Source of the DNA: Xanthomarina arctica | GTDB taxonomy: Bacteria; Bacteroidota; Bacteroidia; Flavobacteriales; Flavobacteriaceae | Assembly (NCBI RefSeq): GCF_014638915.1 | Contig: NZ_BMFQ01000001.1 | Location: 620,001 to 684,000 of the forward strand | Direction: 5' to 3' | DNA: 64,000 nucleotides | Shown: positions 1 through 64,000 of the stretch, piece after piece | Layout of the letters: each line of letters begins with the position of its first letter | Numbering within the stretch: position 1 is the first letter of the stretch | Program-made: the position numbers and the translations under genes | Notes under the pieces: model-generated | What the model was told of the DNA's origin: nothing | The model's database searches: none | What the model saw: only the letters and a program-made list of their open reading frames with translations

Positions 1-819
1 AAAAGAATCTGATGATGTTATCATTTCTTCATGAACTTTCTCTCCTGGTCTAATGCCTACAACTGGTTTTTCACAATCTGGACCAATAGCATTTGCTACA
101 TCCATTATTTTGTATGAAGGTATTTTAGGAACAAACAATTCTCCTCCCCAAGCATGTTCTAAGGCATGCATAACCATATCTACACCACCTTGAAGCGAGA
201 TATTAAAACGTGTCATATTTGGGTCTGTGATTGGTAAAATATTCTCGATTTTCTTTTTATTTATAAAAAAAGGAATAACTGAACCATTAGATCCCATGAC
301 ATTTCCATAACGTACTACTGAAAAACGAATGGGATTTTCTCCCTTTATATTATTTGCAGCAATAAACAATTTATCTGACGTTAATTTAGTTGCTCCATAC
401 AAATTTATTGGTGCACAAGCTTTATCTGTTGAAAGTGCTACAACGCGTTGCACTTTAGTTTTAAAACAGGCATCTACAACATTCTCAGCACCACCAATAT
501 TGGTTTTGATACATTCATCCGGATTATACTCGGCAATATGAACATGCTTCATGGCAGCAGCATGAATTACATAATCTACACCTTGGAATGCTCTAATTAA
601 ACGCTCTCGGTCTCTTACATCTCCTATAAAATAGCGAATTTGAGGATATTTTTCAACGGGATATTCTTGAGCCATTTGAAACTGTTTCTGTTCGTCTCTA
701 GAATAAATAATCAATCTTCTAACCTCTGGATAATTATTTAATATATGTGAAGTTAAAGCCTTTCCTAATGAGCCCGTTCCTCCTGTAATTAATATAGATT
801 TTCCTTTTAAATATAACAT
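1..819 (-). CDS. pseB: UDP-N-acetylglucosamine 4,6-dehydratase (inverting), PseB type, partial
   Basis: The frame opens with ATG at 817-819 and stays open for 273 codons to the left window edge, so the C-terminus is missing (family members are about 330 residues). A Rossmann NAD(P)-binding motif TGGTGSLG lies at residues 12-19. T131-D132-K133 and Y141 with YGATK match the catalytic Asp-Lys-Tyr of the PseB/FlaA1 family, even in numbering. Such enzymes convert UDP-GlcNAc to a 4-keto-6-deoxy sugar nucleotide in the cytoplasm, the first step to pseudaminic acid or related deoxy-aminosugars. Its place at the end of a rhamnose and PAPS gene block fits surface polysaccharide synthesis. Which final sugar is made cannot be told from this window. 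Confidence 0.88.
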   Translation of the reverse strand, partial: MLYLKGKSILITGGTGSLGKALTSHILNNYPEVRRLIIYSRDEQKQFQMAQEYPVEKYPQIRYFIGDVRDRERLIRAFQGVDYVIHAAAMKHVHIAEYNPDECIKTNIGGAENVVDACFKTKVQRVVALSTDKACAPINLYGATKLTSDKLFIAANNIKGENPIRFSVVRYGNVMGSNGSVIPFFINKKKIENILPITDPNMTRFNISLQGGVDMVMHALEHAWGGELFVPKIPSYKIMDVANAIGPDCEKPVVGIRPGEKVHEEMITSSDSF

Positions 820-895
820 ATTCTCTTCTTGAATTTATTTGTAATAAAATTTAAAAAAACAGAATAAGATTAAAATATCTGCTTAGTTTATTTTG

Positions 896-1462
896 TTATA
901 CATCCTCTTGCAAAATAATAACACAACGATCATTTCCAACAATATAAGGATCGTATTTTTCTCCACTTGCGTCCGTAAATTTTTTTAATTTAAATGTTGT
1001 TGAATCTTGAAGTATTTCAATTCCTTCATTAAAATTAAAATACTTGTAAAGTTCACTTGCTTTGATTTTATAACTAGAATTAGAATATTTCAAATCACAT
1101 TCAGTAATCATAATATTCTCTTGACTAGGGTTACTACCAAAATCTAACCTAATGTTATATGGGTAATCTGATTCTGGCAATTCAAATTTAATTTCTTGTA
1201 TTTCATCACTTGGATATACCTTAGTATGTATCAATTGATCAACACCAAATTTTTCACCTTCAAATTGCGTATAGAATAAAGAAAAAACGTCTTCTTCCTT
1301 AACTAAGGCATTTAATGTTAAAGAAAAAACTTTTTTTAATTCCGGCTTCTCGATTACATCTTCTTCAATTGATTCTACTGGTTTTTTATCTGTTTTCTGA
1401 TTACATGCCGTATTTAAAAATATAAAACAGCAAAACAATAAACTCATATTTATTCTTATCAT
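896..1462 (-). CDS. Hypothetical lipoprotein, 188 aa
   Basis: I do not recognise the family. The N-terminus is a short hydrophobic stretch (residues 6-17) ending in the lipobox LNTAC, so Cys20 is probably lipidated after signal peptidase II cleavage, and the Asn-Gln after it is compatible with outer-membrane or periplasmic anchoring. The rest is acidic, with no transmembrane segment and beta-rich-looking text. A second Met at residue 6 could be the true start and would give a more usual signal peptide. It lies between pseB and cysN on the same strand but is separated from cysN by about 180 bp, so it may have its own promoter. Confidence 0.6.
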   Translation of the reverse strand: MIRINMSLLFCCFIFLNTACNQKTDKKPVESIEEDVIEKPELKKVFSLTLNALVKEEDVFSLFYTQFEGEKFGVDQLIHTKVYPSDEIQEIKFELPESDYPYNIRLDFGSNPSQENIMITECDLKYSNSSYKIKASELYKYFNFNEGIEILQDSTTFKLKKFTDASGEKYDPYIVGNDRCVIILQEDV

Positions 1463-1642
1463 GTCATTTTAGTTTTTATTGTCCATTTAGTAAAATTTGA
1501 TATAATAATAAACTCTTTAATACCAATATTTTTTTATTTTGACTTGGCTACATTTTTGGTTCTCTTTTTATCTCTTGTAAAGATAAAAAAAACTAAGAGA
1601 GCTGATAGCGTTCACTTTAGTAATCCAATAAACTTCTACCCA

Positions 1643-2896
1643 TTAAACAATCATACCAGCAGCAACTGTTTCGTTGGTAGCATCATCTACAAGAATGATA
1701 CTTCCAGTGGCTCTATTTTCTCTATAAGAATCGATCATTAAAGGTTTGGTGGTTCTAATTTTTACTTTAGAAATATCGTTCATATTAATTTCGAGATCTG
1801 TGGTAATACGCTCTAAGGTATTAATATTGAATTTATATACAATCTCCTTAATTATAGCCTTTTGTTCGTTAGACGTATGCTTAATAGTATATTTCGTTCT
1901 AGGATTAGCCGACTTATTATTCAACCAACACAACATAACTTCAATATCTTGAACTGCTTCCGGTTTGTTGTTAGTGCGCACAATCATATCACCTCTACTA
2001 ATATCTATATCGTCTTCTAAAGTAATAGACACAGACATTGGAGCATAAGCCTCTTCCAATTCTTTATCGAATAAATTAATTGATTTTATTTTACTTGTAA
2101 AACCTGAAGGCATAACCGTAATGTCGTCGCCAACTCTTAGGATTCCACTGGCAACACGGCCTGCATAACCTCTATAATCTCTATGGTTTTCACTCTGTGG
2201 TCTTAATACCGTTTGAACAGGAAAACGAGCATCTATTTTATTAATATCGCTACTTATATGAATGGTTTCTAAAGTATGCAATAATGGAGCTCCTTGATAC
2301 CAATCCATTTTAGTAGAGCGGTTAACTACATTATCTCCATTTAAGGCGCTTATAGGAATAAAACGAACATCTTTAACCAACATTTTAGAAGAAAATTCTT
2401 CGAATTGATTAATAACCTTATTATAAGCTTCTTCAGAATAGTCTACCAAATCCATTTTATTTACACAAACAATTACATGAGGAATTTGTAATAATGAAGC
2501 AATAAAAGAGTGTCTTTTTGTTTGCTCGATAACACCATGTCTAGCGTCTACCAAAATAATGGCGGCGTTTGCTGTAGAAGCTCCGGTTACCATATTTCTA
2601 GTATACTGAATATGTCCTGGAGTATCTGCTATTATAAATTTTCTTTTTGGTGTTGTGAAATATCGATAAGCTACATCAATGGTGATACCTTGTTCACGCT
2701 CATCTCTTAAACCATCTGTAAATAAGGCTAAATCTACGCCATCGTGCCCTTTCTTTTTACTCGTGTTTGTTATTGCTTCAAGTTGGTCTTCAAAAATTGA
2801 TTTTGAATCGTATAATAAACGTCCAATTAATGTGCTTTTACCATCATCTACACTTCCTGCAGTTGTAAAACGTAATAATTGATTGTTGTCTAACAT
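1643..2896 (-). CDS. cysN: Sulfate adenylyltransferase subunit 1 (GTPase subunit)
   Basis: 417 residues with an EF-Tu-like GTPase domain: P-loop GSVDDGKST at residues 14-22, DTPGH switch motif near residue 92, NKMD near 147, followed by beta-barrel domains. CysN couples GTP hydrolysis to ATP sulfurylase activity of CysD, forming adenosine 5'-phosphosulfate (APS) in the cytoplasm. There is no C-terminal APS kinase domain as in CysNC fusions, which agrees with a separate cysC nearby. It follows cysD on the same strand after 95 bp and closes the cysC-cysD-cysN set. No reductive-branch gene (cysH, cysI) is present in the window. Confidence 0.95.
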   Translation of the reverse strand: MLDNNQLLRFTTAGSVDDGKSTLIGRLLYDSKSIFEDQLEAITNTSKKKGHDGVDLALFTDGLRDEREQGITIDVAYRYFTTPKRKFIIADTPGHIQYTRNMVTGASTANAAIILVDARHGVIEQTKRHSFIASLLQIPHVIVCVNKMDLVDYSEEAYNKVINQFEEFSSKMLVKDVRFIPISALNGDNVVNRSTKMDWYQGAPLLHTLETIHISSDINKIDARFPVQTVLRPQSENHRDYRGYAGRVASGILRVGDDITVMPSGFTSKIKSINLFDKELEEAYAPMSVSITLEDDIDISRGDMIVRTNNKPEAVQDIEVMLCWLNNKSANPRTKYTIKHTSNEQKAIIKEIVYKFNINTLERITTDLEINMNDISKVKIRTTKPLMIDSYRENRATGSIILVDDATNETVAAGMIV

Positions 2897-2991
2897 TTTT
2901 CTAACTTATTTTTTGTGAATTAAACTCAAAACTTGAAGTTTAATTTTAAACATTGATTGTAATTATATCTTTTAAAAAACGAAAGTGTTTT

Positions 2992-3897
2992 TTAAAAATA
3001 CCCTTGACGTTTACGGTCTTCCATAGCGGATTCTGAACGCTTATCGTCTGTTCTGTTGCCACGTTCTGTTTGTCGCATTCCAGAAACTTCTTCGGCAATT
3101 TTAGCCAAAGTATCTGCATCAGATTCTATACCTCCTGTAATAGTAATATCTCCTAAGGTTCTAAAACGAATTTTCTTAGTTACAATTTCTTCATGATCTT
3201 CTAAAACTAAAAACTCCGAATTAGGTATCCAAGAATCTTGTCTCCAAACCACCTCACGCTCGTGCGCATAGTATAAAGATGGGATAGCTATGTTTTCTCT
3301 TTTAATATAATTCCAGACATCCATTTCTGTCCAATTACTAATTGGAAAAGCTCTAAAATGCTCACCTTGGAAATGTTTTCCGTTAAATATATTCCATAAT
3401 TCTGGACGTTGGTTTTTTGGGTCCCATTGTCCAAAATCGTCTCTATGAGAAAAGAAACGTTCTTTGGCTCTTGCTTTTTCTTCGTCACGTCTTCCTCCTC
3501 CAATAGCACAATCCACTTTGTTGGTTTCTATAGCGTCTAAAAGTGTTGTTATTTGAAGTGCATTTCTAGTGGCACTTTTCCCCTTTTCTTCGGCAACACG
3601 TCCATCGTCAATAGCTTCTTGAACAGAACCTACAATAAGTTCTACGCCAAATTCTTTAATGATATCATCTCTAAATTGTATGGTCTCAGGAAAGTTATGT
3701 CCCGTATCTACGTGCATTAATGGAAAAGGAATCTTAGCTGGATAAAAAGCTTTTTTTGCCAAATGTGTTACTAAAATAGAATCTTTACCTCCAGAAAATA
3801 AAATAACTGGATTTTGAAATTGTGCCCAAACTTCTCTTAAAATAAAGATGGCTTCACTCTCTAATTCGTCTAAATAATTTAAATAATACTTACTCAT
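2992..3897 (-). CDS. cysD: Sulfate adenylyltransferase subunit 2
   Basis: 301 residues. The PP-loop motif SGGKDS at residues 35-40 marks an ATP pyrophosphatase-type adenylyltransferase, and [15 protein letters not shown] in the middle is characteristic of CysD. It transfers AMP from ATP to sulfate, giving APS and pyrophosphate, in complex with the GTPase CysN. Its start overlaps the end of cysC by 8 bp, which indicates translational coupling and one transcript. The last residues ([18 protein letters not shown]) are the conserved CysD C-terminus, so the gene is complete. Confidence 0.96.
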
Positions 3898-4492
3898 TTT
3901 CGAGTTTCAATTTTGGTGTTATAAAATCTATAATCTGTTTAACTGCTACTTCAACAGTTGTATTTTCTGTTTTTATATCAATATCTGCACTTTCTGGAGC
4001 TTGATAAGGAGCTGAAATGCCAGTCATGTTCTGTATTTCTCCTGCTCGCGCTTTTTTATAAAGCCCTTTTACATCTCTCTTTTCGCATTCTTCAATACTC
4101 GTATTCACATATACCTCAACAAAGTTAACATCTTTAACTATATTCTTAATGTTCTCTCTGTCTTTTTTATAAGGAGAAACAAAAGCAGCAAGAACAACTA
4201 GCCCAGCATCGATCATTAAATTAGCCGTTTCTGCAATTCTTCTAATGTTTTCTGTTCTATCTTCTGGGGAGAAAGAGAGATCCTTATTAATGCCTTTCCT
4301 AATATTGTCGCCATCTAGAATGTAGGTTTTAATACCTTTATTGAATAATTCTAGTTCTACAGCATTTGCTATAGTAGATTTCCCAGAACCTGAGAGCCCA
4401 GTAAACCAAATTAAAAAAGAGTTGTGTTTGTTTCCCACTCTTCTATCTTTAATTGAAATTTGGAAAGTATGTGGGATGATATTCTCGTTCAT
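3890..4492 (-). CDS. cysC: Adenylylsulfate kinase
   Basis: 200 residues, the usual length for stand-alone APS kinase. The P-loop GLSGSGKST is at residues 32-40, and downstream [12 protein letters not shown] is the conserved APS-binding segment. It phosphorylates the 3'-OH of APS to give PAPS, used either for reductive assimilation or as sulfate donor for sulfotransferases. The gene overlaps cysD by 8 bp and is preceded by the DUF2061 gene and cysQ. Because cysQ follows the rhamnose genes directly and no PAPS reductase is seen, I infer use in polysaccharide sulfation, but sulfotransferase genes would lie outside this window. Confidence 0.95.
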
Positions 4493-4568
4493 CTTGAGTT
4501 ATTTAATGTTTATAAAAACCTGAAAAGATTTCTATTACTTATTGCTAATTTTTATAGCACTTCAAGTA

Positions 4569-4997
4569 TTAATTATTGTTACGTTTTGTAAGTCCGAAAT
4601 TGAGCTTGTACCAAATACGTTCATGAAAATAGTATAAAATCATTTTAGTTATAACTTCTGCAAAACCAATTTTTAAACCTGTTAAAGGGTTTCCAGAAAC
4701 AATCCATGCAATTAACATGGTGTCCATAGTTCCAATTATTCGCCATGTAAATGTTTTGGCGATATGACGTTTTCTGCTTTCAAGAATTTTTCCGTCTTTA
4801 GATAAATTAATCTTAAACCAAGCTCTTTCATGTAAGTAGTAAAATAACATTTTTGTCACCACTTCAGCCATCCCAATTTTTAATCCAATATAGGGGTCTC
4901 CTGAAATAATCCAAGAAAGAATTATGGTATCGATGGTACCAACAATTCGCCAAGTTATTGTTTTGGCAATATGCCTTTTATGGGAAGTATCTGCCAT
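4569..4997 (-). CDS. DUF2061 protein with two tandem repeats
   Basis: 142 residues made of two nearly repeated halves: KRHIAKTITWRIVGTIDTI at about residues 7-25 and KRHIAKTFTWRIIGTMDTM at about 76-94, each followed by a hydrophobic helix and an HERAW/HERIW ending. This is the DUF2061 membrane domain, here duplicated. Its molecular function is unknown. DUF2061 proteins are often found beside sulfate-assimilation genes. Here it sits between cysQ (1-bp stop/start overlap at 4997) and cysC, so a membrane role linked to sulfate or PAPS metabolism is a reasonable guess only. Confidence 0.8.
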   Translation of the reverse strand: MADTSHKRHIAKTITWRIVGTIDTIILSWIISGDPYIGLKIGMAEVVTKMLFYYLHERAWFKINLSKDGKILESRKRHIAKTFTWRIIGTMDTMLIAWIVSGNPLTGLKIGFAEVITKMILYYFHERIWYKLNFGLTKRNNN

Positions 4998-5791
4998 TAT
5001 TTACTAACTAAAAACCAAGGATTTAAAAGGTTTTCTTTATTATACATTAAAGGTTTATCTGTTTCCTTAGAAATCACTTCAATTCCAACCGCATTACATA
5101 TAGCTTGACCTGCAGCGGTATCCCATTCCATTGTTGGAGCAAAACGCGGATAAACATCAGCATTGCCTTCTGCAATCAAACAAAATTTTAAGGAACTACC
5201 TTTTGAAACTACTTCAACTTGACTGCCGTTTGATTTAAGGGAATCCATAAAGTCTAATGTTTCTTGACTCATATGAGAACGACTTCCTACCACTTGAATT
5301 GGATTGGAATTTCCTTCTTTAGGTTTCAAGGGCGCTGCTTTCTTTAAAACCTGTTCCAAACTAGTTTCATGCGACTCTAATTCAGCTTTAAAGCCTTCTT
5401 TTTTAGTGACATCAGCAAAATACAACACTTTAGTTGCAGGTACATAAATAACCCCTAAAATAGGCTTCCCATTTGTGATCAAGGCTATGTTTACAGTAAA
5501 CTCACCATTACGTTTTATAAATTCTTTTGTGCCATCTACAGGGTCAACAACCCAACAGGTGTCCCAAGTTTTTCTAGTAGCGTAGTCGGTTTGCTTATTT
5601 TCTTCTGAAATGACAGGTATTTCAGTTGGAATTAAATAAGAATTAATAACATCGTTTGCTTTCTTATCCGCTTCTGTTAAAGGCGATTTATCATCTTTAA
5701 GTTCTACGCTAAAAGCAGTGTCATAAATTTCCATGATAACTTTCCCTGCCTCCAATGAAGCTTCAATAGCTATTTGTAAATTTTTATCCAT
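4997..5791 (-). CDS. cysQ: 3'(2'),5'-bisphosphate nucleotidase
   Basis: 264 residues of the inositol monophosphatase superfamily. The metal-binding motif DPVDGT is at residues 83-88, an acidic SEEN motif at 62-65, and the second signature WDTAAGQA lies near residue 223. CysQ hydrolyses 3'-phosphoadenosine 5'-phosphate (PAP) to AMP, removing the inhibitory by-product of PAPS-dependent sulfotransferases and PAPS reductases. It overlaps the end of rfbD by 8 bp and touches the DUF2061 gene, linking the rhamnose genes and the PAPS genes in one probable transcript. Confidence 0.93.
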   Translation of the reverse strand: MDKNLQIAIEASLEAGKVIMEIYDTAFSVELKDDKSPLTEADKKANDVINSYLIPTEIPVISEENKQTDYATRKTWDTCWVVDPVDGTKEFIKRNGEFTVNIALITNGKPILGVIYVPATKVLYFADVTKKEGFKAELESHETSLEQVLKKAAPLKPKEGNSNPIQVVGSRSHMSQETLDFMDSLKSNGSQVEVVSKGSSLKFCLIAEGNADVYPRFAPTMEWDTAAGQAICNAVGIEVISKETDKPLMYNKENLLNPWFLVSK

Positions 5792-6641
5792 TATAATTAA
5801 TTAAGGCTTTTCTTAAACTGTCTCTCCAATATGGAATTTCAATTTGTAAAGCTTGTTTTATTTTTGATTTGTCAAGAACACTAAAAGGAGGTCTTTGGGC
5901 CGGGGTTGGATAAGCTACAGATTTAATTGGTAATAATTTTATGTCAGAATTTATTTCTTCAAATATGGCTTTTGCAAAATCGTACCAACTTGCAACACCC
6001 TCATTACTGTAATGATAAACACCATATTGCGTGTTATTTGAATTTATAATCTGCCATATAATTAAAGCTAAATCCTTGGCATAAGTAGGTGTCCCTATTT
6101 GGTCTACAACCACGCTAAGCTCTTCTTTTTCTTTTGATAATCGAATCATGGTTTTCATGAAATTATTACCATGTTCCGAGTATAACCAAGAAGTTCTTAA
6201 TATAAAGTGTTTAGAAAGATGCTTTTGTATTTCAATTTCTCCATTTAATTTAGTTTCACCATAAACACTTTTAGGGTTAGGTTGGTCTTCTTCATTATAA
6301 ATTGAAGATTGGTTACCATCAAAAACAAAATCTGTAGAAATATGAATTAAAGTTGAATTGTAGTTTTGGCATACTATTGCCAAGTTTTTTGCGCCTAGTT
6401 CATTTACTTTTTTCGCGTTTTCTCTGTCGTTTTCTGCTTTATCGACTGCTGTATAGGCGGCACAATTAATACAATAATTAATAGAATTTTTTTTAAAAAA
6501 GGTCTCTAGAACTTCTATATTGGTAATATCTAGATCTGGAAAATCTGTATAAAACACATTTAAATTAGATTGTTTTATTTCTAGATCTTTTATACAACTT
6601 GCTAGTTGTCCATTTCCTCCAGTAATAAGTATGTTAATCAT
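5784..6641 (-). CDS. rfbD: dTDP-4-dehydrorhamnose reductase
   Basis: 285 residues. The N-terminal dinucleotide-binding motif GGNGQLA is at residues 8-14, STDFVFDG and YGETK follow in the expected order for this short-chain reductase. RfbD reduces dTDP-4-keto-L-rhamnose with NAD(P)H to dTDP-L-rhamnose, the activated sugar for surface polysaccharides. It overlaps rfbC by 4 bp upstream and cysQ by 8 bp downstream. All four rhamnose genes are present in the order rfbB, rfbA, rfbC, rfbD in the direction of transcription. Confidence 0.95.
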   Translation of the reverse strand: MINILITGGNGQLASCIKDLEIKQSNLNVFYTDFPDLDITNIEVLETFFKKNSINYCINCAAYTAVDKAENDRENAKKVNELGAKNLAIVCQNYNSTLIHISTDFVFDGNQSSIYNEEDQPNPKSVYGETKLNGEIEIQKHLSKHFILRTSWLYSEHGNNFMKTMIRLSKEKEELSVVVDQIGTPTYAKDLALIIWQIINSNNTQYGVYHYSNEGVASWYDFAKAIFEEINSDIKLLPIKSVAYPTPAQRPPFSVLDKSKIKQALQIEIPYWRDSLRKALINYNG

Positions 6642-7183
6642 AATTTTGCCTCCAATAATTTTGGCAAAATTACGTCTTTTTCTGAAACTAGTAGAGATTC
6701 TTCCGGCAATTGCCAGTTAATATTTAAAGAAGGATCGTTATAAATGATGCCTCCTTCAGATTCTTTATTATAATAATTATCACACTTGTAAGAAAATATT
6801 GCAGTTTCGCTTAAAACTACAAATCCATGAGCAAAACCTCTTGGTACAAACAGTTGCTTTTTATTCTCTTCTGTTAATTCAACAGCAACATATTGAGAAA
6901 AAGTAGGAGAATTTTTTCTAATGTCTACGGCAACATCTAAAACTTTTCCTTTAATAACTCGAACTAATTTGGCTTGTGCATAATCTCCTGTTTGATAATG
7001 TAGACCTCTTAGAACTCCTTTTGTAGAGAAGGATTCATTGTCTTGAACAAAATTTGTTTTAGTCCCAGTTAATTCGTTGAATTTATTCGCATTAAAGGAT
7101 TCAAAAAAATAACCTCTTTTGTCTTCAAAAATTCTAGGTTCTACAATAAAGCACCCTTGTAATTTTGTTTCTTTTACTGTCAT
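6638..7183 (-). CDS. rfbC: dTDP-4-dehydrorhamnose 3,5-epimerase
   Basis: 181 residues, the usual length. RGLHYQ at residues 59-64 carries the catalytic His62, and VDIRKNSPTF and VPRGFAHGF are conserved cupin-fold signatures. It epimerises C3 and C5 of dTDP-4-keto-6-deoxyglucose on the way to dTDP-L-rhamnose. The stop/start junction with rfbA shares a base at 7183 and its end overlaps rfbD by 4 bp, so it is translated from the same message. Nothing unusual is seen. Confidence 0.95.
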   Translation of the reverse strand: MTVKETKLQGCFIVEPRIFEDKRGYFFESFNANKFNELTGTKTNFVQDNESFSTKGVLRGLHYQTGDYAQAKLVRVIKGKVLDVAVDIRKNSPTFSQYVAVELTEENKKQLFVPRGFAHGFVVLSETAIFSYKCDNYYNKESEGGIIYNDPSLNINWQLPEESLLVSEKDVILPKLLEAKL

Positions 7184-8049
7184 TATTCTTTATTCAATAA
7201 GCCTAATAAATTCTTACCGTATCCACTTTTAAGCAGTGGTTCAGCTAAATTGATAAATTGTTCTTTGTTTATGTAGTTCATCTCAAAAGCAGCGGCTTCA
7301 ATCGAGCCTATTTTAAGACCTTGTCTTTCTTCAATAACCTCAACAAATTGAGATGCTTGCATTAGAGACTGAAAAGTTCCGGTATCTAACCAAGCGGTCC
7401 CTCTATCTAAAATACTCACACTTAAATTGCCTTGTTTTAAATACACTCTATTAACATCTGTTATTTCCAATTCGCCTCTATGACTTGGCTTAATATTTTT
7501 TGCAATATTAACAACAGAATTATCATAAAAATAAATTCCTGGTACCGCATAATTTGATTTTGGCTTTTCAGGTTTTTCTTCAATTGAAATAGCTTGACCA
7601 TTTTTATTAAACTCTACAACACCATAGCGTTCAGGATCATTAACTCTGTAGGCATAGATAATACCTCCTTCAGGATTATTATTACTTTGTAACAATTCTG
7701 ACAAACCAGTTCCATAAAATATGTTATCACCTAATATTAAAGCTACTTTATCTTTGCCAATAAATTCCTCTCCAATAATAAATGCTTCTGCCAAACCATT
7801 TGGGTTTTCTTGAACTTCATATGAAAATGAACAACCTAATTTCTTTCCATCTCCAAGCAAATCCTTAAATAATGGTAAATCTTTAGGGGTAGAAATTATT
7901 AAGATTTCTCTGATTCCTGCATACATTAAAGTTGAAAGTGGGTAGTAAATCATTGGTTTATCATAAATAGGCATTAATTGCTTACTTACTGATAGTGTTA
8001 ATGGATGAAGTCTAGTTCCTGATCCTCCTGCTAGTATAATTCCTTTCAT
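7183..8049 (-). CDS. rfbA: Glucose-1-phosphate thymidylyltransferase
   Basis: 288 residues. The nucleotidyltransferase signature [11 protein letters not shown] begins at residue 8, with [18 protein letters not shown] directly after it, and LGDNIFYG and EKP motifs further on. RfbA joins dTTP and glucose-1-phosphate to form dTDP-glucose, the first committed step of the rhamnose pathway. It lies 56 bp downstream of rfbB. That short spacer has no obvious promoter or terminator, so the four rhamnose genes are probably cotranscribed. Confidence 0.96.
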
Positions 8050-8105
8050 TGAAAATTATCTTTTCATTTCCATGACTTCGTGTCCGCAAACAGGAAGGTG
8101 AAAAT

Positions 8106-9161
8106 CTATTTATATTGTTTTTCGTAATATAATTGGTAGGTTCCACTGGTAACATGATCTAACCAATCTTTATTGTTCATATACCAATCAATGGTCTTCT
8201 GTAAACCTTCTTCAAAGGTAACTGATGGTTCCCAACCTAATTCTTCCTTTATTTTTGATGCGTCAATAGCATATCTTAAATCGTGTCCAGGGCGGTCTTT
8301 TACATAAGTAATTAATTCAATTGATGAGTTTTCGGGTCTTTCCAAAGCCATATCCATTTGTTGACACAATAACGTGACCAAATCGATGTTTTTCCATTCA
8401 TTAAAACCTCCTATATTATAAGTTTCTTTGATGATACCTTTGTGAAATATTAAATCTATTGCTATCGCGTGATCTTTTACATAAAGCCAGTCTCGCGTAT
8501 AATTACCATCTCCATAAACAGGAAGTGGTTTGTTATTGATGATATTATTTATAAATAATGGGATTAATTTTTCTGGAAACTGATTTTGACCATAATTATT
8601 GGAGCAATTGGAAATAACATAAGGCATGCCATAGGTTTCGCCATAGGCTCTTACAAAGTGGTCGGAACTAGCTTTTGATGCTGAGTATGGAGAATTAGGG
8701 TCGTAAGATGTCGTTTCTGTAAACAACCCAGTTGCACCTAAACTTCCATAGACTTCATCCGTACTAATATGATAAAACAATTTATTGTTATAATTATCTT
8801 TCCAAAGGGTTTTAAAAGCATTTAACAAAATCATAGTCCCAATAACGTTTGTTTTAACAAATGCTAGAGGATCTTCTATGGATCTGTCCACATGAGATTC
8901 TGCTGCTAAATGAATAACGGAATCAAATTGATGTTTTTCAAACAGAGAATTAATCTCCGTTTCATCCGTAATATCTGCTTTTAAAAAAGTGTAATTAGCT
9001 TCGTCCTCTATGTCTTTTAAGTTCTCTAAATTACCTGCGTATGTTAAAATATCTAAATTAAAAACGTGATATTCCGGGTATTTATTCACAAATAATCGAA
9101 CAACATGAGATCCTATAAATCCAGCTCCACCAGTAATTAATATCGATTTTTTATGCTTCAT
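8106..9161 (-). CDS. rfbB: dTDP-glucose 4,6-dehydratase
   Basis: 351 residues. GGAGFIGSH at 11-19 binds NAD+, T134-D135-E136 and Y159-x3-K163 are the catalytic residues of the RfbB family. It converts dTDP-glucose to dTDP-4-keto-6-deoxyglucose. Its start overlaps the end of the upstream Wzz-like gene by 11 bp, which ties the rhamnose genes to a chain-length or export component. Complete and typical in length. Confidence 0.96.
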   Translation of the reverse strand: MKHKKSILITGGAGFIGSHVVRLFVNKYPEYHVFNLDILTYAGNLENLKDIEDEANYTFLKADITDETEINSLFEKHQFDSVIHLAAESHVDRSIEDPLAFVKTNVIGTMILLNAFKTLWKDNYNNKLFYHISTDEVYGSLGATGLFTETTSYDPNSPYSASKASSDHFVRAYGETYGMPYVISNCSNNYGQNQFPEKLIPLFINNIINNKPLPVYGDGNYTRDWLYVKDHAIAIDLIFHKGIIKETYNIGGFNEWKNIDLVTLLCQQMDMALERPENSSIELITYVKDRPGHDLRYAIDASKIKEELGWEPSVTFEEGLQKTIDWYMNNKDWLDHVTSGTYQLYYEKQYK

Positions 9162-10206
9162 ATTTAGAAATGAATTTTATGGTATTTCTAATTAAAAAAG
9201 CAAAACAAAGAGCAACAAAAGCAATAAGAGGGAAAACAAAAACATTTTTCTTCCAAATGGTTGTATATCTCGCACCGGTATCTTGAAAGCTTGAAAGGGT
9301 ATCAAAATACACATCGTCTTCTACTTTTTGAGAATCTAATTTACTCAAGTCTTGTTTTAAAGTCATGCTTTCTTTAAGCAAATCGTACTCCCTTGTTTTT
9401 GTTTTTTCTTGAACAAAGGTCATCCCATCTTTGGTGGTATAGGCTCCTTGCTTAGAAGTAGCCTCCTCATCCATAACATTAATATAAACTTTTTGTAAAG
9501 AATCTACTTGTTTTATAGATGCAACAATGCGTTCTCTTTCTATAGACAACAACAAATCTCTTTTTTCCCTTTTCTTCATTGAAAAGGAATTTGTAAAAGT
9601 GTTATTTAAGCCAGCCTCTAAAGATCTAAAAATATCTTTTTTATAAGAGAATGCTCCAATTTCAAATACATCACCAGAATAAATACTTCTATTCTCAACA
9701 AACTCTTCAAAACTAATATTCTGAGCTCTTGTACTGTCAATAGATCTTAAAAAAATATCATATTGAATTATTTTATCATTTTCATTTTCGGGACCTGTAT
9801 TAATGTCAAAGCGAATAATTTGTTTTGCATCATCTTCAGAAATATTAAAAACCTGCATTAATTGGTCATATTCCCCTTCATTAATTAATGTATTATAGTA
9901 TTTAATATTGGTAACTAATTGAAACTTGGAATCAAAATATGGTTTTACAAGCATTTGAGAGGTATACACATTACGTTGTGTTCTTTGAAGAACATAACCT
10001 AAAACAGCAGCAACCAGCATGACCAAAACAATTAGCTTAAAGTTTCTTATAAAAGGTTTTAATGCATAAATAAAAAATGAAAATATGCCTTTAATAATGT
10101 TTAACAAAAAATTAAAAAATCCTCTAATACTTCTTCCGAAATAATCAAAAAGGACTAATATGTCTACTTCATCATTATTCTTATTCTGGGGTAAATTATT
10201 ACTCAT
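9151..10206 (-). CDS. Wzz/chain-length-determinant-like membrane protein
   Basis: 351 residues with the topology of polysaccharide co-polymerases: a cytoplasmic N-terminus of about 50 residues, a transmembrane helix near 58-75, a large periplasmic segment with coiled-coil-like text near 190-300, and a second transmembrane helix near 322-342. The region before the first helix is also hydrophobic and aromatic-rich. Wzz-like proteins set O-antigen or capsule chain length in the inner membrane. Sequence identity to any one family is not clear to me, so the call rests on topology and on the 11-bp overlap with rfbB. A tyrosine-kinase domain is absent. Confidence 0.6.
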   Translation of the reverse strand: MSNNLPQNKNNDEVDILVLFDYFGRSIRGFFNFLLNIIKGIFSFFIYALKPFIRNFKLIVLVMLVAAVLGYVLQRTQRNVYTSQMLVKPYFDSKFQLVTNIKYYNTLINEGEYDQLMQVFNISEDDAKQIIRFDINTGPENENDKIIQYDIFLRSIDSTRAQNISFEEFVENRSIYSGDVFEIGAFSYKKDIFRSLEAGLNNTFTNSFSMKKREKRDLLLSIERERIVASIKQVDSLQKVYINVMDEEATSKQGAYTTKDGMTFVQEKTKTREYDLLKESMTLKQDLSKLDSQKVEDDVYFDTLSSFQDTGARYTTIWKKNVFVFPLIAFVALCFAFLIRNTIKFISKYEA

Positions 10207-10211
10207 ATTGG

Positions 10212-11900
10212 TTAATTAAAGATTTGTTCTAATATTTTTCTTGTTATTAAATAGGTTGGTTTTACACCAGAAGTGCCTAAACCTCCAGAAGCTAATGTGC
10301 TTCCTGTTTCAAGTGGGTTATCACTTGCATAATAAGCGTATCTTACTTTAACTTTCGGATTGATGCTATGTCTCACCTTGGATGCTGCCTGTATAGCTTT
10401 CTGGTAATGTGCTCCTTCCATTTCTAGTCCGATAACATTCCAAGTAGAATTAAAAAAGAATTTTAAGATTTCTTTATTTTGTAAAGAAGTTCCTAAAACG
10501 GTTATCATGGCTCCTTTACAAACTGATAAACCATGACCTTCTAAATCCTTTTTACTCAATTCATTTTTAAAAGGATAATTATCTGCTGTTCCTTCAAAAA
10601 TATGAGCAGAAGGGATCATAATATCTCCTTTTCCTCCTTCTAAAATACCTGCTTTTCCCATAATGGAAATAGACTCTACTTTTAAATGGGTTTTCTTTCC
10701 GTTAAATCGAATAGGTTTTAATAATTCATCTATAGTCTCATACGCTTGTTCTCCAAAGGCATAATCCATGACGAATATAACGGGTTTATCAGAATTCTTA
10801 AAGGTTTCACTTACTTCAATATCTAATTTTGAAAAATCGAATTTTTCTGTATCAAAAATTTGAACATCTATGTTTGTTCCAGAACTATCTGGAATATATA
10901 TCATCCCCCTTTGCAAGGCTTCTTTGGTAACTTTATTACGTAAATCCTGATTATCCTTATGACTTATGGCTTCATAAATCTCAAAAATAGTTTTGTTTTT
11001 TGAAGATGTTTTTAAAGCTGAAGGAGCAAAAAGAGAATTCATAACACTATGCATATTCGCACTAATAATATGAATTGGTCTTTCTAAAAGTCCATTTTGA
11101 TTTAGGATTTCTTTGATGTTATTGGACCAAATCTCACCATGAATATGATGTCCTAAACGTTCTCTTAATACGGGACTAAAAGTAACGGTTCTTTTGTTGT
11201 TGTTTATAACTTCTTCTATAGCTAATTTACCCAACCAATAAACAATATGTAATAACCTTTCAGGTTGAGAATCTAAAGCAAACTGATCGTAAACTGTACT
11301 AATTTCATTAAAGGTTCTCCCTAAAATATTTGCTGTATGCGAAATAGCGACTTCTCTTTCTTCTTGAGTAAGCTTCTTCTTAGACAATACAGCTTTTTCA
11401 AGTTTTGCCCAGTCTCGAGTCGTATTTCCTGCTTCGTCTATTAAGACGCGTTTACTAATTTTATGGGACTCAATAAATATGAAGGTAAGATGGGTAAGAA
11501 TATCGTAGATTTCAGATCGTCCACGCGTTATCTCAATATTCATCTGTTCTTTATCAATACGATAACAGTTTCTTCTTCTTTTAGGTGGGATTATAGCCTT
11601 AAAATGAGAATTTGCATAGCCTTCGTCGCTAGTTAAATTAATAAATGTACATTCTTCAATTCCTTGAGGTAATCTATCTATAACATATAGCAAACCTTCT
11701 AATTCGGCTTTTTCTTCACCCACAGAACCATAAATCTCTGGTCTTAAAAGCAATAATGCCTCTCGAAGTGTTTCTCCAGAAACTCCCATTGGCTTGTAAA
11801 ACCCTCTGTTAAACAAGTGCCTCATGGTAATATACATTCTTTCTATAGCATTTGAGCTTTCTTGAGCTCTCGTTCTTTCATGATGTTTTATTTTACTCAT
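10212..11900 (-). CDS. DUF6909 family protein with phosphorylase-like C-terminus
   Basis: 562 residues of a conserved Bacteroidota family I recognise only as DUF6909. No signal peptide or membrane segment, so cytoplasmic. The N-terminal half is helical and charged; it contains MGVSGETLREALLLLRPE around residues 38-55. Near residue 488 is VIGLEMEGAHY, resembling the DMEGAA-type substrate loop of the nucleoside phosphorylase/MTA nucleosidase fold, followed by YYASDNPL and a Gly-rich stretch. Function is unknown; a nucleoside or nucleotide phosphorylase-like activity is my inference. It has its own -7 box upstream (11918-11925) and lies 5 bp before the Wzz-like gene. Confidence 0.7.
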   Translation of the reverse strand: MSKIKHHERTRAQESSNAIERMYITMRHLFNRGFYKPMGVSGETLREALLLLRPEIYGSVGEEKAELEGLLYVIDRLPQGIEECTFINLTSDEGYANSHFKAIIPPKRRRNCYRIDKEQMNIEITRGRSEIYDILTHLTFIFIESHKISKRVLIDEAGNTTRDWAKLEKAVLSKKKLTQEEREVAISHTANILGRTFNEISTVYDQFALDSQPERLLHIVYWLGKLAIEEVINNNKRTVTFSPVLRERLGHHIHGEIWSNNIKEILNQNGLLERPIHIISANMHSVMNSLFAPSALKTSSKNKTIFEIYEAISHKDNQDLRNKVTKEALQRGMIYIPDSSGTNIDVQIFDTEKFDFSKLDIEVSETFKNSDKPVIFVMDYAFGEQAYETIDELLKPIRFNGKKTHLKVESISIMGKAGILEGGKGDIMIPSAHIFEGTADNYPFKNELSKKDLEGHGLSVCKGAMITVLGTSLQNKEILKFFFNSTWNVIGLEMEGAHYQKAIQAASKVRHSINPKVKVRYAYYASDNPLETGSTLASGGLGTSGVKPTYLITRKILEQIFN

Positions 11901-11917
11901 ATTCCTAATTTAGCTAA

Positions 11918-11925
11918 CAAATATA
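11918..11925 (-). promoter_or_regulatory. Promoter -7 box of the DUF6909 gene
   Basis: The minus strand reads TATATTTG, a full match to the Bacteroidota -7 element TAnnTTTG, 17 bases upstream of the ATG at 11900. I did not find a clear TTG -33 element at the usual distance. Confidence 0.5.
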
Positions 11926-11928
11926 GCA

Positions 11929-13431
11929 TTATTTAATCAGTTTTTGGTTTTCAAATATGTCCGCTATCTTTCTATCATTTGAAAGTCTCGCTATTTTGTT
12001 CTGGCCCCCTAATTTCCCTATAGACTTCATGTATTCTTGAAAACCATTTTTCTTTATCTGGGTAATTTTTAGTGGCTGAAGCACTTTCCCTTTTATCAAA
12101 TCGAAATAGTAACTATTTTGTACTTGTAAAGAAGCATCTATTTTGTTTGAAAACTCTTCCAAATTTGATGGTTCATTATCAAATTCTATAAACCATTCGT
12201 GGTAAGGCAAGTCTTGTTCTGGATTGATTAGTGGCGCAACAGTAAACTCGGTTACCTGAATATTAGTTCCTTTTACAGCTTCTTGTAATGCTTGTTCCAC
12301 TTCCTTTCCAATAACGTGTTCTCCAAAGGCCGAAATAAAATGTTTTATTCTGCCTGAAACAATAATTCGGTATGGTTTTAACGAGGTAAATTCAACAGTA
12401 TCTCCAACATTATAGGCCCAAAGTCCCGCGTTTGTAGAAATAATCAAGACATAATTAACTCCAATCTCTACCTCTTTAATGGTGATGCGTTTTGGATTTT
12501 CATTAAAAAATTCATCTGCTTTTATAAACTCATAGAAAATACCCGACTTAAGTTGGAGCAACATCCCTTTTTCGTTTTGCTTATCCTGAAAAGCAAAAAA
12601 ACCTTCGCTTGCAGGAAACAACTCGATACTATCTACTTTTCTACCTATTAAACTTTCAAACTTCGCTCTATATGGCTCATAATTAACCCCTCCAAAAATA
12701 AAGAGATTGAAATTTTTAAAAACATCACCAACTTTTTTACCTGTTTTCTCTTGGATTTTTTCAAAATACATTTGAACCCAAGAAGGAATTCCAGAAATAA
12801 CAGTCATGTTTTCTGGTAAAGTCTCTTCAACAATAGCATTTACTTTCGTTTCCCAATCATCGATACAATTGGTTTCCCATGATGGCATTCTGTTTTTTTG
12901 AAGGTATTTAGGCACAAAATGTGCTACAATTCCTGAAAGTCTTCCTAGCTGAATTCCGTGGCTCTCTTCTAAAATAGGACTTCCTTGTAAAAAAATCATT
13001 TTTCCATCAACAAACTTGCTGTTTCCTGTTTCGGCAATGTACATTAAGATAGCGTTTCTAGCCGCTTCAATATGTGTTGGCATACTTTCTTTTGTTATAG
13101 GAATATATTTTGCTCCAGAAGTTGTGCCAGACGTTTTAGCGAAATAAATAGGTTTCCCTTTCCATAAAATATCTTCTTCTCCAGCAACAACCCTCTCTAC
13201 ATAAGGTTTTAAATCTTCGTAATCTCTTACAGGTACTCGTTTTATAAATTCTGCATGAGAATTGATGCTAATAAAATCGTGATCTTTTCCAAATTGTGTT
13301 GAAGTGGCTGAACTTATCAATTCCTGAAATACAGTTTCTTGTGTCTCAATGGGGTTATTAGCCCATTTTTGAACAGATTTAGAAACGTGTTTTGCAAAAG
13401 GTTTTGCTAAAGCAGATTTTAGTGAAAACAT
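11929..13431 (-). CDS. GH3 auxin-responsive promoter family acyl-adenylating enzyme
   Basis: 500 residues. The ATP-binding loop TSGTTSGA at residues 100-107, and later SEGFFAFQ and YxVGDxVEFT-type motifs, place it in the GH3 branch of the ANL adenylating superfamily. Plant GH3 enzymes join amino acids to jasmonate or auxin; the bacterial substrates are not known. No signal peptide. Its stop codon region touches the M23 gene start (13431), so the M23 and GH3 genes form one transcript. Its repeated association with an M23 peptidase and tatA hints at an envelope-linked role, but that is inference. Confidence 0.85.
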   Translation of the reverse strand: MFSLKSALAKPFAKHVSKSVQKWANNPIETQETVFQELISSATSTQFGKDHDFISINSHAEFIKRVPVRDYEDLKPYVERVVAGEEDILWKGKPIYFAKTSGTTSGAKYIPITKESMPTHIEAARNAILMYIAETGNSKFVDGKMIFLQGSPILEESHGIQLGRLSGIVAHFVPKYLQKNRMPSWETNCIDDWETKVNAIVEETLPENMTVISGIPSWVQMYFEKIQEKTGKKVGDVFKNFNLFIFGGVNYEPYRAKFESLIGRKVDSIELFPASEGFFAFQDKQNEKGMLLQLKSGIFYEFIKADEFFNENPKRITIKEVEIGVNYVLIISTNAGLWAYNVGDTVEFTSLKPYRIIVSGRIKHFISAFGEHVIGKEVEQALQEAVKGTNIQVTEFTVAPLINPEQDLPYHEWFIEFDNEPSNLEEFSNKIDASLQVQNSYYFDLIKGKVLQPLKITQIKKNGFQEYMKSIGKLGGQNKIARLSNDRKIADIFENQKLIK

Positions 13432-14300
13432 TAGTTAAAGTCTATAAAATTAGTTGGATTTATTGGATAACCATCTTTCCAGAGTTCAAAATGCAAATGT
13501 GGTCCCGTAGTTAATTCGCCAGTATTTCCGGAAGTAGCTATAACTTCTCCAGCTTTTACTAATTCGCCTTGAGATTTAGTTAGAGATGCATTATGCTTAT
13601 AGACAGAAATTAGACCGTTACTGTGTTCTATAATCATAACATTTCCTGTTTCTACTGTCCATTCGGCAAAAATAACGGTTCCATCTGCTGTAGCTTTTAC
13701 TGGCGTGTTGCTTTCAACAATCAGATCGACAGCATAATGTTTTTCTTCAAAATTATAAGGTTCAGAAATAGTACCCGTAACGGGTGGAAATAAAACCGAA
13801 TTTATATTAGAAGTCGCCGTTTCAAACAGGTTATATTTATCTTCTTTGGCTACTTTTTCTCGTAGTAAAGAATCTTCTCTTGATGGGCTTAAATTTAATT
13901 GTGAGGTATTAATTCTGGCTTCCTCTAGAATGGAATCTCGATTAAAGTCTACAGAGCTTATCTCTCCTTGAAGCACTTTCTTAATTGACGAATAATATCT
14001 TTCGTTTACAGAAATTAATTGTTGCAAAGAATCTGTTCTATAAGTCAATTCTACTGCCTTTTTCTTTAAAGCTGTTGACGAATATCCAGGAATATACTCC
14101 CTTAACTTAGTAAAAGATATTAAAATGGTAGTTCCTGCAATTAGTAAAATTGAGGATAAAGACATAATCACAAACACATTTAAGCGCGTTAACTTAAACG
14201 ATAAGCGCTCTTCAAAAGTATCTTCATTGAGTATGACTAAGCGATACTTATGAAGTAACTTCTTTTTAAACTTTTTGTTTTTATTTTCGTTCTTTGCCAT
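13431..14300 (-). CDS. M23 family metallopeptidase, membrane-anchored
   Basis: 289 residues. A basic N-terminus and one transmembrane helix (about residues 42-63) place the rest in the periplasm. A coiled-coil-like segment (about 75-165) precedes the LytM/M23 domain, which keeps its zinc ligands: HYAVD (HxxxD) near 187 and HLHFEL (HxH) near 269. It should cut peptidoglycan cross-links or act in cell division or growth. It ends within one base of the GH3 start and faces tatA divergently across about 120 bp. Confidence 0.9.
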   Translation of the reverse strand: MAKNENKNKKFKKKLLHKYRLVILNEDTFEERLSFKLTRLNVFVIMSLSSILLIAGTTILISFTKLREYIPGYSSTALKKKAVELTYRTDSLQQLISVNERYYSSIKKVLQGEISSVDFNRDSILEEARINTSQLNLSPSREDSLLREKVAKEDKYNLFETATSNINSVLFPPVTGTISEPYNFEEKHYAVDLIVESNTPVKATADGTVIFAEWTVETGNVMIIEHSNGLISVYKHNASLTKSQGELVKAGEVIATSGNTGELTTGPHLHFELWKDGYPINPTNFIDFN

Positions 14301-14308
14301 TCTGCTAA

Positions 14309-14316
14309 CAAAATTA
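14309..14316 (-). promoter_or_regulatory. Promoter -7 box of the M23-GH3 operon
   Basis: The minus strand reads TAATTTTG, matching TAnnTTTG, only 8 bases upstream of the M23 start at 14300. The transcript would have an almost absent leader. Confidence 0.4.
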
Positions 14317-14391
14317 AATAAAATTATCTCACTTGTGGATGTGCTTTATGCTAAAGTTCTTGTTAAAACGGTAATATTAAACTTTAATTAT

Positions 14392-14399
14392 TAACTTTG
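14392..14399 (+). promoter_or_regulatory. Promoter -7 box of tatA
   Basis: TAACTTTG matches the TAnnTTTG consensus 20 bases upstream of the tatA ATG at 14420. A TTG at 14360-14362 is too far upstream to be a convincing -33 element. Confidence 0.45.
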
Positions 14400-14419
14400 T
14401 GCTTTAAAAATAAATCAAT

Positions 14420-14617
14420 ATGAGTTTATATATGTTACCCTTAGCAATAGGCCCTTGGCAAATAGCACTTATTGTTGTTATTGTACTATTATTATTTGGT
14501 GGGAAAAAAATACCAGAATTAATGCGTGGTTTAGGTAGCGGCATTAAAGAATTTAAGGACGCTAGCAAAGAAGAAGAGAAAGACGCAGCAAAAGACACTA
14601 AAGCTACTAAAGAATAG
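14420..14617 (+). CDS. tatA: Sec-independent protein translocase subunit TatA/E
   Basis: 65 residues. A single hydrophobic helix (about residues 12-26) is followed by [20 protein letters not shown], the hallmark hinge and amphipathic helix of TatA, then a charged Lys/Glu/Ala tail. TatA forms the pore-forming part of the twin-arginine export system in the inner membrane. A second Met at residue 5 is an alternative start. The gene stands alone; tatB and tatC are not in the window. A strong bidirectional terminator follows. Confidence 0.93.
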
Positions 14618-14632
14618 TGTTCTTTTTATATC

Positions 14633-14670
14633 AAAAAAAACCCATCAATTACTAATTGATGGGTTTTTTT
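14633..14670. terminator. Bidirectional terminator between tatA and the DUF4837 gene
   Basis: Stem CCCATCAAT (14641-14649) and ATTGATGGG (14655-14663) with a 5-base loop, flanked by eight A on the left and seven T on the right. It can stop transcription of tatA from the left and of the convergent DUF4837 gene from the right. Confidence 0.9.
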
Positions 14671-14695
14671 GTGGAATTAAATAGTTGCTATAAGC

Positions 14696-15673
14696 CTAAT
14701 CGTTTATTTTAAGCGACTTTATTATAGCTTCCAACTCAAACATATAATCACGTTTTTCTACTGAAGGTGCAAAAGCAAAACCTTCAATTACAAGAAGTCT
14801 GTTATTAATTTTATCGTCAATAATATAATTAATAAAAGGTCCAGACATAAAAGCATTTTTCACATCCCAAAGTCCTTTAGTTTCAATTGCAGGTTTGTTA
14901 TCAATAATCGTTTCAAAAACTGCTGGAGCATATGCTTCTTCGGTAATCATATAAGTGCCTTCCGTAGGTCCAGGAATATATGCCTTACCAATAGAGTCTC
15001 TTAATTTTATAATCTGATTTACCAAACTGTCATCTTTTTTTATAGCATCATATGGCAGTTGAAAAATCATTAAATTGGTAGTTCCCGTTGTAATGTCTTT
15101 TCGTATCCAAAAAAAGTTATCATCTTCTTTTGCTATTCTATAGGCAGTTGGGAATTTAATTGAAATCCCTAATTTTTCTTCTAAATTGTTGTTATTATGA
15201 AGCGATAAACCAATACGTCTTTGCTTTTCTTTAATCTCTTCGCTTTTAAATGCTGCTATTATTTTTTGAGAATTATCTTCTATCTGCTGAATAATCTCAT
15301 TATCTGTTTTACCTGTTATAAGCACCAATTTTTGAGGCTTCGCATACACATTTGAAATTATTTTTACAGCAGCTTCACCTCCTTTTTCCACTTTTAAAAC
15401 CGTTCTATTTTTAGTTACAAATCCTGAAAAAACAGCAGGAGGAATCTGACTCATGTTAAATAAGGGTTCGTCTTGAGGCAAGCCATCAACAGGAGCAGCT
15501 AAAGTGTTTCTAATAGCTTCCCCAACATTTCCTTCCCAAAGGTCATTATCTATGACTACGGACAAGTTATTAATGTTCCCTGATGAATTGGAAAGCATTT
15601 TTGGATCAGAAGATTTTTTTCCATCGCAACTAATAATAAGCAAAAACGATAATAAGAATAGTGATTGTTTCAT
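14696..15673 (-). CDS. DUF4837 family lipoprotein
   Basis: 325 residues. The signal peptide ends in a lipobox at LIISC (Cys16), then a short Asp/Ser/Lys linker. The remainder matches the DUF4837 family, known from Bacteroidota and without an assigned function; no membrane helix follows. It is probably an outer- or inner-membrane-anchored periplasmic lipoprotein. It lies 26 bp downstream of the MltD-like gene on the same strand, suggesting a shared transcript and an envelope role. Confidence 0.78.
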   Translation of the reverse strand: MKQSLFLLSFLLIISCDGKKSSDPKMLSNSSGNINNLSVVIDNDLWEGNVGEAIRNTLAAPVDGLPQDEPLFNMSQIPPAVFSGFVTKNRTVLKVEKGGEAAVKIISNVYAKPQKLVLITGKTDNEIIQQIEDNSQKIIAAFKSEEIKEKQRRIGLSLHNNNNLEEKLGISIKFPTAYRIAKEDDNFFWIRKDITTGTTNLMIFQLPYDAIKKDDSLVNQIIKLRDSIGKAYIPGPTEGTYMITEEAYAPAVFETIIDNKPAIETKGLWDVKNAFMSGPFINYIIDDKINNRLLVIEGFAFAPSVEKRDYMFELEAIIKSLKIND

Positions 15674-15699
15674 GTATATAAATATGTTGGTTTAAAAAC

Positions 15700-17292
15700 T
15701 TAACCTTTAGAAATTTTAAGTTTCATTCCAGGCTTTAAATTACTTCCACTAATATCGTTCCAATCTCGAAGGTTTTGAATAGAAACTCCAGGAAATTTTT
15801 GAGAAATACTCCAAAGAGAGTCTCCACTTTTTACAGTATATATATTTTGACCACTTGAAGTAGTTGTAGTTACAGGCTTTGGGGTTGAATTAGTTTCTTG
15901 AGTTGCAACTGGATTTCTTGGGTAAAGGGATAAACGCTGTCCTATACTAATATTATTGCTTCGTAAACCATTCCAACGTTTTATATCGCTTACCCGAACA
16001 CTGTATTTTCTTGCAATGTAACCTAAATTATCACCACTTTTAACGCGATATGTAAGTTTGGAGCTCATTGCCGAAAATTGTGGCAATTGCTTTTCACGCG
16101 CATCTAATTCTGCTTTTGCTGAGGTATAAATGGTAGATTCATTGGTAACAAATGTTCCAATAGAGGTTCTAGGTAGTCTTAAGTAATAATTTTTATTCTC
16201 TACTACAGGTATAATATCTAATTTATACGAAGGGTTTAAAAACTGAAGTTCTTCAATAGTTAAATCGGTAGCTTCGGCAACCTGATCGAGCGTTATCATT
16301 TGTTTTACTCTAATAGTATCTGTTTCAAAAGCATAAAACATCGGTTTTTCAGAAACAAATCCATGCTCTTTAGCATATTCAAAAATATACATGGTTGCTA
16401 AGAAAGCAGGTACATAACCAGCCGTTTCTCTTGGTAGATTATGACGAATGTTCCAATAGTTTTCATAACCTCCAGAGCGACGAATGGCTTTGGACACGTT
16501 TCCAGGCCCTGAATTGTAAGCCGCTAAGGCCAAATCCCAATCTCCAAAAATTTCATATAATTTTGATAAATAAACAGCTGCAGTGGTAGTTGATTTTATT
16601 GGATCGCTTCTTTCATCTACATAACTGCTAACATCTAATCCATATTGTTTTCCAGTAGCATACATAAATTGCCATAAACCTGTTGCTCCAACTCGAGATT
16701 TTGCTCTTGGGTTTAAGGCCGATTCCACAATGGCTAGATATTTCATTTCTAAAGGAATGTTATAAGCATCCATTTCACGCTCGAACATTGGGAAATAAAA
16801 AGAACTCAAGCCCATAATCCGTTCAAAATAACCTCTTCTATTTTTTAAGAAGTTTTTTATAACACTTTCTAAAGAAGGGTTGTATTCTACATTAAAAGGG
16901 GTTCTAGCATTTAATCTTGCAAGCCTTGCTTTTAATGTATCTGTAGATAATTCTGGATAATCTATTGTTTTGTAATCTAGGTCGGAAACTGTTTTATAGA
17001 TGGTATCATAAAGCGTATTGTTATAAAGTTCTTCAAACCATTTGGCATCTATTTCCATCGCTAATTCATGGTCTCTCAGGGAATCTAATTCTGAAATTTT
17101 TGGAACAATACCTATCTTATTTTTATAAATGGTTTTTCCATCTATAATAGTATCCACCACGTAATTTTCACCTTCAACTAAGTCGGCTTTAGAAAGTTTA
17201 TCGTTTAGATTTTTAACTTCTAAAGAATCCTGGGCATAAGAAATGCTGATACTTAAAAAGAATAATAGAAAGTAGATTTTTTTAAAATTCAT
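15700..17292 (-). CDS. mltD: Lytic murein transglycosylase, MltD-like, with two LysM domains
   Basis: 530 residues. A signal peptide (cleavage near SYAQ, residue 21) is followed by an SLT domain at about 165-310 with catalytic Glu190 in AIVESALNP, GATGLWQFM and AYNSGPGNV. Two LysM modules lie at about 412-457 (YRVKSGDNLGYIARKYSV) and 484-528 (YTVKSGDSLWSIS), binding peptidoglycan glycan strands. The enzyme cuts the MurNAc-GlcNAc bond with anhydro-ring formation in the periplasm. No lipobox is seen, unlike E. coli MltD, so it may be soluble. Confidence 0.93.
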   Translation of the reverse strand: MNFKKIYFLLFFLSISISYAQDSLEVKNLNDKLSKADLVEGENYVVDTIIDGKTIYKNKIGIVPKISELDSLRDHELAMEIDAKWFEELYNNTLYDTIYKTVSDLDYKTIDYPELSTDTLKARLARLNARTPFNVEYNPSLESVIKNFLKNRRGYFERIMGLSSFYFPMFEREMDAYNIPLEMKYLAIVESALNPRAKSRVGATGLWQFMYATGKQYGLDVSSYVDERSDPIKSTTTAAVYLSKLYEIFGDWDLALAAYNSGPGNVSKAIRRSGGYENYWNIRHNLPRETAGYVPAFLATMYIFEYAKEHGFVSEKPMFYAFETDTIRVKQMITLDQVAEATDLTIEELQFLNPSYKLDIIPVVENKNYYLRLPRTSIGTFVTNESTIYTSAKAELDAREKQLPQFSAMSSKLTYRVKSGDNLGYIARKYSVRVSDIKRWNGLRSNNISIGQRLSLYPRNPVATQETNSTPKPVTTTTSSGQNIYTVKSGDSLWSISQKFPGVSIQNLRDWNDISGSNLKPGMKLKISKG

Positions 17293-17374
17293 TTATTTTC
17301 TTGTTTAACTATGGTAAACGTTGTTACAATTAATTTCTTATGTGTTTTAGAATATCAAGCCTAACTTTTTAAGT

Positions 17375-18562
17375 TTAATTTAAAATAGCTGCAATTCCAG
17401 GAAGTGTTTTGCCCTCTAGGCTTTCTAACATGGCTCCTCCACCAGTGCTAACATAACTTACTTTATCTTCAAATCCAAATTGTTTTACTGCTGCAACAGA
17501 GTCTCCTCCTCCAACTAAAGAAAATGCGCCGTTTTTAGTGGCTTCTGAAATAGCATAACCTAAAGCAATAGTTCCTTTTGCAAAATTAGGCATTTCAAAA
17601 ACTCCTAAAGGTCCGTTCCATAAAATGGTTTTAGATTCCATAATTACTTGAGCAAAAAGAGCTTCGGTGTTTGGTCCAATATCTAATCCCATCCAACCAT
17701 CTGGAATATTACTAACATCGCAGGTATTGGTATGCGCATCGTTACTAAAAGCATCAGCAATTATAGCATCTACAGGTAAATGTACTTGCACATTTTTTGC
17801 TTTTGCTTTTTCCAAAATTTCGCTGGCAAGTTTTAATTTATCATCTTCAACTAAAGAATTCCCCACTTTTCCTCCCTGAGCTTTAATAAAAGTAAAGGTC
17901 ATTCCTCCACCAATAATTAAATGATCAATCTTATCTAATATGTTATCAATAATAGTGATTTTCGAAGATACTTTTGCTCCTCCTAAAATAGCACAAACAG
18001 GTTTTTCACCTGTTTTCATAACTTTATCAATACTTTTTATTTCTTGTTCCATCAAAAAACCAAAACATTTATTATCCGGAAAAAATTGAGCAATGACAGT
18101 TGTTGAAGCATGCGCTCTATGTGCTGTTCCAAAGGCATCGTTTACATAAATGTCTCCTAAACTGGCAAGTTGTTGAGCAAAAGCTTCATCTCCTGCTTCC
18201 TCTTCCTTATGAAAACGTAGATTTTCAAGTAATAAAATTTCCCCTGGTTCTAGATTATTAGTTGCATTTATAGCGTCTTCTCCAACACAATTTGAAACAA
18301 ATTTAACTTCTACTCCTAAAATATCTTCTACTTTATCAACAATGTGCTTTAAGGAAAACGATGCATCAACTCCTTTTGGTCTTCCTAAATGCGACATTAA
18401 AATACAACTGCCGCCATCTTCCAAAATTTTAATAATGGTTGGTTTGGCAGACTGAATTCTTGTATCGTCTGTAACTTTAAATTGATCGTTTAAAGGCACA
18501 TTAAAATCGACACGAATAAGTGCTTTTTTATTTTTAAAATTGAAGTCATTAAGGGTTTTCAT
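17375..18562 (-). CDS. pgk: Phosphoglycerate kinase
   Basis: 395 residues, full length. RVDFNVPLN near residue 17 is the PGK signature, SHLGRPKG near 59 binds the substrate, and the C-terminal [13 protein letters not shown] nucleotide-binding loop is intact. It transfers phosphate between 1,3-bisphosphoglycerate and ADP in glycolysis and the reverse in gluconeogenesis. It is a single gene, divergent from holB, with a consensus -7 box 29 bases upstream of its start. Confidence 0.97.
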
Positions 18563-18591
18563 AAAAATTGATTTTGAATGACAAATATAAT

Positions 18592-18599
18592 TTTTTCAT
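18592..18599 (-). promoter_or_regulatory. Promoter -7 box of pgk
   Basis: The minus strand reads TATATTTG (TAnnTTTG consensus), 29 bases upstream of the pgk ATG at 18562. It is only 25 bp from the oppositely oriented holB box. Confidence 0.5.
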
Positions 18600-18624
18600 T
18601 TCAAAAAAAAGAGTTGAATTCTGT

Positions 18625-18632
18625 TATCTTTG
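18625..18632 (+). promoter_or_regulatory. Promoter -7 box of holB
   Basis: TATCTTTG matches TAnnTTTG and ends 4 bases before the ATG at 18637. If transcription starts about 7 bases after the box, the message begins at or within the start codon (leaderless). This position also argues against the upstream in-frame ATG at 18568. Confidence 0.5.
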
Positions 18633-18636
18633 CCTT

Positions 18637-19791
18637 ATGCTATTTAGTGAAATTCTTGGTCAAGAACATATAAAAACCCATTTAACACAAAGTGCTGAAA
18701 ATGGTCGCGTACCTCATGCACAACTTTTTGTTGGTCCTGAAGGTTCAGGTACTTTACCAATGGCAATTGCTTATGCACAATATTTATTATGTAAAAATAC
18801 GAATGGAGAGAACACAGGTGGCAACGACGCTTGTAATTTAAAATTTAATCATTTATCACACCCAGATTTACATTTCGCATTTCCAGTTGCTACTAACGAT
18901 AAAGTCAAAAAACATCCAGTTTCCAGTATGTTTCTGGCAGAATGGCGCGAATTATTAGCAGAACAACCTTATGGTAATTTATTCGATTGGTTTAAAAAGC
19001 TTGGAATAGATAATAAACAAGGTCAGATTGGTGTAGATGAATCGACGGAAATTGTAAAAGCTTTATCATTAAAGGCTTACGAAGGCGGTTATAAAGTTAT
19101 GCTTATTTGGATGGCTGAAAAAATGAACACTGCCGCTTCTAATAAATTATTAAAGCTAATAGAAGAGCCTCCAAATAAGACTGTTTTTATACTTATAGCT
19201 GAAGACGAAGGACAAATTATAAACACAATTCGTTCTAGATGTCAAGTCTTGCATTTTCCTCCATTAGCGGAAGAAGTCATTAAAGATGCTATAATCAAAA
19301 ATTATACTTTAGATTCAACCATTGCTACAAAAATTGCACATCAAGCAAATGGAAATTATAATAAAGCCTGCGATTTGGTGTATCACGATAGTGAGGACAC
19401 ACCTTTTGAATCTTGGTTTATCTTTTGGATAAGAAGTGCCTTTAAAGCCAAAGGGAATAAAAGTGCCATTCATGATTTAATTTCCTGGAGTGAAGATATT
19501 TCTAAAACTGGTCGTGAAACACAAAAGCAATTTTTACAATTCTGCATGGTATTTTTCAGACAAGCGCTGTTGTTAAATTATCAAGCCGATAGTTTGGTTT
19601 ATATTGAGACCAAAACTGAGAATTTCGATTTAAAAAAATTCGCCCCTTTTGTTCATGGAAATAACATTCTTGAGATTACACAAGAGCTTCAAGATGCCAT
19701 TTACCATATAGAACGGAATGGAAATTCTAAAATTATCTTAACAGATCTTTCCATAAAGTTAACCAGATTGCTTCATAAAAAAGAAGATTAA
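18637..19791 (+). CDS. holB: DNA polymerase III subunit delta'
   Basis: 384 residues from the ATG at 18637. An in-frame ATG at 18568 would add 23 residues unlike the family, and the promoter box lies between the two, so the inner start is chosen. MLFSEILGQEHIKTHLTQS opens like other HolB/DnaX-related proteins; LIEEPPNKTVFILIAE and SRCQVLHF are the conserved clamp-loader segments. The P-loop position is degenerate (GPEGSGTLPMA), typical of delta'. It is the rigid stator of the clamp loader. The lipid kinase gene follows after 1 bp. Confidence 0.9.
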   Translation: MLFSEILGQEHIKTHLTQSAENGRVPHAQLFVGPEGSGTLPMAIAYAQYLLCKNTNGENTGGNDACNLKFNHLSHPDLHFAFPVATNDKVKKHPVSSMFLAEWRELLAEQPYGNLFDWFKKLGIDNKQGQIGVDESTEIVKALSLKAYEGGYKVMLIWMAEKMNTAASNKLLKLIEEPPNKTVFILIAEDEGQIINTIRSRCQVLHFPPLAEEVIKDAIIKNYTLDSTIATKIAHQANGNYNKACDLVYHDSEDTPFESWFIFWIRSAFKAKGNKSAIHDLISWSEDISKTGRETQKQFLQFCMVFFRQALLLNYQADSLVYIETKTENFDLKKFAPFVHGNNILEITQELQDAIYHIERNGNSKIILTDLSIKLTRLLHKKED

Positions 19792-19792
19792 A

Positions 19793-20713
19793 ATGACAGG
19801 CTCAAAAAGATGGTTTGTTATAATTAATCCGACTTCTGGTAATGGTTCATGCAATCGAAAATGGACAGACATACAAAAACTTCTTATTTCCAATAAATTT
19901 AATTTCGAATTTGTATTCACACAATACCAAAATCACAGCTTCGAATTAACTCAAGGCGCTATAAAACAAGGTTTTAGAGATTTTATTTGTGTTGGAGGCG
20001 ATGGAACACTACACAATATAATTAATGGCATCATGGACCAAAAAGAGGTTCTCTCAACAGACATTCATGTTGGTATTATCCCGATTGGAACCGGAAATGA
20101 TTGGGTTAAAACGCATCAAATTCCAAACCAATTGGAAAAAGCCATTGAAATAATAAAAAAAGGTAGTTTAAAAATACAAGATGTTGGTAAAATAGACTTG
20201 ATACCTGAGAATAAAAGACCTGTCTATTTTATAAACCTTGCGGGAATTGGTTTTGATGGCTATGTGGTAAGTAAGGTTAATAAATACAAGCATTTGGGCA
20301 CCTTGGCCTATTTAGCTGGTGCATTTTTAGGCTTATTTTCCTTTCAAAATTTTCGATCGAAAGTATCTGTAAATGCAGAACAAATTGAATCTAAAACATT
20401 AATGATTCTAGTTGGAATCTGTAAATATTCTGGAGGTGGCATGCAATTAACCGAAACATCAAATCCATTTGATGGTATTTTAGATATCAGTATTGTTAAA
20501 GACATTGGAAAATGGGATATTATTAAAAATCTCCCGAAGTTATTTAATGGAAAAATTACAAGCCATAAAAAGGTGGAAACTTATAAAACTACTTCTGTAT
20601 CGATTGATTTATTAGATACTAAAAAACCCTTTATTCAAGCAGATGGTGAATTAATTGGCACAGGAAATATAGAAGTTTCTATCATTCAAAAGGCCTTTTC
20701 GTTTTATGCTTAA
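19793..20713 (+). CDS. Diacylglycerol kinase family lipid kinase (YegS/BmrU type)
   Basis: 306 residues. INPTSGNGS near residue 12, VGGDGTLHNIINGI near 63-76 and PIGTGNDW near 101-108 are the DAGK catalytic-domain motifs in the right order; a C-terminal beta domain ends with QADGELIGTG. Such enzymes phosphorylate diacylglycerol, sphingoid or related lipids at the inner leaflet. The exact lipid is unknown; Bacteroidota sphingolipids are a possibility. It starts 1 bp after holB and is followed by a terminator hairpin. Confidence 0.88.
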   Translation: MTGSKRWFVIINPTSGNGSCNRKWTDIQKLLISNKFNFEFVFTQYQNHSFELTQGAIKQGFRDFICVGGDGTLHNIINGIMDQKEVLSTDIHVGIIPIGTGNDWVKTHQIPNQLEKAIEIIKKGSLKIQDVGKIDLIPENKRPVYFINLAGIGFDGYVVSKVNKYKHLGTLAYLAGAFLGLFSFQNFRSKVSVNAEQIESKTLMILVGICKYSGGGMQLTETSNPFDGILDISIVKDIGKWDIIKNLPKLFNGKITSHKKVETYKTTSVSIDLLDTKKPFIQADGELIGTGNIEVSIIQKAFSFYA

Positions 20714-20715
20714 GC

Positions 20716-20748
20716 AAAAAAACGCCTAACTTTCGTTAGACGTTTTCT
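20716..20748. terminator. Terminator between the lipid kinase and OmpH-like genes
   Basis: Hairpin AACGCCTAAC (20721-20730) with GTTAGACGTT (20735-20744), one mismatch, loop TTTC, with A-rich sequence to the left and T-rich to the right. It can serve both convergent genes. Confidence 0.75.
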
Positions 20749-20767
20749 AAATTTTATTTACTAAATA

Positions 20768-21280
20768 CTATTTTTTGTATCCTGCATTTAATGCATCTAA
20801 AATAGTTTTGGTAATATCATTAGCTTCTGAACCATATATAACGCTACCACCTTCATTACTTCCAAAGATATAAGTGTAACCGTTTTTCTGACCATAATCT
20901 TTTACATAACCTCTAACTTTAGAAATTAATGAATCGATTTCAGTTTGACTTTCTAATTGAATTTGTTGCTCTTCAGCTTGGATACCTTGTTGAAGCATTT
21001 GTTGTTTCTGACTTAATACTTGGTATTCTTGTTGTGCTTGAGCATCAGACATAGTTTGAGCTTTTTGCTGAAATGCTTGTGCTTCTACTTGAAATGCTCT
21101 TCCAATACTATCTGTTCTTTTTTGGAAAGTTTCAATCAAAATTTTAAATTTTGCTTCGATATCTATTTTCTCTTGATATTTATTGATTAGTTCACTATTA
21201 TCAATAAATCCTGTTTTTTGTGATTGATCACAAGAAACTAATGTGATAACTGCTAAAGCAATTAAAAATATGTTTTTCAT
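20768..21280 (-). CDS. OmpH/Skp-family periplasmic protein, lipoprotein form
   Basis: 170 residues. The signal ends in the lipobox LVSC (Cys17). Residues about 30-130 are a long Gln/Glu-rich coiled coil, then a C-terminal SNEGGSVIYGSEANDIT segment conserved in OmpH/Skp-like chaperones. Skp holds unfolded outer-membrane proteins in the periplasm. Unlike classical Skp, this copy seems lipid-anchored, so a membrane-tethered holdase or unrelated role is possible. A -7 box lies 25 bases upstream. Confidence 0.8.
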   Translation of the reverse strand: MKNIFLIALAVITLVSCDQSQKTGFIDNSELINKYQEKIDIEAKFKILIETFQKRTDSIGRAFQVEAQAFQQKAQTMSDAQAQQEYQVLSQKQQMLQQGIQAEEQQIQLESQTEIDSLISKVRGYVKDYGQKNGYTYIFGSNEGGSVIYGSEANDITKTILDALNAGYKK

Positions 21281-21305
21281 TTTTTGTTTTTTTTTTAATT
21301 TGCTG

Positions 21306-21313
21306 CAAATGTA
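21306..21313 (-). promoter_or_regulatory. Promoter -7 box of the OmpH-like gene
   Basis: The minus strand reads TACATTTG, a full TAnnTTTG match, 25 bases upstream of the ATG at 21280. Confidence 0.45.
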
Positions 21314-21510
21314 GAAAAGTAAATGTGATAGTTTTAAAAAATTGCGAATAATTTACTTAATAAAGAAAACTTATTTAAAACTTCTAATATTATAGGCTTC
21401 CTCGATTAAAATTGGATTCACTAGAGGCGTTTTAAGCCATTTTAAAGAAAATCGACACTTACACTTCGTTTGAATAGAAAACTCATCGGCTAAATCTTTT
21501 AAATTAAGTT

Positions 21511-22362
21511 TTAGCTGTTTTTTATGACATAAATTAACGAAGAATACTCTCCAGAGCTTTTAGCTTTCATATTTGAAAGCCAACCAACACGAAACCCATT
21601 AAAAATACTTAAAGTCCCTTTTCTATATTTTTCAGAAAGCATACTTACATAATATGAATCAAATGTCATAGGAAGTGTTTTTACTACTTCCATTTGTTCT
21701 TTTAAAAACAGATTAGAAATTGATTTTTTTGAAAAATGCCAAAGATGTCTTGGCACATCAAAAGCCGCCCAGTAATTTTTATAATAGGATGCATCGTAAC
21801 TTTTATAATTAGGAACGGCAATAATTAAAGTGCCTTCTGCTTTTAGCAATTTCTTTAAGACTGAGATTTGATTCTCTAAATTTGGCAAGTGTTCTAAAAC
21901 ATGCCAAAGCGTAATAACATCAAAACTGTTTTCTTCAAACTTTTCAAGTTGATCAATATCGAATACCGCTTGATTGGTTTTTTTGTTAGCAATTTCTCTT
22001 GCTTGCTTATTTGGTTCAATTCCGGAAACCTCCCATTGATTTTTTTGTGCTGTTTGCAAAAAATCTCCGGTCCCGCAACCAATATCTAAAAGCCGTTTTT
22101 TGTTTGAAGAAAATGAATTAATTAATTTCAGCTTCCGTTTTAAAGAAATATCACGAACTATATGATAGACTTTTTCAAACAGGTTTCTTTGGGAATCTGT
22201 GTGCGAAATATAGTCTTCGGTTTTATAGTATTCTGGAAGTTTTACTTCGGTTGGTTGAGGAACAGTTTCAAGAAACCCGTAAGTTTCGTTTTCAATTAAT
22301 TGGAATTCTTCGCCAGAAACTGAGTGGTCTTTTACGGTTAAGTATGGTTTTAATTGCTTCAC
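21511..22362 (-). CDS. Class I SAM-dependent methyltransferase
   Basis: 283 residues. LLDIGCGTGDFL (about 89-100) is motif I for S-adenosylmethionine binding, and DVITLWHVLEHLPN (about 144-157) is the later motif of the UbiE/Methyltransf_11 type. An N-terminal extension of about 70 residues is typical of this Bacteroidota subfamily. The substrate is unknown. It lies 11 bp downstream of the small lipoprotein gene on the same strand. Confidence 0.85.
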   Translation of the reverse strand: MKQLKPYLTVKDHSVSGEEFQLIENETYGFLETVPQPTEVKLPEYYKTEDYISHTDSQRNLFEKVYHIVRDISLKRKLKLINSFSSNKKRLLDIGCGTGDFLQTAQKNQWEVSGIEPNKQAREIANKKTNQAVFDIDQLEKFEENSFDVITLWHVLEHLPNLENQISVLKKLLKAEGTLIIAVPNYKSYDASYYKNYWAAFDVPRHLWHFSKKSISNLFLKEQMEVVKTLPMTFDSYYVSMLSEKYRKGTLSIFNGFRVGWLSNMKAKSSGEYSSLIYVIKNS

Positions 22363-22373
22363 TTAGTATTTAC

Positions 22374-22877
22374 TTAATAGGCTTTGAAGCCCATTCTAAT
22401 ATCATTTAAATAATCTGAAATAACATATCTGTAAAACGAATCCATTTTAAGACAATCTTTATGCTCATCAGTAGTAACTGTAATTGCTATAAAGTATTTT
22501 GTTTTTCCACTCTTTACTAATTCGGGATCATCATTTTTAAAAATGTAATCTGTAAAATCAATATATTTAGAAGTATCAGCTTCCCCTAAAACACTAAAAT
22601 TAAACCAAACCCCTTCTACTTTTAATCTAAAATTATTTGGATTGAATCCTTTCTCATTTTTATATCTATCATCCAAATACCTATTAAAAACAATTGGACT
22701 ACTATAGATTTGAAAGGTGAATTTATTTAATCTTTCTAATTCATTTTTAGAATTCTCATCCCCTTGGACCACATTAAAACCTCTAACATCTGGAACAGAC
22801 TTTACGGGAAAACAACCATAAAAACTATTGAAGCCCACGAGTAATAAAAGAAAAATAAGACGCCTTTTCAAACTCAT
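22374..22877 (-). CDS. Hypothetical lipoprotein, 167 aa
   Basis: Not a family I recognise. The N-terminus has a basic start, a hydrophobic run of leucines and a possible lipobox ending FYGC (Cys22). The rest is soluble with no membrane helix. It lies between mnmG and the methyltransferase on the same strand; the parS-like site at 22898-22913 is just upstream of its start. Confidence 0.6.
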   Translation of the reverse strand: MSLKRRLIFLLLLVGFNSFYGCFPVKSVPDVRGFNVVQGDENSKNELERLNKFTFQIYSSPIVFNRYLDDRYKNEKGFNPNNFRLKVEGVWFNFSVLGEADTSKYIDFTDYIFKNDDPELVKSGKTKYFIAITVTTDEHKDCLKMDSFYRYVISDYLNDIRMGFKAY

Positions 22878-22897
22878 AAAGTTGATCTGAATTTAAA

Positions 22898-22913
22898 TGT
22901 TCCACGTGGAACA
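22898..22913. promoter_or_regulatory. parS: parS centromere-like site, copy 1
   Basis: TGTTCCACGTGGAACA, a perfect 16-bp palindrome. The general bacterial parS is TGTTTCACGTGAAACA; this version differs by one symmetric change and is, to my knowledge, the form used in Bacteroidota. ParB binds such sites, spreads, and loads SMC for origin segregation. It lies between mnmG and the downstream lipoprotein gene. Confidence 0.88.
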
Positions 22914-22932
22914 TCTCCAAAAATAATTTCAA

Positions 22933-24804
22933 TTACCTCCCCATATAAACTAAAAGTACAGATACATCACTAGGTGAAACTCCGCTAATACGTGAAGCCT
23001 GAGAGATGGTTACTGGCTGAATTTTATTCAATTTTTCACGAGCCTCTAAGCTCATTGATTTTAAATTTGAGTAATCAAAATTCTTAGGAATCTTAATGTT
23101 TTCTAATCGATTTAATTTGTCGGCATTATTCTTTTCCTTCTCTATATAACCAGAATATTTAATTTGAATTTCTGCCTGTTCGATAATCTCATTATCCAAA
23201 TCATGCTCTTGAATATAGCTCTCAACAGATGCTACTTGACGCATGTCATCTATGCTGATATTTGGTCTAGAAAATATTTTTTGCATCTTATCAGACTGCT
23301 TCATTAAAGCTGAATCTTTAGCTTCCAGAATAGGATTAATCTCTTCGTGCTTCACACTTGTATCTGCAAAAAACTTAACAAAAGCTTCAGATTTAGTTTG
23401 CTTATCTTCCATACGTCTCATACGTTTTTCAGAAGCCAAACCTAATTCAAACGACTTAGGAGTCAATCGGAAATCGGCATTATCCTGACGCAAGAGCGTT
23501 CTATATTCTGCACGAGAAGTAAACATTCTGTATGGCTCTTCCGTACCCTTCGTAATTAAATCGTCAATTAAAACACCTATATAAGCTTCACTCCTAGTAA
23601 GAATAAAAGGATCTCTTTCCTGCACTTTCAAAGCCGCATTTATACCAGCCATTAATCCTTGAGAAGCCGCTTCTTCATAACCCGTTGTTCCGTTAATCTG
23701 ACCTGCGAAATACAAACCTTCAACTAACTTAGTTTCTAAGGTATGTTGTAATTGTGTTGGCGGAAAATAATCGTATTCAATAGCATACCCTGGACGAAAA
23801 AATTTAACCTTCTCAAATCCCGCAACAGAACTTAATGCTTTAAATTGCACGTCTTCTGGTAAGGAAGTTGAGAAACCATTGATATACATTTCAACTGTAT
23901 TCCAACCTTCAGGCTCTACAAATAATTGATGTCTGTCTTTGTCAGCAAACCTATTTATTTTATCCTCGATAGAAGGACAATATCTTGGCCCTAAGCTTTT
24001 AATTCTACCATTAAACATTGGAGACCTATCAAAACCTTCACGAAGTAAATCGTGTACCTCAGAACTAGTATAAGTTAAATAACAAGAGCGCTGTTTTGTC
24101 AACGGTTTAGTAACATCTAAATATGAAAATTTCTCAGGATTTTCGTCTCCTGGTTGTTCCGTCATTTTAGAAAAATCTAAAGATCTTCCATCCACTCTTG
24201 GAGGTGTTCCAGTTTTCATTCTCCCAGATTCGAATCCAAAACCTACTAATTGTTCTGTAATACCAGTAGCAGCTTTTTCACCTGCTCTTCCCCCACCAAA
24301 ATTCTTATCACCTATATGGATAAGTCCATTCAAAAAAGTCCCATTAGTCAACACAACCGACTTAGATCTAATCTCTAAACCAAGAGATGTTTTAACTCCA
24401 GCCACTTTATTGTTTTCAACAATAAGACCGGAAACCATTTCCTGATAGAAGTCTAAATTTTCTGTACCCTCTAACATCAAACGCCAATCTTCAGCAAAAC
24501 GCATACGGTCACTTTGCACACGAGGACTCCACATGGCAGGTCCTTTAGACTTGTTAAGCATTTTAAACTGAATAGCAGAGGTATCACTAACAATTCCACT
24601 ATACCCACCTAGAGCATCTATCTCTCTAACAATTTGTCCTTTTGCAATTCCTCCCATAGCAGGATTACAAGACATTTGAGCAATGTTCTGTAGATTCATG
24701 GTAATAAGCAAGGTTTTGCTTCCCATGTTCGCCGCAGCTGCCGCAGCTTCGCTTCCAGCGTGCCCACCACCAACTACTATAACATCATATACTGTATTAA
24801 ACAT
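22933..24804 (-). CDS. mnmG: tRNA uridine-5-carboxymethylaminomethyl(34) synthesis enzyme
   Basis: 623 residues, full length. The FAD-binding GGGHAGSEAA begins at residue 12, and NPAMGGIAKGQIVREIDALGG and GEKAATGI are MnmG signatures. With MnmE it modifies U34 of several tRNAs. mnmG is commonly close to the replication origin. Here it is flanked on both sides by parS-like sites, and one lies inside its 5' leader. A promoter with a -33 and a -7 element lies at 24921-24953. Confidence 0.97.
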   Translation of the reverse strand: MFNTVYDVIVVGGGHAGSEAAAAAANMGSKTLLITMNLQNIAQMSCNPAMGGIAKGQIVREIDALGGYSGIVSDTSAIQFKMLNKSKGPAMWSPRVQSDRMRFAEDWRLMLEGTENLDFYQEMVSGLIVENNKVAGVKTSLGLEIRSKSVVLTNGTFLNGLIHIGDKNFGGGRAGEKAATGITEQLVGFGFESGRMKTGTPPRVDGRSLDFSKMTEQPGDENPEKFSYLDVTKPLTKQRSCYLTYTSSEVHDLLREGFDRSPMFNGRIKSLGPRYCPSIEDKINRFADKDRHQLFVEPEGWNTVEMYINGFSTSLPEDVQFKALSSVAGFEKVKFFRPGYAIEYDYFPPTQLQHTLETKLVEGLYFAGQINGTTGYEEAASQGLMAGINAALKVQERDPFILTRSEAYIGVLIDDLITKGTEEPYRMFTSRAEYRTLLRQDNADFRLTPKSFELGLASEKRMRRMEDKQTKSEAFVKFFADTSVKHEEINPILEAKDSALMKQSDKMQKIFSRPNISIDDMRQVASVESYIQEHDLDNEIIEQAEIQIKYSGYIEKEKNNADKLNRLENIKIPKNFDYSNLKSMSLEAREKLNKIQPVTISQASRISGVSPSDVSVLLVYMGR

Positions 24805-24854
24805 ACGTTGTATTTATTCTTTAAATTCTCTCCTATAAAATTATAGAAGTACTA

Positions 24855-24876
24855 AATTGTTCCACGTGGAACAATT
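24855..24876. promoter_or_regulatory. parS: parS centromere-like site, copy 2
   Basis: The same 16-mer TGTTCCACGTGGAACA at 24858-24873, with symmetry extending three bases each side to a perfect 22-bp palindrome. It lies about 50 bp upstream of mnmG, downstream of its predicted promoter, so it is transcribed as part of the mnmG leader. Distance to copy 1 is just under 2 kb. Confidence 0.9.
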
Positions 24877-24920
24877 ATGATTATTTTATATAAAACTCTT
24901 CGTTAGAATGAAATAATTCG

Positions 24921-24953
24921 CAAAGATAGTCTGATTTACTGAATATTAGCAAA
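24921..24953 (-). promoter_or_regulatory. Promoter of mnmG
   Basis: The minus strand carries TTTG (24950-24953), a 21-base spacer and TATCTTTG (24921-24928), matching the TTG / TAnnTTTG promoter of Bacteroidota. It overlaps the 3' end of ybeY and gives a leader of roughly 110 bases that includes the parS-like palindrome. Confidence 0.55.
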
Positions 24954-25355
24954 TAATTGTAAGTAATGATTCTCCTTCTCTCTCATTAGTTTAGCATCTT
25001 CATCTGTCTTGTCCTTGTAACCACAATAATGTAATATACCATGAACCATCACGCGACGTAACTCATCTTCTAATGAAACTTCAAAATCAACAGCATTGTC
25101 TGCTACTCTTTCAGTAGAAATATAAACATCACCTTGTATTATTTTTCCTACTGTATAGTCGAAACTAATAATGTCTGTTAAGGTATCATGTTGTAAAAAT
25201 TCGACGTTTAATTTGAGTAGGTAATCATCATCACAAAAAATGAAATTGATCTCGCCTAACTTCTTTTCTTCATTTAAAATTACTTTTTCTAACCAAGTAG
25301 ATATTTGAGATTCATTACTAAGTTGAAATGTGTTTTCTGAATTATAACTAATCAT
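24936..25355 (-). CDS. ybeY: Endoribonuclease YbeY (rRNA maturation factor)
   Basis: 139 residues. HGILHYCGYKD (residues 105-115) is the YbeY signature. Of the canonical H-x3-H-x5-H zinc ligands, H105 and H109 are kept, but the third position is Asp115 in GYKDKT. I recall this variant as common in Bacteroidota, so the enzyme is probably active with an altered site. YbeY works in 16S rRNA 3'-end processing and ribosome quality control. Its start overlaps the DUF4175 stop by 8 bp. Confidence 0.92.
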   Translation of the reverse strand: MISYNSENTFQLSNESQISTWLEKVILNEEKKLGEINFIFCDDDYLLKLNVEFLQHDTLTDIISFDYTVGKIIQGDVYISTERVADNAVDFEVSLEDELRRVMVHGILHYCGYKDKTDEDAKLMREKENHYLQLFANIQ

Positions 25356-28300
25356 TTTCTTGTTTGAAATATTCTTTAACTTTTTTATTATAAACTGGCT
25401 GCAAAGGTAAACTTTGTCTGTTTAAAATTTCATTTGTGTTAAAATATTCTTTGGCCTTAGGAATTTGGCTATTTGTATTGTTATCGAACTCATTCGAATT
25501 TGTTTCAGATTTACGCTTCGTATCCTGTCCTTGTTGAAATGTCGCATTTTCCATTTTCAATAATTGATGTTGTAAATTCATCATTTTTTCAAGCGTTCTT
25601 TGTGTAAAACCTTTGTTCAATAAATCCATTTCAACCTCTTCCATTTGCTTTAAAAGATTGTTGCCAGAAGGATTCATTCCCTCTTTGGCTAACTTCTCTT
25701 CTAAGGCTTGTCTAATTTGTTGCTGTTGCTGATAAATTTTAAACAACTCTCCATTCATTTCTTCAGACATAGATCCTTCTCCTTCTCCTTGCTTTCCACC
25801 TTCACCTCCAGATTTTCCATCTTTACCTTCTTTTCCTTTCTTATCACCCTTATCTCCTTTTTCACCCTTTTCGCCTTCTTTACCTTTATCGCCTTCCTTA
25901 CCATCACCCTCTTCTTTAGGCTCACCTTTCTCACCTTTTTTCATGCCTTTCTCCATCTCCTTGTTAAGCTCTTCCTGACTCATAATAATATCCGGCAAAC
26001 CTTGATCTGGTTTCCCTTGACCACCTTTTCCTTGTCCGCTAGCCTGCATTTGCATAGAATCCATAACATTACTTAAAAAGTCCGCCAAATTATTAGCAGA
26101 AGTAATCGTGTATTGCTGATTGGAAACTCCCTGGAAAATGTTATTTTCTGAAAATTGATCTAAGGACTTATCCATATTATAAAACACTTCTGAAATTTCC
26201 TTGTTTACAAATTCCGAAAGCTTAGGTTGTCTTAAAGAAAGTGCAAATAAACTATCATCGATATGAGAAAAATGCTCTTTTAAGGTATATTGCTTTTTTA
26301 AATATGTGGCATATTTATTATGATTAACCTCAATACTCTTAAACTGATTCATCAAAGCTTCTTGATCTAAAGAAAACAGAATCAGATTGTCTAAAATTTG
26401 ACGTAACATATCAATATCTTCCTGCATCTGTTCTCCTCCACCCATCATTTGCATGCCAGCTTCCATTTTCTGACTCATGCTTTTCATTTTTTCTCCAGCT
26501 TGTTTTTGCTTTTGAGATGCTTTCTTTTGATTTTCTTCAGCACCTTTCTCTTCATTCTTTTCTTCGTTTTCTTCCTTTTTACCTAATTCGTCTGAAGCTT
26601 CTTCTTGATCTTTTTTAATATCTTCTTGCTGTTTTTCCTCATTAGGAATCTTCATTGGATCTCTTAAACTTTCGTTTTCCTTTTGAAGTTCCTCCATCTC
26701 TTTTTTGAAATCTTCAAACTCCTTATTTAATTCTTCCTGCTTCTCTTTGGTATTATTTTCTTTTGTTTCGTTTGAAAGATCCAATTGCTTTTTAGCTAAA
26801 TCCTCTAATTCCTTTTGAAGTTTTTCTAGCTTTTTAGTCACATAATATTTCTTAGTTAATTCTAACAATTGCTCTAAACTTCGTTTCTTATTTTTATTCT
26901 GCTTAGCAAGTTGTTCCAACTTCTCAGAAAGTTCTTCCTTATTAATTTTCTCTTGAAGTTTTTCTAATTCCTCTAAAAGCTTTTCATCTTTTTTAAGTTG
27001 CTCTTCATTCTCTTTTAAACGTTCCTTTAAATCTTCTTTAAAAGGGTCTTTTTCATCATTATCTTTTTGAAATTTCTCTAAATTTTCTTTCAGCTCTTTG
27101 TTGAAATTTTTCATCATTTCTTCTTGTTGCTTCTGACGTTTCAAGAAGTTTTCCAACTGACGTTTATCGTTAAAATTTAATTCTGCTTTTTCTTTTTGGG
27201 TTTTAGATAAAGATTCTAATTCTTTTTCCCTCTCTTCAAACTTTTCTAAGGACTTATCTAAACTTTGAATCGTTTCACTTTGCTGTTCTAATTGCTTTTG
27301 TTCCTCTTCTTCCTTGGTTAATTTTCTATAGGAATAAACAGTACTTTTTGTGCTTTTGAAGTTATGTAACGCATCGTTATCAAAAACCTGAAAGAATAAA
27401 TTGTAGCTAACTCCTTCTTTTAGTTCCAATTGGTTTGGAAAAGCACTAATAAATTCTGCCACATTGGATGATGAGATTTGAATAGGTTCAACCTTCACAT
27501 CTAACTCATTATCAATAGGATAATAAACTAATTGAAGTTTACTTATTCCGTAATCATCACTTGCTTGCCCATGAAAGTAAAGAGATTGTTGATCCAAACT
27601 ATCAACAGCCATTTTCATGTTCAACTCCGGATGTTCATCTGAAATAACGTCGATATTATAAGATAATGTTTCGTAATTTTTAAGTTTGGAATTACTAGTC
27701 GTTAAGCTGTAATCCAATGGTTTAGAGACCTGCTTTGTGGTTTCAAATTTATTGGAACTCGTCTTAGATAATTGAACAGTATCTTTAGAAATCAATTGAA
27801 CGCTGTCCGTAGCCTTGGTTGACAATTTCCATGTGATTTTTGTTCCCTGTGGAACTATTGCATTTCCGGTACTTTTTAAAACTTCATCCGTTTTCTTGGT
27901 ATAGGAAGGATAATCCAAATACATTTCAAAATTTAGTAGGCTAGGTACTTCAGCAACACTCAAAACATAAGGTCTTGAATTGACATTATTTGCCGACAGT
28001 TGAAATTCGATATCAGATTTTGGCTTTGAAAAAACATACTCAAACTGACCTGTACTTACTTGTTGAAGGACATAAGATTCATTATTAAAAGTAATTTTCA
28101 CATTTTCAGGCATAACTTCTCCTGCTGTGGAAACTATTAATTTAAAGTCCTTACTTTCATTCGTGTTTAAAGATTCATTCAGAATAAAAAACTGAAAAGG
28201 CGCTGGAGGTTCATAAGCTGTTTTATAATTTACAACACGATTATAACTCTCGCTAAACAAATTTATATGACCAGTTACAAAAGTTAAAAGCAAAATAAGC

Positions 28301-28779
28301 ACTGGAATAGCCGCATATTTAAGATACTTTAAACTGGATTGAAAATTGACTGCCAATTTAAAAGGAATGGGTTGTAATTCTGAAGATTTTTGATTGATAC
28401 TTGCTAGTAACAGTTCAGATTGTTGAGCATCTTCTTTTAATTGAAGTACATTTAAAAGTTTGTCGCTAACCTCAGGAAAATGATTTCCAATAATTTTTGA
28501 AGCTTCTTTGTAATCTATTCCCTTTTGAAGCTTAAATAATTTAGCTAATGGAATGGCAATAAATTTAAAAAACAAGCTCAACTCTACTGCTATAAAAACC
28601 CAAAATAATACGGTTCTAGACGCAGTGTTTAGCCAAAGTACATATTCCACAAAAAGCGTGAACAAGAAATATAAAAAGCCTAAAGCAAAAAATAGGATGA
28701 CTCCTTTAAGCAATTCGTTGGTATAAAATCGCTTAATAAATTGCTCTAATTTTAATTGAATGTCTTCAAATTTTGTCAT
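25348..28779 (-). CDS. DUF4175 family large membrane protein
   Basis: 1143 residues. Three N-terminal transmembrane helices (about 22-45, 55-75 and 152-168), a beta-rich extracytoplasmic part with repeated Ig-like text (about 190-485), then a very long Glu/Lys/Gln coiled coil (about 485-770). Residues about 930-1015 are an extreme Gly/Lys/Glu low-complexity stretch with GEKGEKGDKGDKKGK-type repeats. The family is DUF4175, frequent in Bacteroidota, function unknown. Codon use looks like its neighbours. It is co-oriented and overlapping with ybeY, so they share a transcript. Confidence 0.85.
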   Translation of the reverse strand: MTKFEDIQLKLEQFIKRFYTNELLKGVILFFALGFLYFLFTLFVEYVLWLNTASRTVLFWVFIAVELSLFFKFIAIPLAKLFKLQKGIDYKEASKIIGNHFPEVSDKLLNVLQLKEDAQQSELLLASINQKSSELQPIPFKLAVNFQSSLKYLKYAAIPVLILLLTFVTGHINLFSESYNRVVNYKTAYEPPAPFQFFILNESLNTNESKDFKLIVSTAGEVMPENVKITFNNESYVLQQVSTGQFEYVFSKPKSDIEFQLSANNVNSRPYVLSVAEVPSLLNFEMYLDYPSYTKKTDEVLKSTGNAIVPQGTKITWKLSTKATDSVQLISKDTVQLSKTSSNKFETTKQVSKPLDYSLTTSNSKLKNYETLSYNIDVISDEHPELNMKMAVDSLDQQSLYFHGQASDDYGISKLQLVYYPIDNELDVKVEPIQISSSNVAEFISAFPNQLELKEGVSYNLFFQVFDNDALHNFKSTKSTVYSYRKLTKEEEEQKQLEQQSETIQSLDKSLEKFEEREKELESLSKTQKEKAELNFNDKRQLENFLKRQKQQEEMMKNFNKELKENLEKFQKDNDEKDPFKEDLKERLKENEEQLKKDEKLLEELEKLQEKINKEELSEKLEQLAKQNKNKKRSLEQLLELTKKYYVTKKLEKLQKELEDLAKKQLDLSNETKENNTKEKQEELNKEFEDFKKEMEELQKENESLRDPMKIPNEEKQQEDIKKDQEEASDELGKKEENEEKNEEKGAEENQKKASQKQKQAGEKMKSMSQKMEAGMQMMGGGEQMQEDIDMLRQILDNLILFSLDQEALMNQFKSIEVNHNKYATYLKKQYTLKEHFSHIDDSLFALSLRQPKLSEFVNKEISEVFYNMDKSLDQFSENNIFQGVSNQQYTITSANNLADFLSNVMDSMQMQASGQGKGGQGKPDQGLPDIIMSQEELNKEMEKGMKKGEKGEPKEEGDGKEGDKGKEGEKGEKGDKGDKKGKEGKDGKSGGEGGKQGEGEGSMSEEMNGELFKIYQQQQQIRQALEEKLAKEGMNPSGNNLLKQMEEVEMDLLNKGFTQRTLEKMMNLQHQLLKMENATFQQGQDTKRKSETNSNEFDNNTNSQIPKAKEYFNTNEILNRQSLPLQPVYNKKVKEYFKQEND

Positions 28780-28871
28780 CTAACTCAAGTACCTGTTTTC
28801 TTAACCACTAAAATTACAATAATATTTTTACTCTAAATGGCATAGAATTGGTAAAACTTAGTTAATTTTAA

Positions 28872-29963
28872 ATGCCTAGAAATAGGATTCCCTACTTCAA
28901 GGGAATGAAAATTCAATTTTTAATGAAAGATTTAAAGTATTTAGCCGCTTTGTCCATTCCCATAATGGCATTTATGGGCATTTATTTAAAAGGTTATTTC
29001 ACGTATTTAACACCTTTCTATGCTTTTGTTTTAATACCTATTATGGATTTACTACTTCCACTGGATCCAACGAATTTAAATCCTGAAGAAGCAACTGATA
29101 ATTTAAAAACCAAACTATTCGATTGGCTACTATATCTAAATCTTCCTATAGTTTACGGACTGATCTTTTACGCTTTAATAACAATGTCCATAACATCTTT
29201 TAACACTTTTGAAATAATAGGACTTATTTTATCCGTTGGTACTGTTTTGGCTGTTAATGGCATAAATGTGGCTCATGAACTTGGTCATAGACAAAGTACT
29301 AACGAACGCTTTTTAGGTAAAGCCTTATTGCTTCCTTCCTTTTATATGCATTTTTATATAGAGCATAATTTTGGCCACCATTTACACGCTGCGACACCTG
29401 AAGATCCAGCCACTGCAAAATACAATCAATCCATTTACTCGTTTTGGTTTACCTCTACCTTTCGACAATATTTTAATTCTTGGAACATTCAGAAAATGTT
29501 ACTTAAAAATAATAACAACGCTTTCTTTTCAACCAAAAACGACTTGTTGTGGTATGGTATGTTTCAACTAAGTTATCTCATCTTAGTATTTGTGTTTTTT
29601 GGAACTATTGGATTTGTTTTTGTACTAGCTGCCGGAATTGTTGGTTTTATAATGTTAGAAACCGTAAATTATATTGAGCATTATGGTTTGTTACGTTCTA
29701 AATTACCATCGGGAAGATATGAACGGGTTAAGCAAAACCACTCCTGGAATTCCAATCATGCCCTTGGTAGAATTGTACTCTATGAATTAACCAGACATAG
29801 CGATCATCATTATAAATCGTCTAAAAAATATCAAATTTTAGACAGTTATGAAGATAGTCCGCAAATGCCTTATGGTTATCCAACTTCCATGGTTATCTCA
29901 CTCTTTCCGCCGTTATGGTTTAAGATTATGAATAAACGGGTTCCACGTGACATGGTTTCTTAA
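28872..29963 (+). CDS. alkB: Alkane 1-monooxygenase (AlkB family)
   Basis: 363 residues, with six or so hydrophobic helices. The three His clusters are all present: HELGH (135-139), EHNFGHH (164-170) and RHSDHH (308-313), and NYIEHYG (266-272) is the motif that separates AlkB hydroxylases from desaturases. The di-iron enzyme oxidises a terminal methyl group of medium-chain alkanes at the inner membrane, with electrons from rubredoxin. No rubredoxin or rubredoxin reductase gene is adjacent. The Met at residue 12 is an alternative start. Confidence 0.88.
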   Translation: MPRNRIPYFKGMKIQFLMKDLKYLAALSIPIMAFMGIYLKGYFTYLTPFYAFVLIPIMDLLLPLDPTNLNPEEATDNLKTKLFDWLLYLNLPIVYGLIFYALITMSITSFNTFEIIGLILSVGTVLAVNGINVAHELGHRQSTNERFLGKALLLPSFYMHFYIEHNFGHHLHAATPEDPATAKYNQSIYSFWFTSTFRQYFNSWNIQKMLLKNNNNAFFSTKNDLLWYGMFQLSYLILVFVFFGTIGFVFVLAAGIVGFIMLETVNYIEHYGLLRSKLPSGRYERVKQNHSWNSNHALGRIVLYELTRHSDHHYKSSKKYQILDSYEDSPQMPYGYPTSMVISLFPPLWFKIMNKRVPRDMVS

Positions 29964-30018
29964 AAAAGACAAGAGAAAAAAGTATATTTAAAATAGACTT
30001 TCTCTTTATTCTATTTTC

Positions 30019-30050
30019 TTTGTTCTTTCTTCTACTCTGCTATATCTTTG
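30019..30050 (+). promoter_or_regulatory. Promoter of gltX
   Basis: TTTG at 30019-30022, a 20-base spacer, and TATCTTTG at 30043-30050, matching the Bacteroidota -33/-7 arrangement. The ATG of gltX is 19 bases downstream of the -7 box. Confidence 0.6.
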
Positions 30051-30069
30051 CAACTTCAAATAAATCAAG

Positions 30070-31587
30070 ATGTCTAAACAAGTTAGAGTGCGTTTTGCAC
30101 CAAGTCCAACAGGACCTTTACATATTGGAGGTGTTAGAACAGCACTTTTCAACTACGTTTTTGCTAAAAAACACAACGGAACTTTTATTCTAAGAATAGA
30201 AGATACAGACCAAAATAGGTATGTTGAAGGAGCCGAAAATTATATTATTGAATCTCTAAACTGGTGTGGCTTTCCTTTTGATGAAGGTCCAGGGAAAAAT
30301 GAAAAATTTGGTCCTTATAGACAAAGTGAACGCAAGCACATTTATAAAGAATATGCCGATAAATTGATTGCTTCTGGTAATGCTTATTACGCATTTGATA
30401 CAGCCGAAACATTAGATTTTCATAGAAAAGATCACGAAGAAAAAGGTAAAACCTTTATCTATAATTGGCATAACCGTTTAAAATTAGATAACTCCTTATC
30501 TCTTTCTGTTGAAGAAACACAAGCTAAATTAGATGCAGGTGAAGATTTTGTGATTCGGTTTAAATCGCCTCAAGATGAAACTTTGCATTTAACGGACATT
30601 ATTCGTGGTAATATTACTATTGAAACAAATGTGTTAGACGACAAAGTTTTGTTTAAAAGTGATGGCATGCCAACCTACCATTTAGCGAATATTGTGGACG
30701 ACCATTTAATGGAAATCTCTCATGTTATTCGTGGGGAAGAATGGTTGCCTTCTTTAGCTTTACACTATCAATTATATAAAGCTTTTGGTTGGGAAGCTCC
30801 TGAATTTGCACATTTACCACTTATCTTAAAACCTACAGGAAAAGGTAAATTAAGCAAACGTGATGGCGATAAATTAGGGTTTCCTGTATTTCCATTGGCA
30901 TATAAAGATGAAAAAACAGAAGAACTATCTCGAGGCTATAGAGAAGATGGCTATTTTCCTGAAGCTGTTGTTAACTTTTTAGCCTTTTTAGGTTGGAATC
31001 CAGGAACAGAACAAGAAATTTTTAGTCTAGAAGAATTGGTTCAGGCTTTCGATTTAAGTCGTGTGAATAAAGCTGGAGCGCGTTTTGATCCAGATAAAAT
31101 AAAATGGTTTAATCACCATTATATGCAAGAACAAAATAATGATGATCTAGCAGAACAGTTTAAATTGCTTTTCCCTGAAGCTTTAAACGACATCGATGTT
31201 AATTACGTTTCAATGGTTATCAACTTAATTAAAGAAAGAGCGACTTTTGTAACTGATTTTTGGGATTTAGGGAACTTTTTCTTCGAAACTCCTTCAGATT
31301 TAGATGAAAAAGCTACCAAAAAAGCTTGGAAAGAAGATTCTCCTGAATTAATGAAAGAACTAATCACTATTATTTCTTCAGTTGAAGATTATACGGTTGA
31401 AAACCTTCAAACAGCCATTAAAGGCTGGATTACTTCAAAAGAAATAGGTTTTGGAAAAGTCATGATGCCATTACGTTTGGCATTGGTTGGTGCTTTACAA
31501 GGTCCTGAAGTTTTCGATATTATGTATTTAATAGGAAAAGACGAAAGTGTTAGACGGATAGAAAATCTTATCAACACATTATCATAA
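30070..31587 (+). CDS. gltX: Glutamate--tRNA ligase
   Basis: 505 residues, full length for class I GluRS. PSPTGPLHIGG (11-21) contains the HIGH-type motif and GKLSKRDGD (about 257-265) the KMSKS-type loop. It charges tRNA-Glu. Transcribed alone from its own promoter, and followed closely by a strong terminator. Confidence 0.97.
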   Translation: MSKQVRVRFAPSPTGPLHIGGVRTALFNYVFAKKHNGTFILRIEDTDQNRYVEGAENYIIESLNWCGFPFDEGPGKNEKFGPYRQSERKHIYKEYADKLIASGNAYYAFDTAETLDFHRKDHEEKGKTFIYNWHNRLKLDNSLSLSVEETQAKLDAGEDFVIRFKSPQDETLHLTDIIRGNITIETNVLDDKVLFKSDGMPTYHLANIVDDHLMEISHVIRGEEWLPSLALHYQLYKAFGWEAPEFAHLPLILKPTGKGKLSKRDGDKLGFPVFPLAYKDEKTEELSRGYREDGYFPEAVVNFLAFLGWNPGTEQEIFSLEELVQAFDLSRVNKAGARFDPDKIKWFNHHYMQEQNNDDLAEQFKLLFPEALNDIDVNYVSMVINLIKERATFVTDFWDLGNFFFETPSDLDEKATKKAWKEDSPELMKELITIISSVEDYTVENLQTAIKGWITSKEIGFGKVMMPLRLALVGALQGPEVFDIMYLIGKDESVRRIENLINTLS

Positions 31588-31616
31588 AAAAAGCGACCAA
31601 ACGGTCGCTTTTTTGT
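31586..31616 (+). terminator. gltX terminator
   Basis: AAGCGACC (31591-31598) pairs with GGTCGCTT (31603-31610) around an AAAC loop, followed by a T run. It begins right after the gltX stop codon. Confidence 0.92.
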
Positions 31617-31771
31617 TTTAATTATGTTCTGTAAAAGTGGAACTGTAACAAAAGGGATACATAAAGCTACTAATAGTATACATTGTCTTTTTACATGTTC
31701 ATTCTCATGTTATTGTGACAATTATAGCTTAAATTAGTAATCATATTTTTTTAACCCTAATAAATTCTATT

Positions 31772-32692
31772 ATGTCCATTTTATACATTCCTATTTTAGT
31801 ATTTTGTGTGTTTCTTTTTATCTCTCTATTTTTCATAGTGAAACAACAAACAGCCGTAATTGTCGAACGTTTTGGTAAATTTCATAGCATTCGTCATTCT
31901 GGATTACAATTAAAAATTCCATTGATGGATAGAGTTGCTGGAAGATTGAGTTTAAAAATTCAGCAGTTAGATGTTTTAATTGAAACAAAAACTTTAGATG
32001 ATGTTTTTGTTAAACTAAAAGTATCAGTTCAATATAAAGTGATTAGTGAAAAGGTTTACGATGCTTATTACAAACTAGATTATCCGCATGAACAAATAAC
32101 CAGTTATGTGTTTGATGTAGTTCGTGCTGAAGTTCCAAAAATGAAATTGGACGATGTGTTTGTTAAAAAAGATGATGTGGCTTTAGCTGTAAAAGCTGAA
32201 TTAAACGAAGCTATGTCCGATTATGGTTTTGATATTATTAAAACTCTAGTTACAGATATTGATCCAGATGCTCAGGTAAAACAAGCCATGAACAGAATTA
32301 ACGCGGCTGATAGAGAAAAAACAGCTGCTCAATATGAAGGTGATGCCCAACGTATTCTAATAGTTGAAAAAGCAAAAGCTGAAGCAGAGAGCAAACGTTT
32401 ACAAGGACAAGGTATTGCAGATCAACGTCGTGAAATTGCTAGAGGTTTGGAAGAATCTGTGGATGTATTAAATCGTGTTGGAATTAACAGTCAAGAAGCA
32501 TCTGCTTTAATTGTTGTAACCCAACATTATGATACTTTACAAGCTATTGGAAGCGAAACCAACAGCAATTTAATTTTATTACCAAATTCGCCTCAAGCAG
32601 GAAGCCAAATGTTAAACGATATGGTAGCGAGTTTTACTGCTAGTAACCAAATTGGTGAAGCCATGAAAAATAACAAGAAGAAGAAAGAGTAA
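31772..32692 (+). CDS. SPFH/Band 7 membrane protein (slipin/stomatin-like)
   Basis: 306 residues. One N-terminal hydrophobic helix (about 3-23) followed by an SPFH domain (QQTAVIVERFGKFHSIRHSG onward) and a coiled-coil region rich in Ala/Glu (about 185-225, AAQYEGDAQRILIVEKAKAE). Band 7 proteins form large oligomeric membrane scaffolds that gather lipids or regulate proteases. No NfeD partner is next to it. It ends at a shared bidirectional terminator with the next, convergent gene. Confidence 0.9.
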   Translation: MSILYIPILVFCVFLFISLFFIVKQQTAVIVERFGKFHSIRHSGLQLKIPLMDRVAGRLSLKIQQLDVLIETKTLDDVFVKLKVSVQYKVISEKVYDAYYKLDYPHEQITSYVFDVVRAEVPKMKLDDVFVKKDDVALAVKAELNEAMSDYGFDIIKTLVTDIDPDAQVKQAMNRINAADREKTAAQYEGDAQRILIVEKAKAEAESKRLQGQGIADQRREIARGLEESVDVLNRVGINSQEASALIVVTQHYDTLQAIGSETNSNLILLPNSPQAGSQMLNDMVASFTASNQIGEAMKNNKKKKE

Positions 32693-32712
32693 TTACGTTT
32701 TAATCAACTTAT

Positions 32713-32745
32713 AAAAGCCTCGAATTTATAACATTCGAGGCTTTT
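32713..32745. terminator. Bidirectional terminator, slipin / 73-aa gene
   Basis: A perfect 13-bp stem, AAAAGCCTCGAAT (32713-32725) with ATTCGAGGCTTTT (32733-32745), loop TTATAAC. The stem overlaps the stop codon of the convergent 73-residue gene by two bases. Confidence 0.9.
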
Positions 32746-32965
32746 AGTTTTTATGATTCTTTTTATATTTAAGGACCAAATCTTTTAAAGTTGCTAAATA
32801 AATTTCTAAATCTTCTGTAGAAATTTCTGGATGATCCATATTTGGAATGGTATCAGGATTTTCATCTAAATACTTATAGACTTCTGGATAATTGGTTTCA
32901 ATATCTCTTATTAAAGTAGATATTTCAGAAAGTAAGTCTTTCACAGTTTTCATATTTTTAATCAT
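32744..32965 (-). CDS. Small conserved-looking hypothetical protein, 73 aa
   Basis: I do not recognise a named family. The sequence is acidic and helical with no signal peptide (VKDLLSEISTLIRDIETNYPEVYKYLDENPDT, given here only in part: core DLLSEISTLI). Met5 is an alternative start. Support for its reality comes from being flanked by a terminator at its 3' end and a free upstream region. Its position between slipin and the FemAB-like gene says little about function. Confidence 0.5.
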   Translation of the reverse strand: MIKNMKTVKDLLSEISTLIRDIETNYPEVYKYLDENPDTIPNMDHPEISTEDLEIYLATLKDLVLKYKKNHKN

Positions 32966-33035
32966 GTTTTTAGATTTTAAAAGGTAGTGATAATAGCCAA
33001 CCTATTTAAATTAAAAGTAGAGAAAATTCTGGAAA

Positions 33036-34193
33036 TCAAGATTTGAATGGATGTCTTTCTTCCCAATCTTGTTTCGGATTCATCAGTTTAAAAATATACT
33101 TTAATACGGTATTCATAACCCAATTGGTATGTTTCATGTAAAGAACCATTTTTTTAGGCTTGGCTCCTACCGAACTTTTAATTGCCATAGCCGTTCTTGC
33201 ATAAACAATAGAAGAAAAATTGTTTTCAATACCAAAGGAAGCCATATCGTAAAGCATGTTTAGATATAACTGATTGGCGTATTGATGCTCACTATCATAA
33301 CCCAGAAAATAAGTTTCCAATGCTTTTCCATTTAATATTAAAGTATAAAACCCAATAAGTTGGTTGTCCAAATAATATCCGAACACTTTGAAATGATCTT
33401 TTAGATGCATTTTAAAGCTGTAAAAATGATTTTCTGGAAGTATGAACGTGTTTATTTTAGCATGCTCTGAAACGTTTTTATAAAGCGCGTGGAGCAGAGA
33501 TTCATTCTCCTTTATATCTTCTAAGTTCAATTCACGTTTTTGAACCTTTTTAGACTTTTTTCTGGCTGTTTTATATCTATCTCGATACTTTTTATTTAAA
33601 TCAGCATAATAATCGTCAAAATGATTCCAATGGCTTTTAACGGCCATGATCATGTTTGGTTGCGCTATGACTTTGTGAATTTGATGGACACCGAATAATT
33701 CTGCTTCTTCGTGAATATCATCATCAAGAAAAAAATCTTTAAGCATAATCATTCGAATACGCTTATTCTTATTGATTTTTATATCTTTTTTAAGCTGAAG
33801 GGTCGCTTGATAAATATGTTTGAGAAATTCTGATTGAGAAATTTCATGCACATTAAAATATAAACCATGTTGGCCGGTTTGCGTTAAATTTCCAACAACC
33901 AGAACATTTCCTTTTAATAATTTAGAGACTGAATTTTTAAATTTTTCAACAAAAAGGCTGTCCGTTTCATTTCTAAACATGTCCTTTAAATACAATTCGA
34001 CACGCTGAATTAAAGCGATTCCAATTAAAGTTTCATCTTTAAAAACACCTACATAATTTAAAGATATATTATTAGGCGAAGCTTGCTCCAAAGCTTTAAA
34101 ATAAGCTGTTTGCAAAAAAATATCGTGCACAACAAAACCATCCCATTCGGGAGGTAGTTGTTTATAAGAATTATAGATTTTATAGTTTATCAA
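33036..34193 (-). CDS. GNAT/FemAB-like acyltransferase
   Basis: 385 residues, no signal peptide. The C-terminal half (about 190-340) reads like a GNAT/FemAB fold, with a basic KYRDRYKTARKKSKKVQKR helix (about 188-206) and FGYYLDNQLIGFYTLIL (about 269-285) as the central strand pair of the acetyltransferase fold. FemAB-type enzymes transfer amino acids from aminoacyl-tRNA to lipid II; other members acylate lipids or peptides. The substrate is unknown here. Confidence 0.6.
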   Translation of the reverse strand: MINYKIYNSYKQLPPEWDGFVVHDIFLQTAYFKALEQASPNNISLNYVGVFKDETLIGIALIQRVELYLKDMFRNETDSLFVEKFKNSVSKLLKGNVLVVGNLTQTGQHGLYFNVHEISQSEFLKHIYQATLQLKKDIKINKNKRIRMIMLKDFFLDDDIHEEAELFGVHQIHKVIAQPNMIMAVKSHWNHFDDYYADLNKKYRDRYKTARKKSKKVQKRELNLEDIKENESLLHALYKNVSEHAKINTFILPENHFYSFKMHLKDHFKVFGYYLDNQLIGFYTLILNGKALETYFLGYDSEHQYANQLYLNMLYDMASFGIENNFSSIVYARTAMAIKSSVGAKPKKMVLYMKHTNWVMNTVLKYIFKLMNPKQDWEERHPFKS

Positions 34194-34206
34194 AGTGAAA
34201 AATAAA

Positions 34207-34236
34207 AAAGACTGAAAATAAATTATTTCAGTCTTT
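34207..34236 (-). terminator. Terminator of the DUF1761 gene
   Basis: AAAGACTGAAA (34207-34217) pairs with TTTCAGTCTTT (34226-34236). It lies just downstream of the minus-strand DUF1761 gene and ends in a T-run on that strand. Confidence 0.8.
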
Positions 34237-34259
34237 AAATAAGTTAAATCATTACAAAA

Positions 34260-34742
34260 TTAGACCCAGCCACAAACAATGCCACCCATTAAAATAGCAC
34301 ATAGCAACCAAAAACCACTATTAATCCATATGTATTTCCAACTTTTACGTTCAAATAAGGCATTGATTGCCATTACTGGAAATAAAAGTAAAACACCTGC
34401 TATAAAACCATGCAAAGCGCCATGCTTAAAGGTTCTAAAAGCCATGCCGTAATCGGACATAAAAGCATTATAAGAAGGTAAAGCCTTGGAAGCATCACCT
34501 CCAATCATACCTAAAGCTCCAGTTTGGTGATTGGTTAAAAACTGCAAAGCAAATGCAAATAAAAATGAAAAGAGAAAAGTCAATCCAAAAATAACAGCCA
34601 TATTTCCTCCTTTTAAAGATTCGGCAGTTACACCAGATTCACGCATCCAAGCATTTCCAAAAGTTTTTGGATGATACCAAATAAAACCTATAACAAGTGG
34701 TACAAAAGCGGCAACCAAGATTGCCAAAAAATTATATTCCAT
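34260..34742 (-). CDS. DUF1761 family membrane protein
   Basis: 160 residues with four predicted transmembrane helices (about 6-24, 49-67, 109-129, 138-157). FVPLVIGFIWYHPKTFGNAW near residue 14 is the DUF1761 signature. The family is widespread with no established function. Stands alone between two terminators. Confidence 0.8.
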   Translation of the reverse strand: MEYNFLAILVAAFVPLVIGFIWYHPKTFGNAWMRESGVTAESLKGGNMAVIFGLTFLFSFLFAFALQFLTNHQTGALGMIGGDASKALPSYNAFMSDYGMAFRTFKHGALHGFIAGVLLLFPVMAINALFERKSWKYIWINSGFWLLCAILMGGIVCGWV

Positions 34743-34802
34743 AATAATAATTTGTTAGTTAGTTGGTTAAAGGTACTTAAAATAAAGAGAATTAAATAAA
34801 TA

Positions 34803-34837
34803 AAAAAGCCTCGAACTAATTGATTCCGAGGCTTTAA
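34803..34837 (-). terminator. glnS terminator
   Basis: AAAGCCTCG (34805-34813) pairs with CGAGGCTTT (34827-34835), with A/T-rich flanks, 19 bp beyond the glnS stop codon on the minus strand. Confidence 0.85.
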
Positions 34838-34855
34838 AAATTATTATAAATGACT

Positions 34856-36859
34856 TTAAATAGCTTTAGCTTCTGCCACTAAAATGTCGTTTGAGTCTTC
34901 TAGTGCTTTTTCTATAAAATCGCTAATGGCTTCATTTTTATCCTGTCCGTTTTTAAGCAAAACATTTAAAGTTAGCATGGCGGCAATTCGGGTTCCAACT
35001 TTTTTGGCCGCTGTGTTAAATAAAGGCTCCAATTCTTCATAACTAACGTTTTTAGCTAGTTCCAGAATTTCAGCTTTTATTTTTTCTTGTTTCGCTTCAG
35101 GAAGATTCGTGTATTTTTTTCCTAACTGCTGAATCACATCAATAGCCTTACGTTCACTTCGACTGCGCTCAGTGACCACATTATTTTGTTGTGGCTTTGC
35201 CACTTGTTTTGCCCAAGAATCTTTTAATCCAACAATTTTATTAAAAATTAAAGTTTCAGACGTTGTATCATTATCAACATTAAAATAACCTAAACGTTGA
35301 AATTGAAACCTGTCTCCTACTTGAGCTTCAGCTAAACTAGGTTCTATAAAAGCTTCGACTAATTTTAGAGAATTAGGATTTATAAATTCCATAAAATTCT
35401 TGTCTTGATGAGCATCTGGAGCTTCATCTAAAAACAATCTATCGTATTCTCTAACTTCAGCTTTTATAGCATGAGCAATAGAAACCCAGTGCAAAGTGCC
35501 TTTTACTTTAATGGTGGTATCTTCAGTATATGTGCAATGAATTTCAGTAATATTACCTTTTTCATCTTTAACAACACCTTCTCCTTTTATGATGTAAGCA
35601 TTCTTTAAACGCACTTCTTTTCCTAAAGTCAGTCTAAAATATTTGTTATTTGCTTCTTCTTTAAAATCGTCTTTTTCAATATAAATTTCACGAGAAAAAG
35701 GCACTTTTCTAAAACCAGCCGCATCATCTTCCTGATTATTTTCTGCTTCCAACCATTCTACTTTTCCTTCAGGATAATTGGTGATAACAACTTTAATAGG
35801 ATCTAAAACAGCCATTACTCGGGGAGCAGTTTTATTTAAATCTTCGCGAATACAAAACTCTAATAAAGCTACATCAATAACATTATCACGCTTGGCAACC
35901 CCAACAGTTTCAACAAATTTTCTAATAGAATTTGGGGTATAACCACGACGACGAAGGCCGGAAATAGTTGGCATTCTTGGATCGTCCCAACCTGAAACTA
36001 TCTTCTCTTCTACCAATTTTAGCAACTTACGTTTACTCATAATGGTATAACTTAAGTTTAAACGAGCAAACTCACGTTGTTTTGGAAGCATTGGAAGACT
36101 TTCGGGCTGATACTTGTATATTTGGTCTTTAAACCAATCGTAAAGTTCTCTGTGAGGCTTAAATTCAAGAGAACAAAGCGAATGAGAAATTTGTTCTATA
36201 TAATCACTTTCTCCATGAGTCCAGTCGTACATTGGATAAATACACCAATCATTTCCAGTTCTGTGATGTGCTTTCTTTAAAATACGATACATCAAGGGAT
36301 CACGCATCAACATATTTGGGTGTTGCATGTCTATTTTAGCACGAAGTACGTGAGAACCTTCATTAAATTCGCCATTCTTCATACGCAGAAACAAATCCAA
36401 ATTTTCTTCAATGCTTCTATTTCTAAAAGGTCCATCGACACCAGGTTGTGTAGGCGTTCCTTTTTGTTGCGCCATAGCTTCGCTAGATTGCGAATCGACA
36501 TAAGCTTTCCCCTCTTTAATAAGATCTATAGCCCAATCGTATAACTGTTGAAAATAATCTGAAGAATAGACTTCATTAGCCCATTTATAACCTAACCAGG
36601 AAATATCAGCTTTTATAGCATCTACATATTCCTGTTCTTCTTTTGCTGGATTGGTATCGTCAAAACGCAAATTTACTGGTGCGTTGTATCTTTCACCTAA
36701 ACCAAAACTAATTCCAATGGCTTTGGTATGACCAATATGCAAATAGCCATTTGGTTCTGGAGGAAAACGAAAACGCAAAGCTTCTTTTTTTAAGCCATTA
36801 GCTAGATCTTCTTCTATAATATGCTCAATAAAATTGAGTGATTTTGCTTCTTCAGACAT
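34856..36859 (-). CDS. glnS: Glutamine--tRNA ligase fused to a YqeY-like C-terminal domain
   Basis: 667 residues from the ATG at 36859. The same frame has an ATG at 37024, but those 55 extra residues are unlike GlnRS and would cover the promoter box at 36889-36896 and part of the divergent zinc-ribbon gene. HIGH is at 41-44 and the MSKR loop near 275. The E. coli enzyme is 554 residues; here a tail of about 100 residues resembles YqeY/GatB helical domains, a fusion common in Bacteroidota. Residues 562-569 (VTERSRSE) are encoded by a dispersed palindromic repeat placed at the junction of the two parts. Confidence 0.94.
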   Translation of the reverse strand: MSEEAKSLNFIEHIIEEDLANGLKKEALRFRFPPEPNGYLHIGHTKAIGISFGLGERYNAPVNLRFDDTNPAKEEQEYVDAIKADISWLGYKWANEVYSSDYFQQLYDWAIDLIKEGKAYVDSQSSEAMAQQKGTPTQPGVDGPFRNRSIEENLDLFLRMKNGEFNEGSHVLRAKIDMQHPNMLMRDPLMYRILKKAHHRTGNDWCIYPMYDWTHGESDYIEQISHSLCSLEFKPHRELYDWFKDQIYKYQPESLPMLPKQREFARLNLSYTIMSKRKLLKLVEEKIVSGWDDPRMPTISGLRRRGYTPNSIRKFVETVGVAKRDNVIDVALLEFCIREDLNKTAPRVMAVLDPIKVVITNYPEGKVEWLEAENNQEDDAAGFRKVPFSREIYIEKDDFKEEANNKYFRLTLGKEVRLKNAYIIKGEGVVKDEKGNITEIHCTYTEDTTIKVKGTLHWVSIAHAIKAEVREYDRLFLDEAPDAHQDKNFMEFINPNSLKLVEAFIEPSLAEAQVGDRFQFQRLGYFNVDNDTTSETLIFNKIVGLKDSWAKQVAKPQQNNVVTERSRSERKAIDVIQQLGKKYTNLPEAKQEKIKAEILELAKNVSYEELEPLFNTAAKKVGTRIAAMLTLNVLLKNGQDKNEAISDFIEKALEDSNDILVAEAKAI
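35154..35175. repeat. Dispersed palindromic repeat inside glnS
   Basis: A 22-base imperfect palindrome with outer arms TCACT (35154-35158) and AGTGA (35171-35175) around TCGACTGCGCTC; the minus strand can also form ACTG/CAGT. I recall this sequence as one of the most frequent dispersed repeats in Bacteroidota genomes, normally intergenic. It is in frame, adding the residues TERSRS near position 563 of GlnRS. Confidence 0.7.
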
Positions 36860-36888
36860 AAGATATTCTTTATTCAAAATATGAAGCA

Positions 36889-36896
36889 CAAAATTA
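36889..36896 (-). promoter_or_regulatory. Promoter -7 box of glnS
   Basis: The minus strand reads TAATTTTG (TAnnTTTG), 29 bases upstream of the ATG at 36859. Its place inside the longer open frame supports the inner start codon. Confidence 0.45.
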
Positions 36897-36958
36897 GGTA
36901 ATTTTACACTAAATGTAACATCTGAAGCGTTTTTCATACCTATAAATAAAACAAAATC

Positions 36959-37168
36959 ATGGAACACAGAAATTACGAATGCCCAAAATGTCATGATCGC
37001 ACTTATGATACAGACCAAATGCAAGCAACTGGTGGACTTTTCTCTAAACTTTTTAACATTCAGAATAAAAAATTTACCTCAGTAACTTGTACAAAATGTA
37101 CCTATACAGAGTTTTATAAATCCAAAACCAGTAGCATAAGTAATATCTTTGATTTCTTCACTAATTAA
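36959..37168 (+). CDS. Small zinc-ribbon protein
   Basis: 69 residues. Two CxxC pairs, CPKC (8-11) and CTKC (about 44-47), separated by about 33 residues, form a zinc ribbon. Known relatives are annotated as zinc-ribbon or nucleic-acid-binding proteins without a defined role. Divergent from glnS with 99 bp between starts; folB follows 66 bp downstream on the same strand. Confidence 0.75.
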   Translation: MEHRNYECPKCHDRTYDTDQMQATGGLFSKLFNIQNKKFTSVTCTKCTYTEFYKSKTSSISNIFDFFTN

Positions 37169-37222
37169 TTATTTAACTAAAAATTTATTTTAGATATTTT
37201 ACAAACCTGACGTTCTGAATAG

Positions 37223-37230
37223 TATTTTTG
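37223..37230 (+). promoter_or_regulatory. Promoter -7 box of folB
   Basis: TATTTTTG matches TAnnTTTG and ends 4 bases before the folB ATG at 37235, the same tight spacing as at holB. A leaderless transcript is likely if this box is used. Confidence 0.45.
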
Positions 37231-37234
37231 CGTT

Positions 37235-37597
37235 ATGGGAATTATTAAAGTTGAAAATATCAGAGTTTTTGCACATCATGGTTGCTTAAAAGAAGAAACT
37301 AAGATTGGTTGCGATTATAGTGTGGATTTAGAAGTAAAAGCTAATTTACAAACCTCTGCTAAGACAGATGATTTAAGCGATACCGTTGATTATGTTTTTC
37401 TAAATAGAATTGTTAGAGAAGAGATGCTAAAACCTTCTAAACTATTGGAAACAGTAGCTAAACGCATTTTAAAAAGAATTTTTTCTGAAGATCAACTTAT
37501 TAAAAAAGCGACTATTTGTGTTAGCAAGCTAAATCCTCCTATTGGTGGTGATGTTGAAATGGTTACAATTAAAATGACAGAAAAGCGTAAAAAGTGA
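37235..37597 (+). CDS. folB: Dihydroneopterin aldolase
   Basis: 120 residues, the usual length. IRVFAHHGCLKEETKIGCDYSV-like N-terminus (key residues HHG near 13-15, E near 19-20), LSDTVDYVFL (about 46-55) and LLETVAKRIL (about 70-79, with the catalytic Glu region), then KLNPPIGGDV at the C-terminus. It cleaves dihydroneopterin to 6-hydroxymethyl-dihydropterin in folate synthesis. Confidence 0.92.
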   Translation: MGIIKVENIRVFAHHGCLKEETKIGCDYSVDLEVKANLQTSAKTDDLSDTVDYVFLNRIVREEMLKPSKLLETVAKRILKRIFSEDQLIKKATICVSKLNPPIGGDVEMVTIKMTEKRKK

Positions 37598-37692
37598 CAT
37601 CTAACTAGTGTAAAACCTTTATTTTTTTTACATTTGCAATCGTTAATTCGTAAAAGAATTAAACATATTCTTGCTTATGCAGGAACTAAAAG

Positions 37693-37763
37693 GGTGTCGT
37701 GGCCGAGTGGCTAGGCTCAGCTCTGCAAAAGCTGCTACAGCGGTTCGAATCCGCTCGACACCT
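37693..37763 (+). tRNA. tRNA-Cys (GCA)
   Basis: Acceptor stem GGTGTCG (37693-37699) pairs with CGACACC (37756-37762). Anticodon stem CAGCT/AGCTG encloses the 7-base loop CTGCAAA, anticodon GCA. The T arm contains GGTTCGAATCC. Discriminator base is T (U73), as expected for tRNA-Cys. CCA is not encoded. It lies about 100 bp from the first copy of the repeat that flanks the esterase-like gene. Confidence 0.97.
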
Positions 37764-37767
37764 CAAA

Positions 37768-37799
37768 GAAGAGTTACCAATAGGTAGCTCTTTTTTTTT
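37768..37799 (+). terminator. tRNA-Cys terminator
   Basis: AAGAGTTACC (37769-37778) pairs with GGTAGCTCTT (37783-37792) with one G-T pair and an AATA loop, followed by a run of nine T. Confidence 0.88.
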
Positions 37800-37866
37800 G
37801 TTTTAAATTTTAAGAAAATTAAAACACTATTAACTATAATAAATTATAATATTTAGAAGTTGAAAA

Positions 37867-37963
37867 GACCTGCCAGGTTTTAAAAACCTGGCAGGTCCAG
37901 AAAGGAAAATAATTTATTAAAAATCAATTAAACCAAACGGCGTAACGTTGTCTTCTTAACTCT
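37867..37963. repeat. Direct repeat, left copy (hairpin plus truncated GIY-YIG 3' end)
   Basis: Begins with a 31-base palindrome (arms GACCTGCCAGGTTTT and AAAACCTGGCAGGTC, one central base) and continues with sequence matching the last 13 codons and stop of the GIY-YIG gene: on the minus strand it would end RRQRYAVWFN. It matches 39111-39200 except for a 7-bp length difference between hairpin and gene end and a few substitutions. One substitution is synonymous (GAG for GAA). It abuts the ATG of the esterase-like gene. Confidence 0.9.
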
Positions 37964-37965
37964 GC

Positions 37966-39105
37966 ATGAAAAAAACGACACTATTACTTTTTATGATTTT
38001 CGGATTAAATATTATTTCTGCTCAAGTAGAACAGAATATTTATGAATTGAACACTATTGATAATCTTTTAAATAATGAGGTTAAAGTTATCATAGATAAA
38101 AACTTGACTGATAAAACAGTTGTTTTCTTAGGAGAATCAGAGCACAATAATGGTTCAGATTTTTTAGCTAAAACGGAATTTGTTAAGTATTTAGTATTAG
38201 AAAAAGGCTATAAGGATATTGCTTTTGAAGGTGATTTTTTCGGACTTTATTTTGACCATAATAAAATAAACTTATCCTCATTTTGGTCACGTTCTATTCA
38301 ATGCCTAGAACTATTTGAATTTCTAAAAGAACATCATGTTACCATATGGGGCTTTGATAACCAAATGAGTTCAGGCTATACATGGAGTAATTTTACAAAT
38401 AAATTGACTGAATTTCTAAATAAAAATGAAATCGCTTATAATGAAGACTTTGTTCTTTTAACTGAAACATTTATTAAACATAGAAAAGATGCAAATAAAT
38501 ATCTAACCAACCCTCAAGTTGATTATTTAAAAAGCGAAATTAATAGTTTATTGAAAAATGATAAAATAATTAAAGACACTCTTTGGTTCCAAATTTTACA
38601 AAACTATAGAAGTGCTATTATATTAAATACAACTTATGCAAATAGTCAAAAAGGAATTCCACTGAGAGATAGCCTAATGGCAAAAAACTTGGACTTTTTA
38701 GTTAAAACGATGACTAATAAAAAGTTCATTGTTTGGGTACACAATGGCCATATGGCAAAATATGAATATGATTTTATGAAAGGACAAACTATGGGTAGTC
38801 AATTTGTAAATTCTAATCCGGATGTTTCTTACCACATAGCCTTTTCATCCATATACATGCCTTATAGAAAACCTAAATGGATAGAAAAAGCTAGCAATGA
38901 CGAAGATGACTTACTTCATTTTTTACCTTCTATTGAAAAAAATTATTTTATTGACTCCAAACAACTAATTAGTAATTATCCAGAATATGCCGAAAAAGAA
39001 TATGAAGGCATGTTTAATCTTGAGAAAAACAATACGAATTGGTTCAAGCATTTTGATGCATTAGTTTTTATATCAAAAGGGGAAATAGTAAAATATTCTG
39101 AATAA
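37966..39105 (+). CDS. Secreted erythromycin-esterase-like protein
   Basis: 379 residues. A signal peptide ends near ISAQ (residue 20). FLGESEHNN (54-62), AFEGD (86-90), RDSLMAKN (234-241) and VHNGHMAK (258-265) are the GExxH, E, RDxxM and HNxH motifs of the erythromycin esterase family, so the proposed catalytic His and Glu are kept. Substrates of most relatives are unknown; macrolide resistance should not be assumed, since a secreted form in Bacteroidota could hydrolyse other esters. The gene lies between two direct repeats, next to tRNA-Cys, which suggests insertion or duplication. Confidence 0.8.
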   Translation: MKKTTLLLFMIFGLNIISAQVEQNIYELNTIDNLLNNEVKVIIDKNLTDKTVVFLGESEHNNGSDFLAKTEFVKYLVLEKGYKDIAFEGDFFGLYFDHNKINLSSFWSRSIQCLELFEFLKEHHVTIWGFDNQMSSGYTWSNFTNKLTEFLNKNEIAYNEDFVLLTETFIKHRKDANKYLTNPQVDYLKSEINSLLKNDKIIKDTLWFQILQNYRSAIILNTTYANSQKGIPLRDSLMAKNLDFLVKTMTNKKFIVWVHNGHMAKYEYDFMKGQTMGSQFVNSNPDVSYHIAFSSIYMPYRKPKWIEKASNDEDDLLHFLPSIEKNYFIDSKQLISNYPEYAEKEYEGMFNLEKNNTNWFKHFDALVFISKGEIVKYSE

Positions 39106-39110
39106 AATTA

Positions 39111-39200
39111 GACCTGCCAGGTTTTAAAAACCTGGCAGGTCTAGAATAATTTATAAAAAATCAATTAAACCAAACGGCGTAACGTTGTCTTCTTAATTCT
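39111..39200. repeat. Direct repeat, right copy (hairpin plus intact GIY-YIG 3' end)
   Basis: The same 31-base palindrome at 39111-39141, then the 3' end of the intact GIY-YIG gene (stop at 39161-39163). See the left copy at 37867-37963. The hairpin could work as the terminator of the GIY-YIG gene, although no T-run follows on that strand. Confidence 0.9.
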
Positions 39201-39511
39201 AAAGCTACTTGTGCTTCCATTTTAAGAGCATCTGCGCGAGAACTTATTGGATCTATATAATTGTAAAGACTTGGTCTTAAATAAGAACCGTATTTCTCTA
39301 CAATATTTGAAGATAGTTTATATCCTTTTTTATTTCTATGCCCTGTTTTGTGTTGTTCAAAACGCTCTTTAGGTGTCTTGCTAGTCATCCCGACATATAA
39401 ACATTCCAAAACGCCATTAAACTGGGGATTAGCTTCACGAAATTTCCTATTTTCAGTAAAAACACGCTTGGATAATTCTACAACATAAATGCGATATAGT
39501 GTTTTTGCCAT
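39161..39511 (-). CDS. GIY-YIG nuclease-fold protein
   Basis: 116 residues from the ATG at 39511 (MAKTLYRIYVV); an in-frame ATG at 39526 would add 5 residues. IYVVEL and LYVGMTSKTP correspond to the GIY and YIG strands, and ERFEQHKTGHRNKKG supplies the conserved Arg and basic helix of single-domain UvrC/SLX1-type proteins. Small GIY-YIG proteins act in repair or are mobile; the biological role here is unknown. A truncated second copy of its 3' end lies 1.24 kb away, across the esterase gene. Confidence 0.8.
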   Translation of the reverse strand: MAKTLYRIYVVELSKRVFTENRKFREANPQFNGVLECLYVGMTSKTPKERFEQHKTGHRNKKGYKLSSNIVEKYGSYLRPSLYNYIDPISSRADALKMEAQVALELRRQRYAVWFN

Positions 39512-39578
39512 TAGATAAAGAAACAAATTACTACCAGTACCAATGTTTTGGAATCAAAATCTGATAAATAATGCTTAA

Positions 39579-40265
39579 TTAATTATTTTTTATAAGATCA
39601 ATCTGCTCTAGTTTATCTTTTAAAAGCTCCTTTTCTTTTGGGAAAAATGCTTGAAGTAATAATAGAATACCAAATCCTAAAATAACTAAAGAAACAATTT
39701 TCTTAGTTTTAAAAATACGTCTGGGAGTTAATTTGTTTTTAAGGGTTTTTGCGGCTGCAATTTTCAACAAGTCCACTAAAAAATAAACGGTTAGAATAGT
39801 TCCTAAAAAAACCCAAAGTTGATTATTAGATTCCGTAAAAGAACTTCCTATTACAATAAATCCTAACCAACCTAGCAGAACTCCAATATTAATAAAGTTT
39901 AACAGAAAGCCTTTAATAAACAATTTACCGTAGTTTTTTTTGAATTCTATTCTGTGGTATTCTCTAAGGATATCACGGAAAGATTTAGATGCTTTTATAA
40001 AAGAAATAATTCCATAAGCTGTTAGTAAAACACCACCAAAAACTAGAAAGTTTGGATCGTCTTTTATTTTATGAAGCAACTTACTTGTACTATAAAATGC
40101 AACTATAATAAAGAAAATGTCGGCTAGAATAACTCCAGAATCAAAAATCAAAGCACTTTTAACCCCTTTTGTTGCGCTAGTTTCCAAAAGCACAAAAAAA
40201 ACGGGTCCTATAGTGAATGATAAAATAATACCAAATGGAATTGCTGTAAGAATAGCATCTTGCAT
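39579..40265 (-). CDS. LysE/RhtB family transporter
   Basis: 228 residues with six hydrophobic helices. The N-terminus PFGIILSFTIGPVFFVLLET (about 10-29) carries the G-x-GPxxF signature of LysE exporters, and VILADIFFI (about 45-53) the second conserved helix. Family members export amino acids or related solutes across the inner membrane; the substrate is not evident. A -7 box lies 19 bases upstream. Confidence 0.85.
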   Translation of the reverse strand: MQDAILTAIPFGIILSFTIGPVFFVLLETSATKGVKSALIFDSGVILADIFFIIVAFYSTSKLLHKIKDDPNFLVFGGVLLTAYGIISFIKASKSFRDILREYHRIEFKKNYGKLFIKGFLLNFINIGVLLGWLGFIVIGSSFTESNNQLWVFLGTILTVYFLVDLLKIAAAKTLKNKLTPRRIFKTKKIVSLVILGFGILLLLQAFFPKEKELLKDKLEQIDLIKNN

Positions 40266-40284
40266 ACAAACGAGGTGTTTTATA

Positions 40285-40292
40285 CAAAGCTA
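40285..40292 (-). promoter_or_regulatory. Promoter -7 box of the LysE-family gene
   Basis: The minus strand reads TAGCTTTG, matching TAnnTTTG, 19 bases upstream of the ATG at 40265. Confidence 0.45.
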
Positions 40293-40375
40293 CATAAAAT
40301 TTTTAGCGATTTAATGGAAAAAAGTAAGTAGCTTACCTTTAGACCTATTAAAAATAAATTAAAAAATAATCTTTT

Positions 40376-41047
40376 TTAATTTTTACGGATAATTTTACCT
40401 CCAAAAACCGTGTTTTCAGTAACTGTTTCAGGATTCCCATAGATATAAGCTGTTCCACCTGCCTTAACCTTAACATCAACTTCTTTTGTTGCTTGTAAAT
40501 GAGCTTCGCCAGCAGCTTTTATATTCACTTTTGCAGTATCACTTAATAAATCTTTTCCATGATACATACCACCAGTTGTTAAAACGATGTTTTGATTTTT
40601 TGTATTTCCTGAAACTATAATATCACCACCTGTAATTGATTTTGCTTCAACATAAGTAATATCCTCAACCATGACTTTAATTTTTCCACCTTCTTGAGCA
40701 CGAAGATCTATTTCAAACTGATTAATAACATCGTTAGAACTAATAAAAGTACCTTCATTTGCATCTATGATATCTACCTTATTGAAATATAATTTAACTG
40801 TGGTATTGGCTCCATCAAAAACTTTTGCAATACTCATCTTTATTTTTAAAACCCCATTTTTATTAACTAGAACCACATCGCTTGTATTACTACCAGTAAT
40901 AACCACTTTATTAGAATCTGATTTTATAAGCTCTACTTCTATTCTATCATAAACTTTAAGTTCTTTAAAATCTCCTAAGTTTGTTTCAATTTGTGCGTTT
41001 ATACTTGTTGCTATTAACAACAAACCAGCTATAATTATTTGTTTCAT
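40376..41047 (-). CDS. Secreted head-GIN (DUF2807) domain protein
   Basis: 223 residues. Signal peptide ending near SINAQ (residue 18-19). FKELKVYDRIEVELIKSD opens the DUF2807 head domain, followed by repeated beta-strand text (residues about 60-215) forming a right-handed beta-helix-like adhesin fold. Function unknown; likely periplasmic or surface exposed. It lies 59 bp downstream of rnr on the same strand. Confidence 0.8.
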   Translation of the reverse strand: MKQIIIAGLLLIATSINAQIETNLGDFKELKVYDRIEVELIKSDSNKVVITGSNTSDVVLVNKNGVLKIKMSIAKVFDGANTTVKLYFNKVDIIDANEGTFISSNDVINQFEIDLRAQEGGKIKVMVEDITYVEAKSITGGDIIVSGNTKNQNIVLTTGGMYHGKDLLSDTAKVNIKAAGEAHLQATKEVDVKVKAGGTAYIYGNPETVTENTVFGGKIIRKN

Positions 41048-41106
41048 CTGTATTATTATTTTTTAATAAAATTTAAAGGAATTATTGAATTATGGTAAAT
41101 CAATCC

Positions 41107-43341
41107 TTATTCCTCATGCTTACCAATTAAGGTAAAATCTAAATGTTTTTTAACTAAATCTGTATCTTTTACCTTAACTACTACCTCGTCTCCAAGTTGA
41201 TACATGGTTTTAGAATTCTTTCCAATAAGTGCATAATGGTCTTCATCGAATACATAATGATCGTCTTTCATGTTTCTAACACTCACCATTCCTTCACATT
41301 TATTAGAGATAATTTCTACATAAATACCCCAATCTGTAACTCCTGAAATAACTCCAACAAACTCTTCATCTTTATGATCTTGCATAAATCTAATTTGCAT
41401 GTATTTAATGGAATCTCTTTCAGCCTTGGTTGCTAAATTCTCCATGTTACTTGAATGGTTGCATTTATCTTCGTAAATATCTTCACTTACCGATTTTCCA
41501 CCATCTAAATAATGCTGTAACAAGCGATGAGCCATAACATCTGGATAACGTCGAATTGGTGATGTAAAGTGACTGTAATAATCGAAAGCCAAACCGTAAT
41601 GCCCAATATTCTTTGTTGTATACTCGGCTTTACTCATGGTTCTAATGGTTAAAGTATCCACTAAATTTTGTTCCTTTTTACCGTTTACTTCACTTAATAA
41701 ATTATTTAAAGATGAAGCAATACTCTTTCTATCCTTAAAATTTAATTTATAACCAAAACGACCAACTACATTTTGTAATGCCGCTAATTTACTTTCATCC
41801 GGTTCGTCGTGAACACGATATATAAAAGTCTTTTTTGGAGATTGTTTTCCTATAAATTCAGCAACTTTTCTGTTTGCTAACAACATGAATTCTTCAATTA
41901 GTTTGTTAGCATCTTTACTAGTTTTAAAGAAGACACCAACTGGGTTAGCTTCTTCATCTAAATTAAATTTCACTTCCACTTTATCGAACGAAATAGCTCC
42001 AGAACTCATACGTTTTGTACGCATAATTTTAGAAAGTTCGTTTAATTTTAAAGTAGCAAAAGCTACTTCTGGCGTGGTTTGATATTCTGAACCTGAAATT
42101 GCAACTTCAGCTGGAATAGTGGTATCTATGGATGATATATCTGCCTTCTTAGGAACAACAGGATTATTTTCTATAATAGCTTGTGCTTCTTCGTAAGCAA
42201 ATCTAGCATCACTATAAGTTACAGTTCTTCCAAACCATTCATTTTTAACTTCTGCTTTATTATTTATTTGAAAAACCGCTGAAAAAGTATATTTCTCTTC
42301 GTTTGGTCTTAGTGAACAAGCATTATTAGATAAAACCTCTGGAAGCATTGGTACCACACGATCTACTAAATAAACCGAGGTTGCTCTTTCATAAGCTTCA
42401 TCGTCTAAAATAGTATCTGGTTGCAAGTAATGAGACACATCTGCAATATGAATTCCTATTTCATATAAACCATTATCTAAAACTTGAAATGATAAAGCAT
42501 CATCAAAATCTTTAGCATCTTTTGGATCTATAGTAAAGGTTAGCACATCTCGCATATCGCGACGTTTGGCTATTTCTTCTGGAGTAATGGAAGTATCAAT
42601 TTTGTTCGCAAATTCTTCTACTTCTGGAGGAAATTCCAATGGCAAACCATATTCAGCTAAAATGGCATGAATTTCTGTATTATGCTCGCCAGGTTTTCCT
42701 AAAACTTGCAACACATGTCCATTTGGAGAATCGGAATTATCCGGCCAATCATCTAGAGAAACTAGAACTTTATCGCCATCTTCCGCTTTATTAATTTTAC
42801 TTATAGGTACAAAGATATCTTTGTACATTTTAGTGCCATCCACTACTACAAAAGCAAAATTATTATTTTTACTAAACTGAATAACACCAACATATTCGCT
42901 CTTTGCGCGTTTTATAATACTGGTAATTTCGCCTTCACGTTTCCCACGTTTTAAGCGTTTGTAAGAATAAAATTCTACTTCATCTCCGTGAAGCGCTTTG
43001 TTCATGTTATTTGAAGCTATATATGTATCTTCTTCAAAATCGTCGCAAATAATATATCCTGCACCTCTGGAAGCCATATCGACTCTACCAATGTGATATT
43101 CTGTATTAACAATGGCTTTAAATTTACCACGTTCTACTTCTTCAATTTCTTTTTCAATTTTAAGTTGTTGAAGTTTTTTTATAATTTGATTGCGACTGCT
43201 AGCATCGTTAACGCCTAGTTTTGAAGCAATTTGTTTATAGTTAAAGGATTGGTTTCTATCTTTTTTTAAAATACTTAGAATGGTATTTGTAAGGTTGGAA
43301 ATCTTGTTATTTGAAGGTTTCCTGTGTTTCTTTTTTGTCAT
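41107..43341 (-). CDS. rnr: Ribonuclease R
   Basis: 744 residues. An N-terminal winged-helix-like domain (about 13-75), cold-shock domains (about 80-225), the RNB catalytic domain with FTIDPKDAKDFDDALSF (about 270-286, four Asp for Mg2+) and a C-terminal S1 domain (about 655-740). A 3'-5' exoribonuclease that degrades structured RNA and takes part in rRNA and mRNA decay. Confidence 0.96.
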   Translation of the reverse strand: MTKKKHRKPSNNKISNLTNTILSILKKDRNQSFNYKQIASKLGVNDASSRNQIIKKLQQLKIEKEIEEVERGKFKAIVNTEYHIGRVDMASRGAGYIICDDFEEDTYIASNNMNKALHGDEVEFYSYKRLKRGKREGEITSIIKRAKSEYVGVIQFSKNNNFAFVVVDGTKMYKDIFVPISKINKAEDGDKVLVSLDDWPDNSDSPNGHVLQVLGKPGEHNTEIHAILAEYGLPLEFPPEVEEFANKIDTSITPEEIAKRRDMRDVLTFTIDPKDAKDFDDALSFQVLDNGLYEIGIHIADVSHYLQPDTILDDEAYERATSVYLVDRVVPMLPEVLSNNACSLRPNEEKYTFSAVFQINNKAEVKNEWFGRTVTYSDARFAYEEAQAIIENNPVVPKKADISSIDTTIPAEVAISGSEYQTTPEVAFATLKLNELSKIMRTKRMSSGAISFDKVEVKFNLDEEANPVGVFFKTSKDANKLIEEFMLLANRKVAEFIGKQSPKKTFIYRVHDEPDESKLAALQNVVGRFGYKLNFKDRKSIASSLNNLLSEVNGKKEQNLVDTLTIRTMSKAEYTTKNIGHYGLAFDYYSHFTSPIRRYPDVMAHRLLQHYLDGGKSVSEDIYEDKCNHSSNMENLATKAERDSIKYMQIRFMQDHKDEEFVGVISGVTDWGIYVEIISNKCEGMVSVRNMKDDHYVFDEDHYALIGKNSKTMYQLGDEVVVKVKDTDLVKKHLDFTLIGKHEE

Positions 43342-43361
43342 GTATTAATTGTAATCATTTC

Positions 43362-43381
43362 ATTCCTTTAGAAAAAGGAAT
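43362..43381. repeat. Short hairpin repeat, ATTCC family
   Basis: ATTCCTTT (43362-43369), loop AGAA, AAAGGAAT (43374-43381). One of four similar hairpins in the window. It lies in the rnr upstream region, not at a gene end, so it is unlikely to be a terminator. Confidence 0.6.
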
Positions 43382-43478
43382 CTTATAGTTTTATAAACAT
43401 AATACTTTTAGAGAAGAGTTTAACACTTTCACTTTAATTATTAGTAGTGAACAGGTTATTAGAAGTATTAAGTTTATG

Positions 43479-43486
43479 CAAAGCTA
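43479..43486 (-). promoter_or_regulatory. Possible distal -7 box of rnr
   Basis: The minus strand reads TAGCTTTG, matching TAnnTTTG, 137 bases upstream of the rnr ATG. The 245-bp interval 43342-43586 is otherwise AT-rich with no gene. Confidence 0.3.
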
Positions 43487-43586
43487 CGTTTTTATTATTA
43501 AATGCCTGTTTCTTTAATATTAAGTTAACGTAAAAAGGCTTACAAATTAATGCAAACCTTTATTTTTTTTAATAATATTTAGTTAT

Positions 43587-45047
43587 TTACTCAATAACAA
43601 GTTGCTTGGTGGCTTTTCCTTGACTTGTTTCTATTTCTACTAAATACATACCTGGAGATAAATGAGTAGTATTTATAACTTTTTCTTTTGAAGTACTAAT
43701 AAACTGCCCTAAAGTATTATAAATATTTGCTTGTTTAAACTCTAATCCTTCTTGTAACTGAATGTTTACTTGATTATTGGCAGGATTTGGATATAAACTA
43801 AATTTAGATAATACAAATTCGTCTGATGATAAAACTTCGCTTAAATCGTATACCTTAACTTGACCTGAATTAATTCCGTTTTCAGAATTAGAATGTGAAC
43901 CAATAATAATGGTATGACTATCACCAGATAAACTAATATTACTACCAAAATAATCATTTTCGTTTTCTCCATTTATACTATTCCCTATTTGCGTCCAACT
44001 ATTCAATATGTACTTAAATATCTTTACTTGACCTGAATTCCACAAATTATCTTCATTATTAATACAACCAATTGCTAATATTGATCCATCTGAAGATAAA
44101 CTAACACTTGTTCCTAAATTCTCACCAGGAATATCACCAAGTATATTATTTCCTATTTGTGTCCATACTCCTAATATATTTTCATAAACTTTTACTTGTC
44201 CTAAAAAATCATTATTATTTCCTGAAGCACCTATAGCTATAATTTCACTATTAGAAGATATTGAAACAGTCCAACCAAAAAAATCCTCAGCTTCATCACC
44301 ATTTAAATCTTGTCCTATTTGTGTCCATATTCCTTCTAAATTTTCATAAACTTTTACTTGACCTGATTGATTTCCATTAATATCATGGCCTAAAGCACCT
44401 ATTATTAAAGTATTACCATCTGATGATAAGTCAATACTATCTCCAAACACATCACTAATAAATTCACCTTCTATATCAGCTCCTATTTGCATCCAAACTT
44501 CACCAACGTATTCGTAAACTCTAACATAACCTGATAAATTATCATTATACGTATAACTAGGTGCACCCATTGCCACTATGGTACCATCTGATGAAATACT
44601 AACTGATAATCCCAATTGATCTAATGATGTACTTCCATTCAAATCTTGACCAATTTGTGTCCAAACATCATTAATATTCTCATAAACTCTTACTTGTCCT
44701 GATGCAGGACCATTTGCATCATTAGCATAAGCACCTATAGCAAGTATATTACCGTTTGCTGATAAGCTAGTGCTTACACCAAAACCTTCATATGATATTC
44801 CATTACTAATATCTTGTCCTATTTGTGTCCAAACACCACTAATATTTTCATAAACTGCTACAAATCCAGAAGATTCACCATATTCAGAACTGTACATAGA
44901 AGTAATTGCCACTATGTTACCATTTGAAGAAATTGAAACATCCTTACCTAAATAATCATAAGCTTCTTCTCCAAAAAAAGTTTGACCAATCTGAGTTTGA
45001 CTAAAAATTAAAAAAGGAAATAGTAAAAAAAGTAAAGTATGTTTCAT
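43587..45047 (-). CDS. T9SS-exported seven-repeat beta-propeller protein (copy B)
   Basis: 486 residues from the ATG at 45047, which starts a clean signal peptide (MKHTLLFLLFPFLIFSQ); the ATG at 45080 adds 11 residues before it. Seven repeats of about 57 residues, each with an S-[IL]-S-x-[DN]-G-x-I-x-AIG core and an SGQVKVYEN...WTQIGQD turn, predict one seven-bladed propeller of the FG-GAP or integrin-like type. The C-terminus (about residue 415 onward, SLYPNPANNQ and LSPGMYLVEI) is a type A T9SS sorting domain. Probably secreted or surface attached. Tandem paralogue of the next gene. Confidence 0.9.
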   Translation of the reverse strand: MKHTLLFLLFPFLIFSQTQIGQTFFGEEAYDYLGKDVSISSNGNIVAITSMYSSEYGESSGFVAVYENISGVWTQIGQDISNGISYEGFGVSTSLSANGNILAIGAYANDANGPASGQVRVYENINDVWTQIGQDLNGSTSLDQLGLSVSISSDGTIVAMGAPSYTYNDNLSGYVRVYEYVGEVWMQIGADIEGEFISDVFGDSIDLSSDGNTLIIGALGHDINGNQSGQVKVYENLEGIWTQIGQDLNGDEAEDFFGWTVSISSNSEIIAIGASGNNNDFLGQVKVYENILGVWTQIGNNILGDIPGENLGTSVSLSSDGSILAIGCINNEDNLWNSGQVKIFKYILNSWTQIGNSINGENENDYFGSNISLSGDSHTIIIGSHSNSENGINSGQVKVYDLSEVLSSDEFVLSKFSLYPNPANNQVNIQLQEGLEFKQANIYNTLGQFISTSKEKVINTTHLSPGMYLVEIETSQGKATKQLVIE

Positions 45048-45086
45048 AATAAGTAAGATTTGGATAGTATAAAGATACAAAATATG

Positions 45087-46583
45087 TTACTCTATAACTA
45101 ATTGCTTAGTTGCTTTTCCTTGATTGGTTTCTATTTCTAATAAATACATTCCTGGAGATAAATGAGTGGTATTAATTACTTTTTCTTTTGAAGTACTAAT
45201 AAACTGACCTAAAGTATTATAAATATTTACTTGTTTTAACTCTAAATCTTCTTGAAATTGGATGTTTACTTGGTTAATAGCTGGGTTTGGGTATAAACTA
45301 AATTTAGATAATACAAATTCGTCTGATGATAAAACTTCGCTTAAATCGTATACTTTAACTTGTCCAGAATCATTACCATTTCCAGCATTATGGATAGCTC
45401 CAAAAGCTACTATACTACCATCGCTAGATATAGAAACACTATAACCACTAAGATCTTGAGCATCTTCACCATCCATATCATTTCCTATTTGGGTCCAAGA
45501 CCCATCTTGATTTTTATAAACCCTAACATGACCAGAATTAAGACCATTTACGCCATTATTAAATTCAGCACCAATAGCAATTATAGTACCATCACTTGAT
45601 AAAGAGACGCTATTACCACTAAGATCTCCTTCTGCTTCACCATCTATATCGTCACCTATTTGAGTCCAAGAACTAGCTTGATTTACATAAACTCTTACAT
45701 GTCCAGAATTAATACCATTTCCATCGTTATCTGGAGTTCCAATAGCTACTATACTACCATCACTAGATAAGGAGACACTATCACCATATTCATCAAATTC
45801 ATCACCAGTATCTTCAGGAATAATATCAGCGCCTATTTGATTCCATACTTCAGATACAGCATCGTATTCATGAATTCTTATTTGTCCAGGATTACCTTCA
45901 ATTCCAATAGCCCCAACAGCTAATATAGTACCATCACTGGATAAAGAGAGTCCACTACCCATTTGATTATTAATAGCTTCGCCATCTATATCTTGTCCTA
46001 TTTGAGTCCAAGATCCACCTTGATTTTTATAAACTCTGACATGACCAGAACCACTACCATTTTCATTATTAGCTAGAGCACTAATAGCAACAATACTACC
46101 ATCACTAGATAAGGAAACTTTCCTACCACTGCGATCACCACTACGTTCCCCATCTATATCCTCGCCTAATTGAGTCCAAGTAGTCGTTACAGAATTGTAT
46201 TCATAAACTCTTACATGTCCAGAACTAAACCCATTTGCTCCATAATTATTAGGCGCACCAATAGAAACTATAGTACCATTGCTAGATAAAGAAACACTTG
46301 TACCACTTTGATCACCAGAAGCTTCCCCATCTATATCTTGTCCTATTTGAGTCCAAATTCCACTTATATTTTCATAAATTCTTACATGACCAGGTGCTTG
46401 ATATATACCACCACTAGTTCTATTATAACGACCTCCAATAGCTATAATATTGCCATCACTAGATAAAGAGACACTATAACCACTTTCATCACCTGCAGAT
46501 TCACCATCTATTTCAACACCTATTTGAGTTTGCGAATGACTTAAAAAAGGTATAAATATTAATAATTGTAATATTTTTTTCAT
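45087..46583 (-). CDS. T9SS-exported seven-repeat beta-propeller protein (copy A)
   Basis: 498 residues with signal peptide (ILQLLIFIPFLSHSQ). Seven repeats with the core SLSSDGxIxAIG and SGHVRVYxN...WTQIG(Q/D)DIDGE, one likely seven-bladed propeller. Acidic DGE and DxDGE turns may bind calcium, as in FG-GAP repeats. The T9SS type A domain (SLYPNPAINQ, LSPGMYLLEI) is nearly the same as in the downstream copy although the propellers differ. The stop is 39 bp from the start of copy B, so they are probably cotranscribed. Confidence 0.9.
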   Translation of the reverse strand: MKKILQLLIFIPFLSHSQTQIGVEIDGESAGDESGYSVSLSSDGNIIAIGGRYNRTSGGIYQAPGHVRIYENISGIWTQIGQDIDGEASGDQSGTSVSLSSNGTIVSIGAPNNYGANGFSSGHVRVYEYNSVTTTWTQLGEDIDGERSGDRSGRKVSLSSDGSIVAISALANNENGSGSGHVRVYKNQGGSWTQIGQDIDGEAINNQMGSGLSLSSDGTILAVGAIGIEGNPGQIRIHEYDAVSEVWNQIGADIIPEDTGDEFDEYGDSVSLSSDGSIVAIGTPDNDGNGINSGHVRVYVNQASSWTQIGDDIDGEAEGDLSGNSVSLSSDGTIIAIGAEFNNGVNGLNSGHVRVYKNQDGSWTQIGNDMDGEDAQDLSGYSVSISSDGSIVAFGAIHNAGNGNDSGQVKVYDLSEVLSSDEFVLSKFSLYPNPAINQVNIQFQEDLELKQVNIYNTLGQFISTSKEKVINTTHLSPGMYLLEIETNQGKATKQLVIE

Positions 46584-47340
46584 GATTTGGTTTTAGTTTT
46601 TTATCAATTTAATGGCTTTAACACAATGATAAATAAATTATATTACTTTTTAAATAATATGAAATAAAACCCTTATTTTTTGTCCTAAAATTATAATTTA
46701 CTATCTATTATTAGACTTTAATAAATTTTAATAACTGTATAAATTTATAGGTTTTATATTTTACTATGACAATCCAGAAATTAATTCTTTAAAGCTGAAT
46801 TTTATAGTTATCCACATATATATAGATAATCAACTTTTTCTTTTAAAATTTAAAAAAATATTGTTGATGATTATAGTGTGTTAATAGCGTCTATAACTTT
46901 ATTGAATTTTATTTTGATACTATCTTATTGACGTTCTATTAATATGTAATTAACAATTACTTTACATTTAAGAGCTTCATTTATAGCGTTATTTAAAAAG
47001 CTATTAACAACTTTTACGCGTTGTTAACAAGTGGTTTTTATTAGAAATGACTCATAAGATTTTCTATTTTTAATGTTTATAACCTAAAAATTTGGTCTGA
47101 AAACTTGTCTAAAAATAGATGAGTTATATTTAGGTATTTTGATCCCTATTTTTGATTGGAAAAATTACTGGATAAACCATGTTTTAGTTTTAAATAATTA
47201 TAAACAGTTATTAACAGGTTATGAGTTTTAATATGGATAGCTATTAACAATTGAATTTTCTTGTTTACTAAAGGTATAAAAAATATAGAGGTATGTTACT
47301 ACATTTTGTACCTTTACAGTAACAAAAACACAACTAAAAA
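46584..47340. other. oriC: Candidate chromosomal replication origin (oriC)
   Basis: 757 bp without a gene, very AT-rich. It contains one perfect DnaA box TTATCCACA (46808-46816) and repeated TATTAACA motifs: GCTATTAACA at 46879-46888 (minus strand), 47000-47009 and 47240-47249, TTATTAACA at 47208-47216, TAATTAACA at 46947-46955, TTGTTAACAA at 47021-47030. Strand composition changes here: in sampled minus-strand gene lines, C exceeds G on the plus strand left of it, and G is equal or higher right of it. Genes leave it divergently on both sides. Inference, not proven. Confidence 0.6.
46808..46816 (+). promoter_or_regulatory. DnaA box
   Basis: TTATCCACA, identical to the canonical high-affinity DnaA box, in the AT-rich divergent intergenic region proposed as origin. 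Confidence 0.6.
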
Positions 47341-47775
47341 ATGAAAATTTCAATAGGTAACGATCACGCGGGAACCGAGTATAAATTTGCTATTCTGAAG
47401 CATTTAGAAGCTAAAGGATATGTTGTTACAAATTATGGTACAGACTCCAACGAGAGTGTTGATTATCCAGACTTTGTACATCCTGTTGCTCAAGATGTGG
47501 AATCTAAAAAAGCAGATTTCGGTATTATTATTTGTGGGAGTGGTAATGGTGCAAACATGACAGCTAATAAACATCAAGGTGTTCGTTCTGCATTATGTTG
47601 GACTAAAGAAATTGTTGCCCTTGCCAGACAGCATAATAATGCGAATATTTTAAGTATTCCATCACGTTTTACAGCTTTACCACAAGCTATTGAAATGGTA
47701 GATACTTTTTTTGAAACCGCTTTTGAAGGTGGACGTCATGAAAACCGAGTAAATAAAATTGCTGTGTCTTGTTAA
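47341..47775 (+). CDS. rpiB: Ribose 5-phosphate isomerase B
   Basis: 144 residues. IGNDHAGTEYK (4-14), IICGSGNGANMTANK (about 62-76, with catalytic Cys64) and HNNANILSIPSR are the RpiB/LacAB signatures. It interconverts ribose 5-phosphate and ribulose 5-phosphate in the pentose phosphate pathway. First plus-strand gene right of the putative origin, and directly followed by the CDF gene without a gap (stop next to ATG). Confidence 0.95.
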   Translation: MKISIGNDHAGTEYKFAILKHLEAKGYVVTNYGTDSNESVDYPDFVHPVAQDVESKKADFGIIICGSGNGANMTANKHQGVRSALCWTKEIVALARQHNNANILSIPSRFTALPQAIEMVDTFFETAFEGGRHENRVNKIAVSC

Positions 47776-48690
47776 ATGAGCCAATCTCACAATAATCACA
47801 CGCATGATTATAAGGATGTAAAGGATAGAAATCTTCTGATATCTATCTTTCTTAACATCTTAATTACTGTTGCTCAAATTGTTGGTGGATTAGTTTCTGG
47901 AAGTTTGGCTTTATTAAGTGATGCTTTACATAATTTTAGCGATGTTATTTCTTTAATTGTAAGTTATGTTGCTTCAAAATTATCTAAACAGAAAGCTTCA
48001 ATCAATAGAACCTTTGGTTATAAACGTGCCGAAATTTTAGCCGCTTTTATTAATGCGTCAACTTTAATAATTGTTGCCATTTTATTGATTATTGAAGCAG
48101 TAAAACGTTTTCAACATCCTCAGGAAATAGAGACACATCTGGTTATTTGGCTATCGTTAATAGCTGTTTTTGCCAATGGGTTTAGTGTTTTATTACTTAA
48201 AAAAGATTCTAAAAATAACATTAATATCCGTTCAGCTTATTTACATTTATTAACAGATATGTTAGCAAGTGTAGCCGTATTGATTGGAGGCTTGTTAATG
48301 AAGTATTACCAGGTGTTCTGGGTTGATAGTTTGCTAACGTTTTTAATTGCTTTATACTTGATTTTTGTGGGTTACGACTTATTAAAAACCTCAACTAAAA
48401 TGTTGATGCTTTTTACGCCAGACCATATTAATATTAAAGAGGTTGTACGAGTTGTTAATCAGTTACCAAAAGTTAAAAAATTACACCACGTTCATATTTG
48501 GAATTTAAGTGACAATGAATTGCATTTAGAAGCTCATTTAGATTTAGAAGAGAATATTTCAACTCGAGAGTTTAACGATCTTTTACTAGTTATAGAAAGT
48601 GTGTTGCATGATGAATTTAACATCAATCATGTTACCATTCAACCAGAATATAAAAAGGAAGACCCTAAAGAAGTTATTGTTCAAGATTAA
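47776..48690 (+). CDS. Cation diffusion facilitator transporter (Zn2+ exporter type)
   Basis: 304 residues. A His-rich N-terminus (HNNHTHD), six transmembrane helices (about 20-210) with LLSDALHNFSD (about 44-54) and HLLTDMLASV (about 156-165), the paired HxxxD zinc sites of CDF proteins, and a cytoplasmic C-terminal domain (about 215-295). It exports Zn2+ or similar ions in exchange for protons. Starts immediately after rpiB. Confidence 0.93.
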   Translation: MSQSHNNHTHDYKDVKDRNLLISIFLNILITVAQIVGGLVSGSLALLSDALHNFSDVISLIVSYVASKLSKQKASINRTFGYKRAEILAAFINASTLIIVAILLIIEAVKRFQHPQEIETHLVIWLSLIAVFANGFSVLLLKKDSKNNINIRSAYLHLLTDMLASVAVLIGGLLMKYYQVFWVDSLLTFLIALYLIFVGYDLLKTSTKMLMLFTPDHINIKEVVRVVNQLPKVKKLHHVHIWNLSDNELHLEAHLDLEENISTREFNDLLLVIESVLHDEFNINHVTIQPEYKKEDPKEVIVQD

Positions 48691-48693
48691 CTA

Positions 48694-48713
48694 ATTCCTG
48701 CGAAGGCAGGAAT
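48694..48713. repeat. Short hairpin repeat, ATTCC family
   Basis: ATTCCTGC (48694-48701), loop GAAG, GCAGGAAT (48706-48713). I recall this sequence as a common dispersed hairpin of Flavobacteriaceae genomes. It directly follows the CDF stop codon and may have been adopted as a transcript end. Confidence 0.7.
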
Positions 48714-48750
48714 CTTAAATTAGAATTTAAGTTATTTATAAAATTAAACT

Positions 48751-49194
48751 ATGTTAGATATACAAACTAAAACTTTTAACGATTTAAACATCCAGGAGCT
48801 CTACGATATGCTTCAATTAAGAGCTGAAGTATTTGTTGTAGAACAAGATTGTGTTTATCAAGATGTGGACGGAAAAGACCAAAAGGCATGGCATGTTTTG
48901 GGTTATAAAGACAGTAAATTAGTTGCTTATACTCGCGTTTTTAAACCAGGAGATTATTTTAATGCAGCCAGTATTGGAAGAGTTGTAGTATCTGGAAATG
49001 AGAGACAACATAAGTATGGTTATGATATTATGAAAGCTTCCATAAACGTCATTAAAGAAGATTTTAATGAAGCAACTATTAAAATTTCGGCACAATGTTA
49101 TTTAAAAACTTTTTACAATAATTTAGGGTTTACAGAAACTGGAGAAGAATACTTAGAAGATGGAATTCCACATATGGCAATGATAAAAAACTAA
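48751..49194 (+). CDS. GNAT N-acetyltransferase, ElaA type
   Basis: 147 residues. LYDMLQLRAEVFVVEQDCVYQDVDGKD (key residues LRxEVFVVEQ, about 26-35) and ASIGRVVVSGNERQHKYG (about 74-91, acetyl-CoA loop) match the ElaA-like subgroup of GNAT enzymes. The acceptor is unknown. Its last 4 bp overlap the end of the convergent OmpA-like gene. Confidence 0.87.
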   Translation: MLDIQTKTFNDLNIQELYDMLQLRAEVFVVEQDCVYQDVDGKDQKAWHVLGYKDSKLVAYTRVFKPGDYFNAASIGRVVVSGNERQHKYGYDIMKASINVIKEDFNEATIKISAQCYLKTFYNNLGFTETGEEYLEDGIPHMAMIKN

Positions 49195-50030
49195 TTAGTT
49201 TCTCCTACATAGGTGATTAAAATTTCCACACGTCTATCGAATTTAGGTTCACCACCTAAAGGGAATTTTCTACGCATACCAACGTATTTCATACGTCTTT
49301 TATCTACGCCTTTTTTGGCTAAATAATCGTAGATATATTTTGCTCTAGCAAGAGATAAATTGCGTTGTTTGGTTTTTCTATCAAGCGCATCTCTACTATT
49401 TTGAGTACAGCATACATGGCCTTGAATGGTAAAGTAAATATCTTCTCTTTCAACCATGATTTTTGCCATGTCTTCTAAAGTTTTTTTAGATTCTGGCAAT
49501 AAAACGCTATAACCAGTTTTAAATAGAATATTTTCTAGTAATATTTTGTCTCCAGCTTTTAAATTTTTATCATTTAAAGATTCTGTAATGTCTTTTTTTT
49601 CTGGTTGTACAAGCTCCCTTGGTGGATTGTAGGGTTGGACTATAATCTCTACTTTTCGGTTTAAACCTCTTATTTTATTTAGATCTGCTTCTTTTATAAG
49701 TTTCACTAATATTTTTCCCTTACCATCAACATTGGTAATTATACTTTCGTCAAATTCGTTGTTAGAAAATATGGTTTTAATAGCGTTTGCTCTTTCTTGG
49801 GAAAGCACGAGATTATAAGAATCACTTCCTCTGTCATCTGTAAAACCGTAAATAGATATTTTTTGAATGTCAAGAGCTTCAATTTCCGAAAGAAACATAA
49901 GTAATCTACTATGTTCCGTATCTGGAACTAAAAATTCATCCGTTTCAAAATAGACCTCATGCGTCAGCTCGGTTTGAGCTGTAACATTAATACCAATTAA
50001 GAATAACGTTAAGATGGCAAGTTTTTTCAT
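49191..50030 (-). CDS. Protein with two OmpA-like peptidoglycan-binding domains
   Basis: 279 residues from the ATG at 50030, which opens a clean signal peptide (KLAILTLFLIGINVTAQ); the ATG at 50051 adds 7 residues. Both halves look like OmpA C-terminal domains: residues about 23-125 (GFTDDRGSDSYNLVLSQERA) and about 157-275 (FTIQGHVCCTQNSRDALDRKTKQRN). They probably bind peptidoglycan. No beta-barrel or other outer-membrane anchor is visible, so it may be periplasmic. The CC pair in the second domain is unusual. Confidence 0.82.
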   Translation of the reverse strand: MKKLAILTLFLIGINVTAQTELTHEVYFETDEFLVPDTEHSRLLMFLSEIEALDIQKISIYGFTDDRGSDSYNLVLSQERANAIKTIFSNNEFDESIITNVDGKGKILVKLIKEADLNKIRGLNRKVEIIVQPYNPPRELVQPEKKDITESLNDKNLKAGDKILLENILFKTGYSVLLPESKKTLEDMAKIMVEREDIYFTIQGHVCCTQNSRDALDRKTKQRNLSLARAKYIYDYLAKKGVDKRRMKYVGMRRKFPLGGEPKFDRRVEILITYVGETN

Positions 50031-50094
50031 AGTAGGCACATGAGATTTCAAGTAAATATAAGTATTTACATTGAATTTTTCAATGGAACTGGAA

Positions 50095-51732
50095 TTACCT
50101 TAAATAGTCCTTGTATTTAGTAGGGTTCGAAAGAATTTCTGTAGCTTTTTTAATTTCAGGATTGTGGTTTAAATAAAAATCGTATAAACCTTCTCTGTAG
50201 ACATAGCGTTTTACAATTTCGTCTGTTAACAATGATAAAATCTTGTCTTTATTTTCATTAACAGCTAACTCTTTAGAGTTTTTTAAGTTTTTTAATAAGG
50301 TGTTATAATCTGCTTGAATATTATCGTCCAATTCTTCTTTTACAGCATTTTCGTAAACACTATTTAAAGATTTTTCAGTTTCTGTTACGAAAGAAAAATT
50401 ATTGGTATTTAAATAATCTTTAAAATTTTTGAAGTCGGAGTCTTTTAACTCGAAATCATTGATATCAGTTATGTTTTGATGATTATAATAGTAATTTGTG
50501 GCGTAATCGAAAATAAAATAATCGTTTAAGATAGCATCTGTAATAGCTGAATTTTCAGATATTTCAATAGTTTCATCAGGAAGAACGCCTCCACCATCAA
50601 AAACAGGACGTCCATTTTTAGTTTTAAACTCGTGATATTCTTTACTATCAATTCTTACAGCATTTCCTTCATCGTCTCTATTCCAGTAATCCAAAGACTG
50701 AATACATCTCCCTGAAGGCGTATAATATCTGGAGATGGTAATTTTTAGCTGTGTACCATATGCTAAGGGTTTAGGACGTTGTACTAAGCCTTTACCAAAA
50801 CTTCTGGAACCAAGAACCACAGCTCTATCAAGATCTTGAAACGAACCAGATACAATTTCACTTGCCGATGCGGAACTTCCATTAATTAAAACCACTATTG
50901 GAATTTCAGTATCAATAGGATCTTTTTGTGTGTAATAGGTTCTATTATATTTTTTAACTTTCGATTTTGTAGTAACAACCAATTGCCCTTTTGGAACAAA
51001 TAAATTGACCACATTTACAGCTTCGTGAAGCAAACCACCAGGATTACTTCGAAGATCTAAAATAATGCGTTGGGCTCCTTGAGCTTTCAAATCTTTTAGC
51101 GCATATGCAGTTTGTGAGGAAGCTTTATTATTAAAAGTACTTAATACTATATAGCCGGTTTTGTCGTTTATCATAGAAAAATAGGGTACAGCATCAATTT
51201 CTATTTCAGAGCGCTTAATAGATGTTTTAAATTCTTTTCCCTGGCGTAAATAGGTGACTTCTACTAAAGAATTTGGTGTGCCATTAAGTAAGTTGCCAGC
51301 ATCGTCTTTATAGGTTGCAATAACTACGTCTTCTACTTTAATAATTTCGTCACCGGCTTTTAATCCAGCTTTATCTGCAGGGTAATCTTTGTAAGGTTCT
51401 ACTATTACTAACTTATCTTTTAAGGTTCTTACTTTGGCTCCAATTCCTGTATAATCTCCAGTTCTTCTTATGCGTTCTGCTTCGACATCTTGTTCATTAT
51501 AGAAATTGGTATATGGATCCAAATCCTTCAACATGCTTTTAATGGCTGTATCCATTAAATCTGCAGGATTGGTTTCATCCACATAATTCATATTAATTTC
51601 TTTGTAGAGCGTGGTGAAAATTTCTATTTGCTTTGAAATTTCAAAAAAATCGTTTTGAAAAGCTGATGATGTAAAAAATACAATGATAGCCAATGCAGGA
51701 ATGATGATGATTTTCTTTAATCTGGTTTTCAT
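50095..51732 (-). CDS. S41 family C-terminal processing peptidase
   Basis: 545 residues. N-terminal signal anchor (about 7-25), a PDZ domain (about 85-175) and the S41 catalytic core: GSSASASEIVSGSF near 296-309 holds the catalytic Ser, and SFGKGLVQ about 25 residues later holds the Lys. Cuts proteins near their C-terminus in the periplasm. It starts 7 bp after rnpA, so both are transcribed together. Confidence 0.93.
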   Translation of the reverse strand: MKTRLKKIIIIPALAIIVFFTSSAFQNDFFEISKQIEIFTTLYKEINMNYVDETNPADLMDTAIKSMLKDLDPYTNFYNEQDVEAERIRRTGDYTGIGAKVRTLKDKLVIVEPYKDYPADKAGLKAGDEIIKVEDVVIATYKDDAGNLLNGTPNSLVEVTYLRQGKEFKTSIKRSEIEIDAVPYFSMINDKTGYIVLSTFNNKASSQTAYALKDLKAQGAQRIILDLRSNPGGLLHEAVNVVNLFVPKGQLVVTTKSKVKKYNRTYYTQKDPIDTEIPIVVLINGSSASASEIVSGSFQDLDRAVVLGSRSFGKGLVQRPKPLAYGTQLKITISRYYTPSGRCIQSLDYWNRDDEGNAVRIDSKEYHEFKTKNGRPVFDGGGVLPDETIEISENSAITDAILNDYFIFDYATNYYYNHQNITDINDFELKDSDFKNFKDYLNTNNFSFVTETEKSLNSVYENAVKEELDDNIQADYNTLLKNLKNSKELAVNENKDKILSLLTDEIVKRYVYREGLYDFYLNHNPEIKKATEILSNPTKYKDYLR

Positions 51733-51739
51733 AAGAAAT

Positions 51740-52120
51740 TTATTCTTTAATGCTTTTTTCTATAAATTTTTGAAGCAATTTTTTCATTTTGTCTTCAACT
51801 TCAATGTAAGTTGGCTTTTCTTTCCCAATGTACAAAATCATAAACGCATATTGTGCTGTCATGTTGTTAAAATAAGTTGCCTTGTGTAATCTATAGGCTT
51901 CACGTAACAAACGTTTAATTCTATTTCTATCTACAGCTCTTTTAAAATTCCGTTTGGATACAGATACTCCTGCTTTTACTTTTAGAGTATCATCTTCCAA
52001 CGTGGTTTTTAAATACACCATTCTTAAAGGATAGGCTGAAACCGAATTTCCATCGAGGAATAATTTCGAAATAAGTTTTTCGCTTTTAAGTTTTTCTTTA
52101 TGTGAATAGGATGCGTTCAT
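51740..52120 (-). CDS. rnpA: Ribonuclease P protein component
   Basis: 126 residues. KAGVSVSKRNFKRAVDRNRIKRLLREAYR (key core RNRIKRLLREAYR, about 59-71) is the RnpA signature. It assists the RNase P RNA in tRNA 5' maturation. rpmH, its usual neighbour, is not seen, and rnpA instead precedes the S41 peptidase gene. A -7 box lies 15 bases upstream. Confidence 0.95.
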   Translation of the reverse strand: MNASYSHKEKLKSEKLISKLFLDGNSVSAYPLRMVYLKTTLEDDTLKVKAGVSVSKRNFKRAVDRNRIKRLLREAYRLHKATYFNNMTAQYAFMILYIGKEKPTYIEVEDKMKKLLQKFIEKSIKE

Positions 52121-52135
52121 AATTTATATAGAAAA

Positions 52136-52143
52136 CAAATGTA
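52136..52143 (-). promoter_or_regulatory. Promoter -7 box of rnpA
   Basis: The minus strand reads TACATTTG, matching TAnnTTTG, 15 bases upstream of the rnpA ATG at 52120. Confidence 0.5.
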
Positions 52144-52225
52144 AGAATTCCTACCATGATTAAAAGTGAAGGTTGCAGGGAATTTTATAAGCCTCTTTTT
52201 TATCTCATTTTTAATAGGAAAGAAT

Positions 52226-52260
52226 AAAAAAAGACTGCCTTATTTAGACAGTCTTTTTTT
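52226..52260 (-). terminator. Terminator of the M1 peptidase gene
   Basis: AAAGACTG (52230-52237) pairs with CAGTCTTT (52249-52256), with A- and T-runs on either side. It lies just past the stop codon of the minus-strand M1 gene at 52283. Confidence 0.88.
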
Positions 52261-52282
52261 AAGAAATTATTTTTTGAAAGCT

Positions 52283-54109
52283 TTACATCTCAAATTTATT
52301 ATTCACTTTATTGATATCAGCCATTAACTCTTTAGGATCTATTTGAACCGATTTAATTGGTTTAGATGCTTCGAAGGTATAAGTTGGGTAAGCCCACGCC
52401 CAGTTAGGTTGTGGTGTTGCAGTAGTTGGTTTTTTACCACGCATCATACGTAAAGGAATGTAATAATCTTCTGTAGTCCCGTCTGTATAAGTTATTGTTA
52501 AGTCTATAGGCATTGGCATAAGTCCAATACGTTCCAAAGTAACAATATTACCACTAACAGCTTTTACACCATAATCGATAGTATTGGTTGTTTGTCCAAA
52601 ATCTGTTAAATACCAATCTAACTCCAAATTAGTAATTTTTTCAGCACTTCGAATAAAATCGTTGGGTGTTGGGTGTTTAAAAGCATTATCCTTATAATAC
52701 TTTTTAATTGCTGCTTTTAAATTATCTTCTCCAATAACATAACCTAATTGCGACATAAAAACTTCACCTTTACTGTAAGCTGAAATGCCATAAGCTTGAT
52801 TGTATTCAAATCTATCTGCATGTGTAGTTAAAGCTTGTTCTTTTCCTGAAGTAGCCAAATAAATATAACCTTTATAGGCATTTTCGGCAGGATTTTCTTC
52901 TTTAGAATCCATAATATCATTCATAGCATAATCGCTAATGTAACTTGTAAAACCTTCGTCCATCCAATAGTATTTAAGCTCGTTTGTAGCTAATAAAAAC
53001 TGAAACCAAGTATGTGCTAATTCGTGAGCTGTAACACCTATTAAACTTCCTAATTTACGTTCTCCAGTAATTAATGTACACATGGCATATTCCATTCCTC
53101 CATCTCCACCTTGAATAACAGAATACTGCTTATATGGGTATTTACCAATATTTGTACTGAAATATTCCATCAACTCAACTGTTTTTGGCTGTAGTTTTTT
53201 CCAGTTTTCAAGATAAGTAGCCTCTAAAGTCTTTTTATAAAAGAAGTGTAGCATAGGACCATCTGGAACCTGCATGGTATCATGAATAAATTCTGGATCT
53301 GCAGCCCATGTAAAATCGTGAACATTAGGCGCTAAAAAGTGCCAAGAAAGTTTGTCACCTTTTTGTTTTTTTACTTTTTCAGTTTCGTATCCATGACCAA
53401 TTTCGTTCGGGTTTTGTAAGTAACCTGTACCGCCAAGAACATAATTTTTATCGATGTTTATTGTTACATCAAAATCTCCCCAAACGCCATGAAATTCTCT
53501 TCCAATGTATGGATCTGCATGCCACCCTTCAAAATCGTATTCAGCTAATTTAGGATACCATTGCGTCATTGATAAGGCAACGTCTTCAGAACTATTTCTT
53601 CCAGAACGACGAACTTGTACTGGGACTTGACCATTAAAAACCATATCGAAAGTTACTTTTTCGCCTGGTTGAATTGGTTTGTTTAATTGCACTTGTAAAA
53701 CAGTTCCAATGACATCGTAATTTAAGATAATACCATTTTGCTTTAATGAAGTTACTTCTATATAACCTATTTCTTTTGGAGTTAATTTACCAATTCTATC
53801 TCCAACACGACCATCCGGATCTGCAATAGTTTGAGATCTAACATCCATTTCGCTTCCTGGTTGGAATGCATTAAAATACAAATGATAATATACTCTATTC
53901 AACACATCTGGAGAATTGTTTGTATAAACCAATTGTTGAACACCAGTGTATTGGTAGTTCTTTACATCCATGGAAATGTCCATTTTGTAATCTACATGCT
54001 GTTGCCAATAACCTGGATTGATTTCAGACTTATAAAGATCTATTTCTTGAGCATTTGCTGTCGAAAAAATAAAACTCAGACTGAATAAGGATAAAAAAAG
54101 ATTTCTCAT
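52283..54109 (-). CDS. Secreted M1 family metallopeptidase
   Basis: 608 residues from the ATG at 54109, which opens a signal peptide (LFLSLFSLSFIFSTANAQ); the ATG at 54133 adds 8 residues. GGMEY (337-341) corresponds to the GxMEN exopeptidase motif with N replaced by Y. HELAH (362-366) and Glu385 form the HExxH-x18-E zinc site. M1 enzymes remove N-terminal residues from peptides. Here the mature enzyme should act in the periplasm or outside. The altered GMEN is worth noting, as it contacts the free N-terminus. Confidence 0.9.
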   Translation of the reverse strand: MRNLFLSLFSLSFIFSTANAQEIDLYKSEINPGYWQQHVDYKMDISMDVKNYQYTGVQQLVYTNNSPDVLNRVYYHLYFNAFQPGSEMDVRSQTIADPDGRVGDRIGKLTPKEIGYIEVTSLKQNGIILNYDVIGTVLQVQLNKPIQPGEKVTFDMVFNGQVPVQVRRSGRNSSEDVALSMTQWYPKLAEYDFEGWHADPYIGREFHGVWGDFDVTINIDKNYVLGGTGYLQNPNEIGHGYETEKVKKQKGDKLSWHFLAPNVHDFTWAADPEFIHDTMQVPDGPMLHFFYKKTLEATYLENWKKLQPKTVELMEYFSTNIGKYPYKQYSVIQGGDGGMEYAMCTLITGERKLGSLIGVTAHELAHTWFQFLLATNELKYYWMDEGFTSYISDYAMNDIMDSKEENPAENAYKGYIYLATSGKEQALTTHADRFEYNQAYGISAYSKGEVFMSQLGYVIGEDNLKAAIKKYYKDNAFKHPTPNDFIRSAEKITNLELDWYLTDFGQTTNTIDYGVKAVSGNIVTLERIGLMPMPIDLTITYTDGTTEDYYIPLRMMRGKKPTTATPQPNWAWAYPTYTFEASKPIKSVQIDPKELMADINKVNNKFEM

Positions 54110-54123
54110 TTTTAAAGTATTAA

Positions 54124-54153
54124 AAAACCCCATCTTTTGAAAGATGAGGTTTC
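54124..54153 (-). terminator. Terminator of the S8 peptidase gene
   Basis: AAAACCCCATCTTT pairs with AAAGATGAGGTTT across a TG loop (54124-54152), with one mismatch, 13 bp beyond the S8 stop codon on the minus strand; it also lies upstream of the M1 start. Confidence 0.7.
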
Positions 54154-54165
54154 GATTTATTAAAT

Positions 54166-55776
54166 TTACTTAGATAATTGCTCTGCCATAATAAGTGCAT
54201 TATAAGCATTTACAATTTTTGCTGATTTTGATAAATCACCAATTGGCTGAATATCTTCAGTATCTCCACCAACAATTACTTTTGTAGATAAAGCTAGTCC
54301 AGAATCCATGATAATTTGTTTTACTTGCTTAGCAGTAAGGTCTGGATAATAAGACCAAATTAAAGCAGCAACACCAGCAACTGCAGGAGCAGCCATTGAA
54401 GTTCCACCTTTAATATCATATTCGTTTTCTGGAGTTGTAGAGTAAATTTTCGCTCCTGGAGCAAAAACATCTACATTAATTTTTCCATAGTTAGAAAAAG
54501 CAGCAACCATATTAGAACCATATTTAGGCTCTAAAGCACCAACAGTAATAAATGTTTCAGATACTTCTGGACCATTATCTACTTGATCGTTAGGGTAACA
54601 AGCTATTAGGTCTAAATCTAAACCTTCGTTTCCTGCAGCATTTACAAAAATAACGTTGTTTTCACTAGCATAAGCAATAGCATCTCTTACCCAATCGCTA
54701 TGTTTTGAATAATATTTACCAAAACTTCCGTTAATTACTTTTGCACCATTATCTACAGCATATCTAATAGCTAGAGCAACATCCTTATCTCTTTCATCTC
54801 CATTTGGAACAGTTCTTAAGCTCATAATTAATACGTTATTAGCAACGCCATCAACACCTAATCCGTTACCACGTGAAGCAGCAATAATTCCTGCAACGTG
54901 TGTACCATGACTTTCACCTTTTTCTGAAGGAAGTACATTGCCATTACCGTATCCAACATCTGTTAAATCGTCTGGATTATCTCCTGTAGTTCGCCCATTA
55001 AATTCAAGATTCAAGTTGGCATTTAATTTATCTGAAAAATAATTAAGACCTTCATTGATAGAGGTTAGGGCAACTTGAGTATTATCGAAACCATTTCCGT
55101 ACATAAAGTTTAATACACCTGTTGCTTTAGTTAAAGCTTCGTCTTCTGAAGTGATTGCTTCTACTTGGGCAACTGTATAATCTTCTGTACCTAAATATTT
55201 AGATACTAATGAATCCGCTTCTTTTACTTGCGCATAAATTTGATCGTATTGTGCTTTTCTTTGAACGGTTTCATTATATTCTTTATCATATTCAGCTTGT
55301 GCTTTTGCAAAATCTGGATGATTAGTATCTCCCATTGCAAGAATACGCACATATTCTAATTGCTCATCGTAAGCATCACCTAAATAATTCCAACCATGAA
55401 TATCGTCTATGTAGCCATTGTTATCATCGTCGATTCCATTTCCAGCAATTTCACCTTTATTAACCCAAATAACATCTACTAAATCTTCATGTTCAATGTC
55501 AATTCCAGAGTCTATTACTGCAACGATTACTGTTTTACCTTTTTTGTTTTTAATAATTTCGGCATAAGCTTTTTCAACGCTCATTCCAGGAATAGTATCT
55601 TTTACAAGATCTAAATGTCCCCATGTGTGTTTTTCGTTTTCAGTTAATTCTGATACTTTTAAAGTAACAGAATCTATGTTTTCAACAGGAGTTGAAACAA
55701 TATCAGCACCTCCACCACAACTAGATAATGTGGTAGCAACAATTGCTGAAAGTAATAAAGGTTTCATTAATTTCAT
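54166..55776 (-). CDS. Subtilisin-like S8 serine peptidase, lipoprotein
   Basis: 536 residues. The signal ends in the lipobox LSSC (Cys20) followed by GGG. The catalytic triad is complete: Asp89 in VIDSGID, His290 in SHGTHVAG, and the Ser in GGTSMAAP near 462. About 200 residues separate Asp and His, far more than in subtilisin; the extra segment contains coiled-coil-like text (about 150-190). Anchored by lipid in the periplasm or on the surface, it probably processes or degrades peptides. It lies 26 bp downstream of the metallo-hydrolase gene, so they may be cotranscribed. Confidence 0.92.
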   Translation of the reverse strand: MKLMKPLLLSAIVATTLSSCGGGADIVSTPVENIDSVTLKVSELTENEKHTWGHLDLVKDTIPGMSVEKAYAEIIKNKKGKTVIVAVIDSGIDIEHEDLVDVIWVNKGEIAGNGIDDDNNGYIDDIHGWNYLGDAYDEQLEYVRILAMGDTNHPDFAKAQAEYDKEYNETVQRKAQYDQIYAQVKEADSLVSKYLGTEDYTVAQVEAITSEDEALTKATGVLNFMYGNGFDNTQVALTSINEGLNYFSDKLNANLNLEFNGRTTGDNPDDLTDVGYGNGNVLPSEKGESHGTHVAGIIAASRGNGLGVDGVANNVLIMSLRTVPNGDERDKDVALAIRYAVDNGAKVINGSFGKYYSKHSDWVRDAIAYASENNVIFVNAAGNEGLDLDLIACYPNDQVDNGPEVSETFITVGALEPKYGSNMVAAFSNYGKINVDVFAPGAKIYSTTPENEYDIKGGTSMAAPAVAGVAALIWSYYPDLTAKQVKQIIMDSGLALSTKVIVGGDTEDIQPIGDLSKSAKIVNAYNALIMAEQLSK

Positions 55777-55802
55777 TTTGATAAAAATTTTAATATAAAG
55801 TG

Positions 55803-56663
55803 TTAGTTAAATATTTCATTACAGGTATAAACATTATTTAGTCGCACGCCTTTTTCGGTATGTTTTACTGTAATAATCTCGTTATGTGCATCGTGTTCCA
55901 AAAATAAGTAATAATTATTGCTTGCTGCTAAATTCAGGAATTTTTCTTTTTCATCTAAAGTTAATAATGGTCTCGTATCGTAGCCCATTACAAACGGAAG
56001 TGGAATATGTCCAGCTGTTGGCAATAAATCTGCCACAAAACAAATGGTTTTTCCTTTATAATTTATCATAGGAATCATTTGTTTATCTGTATGTCCATTA
56101 GCAAAGAAAATATCAAATCCTAGAGCAGAATTTTTTAAGAAATCTTGATCCGGAAGTGCCGTGAATTTTAATTGACCACTTTCTTCTAAGGGTAAAATGT
56201 TTTCTTTAAGAAATGAAGCTTTTTCTCTATTATTAGGTTCTGTTGCCCATTTCCAATGATCTTGATTACTCCAAAACTGCGCATTCTTAAATGCAGGTTC
56301 GTAGCCTGTTTTATCTTTATTCCATTGCGCAGATCCGCCACAATGGTCAAAATGAAGATGCGTCATAAAGACATCAGTAATATCGTCTCGATGAAAGCCA
56401 AGTTGTTTTAGTGAGTTATCTATGGAATGGTTTCCCCATTGAAAATAATAGCCAAAGAACTTATCGCTTTGTTTATTTCCCATGCCTGTATCTATTAAAG
56501 TAAGCTTGTCTCCATCTTCAATTAATAAACATCGTGCAGCAATATCAATCATGTTGTTGCTGTCGGCAGGATTTGTTCTTTGCCATAAAGATTTTGGAAC
56601 CACGCCAAACATGGCACCACCATCTAATTTAAAATTTCCAGATTCAATAGGATATAGTTTCAT
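55803..56663 (-). CDS. Metallo-beta-lactamase-fold hydrolase
   Basis: 286 residues, no signal peptide. THLHFDHCGG (near 107-116) is the HxHxDH motif with metal ligands; later FLEHDAHNE carries a further His. The family covers lactonases, glyoxalase-II-like and many other hydrolases, and the sequence resembles quorum-quenching-lactonase-type proteins, but the substrate cannot be assigned. Divergent from the DUF202 gene. Confidence 0.85.
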   Translation of the reverse strand: MKLYPIESGNFKLDGGAMFGVVPKSLWQRTNPADSNNMIDIAARCLLIEDGDKLTLIDTGMGNKQSDKFFGYYFQWGNHSIDNSLKQLGFHRDDITDVFMTHLHFDHCGGSAQWNKDKTGYEPAFKNAQFWSNQDHWKWATEPNNREKASFLKENILPLEESGQLKFTALPDQDFLKNSALGFDIFFANGHTDKQMIPMINYKGKTICFVADLLPTAGHIPLPFVMGYDTRPLLTLDEKEKFLNLAASNNYYLFLEHDAHNEIITVKHTEKGVRLNNVYTCNEIFN

Positions 56664-56807
56664 AAGTTGTGCAAATTACTAAAAGGCTTAATATAAGTAA
56701 TAAATAACAGATGATATTAGCTCTATTTTAACATTTAATTATAGTAATCAATGTTACAATTAATTTGGAGCTTAAAAAATTAATCATAATTTTATAAAAA
56801 ATGAATC

Positions 56808-57158
56808 ATGAAAATTTTAAATCCAAATCCCTTAAAGGTAAAGAAAATGAAGCTTCTACGATTTGGTCGCGATTTTAAGCCTGATAAAGAAGTTATTTTA
56901 AGGGATTATTTAGCGATTGAACGCACTAGATTGGCTAATGAACGCACCTTATTGTCTTACATAAGGTCTTCTCTTTACCTACTGTTGGGGGGAATTGCTT
57001 TTTTTCAGCTTAAAGATTTTGTAAATTTTAAATTTTTAGGATTGCTTTCGCTTTTATTCTCTGCTTTGTTTTTTATAATAGGTGTTTACCGGTTTGTTTT
57101 ACTTAAAAAAAGCCTGAAACGATTGTACTATATGTCCGACTCTAAAAATGACAAATAA
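56808..57158 (+). CDS. DUF202 (YidH-like) membrane protein
   Basis: 116 residues. A basic cytoplasmic N-terminus, then LAIERTRLANERTLLSYIR (key motif RTxLANERT, about 41-51) and two transmembrane helices (about 60-75 and 79-101). This is the DUF202 family, function unknown. The Met at residue 14 is an alternative start. Followed by a 148-bp AT-rich gap and the antiporter gene. Confidence 0.8.
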   Translation: MKILNPNPLKVKKMKLLRFGRDFKPDKEVILRDYLAIERTRLANERTLLSYIRSSLYLLLGGIAFFQLKDFVNFKFLGLLSLLFSALFFIIGVYRFVLLKKSLKRLYYMSDSKNDK

Positions 57159-57306
57159 TAATTTCACATTTTCATTTATTTAGCACTTGAATTTTCTACA
57201 CATATTTTACTGAAGTTTATAATAGTAAAATAAAAAAGTATTATTTTGCTACCAAAATATTTTAAAATTTCCTTACAAGGTCTTTTTTTAAAACCATTGA
57301 ACATAT

Positions 57307-59157
57307 ATGATTGAATTAGGAGGTATAATTATTCTGGGCATCTTAGCACAATGGGTAGCTTGGAAGCTAAAAATTCCAGCAATTTTACCCTTAATTTTAA
57401 TTGGACTTTTGGTAGGACCAATTTCATCCGAATTTTTTAGTGCAGATGGTTCCAAATGGATAGAACCCATTTGGAACGGGAAAGAAGGTCTGTTTCCTGG
57501 AGAAAGTTTGTTTTATTTTGTTTCTCTGGCTATTAGTATAATTCTTTTTGAAGGAGGTTTAACCTTAAGAATGGGAGAAATTAAAAATGTTGGGCCTGCC
57601 ATTACAAAACTTATAACCATAGGTTCTATAGTAACGTTTTTTGGAGCCGCAGTGGCAGCGCATTATGTTTTTTACCTAACTTGGGAAATATCATTTTTAT
57701 TTTCTGCTTTAATTATTGTTACAGGACCAACTGTAATTACACCCATACTTAGAAATATACCACTTAAAAAAGACGTCTCTGCTGTATTAAAATGGGAAGG
57801 AATTTTAATCGATCCAATAGGTGCTTTAGTTGCTGTATTGGTATTCGAATTTATTAGTGTAGATGGAGGAGGAGAATACACAAAAACAGCTTTTATTGAG
57901 TTCGGTAAAATTGTACTTTTTGGTTCTACATTTGGGTTTACTTTTGCCCATGCTCTTAATTTTATTATCAATAAAAAATGGGTGCCTCATTATTTAATGA
58001 ATGTGTTTGCGCTAGCCTCTGTTTTAGGTGTTTTTATTCTTTCCGATACATTTGCTCATGAATCTGGATTACTAGCTGTAGTGGTTATGGGAATGGTTCT
58101 AGGGAATTCTAAATCGCCTTACTTAAAAGAATTACTTTATTTTAAAGAATCCTTAAGCGTTTTACTTATTTCAATCTTATTTATTCTGTTAGCAGCCAAT
58201 ATTAATATTGAAGATTTACTATTAATTTATAACTGGAATACAGCTATTTTATTTGGGATTGTTGTATTTGTACTTAGACCAATTGGAGTGTTTCTTAGCA
58301 CCCAAGGTTCCAATTTAAAGTTGAACGAAAAACTTTTTATTAGTTGGGTTGGACCACGTGGAATTGTTGCAGCGGGTATTGCTTCGTTATTTGGATTAAA
58401 ATTAGCTAAAGATGGTGTTCCTGGCGCGGAATATATTACACCTTTAGTGTTTATGATTGTTCTTGGAACCGTTTTATTAAACGCGACAACTGCTAGAATG
58501 TTTGCAAAAATGGTTGGTGTCTTTTTAAATAAATCTGAAGGAATATTAATTGTTGGAGCTTCAAGGATTTCTAGATTAATAGGTCATTATTTGGAGTCTA
58601 ATGGAAGACATGTGGTACTTATTGATAGTAATCCAACTAATATTAAACAAGCTAAGGATTTGGGATTAGAAGCATTAAATACCGATATTTATTCTGATAC
58701 CCTTTTAGATAATATCGAATTGAACGACGTAGGTTATGTTATGGCACTTACTGGAAGTTCGGATATTAATAAATATGCTATTAATAAATTTAGTAATCAA
58801 TTTGGCGAAAATGGCTCTTTTAGATTAGTAGCTTCAGATGAAATTAACAATGCTGATGTTAGCATAAAGGAAGGTTTATTTTCTCATACAGACGATTATT
58901 TTTCTCTTACAGAAGTTGCAAGAAAATATCCTACAATCAATGAAATAAAAATTAATGATAAAAGTCATTATGAAAGCTTATTACAAACAACAATTAATGA
59001 TAAAGATATTATTCCATTGTTTTTAAAGAATACGAAAGGAGATTTTGAAATTATATCTTCTAATAATAAGCATGTTGAAGAGGTAGGGGCTGGTTGGACA
59101 TTGGTTTATTTAGGAAAGCTGTTATCTGTTCCAAAAACAGAATTATCAAAAGATTAA
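57307..59157 (+). CDS. Monovalent cation/proton antiporter with C-terminal TrkA-N domain
   Basis: 616 residues. Residues 1-395 hold about 12 hydrophobic helices of the CPA1/Na_H_exchanger type, including ILIDPIGALVAVL (about 166-178), the conserved Asp of the transport site. Residues about 415-535 form a Rossmann TrkA-N domain (GILIVGASRISRLIGHYL) that binds NAD(H) or nucleotide and probably gates the transporter. It exchanges Na+ or K+ for H+ across the inner membrane. Confidence 0.9.
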   Translation: MIELGGIIILGILAQWVAWKLKIPAILPLILIGLLVGPISSEFFSADGSKWIEPIWNGKEGLFPGESLFYFVSLAISIILFEGGLTLRMGEIKNVGPAITKLITIGSIVTFFGAAVAAHYVFYLTWEISFLFSALIIVTGPTVITPILRNIPLKKDVSAVLKWEGILIDPIGALVAVLVFEFISVDGGGEYTKTAFIEFGKIVLFGSTFGFTFAHALNFIINKKWVPHYLMNVFALASVLGVFILSDTFAHESGLLAVVVMGMVLGNSKSPYLKELLYFKESLSVLLISILFILLAANINIEDLLLIYNWNTAILFGIVVFVLRPIGVFLSTQGSNLKLNEKLFISWVGPRGIVAAGIASLFGLKLAKDGVPGAEYITPLVFMIVLGTVLLNATTARMFAKMVGVFLNKSEGILIVGASRISRLIGHYLESNGRHVVLIDSNPTNIKQAKDLGLEALNTDIYSDTLLDNIELNDVGYVMALTGSSDINKYAINKFSNQFGENGSFRLVASDEINNADVSIKEGLFSHTDDYFSLTEVARKYPTINEIKINDKSHYESLLQTTINDKDIIPLFLKNTKGDFEIISSNNKHVEEVGAGWTLVYLGKLLSVPKTELSKD

Positions 59158-59341
59158 GGCGTCAAAAAGTCTCTTAATAAAGTCTTGATAATAAGGGTTC
59201 TATTCTGATTAATTGAAAATTTAATATTTTCAAGATCGTGATCTGTCAACTATTTTATTAATTAAATGGGCGTGTTTGTGTGAACAGATTTTCCATAGGA
59301 AAACCGGATTGACATACATGCCATTTGCTTTGTAATTACTT

Positions 59342-59566
59342 CTAAAAAGTAAAAACATTTAACCATTTTAAAATAAAAATTATCAGAACAGTTACGCCGC
59401 CACTAAAGAATAATGCCCCTTGCCAATAGAAAGTTTTTGTTCCCCATTGTTTAAACATTTTTTTACCATATTCTTTTTCGGCATAGCCACGAGTAACTTT
59501 CCAATATAGAAAAGTGATTATTAAAAAAAGTGATATTGCAATTAATAGTATCCCAGTTTTTCCCAT
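59342..59566 (-). CDS. Small two-helix membrane protein, 74 aa
   Basis: I recognise no family. Two hydrophobic helices (about 3-23 and 49-70) separated by a charged segment RGYAEKEYGKKMFKQWG predict a hairpin in the inner membrane. The flanking 184 bp (59158-59341) and 170 bp (59567-59736) have no gene, only repeats at the right side. It could be an uncharacterised stress or assembly protein; no function is proposed. Confidence 0.5.
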   Translation of the reverse strand: MGKTGILLIAISLFLIITFLYWKVTRGYAEKEYGKKMFKQWGTKTFYWQGALFFSGGVTVLIIFILKWLNVFTF

Positions 59567-59655
59567 GTATCAAATTTTTACTTAATGTGTTTAATTTGTT
59601 GCCAACAGATAGTGGCGCAACAATATATTTATAATTAATATGAATTCAAATAAAA

Positions 59656-59675
59656 ATTCCTGCATAAGCAGGAAT
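59656..59675. repeat. Short hairpin repeat, ATTCC family
   Basis: ATTCCTGC (59656-59663), loop ATAA, GCAGGAAT (59668-59675). The same arms as at 48694-48713; only the loop differs. Confidence 0.7.
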
Positions 59676-59714
59676 CTATATTAATTTGATTAGAATCTGT
59701 ATTTGTAGTAAGCG

Positions 59715-59734
59715 ATTCCTTTTTTAAAAGGAAT
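59715..59734. repeat. Short hairpin repeat, ATTCC family
   Basis: ATTCCTTTT (59715-59723) and AAAAGGAAT (59726-59734) with a TT loop, two bases from the lepA stop codon. No T-run follows on the minus strand, so it is grouped with the repeats rather than called a clean terminator, but it could end lepA transcripts. Confidence 0.6.
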
Positions 59735-59736
59735 TC

Positions 59737-61533
59737 TTAATCGTTTAACTTTAAAACAGCCATAAATGCTTCTTGCGGAATTTCCACATTTCCTACTTGA
59801 CGCATACGTTTTTTACCTTTTTTCTGCTTTTCAAGTAATTTACGTTTTCTAGAAATATCTCCTCCATAACATTTTGCCGTTACATCTTTACGAAGTGCTT
59901 TTATGGTTTCACGAGAAATAATTTTAGCTCCAATTGCCGCTTGAATAGGAATATCAAACTGTTGTCTTGGAATTAATTCTTTTAATTTCTCACACATTTT
60001 TTTACCAATAGTATGTGCATTATCAGCGTGAATTAAAGCAGAAAGTGCATCAACAGGCTGTGCATTTAGTAAAATATCCACACGCACCAATTTCGATGTT
60101 TTCATTCCAATTGGATGATAATCGAAAGAAGCATATCCTTTTGAAACAGTTTTTAAGCGATCGTAAAAATCGAAAACAATTTCGGCCAATGGCATATCGA
60201 AAGTCATTTCAACTCGCTCTGTAGTTAAATAGGTTTGGTTAAGAACCATTCCTCTTTTTTCTATACAAAGAGACATGACGTTTCCAACAAAATCCGATTT
60301 AGTTATAATGGTAGCCTTAATAAATGGTTCTTCAACACGATCTAATCCAGAAGGATCTGGTAAATCGGTTGGATTATTAACAATGACTGGAACATCTGGA
60401 TATTTTCTAGTAAAAGCATGGTAACTAACGTTAGGAACTGTTGTAATAACAGTCATATCAAACTCACGTTCTAAACGTTCTTGGATAATTTCCATGTGAA
60501 GCATTCCAAGAAAACCACAACGGAAACCAAATCCTAAAGCGGCCGAACTTTCAGGAGCAAAAACTAATGACGCATCATTAAGCTGTAATTTTTCCATCGA
60601 GTTTCTTAACTCTTCGTAATCTTCCGTATCTACTGGATAAATACCAGCAAAAACCATAGGTTTCACATCTTCGAAACCTTCAATAATATTAGTTGTTGGA
60701 TTTTTGGCATCTGTTAATGTGTCTCCAACTTTTACTTCTTTTGCTTCTTTGATACCTGTAATTACATAACCAACATCGCCAGCTTTTATTTCTTGTCTAG
60801 GAAATTGTTTAAGTTTTAAAGTACCAATTTCATCAGCAAAATAATTTTTACCTGTAGCAATAAATTTAATATTTTGTCCTTTTTTAATAGTACCATTAAG
60901 TACTCTAAAATAAGTTTCTACACCACGAAACGGGTTGTAAACAGAATCGAAAATTAAGGCTTGTAAAGGCTCGTCTGGATTTCCTTTTGGTGCCGGAACA
61001 CGTTCTATAATTGCGGCTAAAATATTTTCAACCCCAAAACCGGTTTTTCCACTTGCATGGATAACTTCTTCTGGATCACAACCTAATAAATCAACAATAT
61101 CGTCTGTAACTTCTTCTGGATTTGCACTAGGTAAATCCACTTTATTTAAAACAGGAATAATTTCTAAATCGTTTTCTAAAGCTAAGTATAAATTAGAAAT
61201 GGTCTGAGCTTGAATACTTTGTGCCGCATCAACGATTAGCAAGGCACCTTCACAAGCGGCGATAGATCTAGAAACTTCGTAACTAAAATCTACGTGTCCA
61301 GGAGTATCAATTAAATTTAAAATATATTCTTCACCTTTGTAAGTATACTCCATTTGAATAGCATGAGATTTAATGGTGATACCTCTTTCACGCTCCAAAT
61401 CCATACTGTCAAGTAATTGTTCTTTTTTTTCGCGCTCGGTTACGGTGCCAGTAAAATCCAATAATCTATCCGCCAAGGTGCTCTTACCATGGTCAATATG
61501 TGCTATAATACAAAAGTTTCTAATGTGCTTCAT
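59737..61533 (-). CDS. lepA: Elongation factor 4
   Basis: 598 residues, full length. [15 protein letters not shown] near 11-25 is the P-loop, [12 protein letters not shown] near 77-88 the switch, and NKVDLP near 131 the NKxD motif. The C-terminal [19 protein letters not shown] is the LepA-specific end. A ribosome-associated translational GTPase. Divergent from the receptor gene, with its own -7 box. Confidence 0.97.
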
Positions 61534-61565
61534 AAGGTCTAAATCTTAGCTAAAAAGCTAATCTG

Positions 61566-61573
61566 CAAATATA
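61566..61573 (-). promoter_or_regulatory. Promoter -7 box of lepA
   Basis: The minus strand reads TATATTTG, matching TAnnTTTG, 32 bases upstream of the lepA ATG at 61533. Confidence 0.45.
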
Positions 61574-61694
61574 ATTATTTTAAAATTGCTTTAAATATTA
61601 ATAACTAACTAAATGAAAATATTTTATTTACGGGAAAACCGTAAAAATAAGTTCAAAACTATTATTATATTGTAATCCCAAATATTCTTATGTT

Positions 61695-64000
61695 TTGAAA
61701 CTAAATAACTTATTCCTTCTTTTTATCTTTTTACTGCCGTTCTCAGTTTTAGGTCAGGATATAACTATAACGGGAACTGTATTGGATATAGAAAATAATC
61801 CCATTTATTTTGCAAATGCCGTGTTATTATCTGTTGAAGATTCTACAGCTATAAAAGGTACTTCGACTAACGATAAAGGTTTTTTTGAAATAAAGAATGT
61901 CAAAGAAAGCAATTATTTACTGAAAATAAGTTTCATTGGCTATTCAGATTTTAATAAAACAGTGACTGTTTCCACACAAGATCTTTCTCTTGGAGTTGTT
62001 ATTTTAAAGGAAAATAACGAATCCTTAGATGAAGTAAATATTGTAGCAAACAAACCAACCATTAAAAAAGAAGCAGATAAATTGGTGTTTGGAGTAGAAA
62101 ATACCGCACTTTCTGAGGGCAGTTTACTCCAAGTTGTAAAAAGTACGCCTGGTGTTTTGGTTCTAGATGGACAAATAACTGTTAAAGGGTATGCTCCTGC
62201 AGTTTATATTAATAACAGAAAAGTACAATTATCTTCTGATGAGTTAATGCAACTTTTAGAAGGCTCGCCTGCAAATGCTATAAAATCGGTGGAGGTTATA
62301 ACTAACCCTTCAGCTAGCTACGATGCGGAAAGCGGTGTGGTAGTTAATATCATTATGTCTAAAAACTTGGTAACAGGCTATAGAGGCAGTGTTTTTGCAA
62401 ATTACACACAAGGGGTATTTCCAAGGTATAATTTAGGAATGACTAATTACTTTAAAAACGAAAAGATTAATCTATTTGTAAATTACAATTATACAGACGA
62501 TAAAATTAATAGAGATAATGACGATGGGGTTTATTACTTCGATGCAAATAACCAAGTAGATGAAGTCTGGAAATCTTCAATTAATAGAAATACATGGTCT
62601 AGATCTCATAACTTAAATTTTAATATCGATTTTCTTTTAAATGAAAAAAACACACTAAGTGTATCTTCTAATATCTTATGGACACCTTATTTTGAATATA
62701 AAATTCATAATAATACCAATGTTTATAATGCCGCTAATGTGTTTCAATCTCGATTTGAGGCAGACAATTTATCTACTGACGATAAATATAATTTAGGATT
62801 TGATTTAGATTATGTACATCAGTTCTCAACAGGTAGCTTGGCATTTAACAGTCAATTTACAACATACGATTATAACAGATTTCAAGAATCTTCTAGCAAG
62901 TATTATAATCAAAGTAATGTATATATTGGTCCAACAGCTTTCAATACAGATGCCAACCAGAATACACAAATTTTCACAAGTCAATTAGATTACAAACTTT
63001 CTATTAACGAAACTTCTAATTTTGACGCTGGTACCAAATATTCAGGTATTAAAACTGTAAACGATGTCACGCGCTATGATTACGATTTTACTACGAATCA
63101 AGAGATATTAAATACTGCAAATTCTAGTGCATTTAATTATAACGAATCCATTTTTGCAGCCTATGCAAACTATGATAAGGCATGGGAAAAATGGAGCTTA
63201 AAAGCAGGTTTGCGTATGGAGCAAACAAATGTTAAAGGCGTTTCTATAACTAATAACCAAACCGATAAACAAAGCTATTTAGATTGGTTTCCAACAACGA
63301 GTATTACCTATCAAGCTGGAGACGTTCTTAGTTTCTATTCTACTTACAAACGTAGTATTGAAAGACCAAGTTATAAAGATTTAAATCCGTTTACCTTTTT
63401 CTTAAATGATAACATGTTGGTAGTAGGTAATCCAAACTTAAAACCAACTTATAACGATCATTATGTTATAGGGTCTTCCGTAACTTCCTTTTTAACTTTA
63501 GAAGCTTATTATATTACTGAAAAGGATAATATTTTAGAGTTGCCTTTACAGGATAATTTAACCAATCAAATAATTTTTTCACCCGTAAATATTGACAAAT
63601 CTATAGAGTATGGGTTTGATATTATTACATATTTTAATATAACAGAGAGGTGGTTTGTTTATGCTGTAACGTCCTTTTATAACTCTCAAGAAGAAACAAA
63701 TACACCAGATGGTTCTATAGAAGCTGATAAATGGTCTAACTATAGTATATTAAGTAATGACATTTCCTTTTTAAAAGACCGTAGTTTATCTGCAAATATG
63801 ACCTTTATTTATCAATCTGAGATATTACATGGTTTTATGGAAGTTAAGGCTAGATTAGAATCTGAAATATCAATCTCAAAAACCATTTTAAATAAAAAAG
63901 CTATTATTTCTTTAAGCGCTGCAGATTTATTTAATCTGGGAGATTTTGATACTACAACAGATTATCTAAATCAGCGCAGCTATTACAACACAGATTTAGA
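61695..64000 (+). CDS. Outer-membrane beta-barrel (TonB-receptor-like) protein, partial
   Basis: Open for 768 codons to the right edge. No ATG exists in frame after the stop at 61614-61616; the first plausible start is TTG at 61695, which begins a good signal peptide (KLNNLFLLFIFLLPFSVLGQ). Residues about 25-110 form a carboxypeptidase-regulatory-like beta-sandwich (TGTVLDIENNPIYFANA), 115-235 a plug-like domain (STPGVLVLDG, YINNRKVQLS, IKSVEVITNPSASYDAE), and the rest a barrel of the OMP_b-brl_3 family. Such proteins import or export ligands at the outer membrane; the ligand is not evident. Probably close to complete, since relatives have about 800 residues. Confidence 0.85.
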   Translation, partial: MKLNNLFLLFIFLLPFSVLGQDITITGTVLDIENNPIYFANAVLLSVEDSTAIKGTSTNDKGFFEIKNVKESNYLLKISFIGYSDFNKTVTVSTQDLSLGVVILKENNESLDEVNIVANKPTIKKEADKLVFGVENTALSEGSLLQVVKSTPGVLVLDGQITVKGYAPAVYINNRKVQLSSDELMQLLEGSPANAIKSVEVITNPSASYDAESGVVVNIIMSKNLVTGYRGSVFANYTQGVFPRYNLGMTNYFKNEKINLFVNYNYTDDKINRDNDDGVYYFDANNQVDEVWKSSINRNTWSRSHNLNFNIDFLLNEKNTLSVSSNILWTPYFEYKIHNNTNVYNAANVFQSRFEADNLSTDDKYNLGFDLDYVHQFSTGSLAFNSQFTTYDYNRFQESSSKYYNQSNVYIGPTAFNTDANQNTQIFTSQLDYKLSINETSNFDAGTKYSGIKTVNDVTRYDYDFTTNQEILNTANSSAFNYNESIFAAYANYDKAWEKWSLKAGLRMEQTNVKGVSITNNQTDKQSYLDWFPTTSITYQAGDVLSFYSTYKRSIERPSYKDLNPFTFFLNDNMLVVGNPNLKPTYNDHYVIGSSVTSFLTLEAYYITEKDNILELPLQDNLTNQIIFSPVNIDKSIEYGFDIITYFNITERWFVYAVTSFYNSQEETNTPDGSIEADKWSNYSILSNDISFLKDRSLSANMTFIYQSEILHGFMEVKARLESEISISKTILNKKAIISLSAADLFNLGDFDTTTDYLNQRSYYNTDL

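Follow-up and report, generated by a model that had tools for sequence, protein, structure and literature searches.

A conserved DnaA-box core upstream of rpiB marks the probable chromosomal replication origin of Xanthomarina arctica

Judging from sequence comparison, the 757-bp intergenic gap located immediately upstream of rpiB in Xanthomarina arctica is very probably the chromosomal replication origin (oriC) of this bacterium [Table 1]. The assignment is made because the DnaA-box-like sites clustered in the gap are conserved, include a two-box core, and coincide in two complete relatives with the switch in strand composition. A first-pass annotation of the window (the whole 64,000-nucleotide stretch of DNA analysed here) had placed an origin at 46.6-47.3 kb; this location is supported by the box cluster and by the skew of the relatives rather than by the hand count of bases on which it had been proposed.

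Table 1 Features of the probable origin region and related sites (window coordinates unless a contig is given)
Feature	Position	Strand	Remarks
mnmG	22933-24804		22 kb from gap
rnr, ribonuclease R	41107-43341	-	TIGR02063 above cut-off; usual left neighbour in relatives
Two 'propeller' genes	43587-46583	-	ORFs 43587-45080 and 45087-46583, between rnr and the probable origin; T9SS sorting tail in the second ORF
Probable oriC region, AT-rich gap	46584-47340	.	between minus-strand T9SS-tailed gene and rpiB (plus)
Conserved core, model R1	46802-46916	+	one own-genome match, E 7.8e-19; window among the 24 training rows
DnaA box 1, TTATCCACA	46808-46816	+	exact match, classical
AT-rich stretch between boxes, candidate DNA unwinding element	46817-46861	.	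from sequence
Five 3-base units GAT ATT AGT AGT TGT	46862-46876	+	read 3'->5' away from box 2
DnaA box 2, CTATTAACA	46879-46887	-	sequence match
DnaA box-like site CTATTAACA	47001-47009	+	-340 from rpiB here and in L025, -341 in L033
DnaA box-like site TTATAAACA	47074-47082	-	-267/-268 here, L025, L028, L033
DnaA box-like site TTATAAACA	47198-47206	+	tandem with 47208 site; -143/-144 here, L025, L028, L033
DnaA box-like site TTATTAACA	47208-47216	+	-133/-134 here, L025, L028, L033
DnaA box-like site CTATTAACA	47241-47249	+	-100/-101 here, L025, L028, L033
rpiB	47341-47775	+	TIGR01120 above cut-off
Own-genome tandem box pair (L322)	G000:C3:109005-109033		upstream of HU-like gene

DnaA-box-like sites and a two-box core in the gap

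The gap is 79.4% AT and no longer gap exists in the window, in agreement with the long AT-rich intergenic region described in the first-pass annotation; blastn of the gap against its own genome (an assembly of 20 contigs) returned one match. A 600-bp interval starting at 46801 holds seven sites of the form [TC]TAT[TCA][CA]ACA, compared to a mean of 0.14 and a maximum of 2 elsewhere in the 464 kb of contig analysed for boxes and skew. The cluster thus stands well above background, though its boxes are mostly non-classical, the sites other than box 1 reading YTATTAACA or TTATAAACA, one to two bases from the classical TTATNCACA. Across the whole window, TTATNCACA with at most one mismatch was not enriched (86 found vs 100 expected), and TTATTAACA with at most one mismatch was found 92 times vs 73 expected, a count reached by none of 100 shuffles. 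The distance to rpiB was preserved for most of the box-like sites in three relatives of the same genus (L025, L028 and L033).

The leftmost two boxes, TTATCCACA and the opposite-strand CTATTAACA, have their starts 71 bp apart, and the AT-rich sequence that they flank was kept in relatives in a TTTTCTTTTAAAATTTAAAAAAATAA-like form. Together, the two facing boxes and the stretch between them make up a core of 115 bp, for which a sequence profile without structure was built from 24 aligned rows. Box 1 conformed to TTATNMACA in all 24 rows, 23 of which had been picked by that very pattern. All rows except that of the window having been selected by the two-box pattern, conservation of the boxes in this alignment reflects selection, and that of the sequence between them does not. 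An AT-rich candidate unwinding element stands beside the boxes, both in the composition of the gap and in the conserved inter-box stretch.

Strand composition in X. arctica and in complete relatives

Genes left of the gap lie mostly on the minus strand (33 of 40 in the ORF list used here, against 34 of 43 in the earlier count), and the first three genes to its right are on the plus strand, as had been reported. It had also been claimed, from counts inside minus-strand genes, that the plus strand changes from C-rich to G-rich at the gap. The general trend was recovered in part, plus-strand skew being negative along most of the left side and either weaker or positive along much of the right side; the sign flip inside minus-strand genes did not hold up. 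Counted over their whole length, the 33 minus-strand genes on the left contained 4943 G and 6778 C (skew -0.157, or -0.143 for the 31 genes other than the two 'propeller' genes) and the 7 on the right 1346 G and 1654 C (skew -0.103), such that both sides are C-rich and differ by a modest shift (Mann-Whitney one-sided p = 0.034). We take the 116 C and 137 G of the earlier right-side hand count to be a sampling effect. The plus strand of the two 'propeller' genes was strongly C-rich (skew -0.30 and -0.31), which exaggerates the local skew.

The raw cumulative G-C curve over the 464 kb reached its minimum at window position 56,639, ~9.3 kb to the right of the gap. When fourfold-degenerate sites were modelled together with gene strand, a switch was present in the X. 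arctica genome (G000) with a gain of 34.0 ln units; among 500 permutations the gain stayed below 9.7 in 95% and reached 15.2 at most. The 25 best switch positions were scattered between window coordinates -77.5 kb and +47.5 kb. The skew of this genome alone places the switch broadly and does not single out the gap, and the evidence of the window by itself is a weak hint of an origin.

Two complete chromosomes gave a sharper picture. From G021, a member of the same family, 40 stretches totalling 795 kb of 3.93 Mb were sampled; the modelled switch was best after 915.9 kb (bootstrap 907.0-927.3 kb, ~20 kb wide), and the core, at 911.7 kb, lay ~4 kb from this position and 3.2 ln units below the best. 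The terminus of this chromosome fell near 2.9 Mb, roughly opposite the switch. From G026, which belongs to another family, 20 stretches totalling 400 kb of 3.07 Mb placed the switch best after 1458.0 kb (bootstrap 1451.4-1458.0 kb, 7 kb wide), with the gap before rpiB near 1457.5 kb and 1.7 ln units below the best; the model yielded no core match in G026, and box-like sites were present. Both chromosomes were sampled more densely around rpiB, which sharpens a switch and should not create one. In ten more complete chromosomes, compared over 20 kb on each side, raw skew rose in 9 of 10 at the element (mean +0.096) and in 6 of 10 at a control point 900 kb away (mean +0.005); the corresponding strand-adjusted rises were found in 9 of 10 (mean +0.120) vs 8 of 10 (mean +0.035). 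A C-rich to G-rich switch was thus found at the site in G021 and G026, and broadly in X. arctica.

That the change in composition might stem from gene orientation and the odd 'propeller' genes only, with no origin involved, would agree with the weak flip of the window and with the extreme values of these two genes. We find this reading barely credible, given that the fourfold-site switch survived gene-strand modelling in G000, G021 and G026, that the chromosome-wide samples of the latter two contradict it, and that conservation of the box core is independent of composition. The gap could otherwise hold a DnaA-titrating or DnaA-reactivating cluster, comparable to datA or DARS, near a true oriC situated some kilobases off. 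A box cluster alone is no proof of initiation, and both the breadth of the own-genome skew and the offset of the G021 switch would leave room for such an arrangement; however, the best switch of G026 came within ~0.5 kb of the gap with a narrow bootstrap interval, no second box cluster was found in 464 kb, and an unwinding site would be expected to look like this, with AT-rich sequence flanked by facing boxes. We therefore attach very little weight to a neighbouring titration cluster and retain the gap itself as the probable origin.

Spread of the core and its position upstream of rpiB

The two-box pattern alone, searched for exactly, occurred in 64 of 149 sampled genomes of the family (12 of 149 for a reversed-pattern control) and stood within 5 kb upstream of rpiB in 57 of these 64. 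The core model extended the count to 139 of the 149 genomes; the core was not detected in the other ten, all of which have rpiB and dnaA. A single match was obtained in X. arctica and in 129 of the 139 genomes overall; of the 10 genomes with a second match, 8 had it at the same place on the other strand and the remaining two had it elsewhere, with E values of 8e-4 and 1e-3. Run over 2.46 Mb of stretches from 13 genomes, the profile gave 12 hits below 1e-5, all of them the elements of 12 genomes (some training rows included) and none elsewhere.

Among 80 named loci, of which the nearest were from Xanthomarina, Mangrovimonas and Formosa, the core was hit in 67; it was upstream of rpiB in 66 of the 76 loci having at least 1 kb of upstream sequence, and rnr was upstream of rpiB in 68 of the 71 having at least 4.5 kb. 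The end of rnr was found 0.5-1.3 kb from rpiB in 54 of the 80. With rnr and the core both upstream of rpiB in most named loci, the usual layout is rnr - probable origin - rpiB, divergent, and since the two genes are oriented away from the probable origin, both would point along the replication forks. An oriC near dnaA or dnaN is common and not required. dnaA is not adjacent here, residing on contig C2 in X. arctica and ~911 kb, 1.18 Mb and 1.37 Mb from the element in G021, G026 and G037, respectively.

This close association invites the reading of the conserved stretch as a long leader of rpiB or a region that regulates it, consisting of promoters or a structured RNA and unrelated to replication; 135 of the 139 cores indeed lay on the same strand within 2.9 kb upstream of rpiB, at a median distance of 526 bp. 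The core was nonetheless kept in G089 and G142, both sampled genomes without an rpiB match, and was separated from rpiB by 18 kb in G072 and by a contig boundary in G131 (a weak match, E 2.6e-6), with core-rpiB distances elsewhere reaching 1.1-3.4 kb. Promoter-like sites occurred at shuffle level (10 found vs 9.2 expected), and a regulatory role would leave the skew switches at the gap unexplained. An RNA leader of rpiB was rejected, an Rfam search of the stretch with E up to 1 having returned no match and no consensus RNA structure having been found when one was looked for. The chance that the stretch serves rpiB rather than replication is in our estimation very small. In G072, in G131 and in a Winogradskyella psychrotolerans locus (L261), whose rpiB showed no core in the 6 kb upstream, origin and rpiB may have become separated.

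Beyond the family sample, 26 of 98 genomes of the wider order matched the core: all 17 members of the family and, outside it, 9 of 81 genomes, several of them weakly, these 9 belonging to f2, f7 and f14. In G037 (f14) the match was again directly upstream of rpiB. All 15 sampled genomes of f16 (0.3-0.6 Mb), which are probably insect symbionts, had neither dnaA nor the core, a result in keeping with an origin role of the core and confounded by genome reduction. A published Blattabacterium genome is likewise described, in the available text, as devoid of dnaA and of DnaA boxes (PMC2768785).

Three-base units, possible mechanism and published origin predictions

Five three-base units with the consensus 3'-GAT-AKT-AKT-RGT-RGT-5' occupy 15 bases beside box 2, from which they are separated by a 2-base gap. 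The last position of the unit was a T in 115 of 120 cells over the 24 rows, compared to 40 and 11 in the other two phases; in 47 further distinct sequences, the in-phase T was present in 222 of 235 cells, compared to 88 and 27. These counts come from related sequences and are hence not independent. At 820 other TGTTAATA sites, the periodicity was absent, the three phases standing at 0.35, 0.39 and 0.34. Twelve of 67 loci, in which box 2 fell outside TGTTDATW (6 with TGTGAATAG, 2 with TGTTCATAG and 4 with no box form), were excluded from the periodicity count. The variants of box 2 found in named relatives, CTATTCACA in 6 loci and CTATGAACA in 2, represent the kind of variation expected of a DnaA box.

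A related arrangement is known from the bacterial origin unwinding system (BUS), described in the accessible part of PMC8287927 as a DnaA box accompanied by repeated three-base DnaA-trios, with GAT nearest the box; the rule given there requires a minimum of three consecutive 3'-NAN-5' trios no farther than 16 bp from a DnaA box, and spacer lengths peak at 10-13. The present core shares with it a box beside three-base units and the GAT nearest the box, but its units, GAT-AKT-AKT-RGT-RGT, stand 2 bases from the box and differ from 3'-NAN-5' trios. At box 2 the published rule was satisfied in 15 of 24 rows, at box 1 in 21 of 24, and shuffles did as well; for this reason, the units were not filed under BUS. 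They are perhaps a diverged form of DnaA-trio that would work in a similar way.

In the mechanism proposed for the probable origin, DnaA would bind the boxes of the gap, nucleate on box 2 on the minus strand and extend leftwards along the three-base units into the AT-rich stretch, where the duplex would open; helicase would then be loaded at the opened duplex and replication proceed bidirectionally, the boxes at 47198-47249 possibly helping to build or regulate the DnaA complex.

Another arrangement of boxes was found away from the gap. The tandem pair TTATYAACA-N11-TTATYAACA was present in 130 of the 149 genomes sampled from the family (a reversed-pattern control gave 1 of 149); 30 of the 35 loci examined (L318-L352) had it in the interval separating fmt from an HU-like gene, 90-118 bp ahead of the start of the latter. 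The HU-like gene of X. arctica matched HU and IHF models, below their equivalog cut-offs. An extra copy of the pair was seen in the same genome (G000:C4:453505-453533); the pairs at L333, L341, L344 and L349 had no adjoining fmt or HU-like gene, and that at L343 had fmt and no HU-like match by the pattern used. The pair might possibly mediate control of HU by DnaA or act as a titration site.

Taken as a whole, these observations could mean that the Flavobacteriaceae possess one conserved origin type in which a diverged DnaA-trio, with a constant last T instead of a constant middle A, has DnaA loaded onto single strands by a changed triplet rule, and in which HU expression may also be coupled to the cell cycle through a tandem pair of the TTATYAACA-type box; we put this forward tentatively and consider it somewhat less probable than its opposite. 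Tying the probable origin of this large marine and soil family to one short recognisable core would serve for the correct rotation of genomes, for growth-rate estimates from coverage slopes and for origin-based shuttle plasmids, and the conserved three-base units would offer a direct test of drift in the DnaA-trio rule. With regard to rotation, assemblies in this family sometimes begin at dnaA; one reported in PMC9867689 was, according to the text available, started there, far from the origin. The G021 assembly was likewise started at dnaA, far from its probable origin.

Published predictions for related bacteria assign the origin to several neighbours. In the accessible text of the respective papers, Ori-Finder placed the oriC of Mariniflexile litorale (PMC11278836) and that of Algorimicrobium (PMC12843772) beside mnmG, in agreement with GC skew, dnaA being out of line with the skew plot in the former (PMC11278836), and gltX was named as the origin neighbour in Flavobacterium enshiense (PMC9867689). 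Mariniflexile and Algorimicrobium are both Flavobacteriaceae, yet the neighbour reported for them is mnmG, which in X. arctica is 22 kb away, and not the rnr-rpiB gap. In the available material of PMC11278836, the text has oriC beside mnmG and ter beside leuB, and the labels of the figure legend are reversed. The predicted oriC of Elizabethkingia meningoseptica, another genus that we compared by description only, was also far from dnaA in the part of PMC8994065 accessible. Within the accessible portions of the open-licence PMC literature (PMC12843772, PMC11278836, PMC8287927, PMC8994065, PMC2768785, PMC9864904, PMC9867689, PMC5306329), we found no description of the box core, of its spread or of its three-base units. 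The units of the core are possibly new.

A close parallel is Tenacibaculum, a genus of the Flavobacteriaceae. As stated in the available text of PMC9864904, its chromosomes were oriented by rpiB; six of the seven circular ones had the Ori-Finder origin adjacent to rpiB, and the remaining one had it nearby. The predicted origin lies next to rpiB in both cases; that paper, as far as its accessible sections go, gives the neighbouring gene, whereas the box core, its spacing and its spread through the family are described here. The location beside rpiB has already been published as a prediction, and the gap is a well-located member of this known origin type.
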